NCBI GenBank assembly: GCA_900552095.1
Contig: URYM01000023.1
Span: forward strand, 1-13,593
From: an uncultured Blautia sp.
Lineage (GTDB): Bacteria > Bacillota > Clostridia > Lachnospirales > Lachnospiraceae
Length of the DNA: 13,593 nucleotides
Reading direction: 5' to 3'
How positions within the stretch are numbered: position 1 is the stretch's first letter; each line of letters begins with the position of its first letter. The notes beneath the pieces are model-generated. The model ran no database searches. It saw nothing but the letters and a program-made list of their open reading frames with translations, and was not told the DNA's origin. Below, one piece after another: positions 1-13,593 of this stretch. Made by a program: the position numbers and the translations under genes.

Positions 1-1106
1 CTCTGCCTCTGATCCAATTCCAGGAGAACCCGGCTTCTTGCCTTCTTTTCCGCCTCCGTCAGCTGCCCCTCCATGGCCGCCGCCTTCGTCCCTTCTCTGC
101 GGGAGTATGGGAAGATGTGGGTCTCGAAGAATCCGATCCGCTCTACAAAACTTCTGGACTCCTCAAAATCTTCCTCCGTCTCCCCCGGAAAGCCCGTGAT
201 CACATCTGTAGTCAGTGCCGGCCTGTCATAATATTTCCGAAGAATACGGCAGCACGCTTCATACTCTTTTGCCGTGTATCTGCGGTTCATCGCCTTCAGT
301 GTCCTGCTGCAGCCGCTCTGCAGAGAAAGGTGAAAATGCGGACAGATCTTCGGCAGTTCTGCAATCGCCGCTGCAAACTCCTCTGTCACGATCCGGGGTT
401 CCAGAGATCCCAGGCGGATCCGGCTGATCCCTTCGACCTGATGTACTGCCTGAATCAGGCTCAGAAGAGTCTCCTTTCTCTCCTCAGGAAAATCTACTCC
501 GTAAGAACTCAGGTGAATCCCTGTAAGAACTACTTCCTGATAGCCATTCCCCGCCAGAAGTTCCACTTCCCTGCAGATCTCCTCCTTCTTCCGGCTGCGC
601 ACCCTTCCTCTTGTATAAGGAATAATACAGTAACTGCAGAACTGATTGCAGCCGTCCTGCACCTTGATATACGCTCTGGTATGCTCCGCCGTCCTGGTGA
701 TGGAGAGTTCTTCATATTCATTCGTCCTGTTAATGTCGATCACCCGGCTGGCATGACGGCTCTCCCAGGCCTCCTCCAGTACAGAGACAATTTCCTTTTT
801 CTTATTATTACCCACGATCACGTCCACCATCTCATCGGCTTCCAGCTTATCCTGTCCATCCTGCACATAACAGCCTGCCGCCACAACCAGTGCCTGCGGA
901 TTCATCTTTTTGGCCTTATGCAGCATCTGACGGGATTTCCGATCCGCAATATTTGTCACCGTACACGTATTGATAATATAAGCATCCGCGCCCGGAGCAA
1001 AAGGAACAATCTCATATCCGGCCGCTTCCAGCTGCTGCTGCATTGCTTCCAGTTCATACGCGTTTACCTTGCACCCCAGATTGTGCAGCGCAATTTTTTT
1101 CTTCAC
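1..1106 (-). CDS. mtaB: tRNA t6A37 C2-methylthiotransferase MtaB, C-terminus cut by window edge
   Basis: Radical-SAM enzyme that adds a methylthio group to C2 of t6A37 in ANN-decoding tRNAs, giving ms2t6A; cytoplasmic. I translated the open minus-strand frame by hand: 368 codons are present and it runs off the left edge without a stop. The N-terminal methylthiotransferase domain shows its three cluster cysteines in LGCKVN (C12), NTCTVTN (C48) and AAGC (C79). The radical-SAM CxxxCxxC is CNQFCSYC (C153, C157, C160), followed by IIPYTRGR. Later motifs include LGSLEPR and HLSLQSG. The LGCKVN/NTCTVTN signature fits MtaB rather than MiaB or RimO. Family members have about 430-450 residues, so the missing part is essentially the C-terminal TRAM domain. 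The start is GTG, with AGGAG at 1113-1117 six nt upstream. The gene is divergent from the HPr-like gene across about 94 bp. In Bacillus subtilis mtaB directly follows prmA-rsmE; here it is nearby but separated from them. Confidence 0.95.
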   Translation of the reverse strand, partial: MKKKIALHNLGCKVNAYELEAMQQQLEAAGYEIVPFAPGADAYIINTCTVTNIADRKSRQMLHKAKKMNPQALVVAAGCYVQDGQDKLEADEMVDVIVGNNKKKEIVSVLEEAWESRHASRVIDINRTNEYEELSITRTAEHTRAYIKVQDGCNQFCSYCIIPYTRGRVRSRKKEEICREVELLAGNGYQEVVLTGIHLSSYGVDFPEERKETLLSLIQAVHQVEGISRIRLGSLEPRIVTEEFAAAIAELPKICPHFHLSLQSGCSRTLKAMNRRYTAKEYEACCRILRKYYDRPALTTDVITGFPGETEEDFEESRSFVERIGFFETHIFPYSRREGTKAAAMEGQLTEAEKKARSRVLLELDQRQ

Positions 1107-1126
1107 AATATTCTCCTCTCTTGCCC

Positions 1127-1155
1127 TTGACTTCTTTCCCTGATAACGGTAAAAT
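1127..1155 (+). promoter_or_regulatory. Sigma-A-type promoter of the HPr-like gene
   Basis: TTGACT (1127-1132) and TAAAAT (1150-1155) are separated by exactly 17 bp, a near-consensus housekeeping promoter. It lies about 45 bp upstream of the ATG at 1201, which has GGGAGGG (1188-1194) as ribosome binding site. The same 94-bp divergent region must also hold the mtaB promoter on the other strand, for which I see no clear pair of boxes. I see no obvious cre-like palindrome here. Confidence 0.65.
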
Positions 1156-1200
1156 AATCTTGAAAAAACTATAATTTACCTACAATAGGGAGGGTCTTTT

Positions 1201-1437
1201 ATGAAAACAGTACAGATATCTTTAAATTCTATTGATAAAGTAAAATCTTTCGTAAATTCTATTTCAAAATTCGACTTTGATTTCGATCTGATCTCCGGAA
1301 GATACGTCATCGACGCAAAATCCATCATGGGTATCTTCAGCCTGGATCTGTCCAAACCCATCGATCTGAGCATCCACGCAGAGGGCGAACGTCTGGACGA
1401 AGTACTTCAGCTGCTGGATTCCTATCTTGTAAAATAA
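1201..1437 (+). CDS. HPr-like protein lacking the catalytic histidine
   Basis: This 78-residue protein has the size of the PTS phosphocarrier HPr. The best match is KSIMGIFSLDL (residues 40-50), which corresponds to the HPr segment around regulatory Ser46 (KSIMGVMSL), so Ser41 would be the HPr kinase/phosphorylase site. The segment that should carry the phosphoryl-accepting His15 and Arg17 (GIHARPA in HPr) instead reads NSIDKVK: Ser10 takes the His position and Asp12 the Arg position. It therefore cannot act as a normal PTS phosphate carrier. B. subtilis Crh also lacks His15 and keeps Ser46, but this protein is more diverged. A Crh-like regulatory role is an inference. It is a single gene with its own promoter and strong ribosome binding site, convergent with thiI and ending before a shared terminator. 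Confidence 0.85.
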   Translation: MKTVQISLNSIDKVKSFVNSISKFDFDFDLISGRYVIDAKSIMGIFSLDLSKPIDLSIHAEGERLDEVLQLLDSYLVK

Positions 1438-1450
1438 TCGAAAACAGTTC

Positions 1451-1479
1451 TTTTCCATTGCCCGATGGGAAATGGAAAG
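1451..1479 (+). repeat. Inverted repeat (hairpin) directly after the HPr-like stop codon
   Basis: TTTCCATT (1452-1459) pairs with AATGGAAA (1471-1478). Three more pairs (CCC/GGG) follow beyond a single G-A mismatch and close a three-nt loop. It begins about 14 nt after the stop codon and abuts the terminator at 1480. It may stabilise the 3' end of the short transcript, or act as the first part of a double terminator. The role is inferred; the dyad itself is plain. Confidence 0.6.
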
Positions 1480-1518
1480 AAAACCGGGGATGATTTCAGA
1501 ATTCAGCCCCGGTTTTTT
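1480..1518. terminator. Bidirectional intrinsic terminator between convergent genes
   Basis: A ten-base stem, AAAACCGGGG (1480-1489) with CCCCGGTTTT (1507-1516), encloses a 17-nt loop. On the plus strand it ends in six T residues; on the minus strand it is followed by TTTTCTTTCC. It can end the HPr-like transcript and the prmA-rsmE-desulfurase-thiI transcript coming from the right. Confidence 0.88.
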
Positions 1519-1543
1519 ATTTCCTCTCGCCTTTTCTCCGATC

Positions 1544-2722
1544 CTATTCCACCAGGATCGTCTCCGCTGTCTCTACCGCCGTCTTCATCATCTCATCAAT
1601 GCAGTCCTGAAGCTTAAGCTCTGACTTTTTAATATATTCCAGATTGGGCTTTGTCACCGGATGTTTTGCCACAAAGATGGTACAGCAGTCCTCAAAAGGC
1701 TGGATTGAAGTCTCGTAGGTATCGATTTTCAGCGCAATATCCACAATTTCCTGCTTGTCAAATCCAATCACCGGACGGAATACCGGCATGGTGCAGACTT
1801 CATTGGTAGCCGCCAGGCTGTGCATGGTCTGGCTTGCCACCTGCCCAATGCTCTCGCCGGTGATCAGTCCCAGACAGCCATCCGTCTTCGCCAGTTCTTC
1901 CGCAATCTTCATCATATACCGGCGCATAATAATTGTCAGCTCATCATGAGGACATTTTTCATAGATTGCCAGCTGGATCTCCGTGAAATTCACCACATGA
2001 AGATGGATGGGGCCGCTGTATTTTGCCACCAGCCGGGCCAGATCCACCACTTTCTGTTTTGCCCGCTCACTGGTGTACGGCGGCGCATGGAAATAAACCG
2101 CATCAATCTTCACTCCCCGCTTGGCGATCATATAACCTGCCACCGGGCTGTCGATCCCTCCCGACAGAAGAAGCATGGCCTTTCCGTTTGTCCCTACCGG
2201 CATGCCTCCCGGCCCGGGAATGCTCTGGGAATAAATATAAACCTTATCCCGGATCTCTACCTGAAGGAAGATTTCCGGATGGTGCACATCCACCCTCATC
2301 TCCGGAAAAGCATCCAGAACCATACCGCCAAACTCGCAGTTTAACTCCATGGAAGTGCCGGGATAACGTTTGTTCGCCCGCCGCACATGCATTTTGAAAG
2401 TCTGATTGTGTACCGGATAAGCATGATTTAAGTATGCAATCAGATCTTTTCCCAGTTCTTGCGGCTCCTTGCTCTCCACGATCACCACCGGACAGATCTC
2501 CGCAATACCAAATACATGCTGAAGCGCCTCGATAGTCTCCTCGTAATCAAAAGTCCCCTCGGTATTTACATAAATCCGTCCCATTTCCTTCGTGATGGAA
2601 AAATCCCCCTCCACCTTTGCCAGCGCCTGGTTCATCCGGGCGATCAGGGTATCTTCAAAAATGTACCGGTTTTTTCCTTTTATACCGATCTCTGCATATT
2701 TTATCAGAAATGCTGTAAACAT
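1544..2722 (-). CDS. thiI: tRNA 4-thiouridine sulfurtransferase ThiI (short form, no rhodanese domain)
   Basis: ThiI activates U8 of tRNA with ATP and inserts sulfur to make 4-thiouridine; in some species it also supplies sulfur for the thiazole of thiamine. The 392-residue protein has the N-terminal ferredoxin-like segment (MFTAFLIKYAEIGIKGKNR), a THUMP domain (roughly 60-165) and the PP-loop ATP-binding motif LLLSGGIDSPVAG (184-196). Other family motifs are FHAPPYTSERA and ITGESIGQVASQT (288-299), and a DCC motif at 345-347 near the C-terminus. It stops where the E. coli protein continues into a rhodanese domain, so sulfur transfer must follow the short-form route seen in B. subtilis, with a dedicated desulfurase as donor. 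That enzyme is encoded 17 nt upstream. The ATG at 2722 is preceded by an AAAGGA ribosome binding site. Last gene of its operon. Confidence 0.97.
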   Translation of the reverse strand: MFTAFLIKYAEIGIKGKNRYIFEDTLIARMNQALAKVEGDFSITKEMGRIYVNTEGTFDYEETIEALQHVFGIAEICPVVIVESKEPQELGKDLIAYLNHAYPVHNQTFKMHVRRANKRYPGTSMELNCEFGGMVLDAFPEMRVDVHHPEIFLQVEIRDKVYIYSQSIPGPGGMPVGTNGKAMLLLSGGIDSPVAGYMIAKRGVKIDAVYFHAPPYTSERAKQKVVDLARLVAKYSGPIHLHVVNFTEIQLAIYEKCPHDELTIIMRRYMMKIAEELAKTDGCLGLITGESIGQVASQTMHSLAATNEVCTMPVFRPVIGFDKQEIVDIALKIDTYETSIQPFEDCCTIFVAKHPVTKPNLEYIKKSELKLQDCIDEMMKTAVETAETILVE

Positions 2723-2739
2723 CTTTTCTTTTCCTTTCT

Positions 2740-3894
2740 CTATCTTCTCGTAAAACGCCGCAGTACCGGAAGAACCTCCGCCAGAACCGAAAGCGCATAA
2801 TCAATCTCTTCCTCCCGGGTCGTCTCTGCAAAAGAGAACCGCACCGCAGACTCCAGTTCTGCCCTGGAAAGCCTGATCGCCGTCAGCGTAGGACTGCCGC
2901 TTCTCTTATGGCTGGAGCAGGCACTTCCGGTAGAAATATAAATTCCGCGTTCCTCCAGCGTGTGCAGAAGTACTTCGCTTCTCACCCCCAGAAAAGACAC
3001 ATTCAGAATATGGGGCGCATCTGCTCCGGGATCTCCTCCGTGGATCACTGTCTGATCCAGTTTTCTGATCCCTTCCGCCAGCCGCAGCTTTAACCTTCTC
3101 ATATGCTTCTCATTTTCTTCCAGATTTTTGTATACGCAGGCTGCCGCTTCGCCCAGTCCCGCAGCTCCCGGCACATTATCCGTGCCGGAACGGAATCCTC
3201 TCTGCTGTCCTCCTCCATAGATATAGGGAAAAAGTTTCACCCCTTCCCGCACATAGAGAAAACCCGTCCCCTTTGGTCCATGGATCTTATGTCCGCTGAC
3301 AGACAGCAGATCGATCCCCATTCGTTTCGGACAGATTCTGTACTTGCCATAAGCCTGAATGGCATCCACATGAAAATAGGCCCCCGGGCATACTTCATGA
3401 ACAAGTCCGGCAATCTCCTCAATGGGCTGTACGGCTCCCATCTCATTATTTACATACATAACAGAAACTAAAATCGTATCTTTCCTGAGTGCTTTTTTCA
3501 AATCTTCCAGAGAAATGTGCCCTTCTTTGTCCACTCCCAGCCGGGTAACCTCAAATCCCTGCTCCTCCAGAAAAGAAGCGGGGGCCGATACCGCCGGATG
3601 CTCGATCGCCGTGGTGATCAGATGGCGTCCCTTTCTCTGATTGGCCAGGGCCGTCCCGATCAGCGCCCAGTTATCGGACTCGGTTCCTCCGGAGGTGAAA
3701 TAAATCTCTTTCGGCTCCGCTTTTAAGGTCTTCGCAATCTTCTCCTGCGCCTCGCGGACATACCGCTCCGCCTCCACGCCTTTCCTGTGCATGGAGGAAG
3801 GATTCCCATAGTCCTCCAGCATGGTTTTCCTCACAAGTTCTGCCACACTCTCGTAACAGCGGGTTGTGGCTGAATTATCAAGATACGCTTCCAT
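2740..3894 (-). CDS. Cysteine desulfurase, NifS/NifZ type, likely sulfur donor to ThiI
   Basis: PLP-dependent enzyme that converts cysteine to alanine and holds the sulfur as a persulfide. Family landmarks, numbered from the chosen ATG, are DNSATT at the N-terminus, FTSGGTESDN (67-76), EHP with His99 stacking on PLP, HVDAIQAYGK with Asp177, SGHKIHGPKG with the PLP lysine Lys203, and GSACSS with catalytic Cys326. At 384 residues it is normal length. The HKRSGSPTLTAI stretch after the catalytic loop and the position next to thiI match the B. subtilis NifZ (YtbJ)-ThiI pair, where the desulfurase serves s4U formation rather than general Fe-S assembly; that role is inferred from context. A TTG lies one codon upstream, but the ATG at 3894 has AGGAG (3903-3907) at an ideal eight nt. 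That AGGAG overlaps the rsmE stop, suggesting translational coupling. Confidence 0.95.
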   Translation of the reverse strand: MEAYLDNSATTRCYESVAELVRKTMLEDYGNPSSMHRKGVEAERYVREAQEKIAKTLKAEPKEIYFTSGGTESDNWALIGTALANQRKGRHLITTAIEHPAVSAPASFLEEQGFEVTRLGVDKEGHISLEDLKKALRKDTILVSVMYVNNEMGAVQPIEEIAGLVHEVCPGAYFHVDAIQAYGKYRICPKRMGIDLLSVSGHKIHGPKGTGFLYVREGVKLFPYIYGGGQQRGFRSGTDNVPGAAGLGEAAACVYKNLEENEKHMRRLKLRLAEGIRKLDQTVIHGGDPGADAPHILNVSFLGVRSEVLLHTLEERGIYISTGSACSSHKRSGSPTLTAIRLSRAELESAVRFSFAETTREEEIDYALSVLAEVLPVLRRFTRR

Positions 3895-3905
3895 CAACTC
3901 TTCTC

Positions 3906-4643
3906 CTATTCTTCCAGCAGATACATCAGCACAGACAAAAGGGTAAAGCCCGCTGTCTCGGTGCGCAAAATCCGTTTTCCCAGTGTGATCGGCACAATTC
4001 CTTTCGCCAGTGCCAGCTCAATTTCTTCCTTCTCAAAACCGCCCTCAGGGCCGATGAAAATCCCCACGCTCTGCCCCGGTTTTACAGAACTTAAGATCTT
4101 GCGGGTAGCAGCCATATTTTCCGCCATTTCATAGGGGATCAGCCGAACGTCCATAGAAGCGGCATACTCCGCCGCCTGAGAAAAATTCATAACCGGGCTT
4201 ACCCTGGGAATGATCATCCGCTTCGCCTGTTTGGCCGCGCTCTCCGCGATTGTCTGCCAGCGCTTTCTCTTTGCCTCTTCCTTTTTCCCTTCCAGCTTCA
4301 CCACCGCCCGGCGGGTTGCCATCGGGACAATCTCACAGGCTCCCAGTTCCACTGCTTTCTGAACGATCAGCTCCATCTTATCATTCTTGGGAAGCCCCTG
4401 AAAAAGAGTGATCCGGCAGGGCAGCTCCAGTCCGCTCTCCTGACCGTAGAGGATCTCTGCCAGAATCTCTTCCCTGCCTATCTCCGCAATCCTGCAGGTA
4501 TATTCCATCTTTTCCCCGTCGCTGATGCAGATCTCTTCCCCCGCCTTCATCCGCAGCACATGGGCAATGTGACTGACATCGCCCCCTGTAATATGAATCC
4601 TGTTCTCCTCTATCTGTTCCGGTTTCACAAAAAAACGGTACAT
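3906..4643 (-). CDS. rsmE: 16S rRNA (uracil1498-N3)-methyltransferase RsmE
   Basis: SPOUT-class SAM-dependent enzyme that methylates N3 of U1498 in helix 44 of 16S rRNA, near the decoding site. The 245-residue length is typical. The N-terminal PUA-like RNA-binding part includes HITGGDVSHIAHVLR (17-31). The C-terminal trefoil-knot domain shows KMELIVQKAVELG (89-101), GPEGGF (198-203) and LGKRILRTETA (221-231), which form the cofactor pocket. The ATG at 4643 follows the prmA stop by 22 nt, with AGGGG at 4649-4653 as a modest ribosome binding site. prmA followed by rsmE is a conserved Firmicutes order. The stop codon TAG shares its last two bases with the Shine-Dalgarno of the next gene. Confidence 0.97.
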   Translation of the reverse strand: MYRFFVKPEQIEENRIHITGGDVSHIAHVLRMKAGEEICISDGEKMEYTCRIAEIGREEILAEILYGQESGLELPCRITLFQGLPKNDKMELIVQKAVELGACEIVPMATRRAVVKLEGKKEEAKRKRWQTIAESAAKQAKRMIIPRVSPVMNFSQAAEYAASMDVRLIPYEMAENMAATRKILSSVKPGQSVGIFIGPEGGFEKEEIELALAKGIVPITLGKRILRTETAGFTLLSVLMYLLEE

Positions 4644-4665
4644 ATTCGCCCCTGCTTTCCTTTTC

Positions 4666-5649
4666 TTACTTTCTGGCCGTAATGGAGACCCACTCGCCCT
4701 GCCGGGTCACTTCCAGCACAGTCATCCCCGCGTTCTCCACCGCCTGACGGACTTCCGCTTCTTTCACATCCAGAATGCCGGAAGTGATATAAAGCCCGCC
4801 GGGCTTTAACTGATGAACGATCACCGGTGTCAGAGGAACCAGCACGCCTGCCAGAATATTGGCCACCACAAGATCGTAGGCCTCATATCCAACTGCATCC
4901 TGCACTTCTTTGTCATCGATGATATTTCCGATTATCAGTTCAAATTTCTCCGGTGCAATGCCGTTCGCTTCCTTATTCTCCTCCACAGCCGGGATTGCAC
5001 AGGGATCCAGATCCGTCCCCACTGCATGTTCTGCCCCCAGCATCAGAGCGATGATAGACAGAATCCCGCTCCCTGTTCCCACATCCAGAATACGGGTGGT
5101 GGGAGTTACATATTTTTTCAGCTGACGGATACACAGCTGAGTCGTCTCGTGCATTCCTGTTCCAAAGGCTGTACCCGGGTCAATATGAAGGATCATTTTT
5201 CCCCTGTCCTCTTCCGATACCGTCTCCCAGGAGGGAATGACCAGAATATCATCAATATAGAACTGTTTGAAATACTTCTTCCAGTTGTTGATCCAGTCAA
5301 TATCCTCCGTCTCATCCACCGAAACACTTCCCTCTCCGATGTCACAGAACATCCGCAGGGATTCCAGTTCTTCCTTTACTTTCTCCAGGATTTTCTCCTC
5401 CTGCTTCACTTCTCCGTCCACGATCAGACGCCCTTCCTCATCTTCCTCTACAAAGAAGTTCAGATAAGCAATCCCATCATCTGCCGGTGCATCCGGCATA
5501 ATGTCCACAAACATCTGCTCCTTTTCCCAGGCTGTCAGAGGCACGCTGTCCTCGATCTGCGCTCCTTCCAGTCCCAGATCATAAAGTGTGCTTATAATAA
5601 TATCTTCCGCTTCCGTCACGGTTTTGATCCTGAATTTTTTCCACTTCAT
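4666..5649 (-). CDS. prmA: Ribosomal protein L11 methyltransferase PrmA
   Basis: SAM-dependent class I methyltransferase that trimethylates several amino groups of ribosomal protein L11. Numbered from the ATG at 5649 it has 327 residues. The N-terminal substrate-recognition part starts MKWKKFRIKT, as in other PrmA proteins. The catalytic part has DPGTAFGTGMHETT (158-171), the SAM-binding motif LDVGTGSGILSI (188-199), an acidic residue in GTDLD (211-215) and VVANILAGVL (261-270). The frame stays open 16 codons further to a GTG at 5697. I reject that start: the ATG has AGGAG (5657-5661) seven nt upstream, the family begins at MKW, and the predicted -10 box lies just inside the extension. First gene of the prmA-rsmE-desulfurase-thiI operon. 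Confidence 0.96.
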   Translation of the reverse strand: MKWKKFRIKTVTEAEDIIISTLYDLGLEGAQIEDSVPLTAWEKEQMFVDIMPDAPADDGIAYLNFFVEEDEEGRLIVDGEVKQEEKILEKVKEELESLRMFCDIGEGSVSVDETEDIDWINNWKKYFKQFYIDDILVIPSWETVSEEDRGKMILHIDPGTAFGTGMHETTQLCIRQLKKYVTPTTRILDVGTGSGILSIIALMLGAEHAVGTDLDPCAIPAVEENKEANGIAPEKFELIIGNIIDDKEVQDAVGYEAYDLVVANILAGVLVPLTPVIVHQLKPGGLYITSGILDVKEAEVRQAVENAGMTVLEVTRQGEWVSITARK

Positions 5650-5688
5650 CTCGCTTCTCCTTCCGATAGTGCGCTTATTATCGTATTT

Positions 5689-5717
5689 ATCATACACGAA
5701 TCTTTCTTTTCTGTAAA
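5689..5717 (-). promoter_or_regulatory. Sigma-A-type promoter of the prmA operon
   Basis: Read on the minus strand, TTTACA (5712-5717) and TATGAT (5689-5694) are 17 bp apart. This predicts a start near 5682 and a leader of about 33 nt before the prmA ATG. The -35 box sits only three bp beyond the terminator stem of the upstream unit, so the two operons are packed with no spare DNA. Confidence 0.65.
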
Positions 5718-5720
5718 GGA

Positions 5721-5755
5721 AAACTGCCGCCCCTTTCTCATCCGGGCGGCAGTTT
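5721..5755 (-). terminator. Intrinsic terminator after the GG-leader peptide gene
   Basis: A 12-bp GC-rich stem, AAACTGCCGCCC (5721-5732) with GGGCGGCAGTTT (5744-5755), has an 11-nt loop. On the minus strand it is followed by TTTTCCTTT. It starts 14 nt after the small peptide stop codon and ends the giant-protein/peptide transcript before the prmA promoter. The plus-strand side is also T-rich (GTTCCTTCTTT), but no plus-strand gene arrives there. Confidence 0.85.
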
Positions 5756-5769
5756 GTTCCTTCTTTCGT

Positions 5770-5916
5770 CTACACTCTCTCTTTTACACTTTCCGTGATA
5801 TCATGAGTCTTGGTTACTACAGTATCCCGCAGCCCTCTTCCTCCGCTGACTTCTTCCAGCTCATCCAGTTCCAGCTCCTGTACTTCCGGCACTTCTTTTT
5901 CTTTCTTTTCTTCCAT
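5770..5916 (-). CDS. 48-aa peptide with a double-glycine leader, coupled to the giant surface protein gene
   Basis: Small gene of 48 codons (ATG 5916, TAG 5770-5772). Residues 1-26 form a highly acidic leader ending LELDELEEVSGG. Counting back from the Gly-Gly, it has Leu at -12, Glu at -8, Leu at -7, Val at -4 and Gly at -2 and -1. This is the consensus cut by C39 peptidases of ABC exporters for bacteriocins, some RiPPs and signalling peptides. The remaining 22-residue core (27-48) begins RGLRDTVVTK and ends VKERV. It is charged, has four Thr and one Ser, and has no Cys, so lanthionines are impossible. The AAGGAG at 5925-5930 lies eight nt upstream, inside the last codons of the giant gene, whose stop is two nt before this ATG. 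A terminator follows. No exporter or modification enzyme is in the window. I do not recognise the core; it could also be an unprocessed cytoplasmic acidic peptide. Confidence 0.75.
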   Translation of the reverse strand: MEEKKEKEVPEVQELELDELEEVSGGRGLRDTVVTKTHDITESVKERV

Positions 5917-5918
5917 TT

Positions 5919-8900
5919 TTAATACTCCTTTTTCTTCTTTTTGTAAATGATCAGTCCGCCTCCCGCTGCCAGCGCTGCCGCCAGAAGAAGGATCCAGACA
6001 AGGATCTGCACATTATTTCCCGTGTCTGCATTGTCACCGCTGCCCGGTTTGTTGGAAGAGCCTCCGCCGCTTCCGCTGCCGCCGTCTCCCTGATCCGGAG
6101 TATCTGTGGGTTCCGGCGTGGGGGTAATCTCACTTCCCGGTTCTCCCTGCTGTACGTCAATTTCCATGGAAGCCGTAAGGAATGCATCGCTGGTCAACGT
6201 AAGCATATTATTTCCTTCTCTTCCATTTCCTTTTTCTTCCAGCTCGATTTCCGGACTCTTCGGTTTTAACACTGCCGTCAGGGTCGTCTTTCCCGTCTGC
6301 AGTCCCCGGATCATTCCATTTGCATCCACTTCTGCAATTTCAGGATCTGCTGTACTCCACAGAATCTCCAGATTATAATTGGTAAGCGTGGTAAATTCAT
6401 CAAATTTCATCAATTCAGAAGCCACACTGGCGGAAACAGATTTATATTCTCCTGTCTTTACTTCCAGAGTCTTTCCGTCCTCCAGCGTGATGCCGGTAAT
6501 GCTGCGGATCCGCTCCATATCGGCCGCCGGAGTCCTTCTCTCCAGAGAAGCCGACGTCATCCCGCCGGTCGCTGCCACTGCATACAGCGTCAGTTTTTCC
6601 ACCGCATCTCCTGCGGATTCTTCTGCACTGTCCGTATAAGCCATAAACATATCGTCTGTGACTGCAAGCTCTGTGCTTAAGGTTACTTTCTCTCCCGGCG
6701 CAAGGGGCGGCACGCTTACCGTGGCAAGCGCTTCTCCTTCTGCGGTGGCTGAAATCTTAACCTCCTGCTCCGCCACTGTGACTCCGGAAGAATTCATCAT
6801 CTCAAATTCTGCCGTCACGCTGTCCCGGCTTGTCTCCTGCGTCAGTTCCATATTACTTAAGGTTAAAGAAACAGGGATCTCACCGCTTTCACTGATCGAG
6901 TCGATGACCGTTTCGCCTGACTTAAGCTCTGCTGTCACGCCCCACTCCTTCTGGCCTTCCGGCACCTGGAATGTGAACGAATAAACGCCGCTCTGTCCGC
7001 TGTAAAATTCCTCAAAAGATTCATTTAACAGCTCTGTTCCCGCCTGATCCTTCACAACCAGCTGAAGATTCTCTGCATCCGCAAAGCCTTCATTTCTCAG
7101 AGAAATCCGTCCTCCGTTTTCCCCTTCGATCACATCGCTGATTTCCAGCTGTTCCAGCACAGGCCGGCTGTCCGGAACTGCTTTAAAGCTTACCAGATCA
7201 CAGCCCGTCCGCGGTGTGGAGGAAGCGGTATCTTCTGCCTCGTTTTTCGATGCCATCACTACCAGATTTCCGCTGTCATCCACCGCAAAATCCACATTTC
7301 CATAAATTGCTTCCGCTTCGGTTACCCGCGTTCTTCCGCTCCAGGTTCCCTGCTGCAGGCGGCTTCCATAGATCTGGGTCTGCGTGCTCTGATTCTCCGC
7401 CAGTTCTGCCTCCGGGCTGTGAGGATCAATTCCCTCTTTCAGCATGGGGGCACTCTCTGTCCACAAAAGATAGGTCGCAGAGTTGTCCGCACTGGTATGA
7501 ATGTCAAAGCTGCTGATGGCACGGCCGGTGTTCTGATCTTTTTCCGCGTCCTCTGTGACATCTGCATAAGACTGGATCACATAAGGAGGCACATAACCGC
7601 TGTCTTTTGACTTATTCAGGTAATAAAATTCCTGACCTGCCGCCTCGCCTTTGATATACGCGCCCAGGCCTACAATACTGCTGAGGTTTAACACAGAAAT
7701 CTGTCCTTCCGACTGATAAGCCAGAAGGGTTCCCTGATCGGAACGGGACAATTTCACACTGCTCTCCTCTACTTTATTGGAGGTAATGATGACCGGATGC
7801 ATAAAGATATCATCCTTGTAATCATAGAACTGGATATACACATCCCTGTCTTCGGAGGTAGCGCGCACACCATCTTTATCAAAAATGTATGCGAAAATCG
7901 CCAGCCCGTAATAGGTAATCACATCCGTGTCAACCACCAGTCCCTCATTCTGTCCGGAAGTGGGCGGAATGATCGTGGGCTCTTCGGTCCAGTACCCGTC
8001 TTCATCAAGACTCTCCTCCACCGTAATGGCCGGGGGCAGATTCAGGAATCCCTGTCCGTACCAGTTTTCCTCATACTGAGCAAAACTCTCCTCCGTAACC
8101 ATGCCGGATTCAATAATGGCCTGCTTTTCTTTCTCTGTATAAGTATGACGCCAGGTTTCATTTTCAAAATCATAGAACTGATATGCCATCAGGCTGTACG
8201 GATAAATCGCATCTCCCACAACGCCCTCTGCATTGTCTGTCGCTTCATACTCATTCTTTGCATAGTACATCAGCATACGCTGCTGCTCACCATCGCTGTA
8301 GTAGGAAATCTTTGGCTCCACATCGGCGCAGAAATCTTCCTCGGTCGTCTTGGTCGCTTCCTGAATTTCCCCAAAGGTCTGTTTCTCTTTGTCGAAAATT
8401 GCCGTGTGAATATTTCTTGCGGAAAGCATCGTCAGCAGGTTCTCACCGGAAGCAAATTCCCGGTCTGCCGCAGACCAGGCTACCATCAGTCTGTTATCAC
8501 CCATTTCGGAGATTACCGGAGAATCATCCAGCATACCGTCATTTTCCAGCAGTTTCGGCTCACACCAGGTTTCATTTTCGTAAATGGTGTAATACAACGC
8601 CATCTGGTTTTCTGATACCGGACGGGACGTATCCACATCCAGGTAAACAGCCAGCATCTTATTTCCTCCCAGATTGGCCATCTGTACATCCGGCATCGTA
8701 TAATTGCCTTTGCGCAGAACCATTTCCTGAAGACCGGAGACTGCTGCCCGCGCCGCGCCGCTGTTCCAGCCGCTGCGCTCATTTAAATAGCTTCGATCTT
8801 CTGCCGTAAACGTATCTACGCTGTCATAAAGAGCCGTATCATCCGACATGGCTGCTAAGAGTGCCTGACTCGCGGATTTGCCGCCACTTAAGTCAATATC

Positions 8901-11900
8901 TGCCATATTGTAATCCCAGCTCTTGCTAAGACCCAGGATCTTAATGTGCAGACCGCCGGTCAGCTTTAATACCTGTGAATTCTGATGCGTCTCATCCGGA
9001 TTTGCATAATACTTCAGATCAAACAGAGCGGTCGCATGAAGTCCCACACTGGTGCTCAGAAGCGAAAATCCCACATCTCCCGCCAGCGTCAGCTTCGGTT
9101 TCACGACAAATTCCCCGTAGAAATCCAGCTGCCGGTCTTCATTATCCATGTCAGAATCAAAAATATCGATCTTACGGATACCGTCTGTCTCGGTTCCCCA
9201 ATCAGAGATGTAGAGTTTCTCATCTCCTCTCTGGCGCACTTCCAGCATCACGCTGCTGGTGTCCACACCGGCCCCCACTGTGATGGTCACATCAAGGCCG
9301 ATCGGGGTGGCAAAGACAAATTTCACATCCGCTCCGCCGGTCACATCCGCTGCCAGCATCATGCTTGCAAAGTACCACTGCGCCTCCTCATTGTCATAAT
9401 TCAGCTGAATGGTCAGATTAAAGCCCAAATCTACGGAAGCGTTCACCGCCATCGTAACCTTGGTCGTCTTCTTCTCCTCTGCGCTGGTCACCGCATTTTG
9501 ATAAGCGGTCTCCTTTGCCTCCAGATCCGTTGCTGCAGCCTCTACTGCCTTCTTCTTATCATCCGCTTTTAACAGCAGTACTTCTTTCTTGGCCGGATCT
9601 GTCTCGTTGGCATACGCTTCACTTGCCTCCTCCAGCTCTTTCTGAGCCGTCTCAAGACCGGTTCGCGCCTCTTCTTTCGCCAGCGCCGTTCCTGTAACAC
9701 TGCCTGCCGGAATCTGATCTTCCTGGGGCTGCTCTTCGCCGTCCTCGCTGTCGTAAGCCTTCTCAAACCGATCGCTGACAGAGATTAACTTGACTCTGTA
9801 TTTTGCTCCCGTTTTTGCTTCTTTCAGGATCGTATCCGCCACATACTCACTGGAATCCATATTTCCGTCCCAGTTCATTCCGAAAAGGGCATTGATATTT
9901 CCCAAAATAGAAGCTGCACTGGCCGTAATCTTAAAGCTGTTCAGGAAGCTGATCGCGCCCAGGCCTTTGAGCACGGTAATTCCCGTCTCGTGTTCATAAT
10001 ATCCCACATCATTCTGATCCAGGAACTGCACCGTCACCCGGCTGCCCGGCTCTAAAATAACAGGTGAGCCTTCTCCCTGGTTGATGTTGCTGGGATTAAA
10101 GCTGAACTTAAATGTTCCGCTGTTCTTTGTCTGCTCGGTTTCTTCCTGCTCTGCCCAGATCTCCTGACCATAGGAAGATCCGTCCTTTTTATAAAAGCGC
10201 AGAACTGCTTTTGTGGGCTGAACCGCCGGAGTCTCCCCTGCCGCCGACACCGTCAGCACATAATCGATGTCTCCGGAAACAACCTCTGCTCCTGCTGTCG
10301 ATCCCCCGTCTTTCCGGGCCAGGCTTCCGCCCACCCGTTTGATTCCGGTGTAGGCATCCAGCTTCGGACGTTTGGACACCTCCGGATTCTGAATGAAGTT
10401 ATAGCTGACGCCATTATAAGATACCGCCACCATCACATAGTCTCTGGGCTCCATCGTCGGATCTTCAATGTCATATTTTCCATTTTCATCCGTCTGCACC
10501 ATGATCCCATTTGCAGTGACCGTCGCTCCGGCCAGCACTTTGTCCGGAATCGTCTCTCCGGTCACAAAAGCGGTATCCCGGATAAAGAGCGTTCCCCGCA
10601 GCGGGGAAAGATCCTCCGGCTCTGACTGAATGAACTCATAATTCAAAAGCGTCTCCGTAAGCTTCGGCGTAAAGGTGAGTATATTTCCCGTCACCGGAGT
10701 CATCGGTGTGTAACCGCTGTCTTCCAGCGCCTTTACTTCCTCGTCGTCAAGCATTCCATCCCCGTCTGTATCTCCGGTTCTCTCATACCAGACTGTTTTA
10801 TATCCCTCCTGCGTCAGCGCCGAAATCGCCAAAGGCTGGAATTTGGCGGCGCCCAGGATCGTCATCGGAGTCTCCGGATCTCCGGCCACCCCTTCGCCCT
10901 CTTCCGGAATATAAATTACGCTGCCCGGGAAAGTCAGAATCTCATTTCCCTCCTCGTCTTTGCCCGGGATCTTATCCAGGTTCGCCCCATTCTTTTTCGC
11001 CGTCACCTGAACTTTGGGGGCTTCCAGCTGTACATAGACAAACGTATCTTTCTGCGGAGTCAGTTCCATTTCTTCCGGCATCACCGCATTTCGCTGTGTA
11101 CTTGTCAGGTCTTTCCAGCTGTACGTTTCCCCGTTCACCACACAGTCCCGGCCTTTTCCGGCTTTGATCTGGCTTTCCAGCGTACCCCTGATGGAAAGGT
11201 TGTCCATCACACCTGCTTCAATGCGGCTGACTGCCTTGTCCTGCCCTTTTGCCACCGCAGAAACACGCACACAGTCCAGCGCCTTACAGCTGATCATCTG
11301 GCCGGCATTTCCGCTGGTATAAGAATACTGCGCTCCCTCTGTGGAGGTATTTGCAAGATAAACGCTGGTCTCTTTTACCTTGAATACCGGATACATCGTA
11401 AATGTATTATTGTGGAGATAATCTTTATATTTATTGAGAAAATCTTTGGTAAACGTGATCTGCGATAATTTTAATACGTCGCTTTTTTTCTTTCCATTTA
11501 CCAGTCTTACCCCTTCCAACACCGCATTTTCCCCGCTTACCGGCACGCCAAGAGAATTTTTCTCCCCGCTGTACTGTACCGGAGCAAATCCGACGTTAGA
11601 AGACGTTTTTCTCAGACGCAGCTCATTGCCCGCATCGTTGCTGGCGCTTGCAAATTTCAGCTCACCCAGCTTGATCCTTTTCTTGCTCTCTGCATCCCCC
11701 GGCGCCTGATTCCCCGCATATCCGTACCACTGCTCCACATAGGAATTCTGATCCTCCACGGAGTCATTATTGATCACATAGGAATACTCCGGATAGCTGA
11801 CTTTCACGCTGTTGACTTTTACCGTCGTATAATCGTTCTTCCCGAGGTTTCCAAAACAAATGGAAATGTGCCTGTTCGTCCCTCTCGCCTTATCCTCCAG

Positions 11901-13523
11901 GGGAATTTCCACCGTCACATTATTCATGTTTTTTGTCTTATCGGGAAGTCTATAGATCTGAAGAATCTTGAATCCTTCCTGGATACACACTTCCAGGTAG
12001 CCTTCCTCGCTGCTGAACCAGCGATCTTCACAATCCACCTCTTCCTTCCATTTTCTGCCGCCTCCGCTGGACAGGTTCAGCGTAACCTTATCTGCCATTG
12101 TCAGATCCATACTGTTCCGCGAAGTGACATTAAATGACCCGGAGCTCTTGATCCCCCTGACTTCCTTTGTGCCGGAATCAAAGGAAACGCTCTCCTCACC
12201 GGAACTTTTCTCTTCTGCCAGGACAGCTTCTTCGGGCGTCTCTACGATATGTACCGCAACCACTTTCTGGTCTTCTGCGATCTGGCCACCTTTTGCTTCC
12301 AGTCCCACATAAAACACCCTCTCTTCTCCTCTGTCCTCATTTGGCAGAATGGGAATGCGAAGCGTCTCCTCGGTATCTCCCTGTGAAAAGACCAGCTCTT
12401 TTTGTGTTTCTGTATAGTCTGCACCTGCAATAGCTGTATCGCCGCCAGTTGCCGCGTAGACTGCTGCAAACTGCTCCACTCCGGAAGTGCGGTTCACACG
12501 GATTTCTGCATATGCTTCGTCTTCACTCACATAAACATCCGTACTCTCCACACCAAAAATCTGCGGTTCTTTTTCATCATTATCTGCAATATTTAAATAT
12601 CCCGTATTGCTGTCTCCCGGCCCGGCTCCCTGCGCCTGATACAGAAGAAACATCACCTGCTCTTCTCCCTCGCTCAGCTCGTCGTCCAGAAGTTCAATTT
12701 CCACTACTTTTTTATACTCACCAGGGGCAAAGGTAAAGGTATAGCCCGTTCCGGAGATCAGATCTGCCAGACTTTCCATTTCTTCCTGGCTCTTCTGGGA
12801 CATCTCTTCCACTCTCTTGGCCTGCGCTTCTGTTCCCTCTGTCTCTCTCCAGTTTAATTTGACCGAATCCTGATTCAGGAAAATGTCCCTGGCGGCCTGG
12901 AGAGAACTCTTGCCTTCCGGAACCTGATACTCGGCTCCGTCTGCAAAATTTTCATAAGTTCCGGGAGCCTCTGTAGGCGTTGTCTCCGGTTCCTGTTTTG
13001 CCTCTTCTTCTGGCTCCTTGGTCGGCTCCTCCTCCGGTTTTAAGCCTGTATCTGCCTCTTCTTTCAGCGCATCCGCTTCTTCCTGCTCTTTCTGTTCCTC
13101 CAGCTCAGCAGCTTCCTCCTCGCCGATCGCCTCATACTGATCCATAAGAGTTCCAGATTCATCCTCTTTCCGGAGCGTCTGCGATAAAAATGCCCCTTCT
13201 TTTACTGTCAGTATATAATCCTTGCCGTAGAGGGCGGATACATCCACCGCTTTGAGCGAAACGCGGGCTTCCTGATCTCTGGCTCCCTGACGAAGAATCG
13301 TCAGTTCCATCTTCTCTCCCTCTGTTCCGGTAAGCTGCGGCTCACCAATCGTAAAGGCCCCTTCCGGATATTGCCCGGAAGCATCCAGAAGAGTCTGCGC
13401 CAGCGCTTCTTCTTCGGCCTGTTCTTCTGCCCAGGCCTCAACCAGCGGGCCGGTGTCTGAAAGAAGCATGGCACCGCACAGACTCAGCGCCAGCACAGAC
13501 TTTTTTAACTGTCTCTTTTTCAC
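5919..13523 (-). CDS. Giant secreted, wall-anchored multidomain surface protein (Calx-beta, beta-propeller, CARDB, Big2)
   Basis: Predicted 2,534-residue extracellular protein; precise function unknown. In order, it has a signal peptide (1-32, likely cut after AWA) and a Calx-beta module (about 57-313) interrupted by a Glu/Pro-rich insert (about 104-256). A second Calx-beta module (about 322-427) and unassigned beta-rich sequence (445-900) follow. Next are an EF-hand-type loop DTDGDGMLDDEE (918-929), a carboxypeptidase-regulatory-like module (about 974-1046) and a coiled coil (1279-1352). Then come a block of long amphipathic strands (1353-1545), a probable seven-bladed propeller (about 1605-2095), two CARDB-like modules (about 2120-2325) and a Big2-like module (about 2340-2456). 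The C-terminus has a TPTPEPTD/Gly-Ser linker, NADTG (2498-2502), a membrane segment (about 2504-2527) and KKKKKEY. I see no catalytic signature. The architecture suggests adhesion or ligand binding at the cell surface. The start is GTG, with GGGAGGAG (13530-13537) six nt upstream. It is transcribed together with the GG-leader peptide gene. Confidence 0.93.
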   Translation of the reverse strand: MKKRQLKKSVLALSLCGAMLLSDTGPLVEAWAEEQAEEEALAQTLLDASGQYPEGAFTIGEPQLTGTEGEKMELTILRQGARDQEARVSLKAVDVSALYGKDYILTVKEGAFLSQTLRKEDESGTLMDQYEAIGEEEAAELEEQKEQEEADALKEEADTGLKPEEEPTKEPEEEAKQEPETTPTEAPGTYENFADGAEYQVPEGKSSLQAARDIFLNQDSVKLNWRETEGTEAQAKRVEEMSQKSQEEMESLADLISGTGYTFTFAPGEYKKVVEIELLDDELSEGEEQVMFLLYQAQGAGPGDSNTGYLNIADNDEKEPQIFGVESTDVYVSEDEAYAEIRVNRTSGVEQFAAVYAATGGDTAIAGADYTETQKELVFSQGDTEETLRIPILPNEDRGEERVFYVGLEAKGGQIAEDQKVVAVHIVETPEEAVLAEEKSSGEESVSFDSGTKEVRGIKSSGSFNVTSRNSMDLTMADKVTLNLSSGGGRKWKEEVDCEDRWFSSEEGYLEVCIQEGFKILQIYRLPDKTKNMNNVTVEIPLEDKARGTNRHISICFGNLGKNDYTTVKVNSVKVSYPEYSYVINNDSVEDQNSYVEQWYGYAGNQAPGDAESKKRIKLGELKFASASNDAGNELRLRKTSSNVGFAPVQYSGEKNSLGVPVSGENAVLEGVRLVNGKKKSDVLKLSQITFTKDFLNKYKDYLHNNTFTMYPVFKVKETSVYLANTSTEGAQYSYTSGNAGQMISCKALDCVRVSAVAKGQDKAVSRIEAGVMDNLSIRGTLESQIKAGKGRDCVVNGETYSWKDLTSTQRNAVMPEEMELTPQKDTFVYVQLEAPKVQVTAKKNGANLDKIPGKDEEGNEILTFPGSVIYIPEEGEGVAGDPETPMTILGAAKFQPLAISALTQEGYKTVWYERTGDTDGDGMLDDEEVKALEDSGYTPMTPVTGNILTFTPKLTETLLNYEFIQSEPEDLSPLRGTLFIRDTAFVTGETIPDKVLAGATVTANGIMVQTDENGKYDIEDPTMEPRDYVMVAVSYNGVSYNFIQNPEVSKRPKLDAYTGIKRVGGSLARKDGGSTAGAEVVSGDIDYVLTVSAAGETPAVQPTKAVLRFYKKDGSSYGQEIWAEQEETEQTKNSGTFKFSFNPSNINQGEGSPVILEPGSRVTVQFLDQNDVGYYEHETGITVLKGLGAISFLNSFKITASAASILGNINALFGMNWDGNMDSSEYVADTILKEAKTGAKYRVKLISVSDRFEKAYDSEDGEEQPQEDQIPAGSVTGTALAKEEARTGLETAQKELEEASEAYANETDPAKKEVLLLKADDKKKAVEAAATDLEAKETAYQNAVTSAEEKKTTKVTMAVNASVDLGFNLTIQLNYDNEEAQWYFASMMLAADVTGGADVKFVFATPIGLDVTITVGAGVDTSSVMLEVRQRGDEKLYISDWGTETDGIRKIDIFDSDMDNEDRQLDFYGEFVVKPKLTLAGDVGFSLLSTSVGLHATALFDLKYYANPDETHQNSQVLKLTGGLHIKILGLSKSWDYNMADIDLSGGKSASQALLAAMSDDTALYDSVDTFTAEDRSYLNERSGWNSGAARAAVSGLQEMVLRKGNYTMPDVQMANLGGNKMLAVYLDVDTSRPVSENQMALYYTIYENETWCEPKLLENDGMLDDSPVISEMGDNRLMVAWSAADREFASGENLLTMLSARNIHTAIFDKEKQTFGEIQEATKTTEEDFCADVEPKISYYSDGEQQRMLMYYAKNEYEATDNAEGVVGDAIYPYSLMAYQFYDFENETWRHTYTEKEKQAIIESGMVTEESFAQYEENWYGQGFLNLPPAITVEESLDEDGYWTEEPTIIPPTSGQNEGLVVDTDVITYYGLAIFAYIFDKDGVRATSEDRDVYIQFYDYKDDIFMHPVIITSNKVEESSVKLSRSDQGTLLAYQSEGQISVLNLSSIVGLGAYIKGEAAGQEFYYLNKSKDSGYVPPYVIQSYADVTEDAEKDQNTGRAISSFDIHTSADNSATYLLWTESAPMLKEGIDPHSPEAELAENQSTQTQIYGSRLQQGTWSGRTRVTEAEAIYGNVDFAVDDSGNLVVMASKNEAEDTASSTPRTGCDLVSFKAVPDSRPVLEQLEISDVIEGENGGRISLRNEGFADAENLQLVVKDQAGTELLNESFEEFYSGQSGVYSFTFQVPEGQKEWGVTAELKSGETVIDSISESGEIPVSLTLSNMELTQETSRDSVTAEFEMMNSSGVTVAEQEVKISATAEGEALATVSVPPLAPGEKVTLSTELAVTDDMFMAYTDSAEESAGDAVEKLTLYAVAATGGMTSASLERRTPAADMERIRSITGITLEDGKTLEVKTGEYKSVSASVASELMKFDEFTTLTNYNLEILWSTADPEIAEVDANGMIRGLQTGKTTLTAVLKPKSPEIELEEKGNGREGNNMLTLTSDAFLTASMEIDVQQGEPGSEITPTPEPTDTPDQGDGGSGSGGGSSNKPGSGDNADTGNNVQILVWILLLAAALAAGGGLIIYKKKKKEY
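5925..5930 (-). promoter_or_regulatory. Ribosome binding site of the GG-leader peptide, inside the giant gene
   Basis: AAGGAG on the minus strand overlaps the final Lys and Glu codons of the giant gene and sits eight nt before the peptide ATG at 5916. With the giant stop codon (5919-5921) lying between them, terminating ribosomes would reach the small start directly. This predicts translational coupling and supports the small frame being a real gene. Confidence 0.7.
7239..8711 (-). repeat. Seven degenerate beta-propeller blade repeats in the giant protein
   Basis: Residues about 1605-2095 contain a recurring pattern of a short strand, a turn with D/G/N, then a strand of the type LxVxWx or MxVYx. 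Examples are PDVQMANLGGNKMLAVYL (1611-1628), SPVISEMGDNRLMVAWS (1668-1684), VEPKISYYSDGEQQRMLMYY (1735-1754), a weaker one near 1865-1885, SSVKLSRSDQGTLLAYQ (1921-1937), SFDIHTSADNSATYLLWTES (2004-2023) and NVDFAVDDSGNLVVMASK (2076-2093). Spacing is irregular, with a long insert between blades three and four. The fold is inferred from the pattern; sialidase-type Asp boxes are not evident. Confidence 0.5.
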
Positions 13524-13555
13524 ATTTTTCTCCTCCCATTTTATTTTTCTTTTTT

Positions 13556-13583
13556 ATTTTAATAAAAGAAAAGGACAAATCAA
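13556..13583 (-). promoter_or_regulatory. Possible promoter of the giant surface protein gene
   Basis: On the minus strand TTGATT (13578-13583) and TAAAAT (13556-13561) are 16 bp apart, about 33 bp upstream of the GTG start. The region is so A/T-rich that chance matches are likely. A dyad, TTTTATT (13552-13558) with AATAAAA (13561-13567), overlaps the -10 and could be an operator or just low-complexity sequence. Sequence upstream of 13593 is not visible. Confidence 0.35.
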
Positions 13584-13593
13584 TGGACTTGCC

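Follow-up and report, generated by a model that had tools for sequence, protein, structure and literature searches.

The window, by which we mean the whole 13,593-nt stretch of DNA analysed here, contains on its minus strand a 48-codon gene (5770-5916) that, judged by its sequence, is a conserved gene whose product is a double-glycine (GG) leader precursor peptide. That the precursor is conserved, that it neighbours genes for giant surface proteins, and that relatives encode an exporter in the same locus were all established at the sequence level. The locus brings together export machinery of a known type, a peptide family not described before, and surface proteins of giant size. We propose that the peptide is cut and released by an NHLM-type exporter and acts together with the giant, whether as its ligand, its cofactor or a small subunit, a reading that we consider slightly short of even odds (probability about 0.45). 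Cleavage, export, and extracellular action on the giant are predicted steps of this proposal. A bacteriocin or a pheromone is the usual reading of double-glycine peptides and C39 exporters. In the present loci the GG-peptide/C39 machinery is tied to very large surface proteins across widely divergent genomes, with the core of the peptide conserved as well. If the peptide does work with the giant, the C39 route would have a new role in gut bacteria, and a family of uncharacterised surface giants would gain a function. The titles and abstracts found in a literature search contained no description of a GG-leader peptide partnered with a Calx-beta or SLH giant.

The precursor gene and its family

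The peptide gene extends from an ATG at 5916 to a stop codon at 5770-5772, and the 48-codon GG-leader frame of the original prediction, for which no strand had been given, proved to be real and to lie on the minus strand. Translation of that strand gave a 48-aa precursor composed of the leader MEEKKEKEVPEVQELELDELEEVSGG followed by the core RGLRDTVVTKTHDITESVKERV. The acidic leader of 26 residues (5839-5916, minus strand) ends in VSGG, with C39 cleavage predicted after G26, and the anchors listed for it at the outset (L-12, E-8, L-7, V-4, G-2, and G-1) were all there in the translation. The same was true of the Cys-free core of 22 residues (5773-5838, minus strand), which is the predicted released peptide and carries the motif I-[DST]-x5-[KRN]-[IV]. 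The coupling layout was likewise read directly from the sequence, with the ribosome binding site AAGGAG of the peptide (5930-5925, minus strand) lying within the 3'-terminal codons of the giant gene, 8 nt before the peptide ATG, and the stop codon TAA of the giant (5921-5919) separated from that ATG by a gap of 2 nt. The terminator that had been placed after the frame corresponded to a strong hairpin with a T-rich tail (5715-5763, minus strand), a likely intrinsic terminator with a folding energy of -29.1 kcal/mol (z -5.8) and a stability reached by none of 200 shuffles. A simple consensus terminator scan did not list this hairpin, probably because its loop is longer than the limit of the scan.

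A chance ORF was ruled out by a shuffle test together with the existence of homologues. When the window was shuffled 200 times by mononucleotide, none of the 28,183 short ORFs (30-80 aa) obtained had the strict GG motif, which in the real window occurred in this one. The peptide protein represents 70 contigs. Its three close homologues, 74-88% identical to it, retain the leader with its Gly-Gly and the greater part of the core; VSGGRGLR is invariant across these three and the window peptide (n=4).

A profile built from ten peptides was then run against a protein database and gave 41 matches at E <= 10, of which 38 had an E value below 0.1, the query's own rows included. Of these matches 31 entered the alignment (A6) together with nine locus-derived peptides, giving 40 rows of which 38 were distinct (two duplicate pairs), the window peptide among the rows. 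Ten matches (P0046-P0048 and P0050-P0056) were omitted as weaker, short or extended, most of them lacking the core motif, and the locus rows L105 and L110 do not start exactly at the start codon. Among the 38 distinct rows the leader anchors were near-invariant (G25 in 38, G26 in 36 with Ala in the other two, L20 in 37, and V23 in 34), in line with the expectation that leader and Gly-Gly would be conserved in homologues. The core was conserved as well as the leader. An Ile eight residues from the C-terminus (I40) was present in 34 distinct rows, with an entropy of 0.55 bits that equals that of V-4, while position 47 was K, R or N in 38/38 and position 48 was I or V in 32/38. Core length ranged from 20 to 25 residues, Cys and Trp were absent from all 40 rows, and the cores had a mean GRAVY of -0.70 and were near neutral on average. 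The core from genome G530, SMRNAVKSKTGDITSSIKSRI, resembles that of the window. In genome G321, two tandem peptide copies with identical cores lie upstream of the giant (L083:474-635 and 1103-1264, plus strand); they differ at seven codons, three of which change the amino acid, in each case within the leader. For a small sample, this pattern suggests that the core is under selection.

The giant surface protein and its pairing with the peptide

The giant gene (5919-13523, minus strand) starts with GTG and encodes 2534 aa with a Sec-type signal sequence, recognised by eye. Three Calx-beta stretches were found in it, the best at residues 316-411 (12291-12578, minus strand; PF03160, E 2.6e-21). 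In the structural model, about residues 1612-2108 (7200-8690, minus strand) are predicted to form a lectin- or sialidase-like beta-propeller. The conserved middle part of the giant (7194-9506, minus strand) was modelled as a putative sheet-rich domain, at residues about 1355-1545, plus the lectin-/sialidase-like propeller. The protein ends in a tail resembling a sorting signal, with NADTG, a hydrophobic stretch, and KKKKK (5928-6023, minus strand). Its original description as wall-anchored is reasonable but marginal: the NCBIfam LPXTG_anchor model (TIGR01167) gave 16.5 bits, marginally above the cut-off of 15.9, whereas Pfam Gram_pos_anchor gave 13.6 bits against a cut-off of 20 and the motif is NADTG instead of LPXTG. 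Homologues of the giant were found at 98, 54, and 35% identity. The idea that giants carry copies of the core was rejected, as the core-like motif had 0 matches in 26 protein pieces of giants.

The search for giants and the search with the peptide profile were run separately and their results were then compared. A class sample of 291 genomes, a family sample of 200 Lachnospiraceae-like genomes, and a larger family draw of 397 genomes were used; the sample labels (Clostridia and Lachnospiraceae-like) derive from three named loci, ThiI identity, and general knowledge. Giants were accepted at E <= 1e-15, a threshold set after the lists had been seen, and only two candidates were scored in most genomes, so that giants may be missed. 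A peptide match was termed full-length when it reached model position 47 or 48 (in G523 the match begins at position 10). Leader-only matches entered none of the counts, which removed 17 of the 20 matched genomes in the family sample, 3 of 9 in the class sample (G061, G088, and G226), and 13 of 19 in the larger family draw.

Giants were present in 18/291 genomes of the class sample and the full-length peptide in six, all of them among the 18. The family sample gave five giant-bearing genomes out of 200 and three with the full-length peptide, again all among the five. The peptide was thus found in 6/18 giant-bearing versus 0/273 other genomes of the class sample (Fisher p 2e-8) and in 3/5 versus 0/195 of the family sample (Fisher p 8e-6), p values that are only indicative because the threshold was chosen post hoc and the genomes are related. 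The 397-genome draw yielded the full-length peptide in six genomes (G321, G404, G304, G578, G530, and G523). In total 13 peptide loci were obtained in 12 genomes, and the link between a GG peptide and a giant surface protein, first proposed from the window, recurred in these 12 other genomes.

Directly next to the peptide, at 11 of the 13 loci, lies a homologue of the window's giant, or the last piece of such a homologue where the frame or the contig is broken. The peptide follows the giant in G200 (after 26 nt), at the first locus of G012 (4), and in G024 (85), G118 (44), G182 (47), G530 (18), and G304 (19), where the giant piece matches the C-terminal part of other giants. It precedes the giant in G321 (two copies), G404, G578, and at the second locus of G012. 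In G107 the order is giant, 956-residue secreted protein, peptide, and in G523 the peptide precedes a 2,354-residue giant with beta-helix repeats that gave no blastp match to the window giant. Among the loci, the giant nearest to that of the window was from G530 (27% over 2,428 columns), and the giants of genomes sharing the core motif are 19-34% identical to it in the conserved part. The closest giants (P0004-P0006) and the closest peptides (P0017-P0019) are protein entries that lack surrounding DNA, and adjacency was taken from the other loci.

The giant is the regular neighbour of the peptide, but the converse is not true. Contrary to the expectation that a short frame would always follow the giant, no full-length peptide was found in 12/18 giant-bearing genomes of the class sample or in 2/5 of the family sample (G344 and G449, which carry the giant and C39 genes and had no peptide match), and at some loci the peptide comes first. 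A scan of genome contigs with the giant returned three distant relatives only, at 27-28%; no GG peptide was found near the giant's end at L001 and L002, G002 being counted as peptide-free from L002 alone, and L003 is cut by the contig end. The peptide was found in 0/5 genomes of the genus of G394, the nearest ThiI match (78%), an empty result that is uninformative.

The exporter set in relatives

The surface protein had at first been taken as the only partner of the peptide. This was not supported, since relatives carry an NHLM-type C39 exporter in the peptide-giant locus and the window takes in just 70 nt upstream of the giant. The check originally suggested, a search for C39 exporters in peptide-bearing relatives, found the gene in 11/12; none was found in G118, an assembly of 1.7 Mb. 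Across 20 giant-bearing genomes, C39 peptidase genes were present in 8/9 that carry the peptide versus 2/11 that do not (p 0.005).

All three families of the NHLM trio, HlyD (TIGR03794), C39 ABC (TIGR03796), and ABC (TIGR03797), were found together in relatives. In G321 they scored 163.0, 859.1, and 706.4 bits against cut-offs of 156.2, 853.3, and 709.4, the last just below; in G200 they scored 121.0, 747.7, and 542.6 bits, below all three cut-offs, with the same families matching best. TIGR03796 reached at least 850 bits in 4/4 peptide genomes versus 2/40 other genomes, a comparison that was not blind, as the exporter of G304 and G523 was known beforehand. The NHLM ABC1 protein is full-length in G578, G530 (with one in-frame stop), and G523.

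At 8/13 loci the giant has the C39 ABC gene and a further ABC gene close by (G200, both loci of G012, G321, G404, G304, G523, and G578), where adjacency in G304 and G578 assumes that giant pieces on two contigs are one gene; the two G578 contigs share 58 nt, and the joining in G304 is based on homology. At four loci the exporter set is elsewhere in the assembly, on another contig in G024, G107, and G530 and megabases away in G182. Linking the exporter-bearing contig of G530 with the one that carries its giant was tried and dropped, the ends having no exact overlap, and adjacency is not claimed there. In nine peptide genomes a long, roughly 300-residue HlyD protein adjoins a Peripla_BP_6 protein, and shorter HlyD proteins of 74-165 residues were seen at the NHLM loci of G305, G315, and G449 and at two further loci of G523. 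In G200 and at the first locus of G012 the gene order is binding protein, HlyD, C39 ABC, ABC, giant, and peptide. With the exporter upstream of the giant in this order, the exporter of the window strain could lie just outside the window, and we infer that one is encoded in the window's own genome.

G182 carries a second set with a different core, in which an SLH protein is followed 22 nt later by a GG peptide (L228:4848-5012, plus strand) and then by a 1,120-residue protein with a signal-like start, a C39 ABC gene, and an ABC gene. From this set, the pairing may be broader than the present peptide family. Subtilase-family protease genes were also observed near the peptide-giant locus in three genomes (L170:7939-9303, L209:14852-16765, and L223:2889-5162, all plus strand).

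Proposed function, alternatives and known systems

In the proposed mechanism, an NHLM-type exporter made up of a C39 peptidase ABC protein, a partner ABC protein, and a HlyD-like adaptor would recognise the acidic leader and cut it after Gly-Gly, and the released product would be an unmodified or lightly modified hydrophilic peptide of 20-25 residues. The giant would reach the surface via Sec, and outside the cell the peptide and its co-encoded giant would take part in a surface complex that binds glycans or mediates adhesion, in agreement with the lectin- or sialidase-like propeller modelled in the giant. A core that is conserved, keeps a fixed C-terminal spacing, and is encoded next to giants speaks for a definite binding partner outside the cell, the giant being the simplest candidate. 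The adjacent giant of G523 is unrelated, so the conserved partner of the core may be something else. Further points against the peptide-giant model are the many giants without a peptide, the peptide of G107 that follows a 956-residue protein, the exporter of G182 that is far from the giant, G118, in which no C39 gene was found, the lack of core-like motifs in the giants, and the LytTR regulators at three loci, which suit a signal better. A more specific form, which we put forward tentatively, is a two-part surface system of Clostridia in which a Sec-exported lectin-like giant would be joined by an NHLM-exported, C39-trimmed peptide that docks as an activating, capping or sensing element.

The main rival is a C39-exported pheromone, sensed by a GHKL-type kinase and a LytTR regulator, that would switch on the giant operon at high density; we regard it as possible but doubtful. 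A LytTR response regulator is encoded next to the locus in each of G404, G578, and G530, the one in G578 being accompanied by a GHKL kinase, and since the regulator scan was limited to chosen neighbours, 3/13 loci is a lower bound. Export of quorum-signalling peptides by C39 transporters is described in the part of the source cited here (PMC6363468). Against this, the kinase was seen at only 1/13 loci among the chosen neighbours, and two loci have other regulators, LuxR-type in G024 and a sigma factor in G012. The core motif is moreover common to genomes whose giants have diverged to 19-34% identity with the window's in the conserved part, and pheromone cores usually diverge fast.

That the core is a bacteriocin-like antimicrobial peptide or toxin, with the giant merely a neighbour, is less likely still, and we consider it improbable. 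The precursor has a weak likeness to lantibiotics (Pfam L_biotic_typeA, residues 1-39) and to lactobin/cerein bacteriocins (TIGR03949, residues 13-28), but both matches are below the curated cut-offs (20.0 versus 21.7 bits and 14.7 versus 21.5 bits) and the second is almost confined to the leader. The cores are hydrophilic and on average close to neutral, with no Cys or Trp in 40/40 rows, and the association with giants is tight. Lantibiotic membership was rejected on the score and on the 0 Cys in 40 core rows, and class II bacteriocin membership on the TIGR03949 score and on Bacteriocin_IIc (11.8 versus 27.1 bits). We give even a little less weight to a core modified before export as a new RiPP, for example by a protein of roughly 460 residues whose model, built from three sequences (pLDDT 69.6), suggests a class-I aminoacyl-tRNA-synthetase-like fold. 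This protein was found by tblastn over the peptide loci in only 3/12 peptide genomes, Cys is present in none of the core rows, and no known modification enzyme was found among the selection of neighbours scanned. The choice between toxin, signal, and ligand or subunit, left open by the original prediction, has therefore been narrowed, with the toxin less likely and the ligand or subunit preferred, but is not settled.

ComC and BlpC are GG-leader pheromones. The present peptides are like them in having a short core, a GG leader, predicted C39 export, and LytTR regulators near some loci, and unlike them in a core motif conserved across distant genomes, an adjacent giant, and a kinase at one locus only. 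PCAT1 is a single ABC protein, in contrast to the NHLM set. PCAT1 and CtA of Clostridium thermocellum share with our locus a C39 ABC exporter with a GG-leader cargo, whereas the part of that source cited here mentions no giant surface protein (PMC6959990). MAM of Faecalibacterium is described, in the portion of its source used here, as a GG-leader protein whose gene adjoins a PCAT gene, an envelope component of 135 residues that is very abundant, has a three-helix core, and was assigned PCAT processing in silico (PMC12184118). It offers a precedent for an envelope role of such a GG-leader product. As with MAM, which is bound for the envelope rather than for killing, a GG-leader product of a gut Firmicute is encoded beside a C39 exporter. 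The core here, in contrast, has 20-25 residues, the MAM leader motif MMMPAN-x8-11-VxGG is absent from the window precursor, and the same portion of that source mentions no giant partner (PMC12184118). The NHLM system with NHLP and Nif11-type precursors has the same exporter families, the trio TIGR03794/03796/03797, clustered with a GG-leader precursor according to the part of the report cited (Haft 2010; PMC2887384). Unlike that system, the precursor here has no TIGR03793 or TIGR03798 match at E <= 1 (NCBIfam) and no lanthionine or azole enzyme was found among the scanned neighbours, and the set here includes a giant surface protein of Sec type, joined in nine genomes by a Peripla_BP_6 protein.
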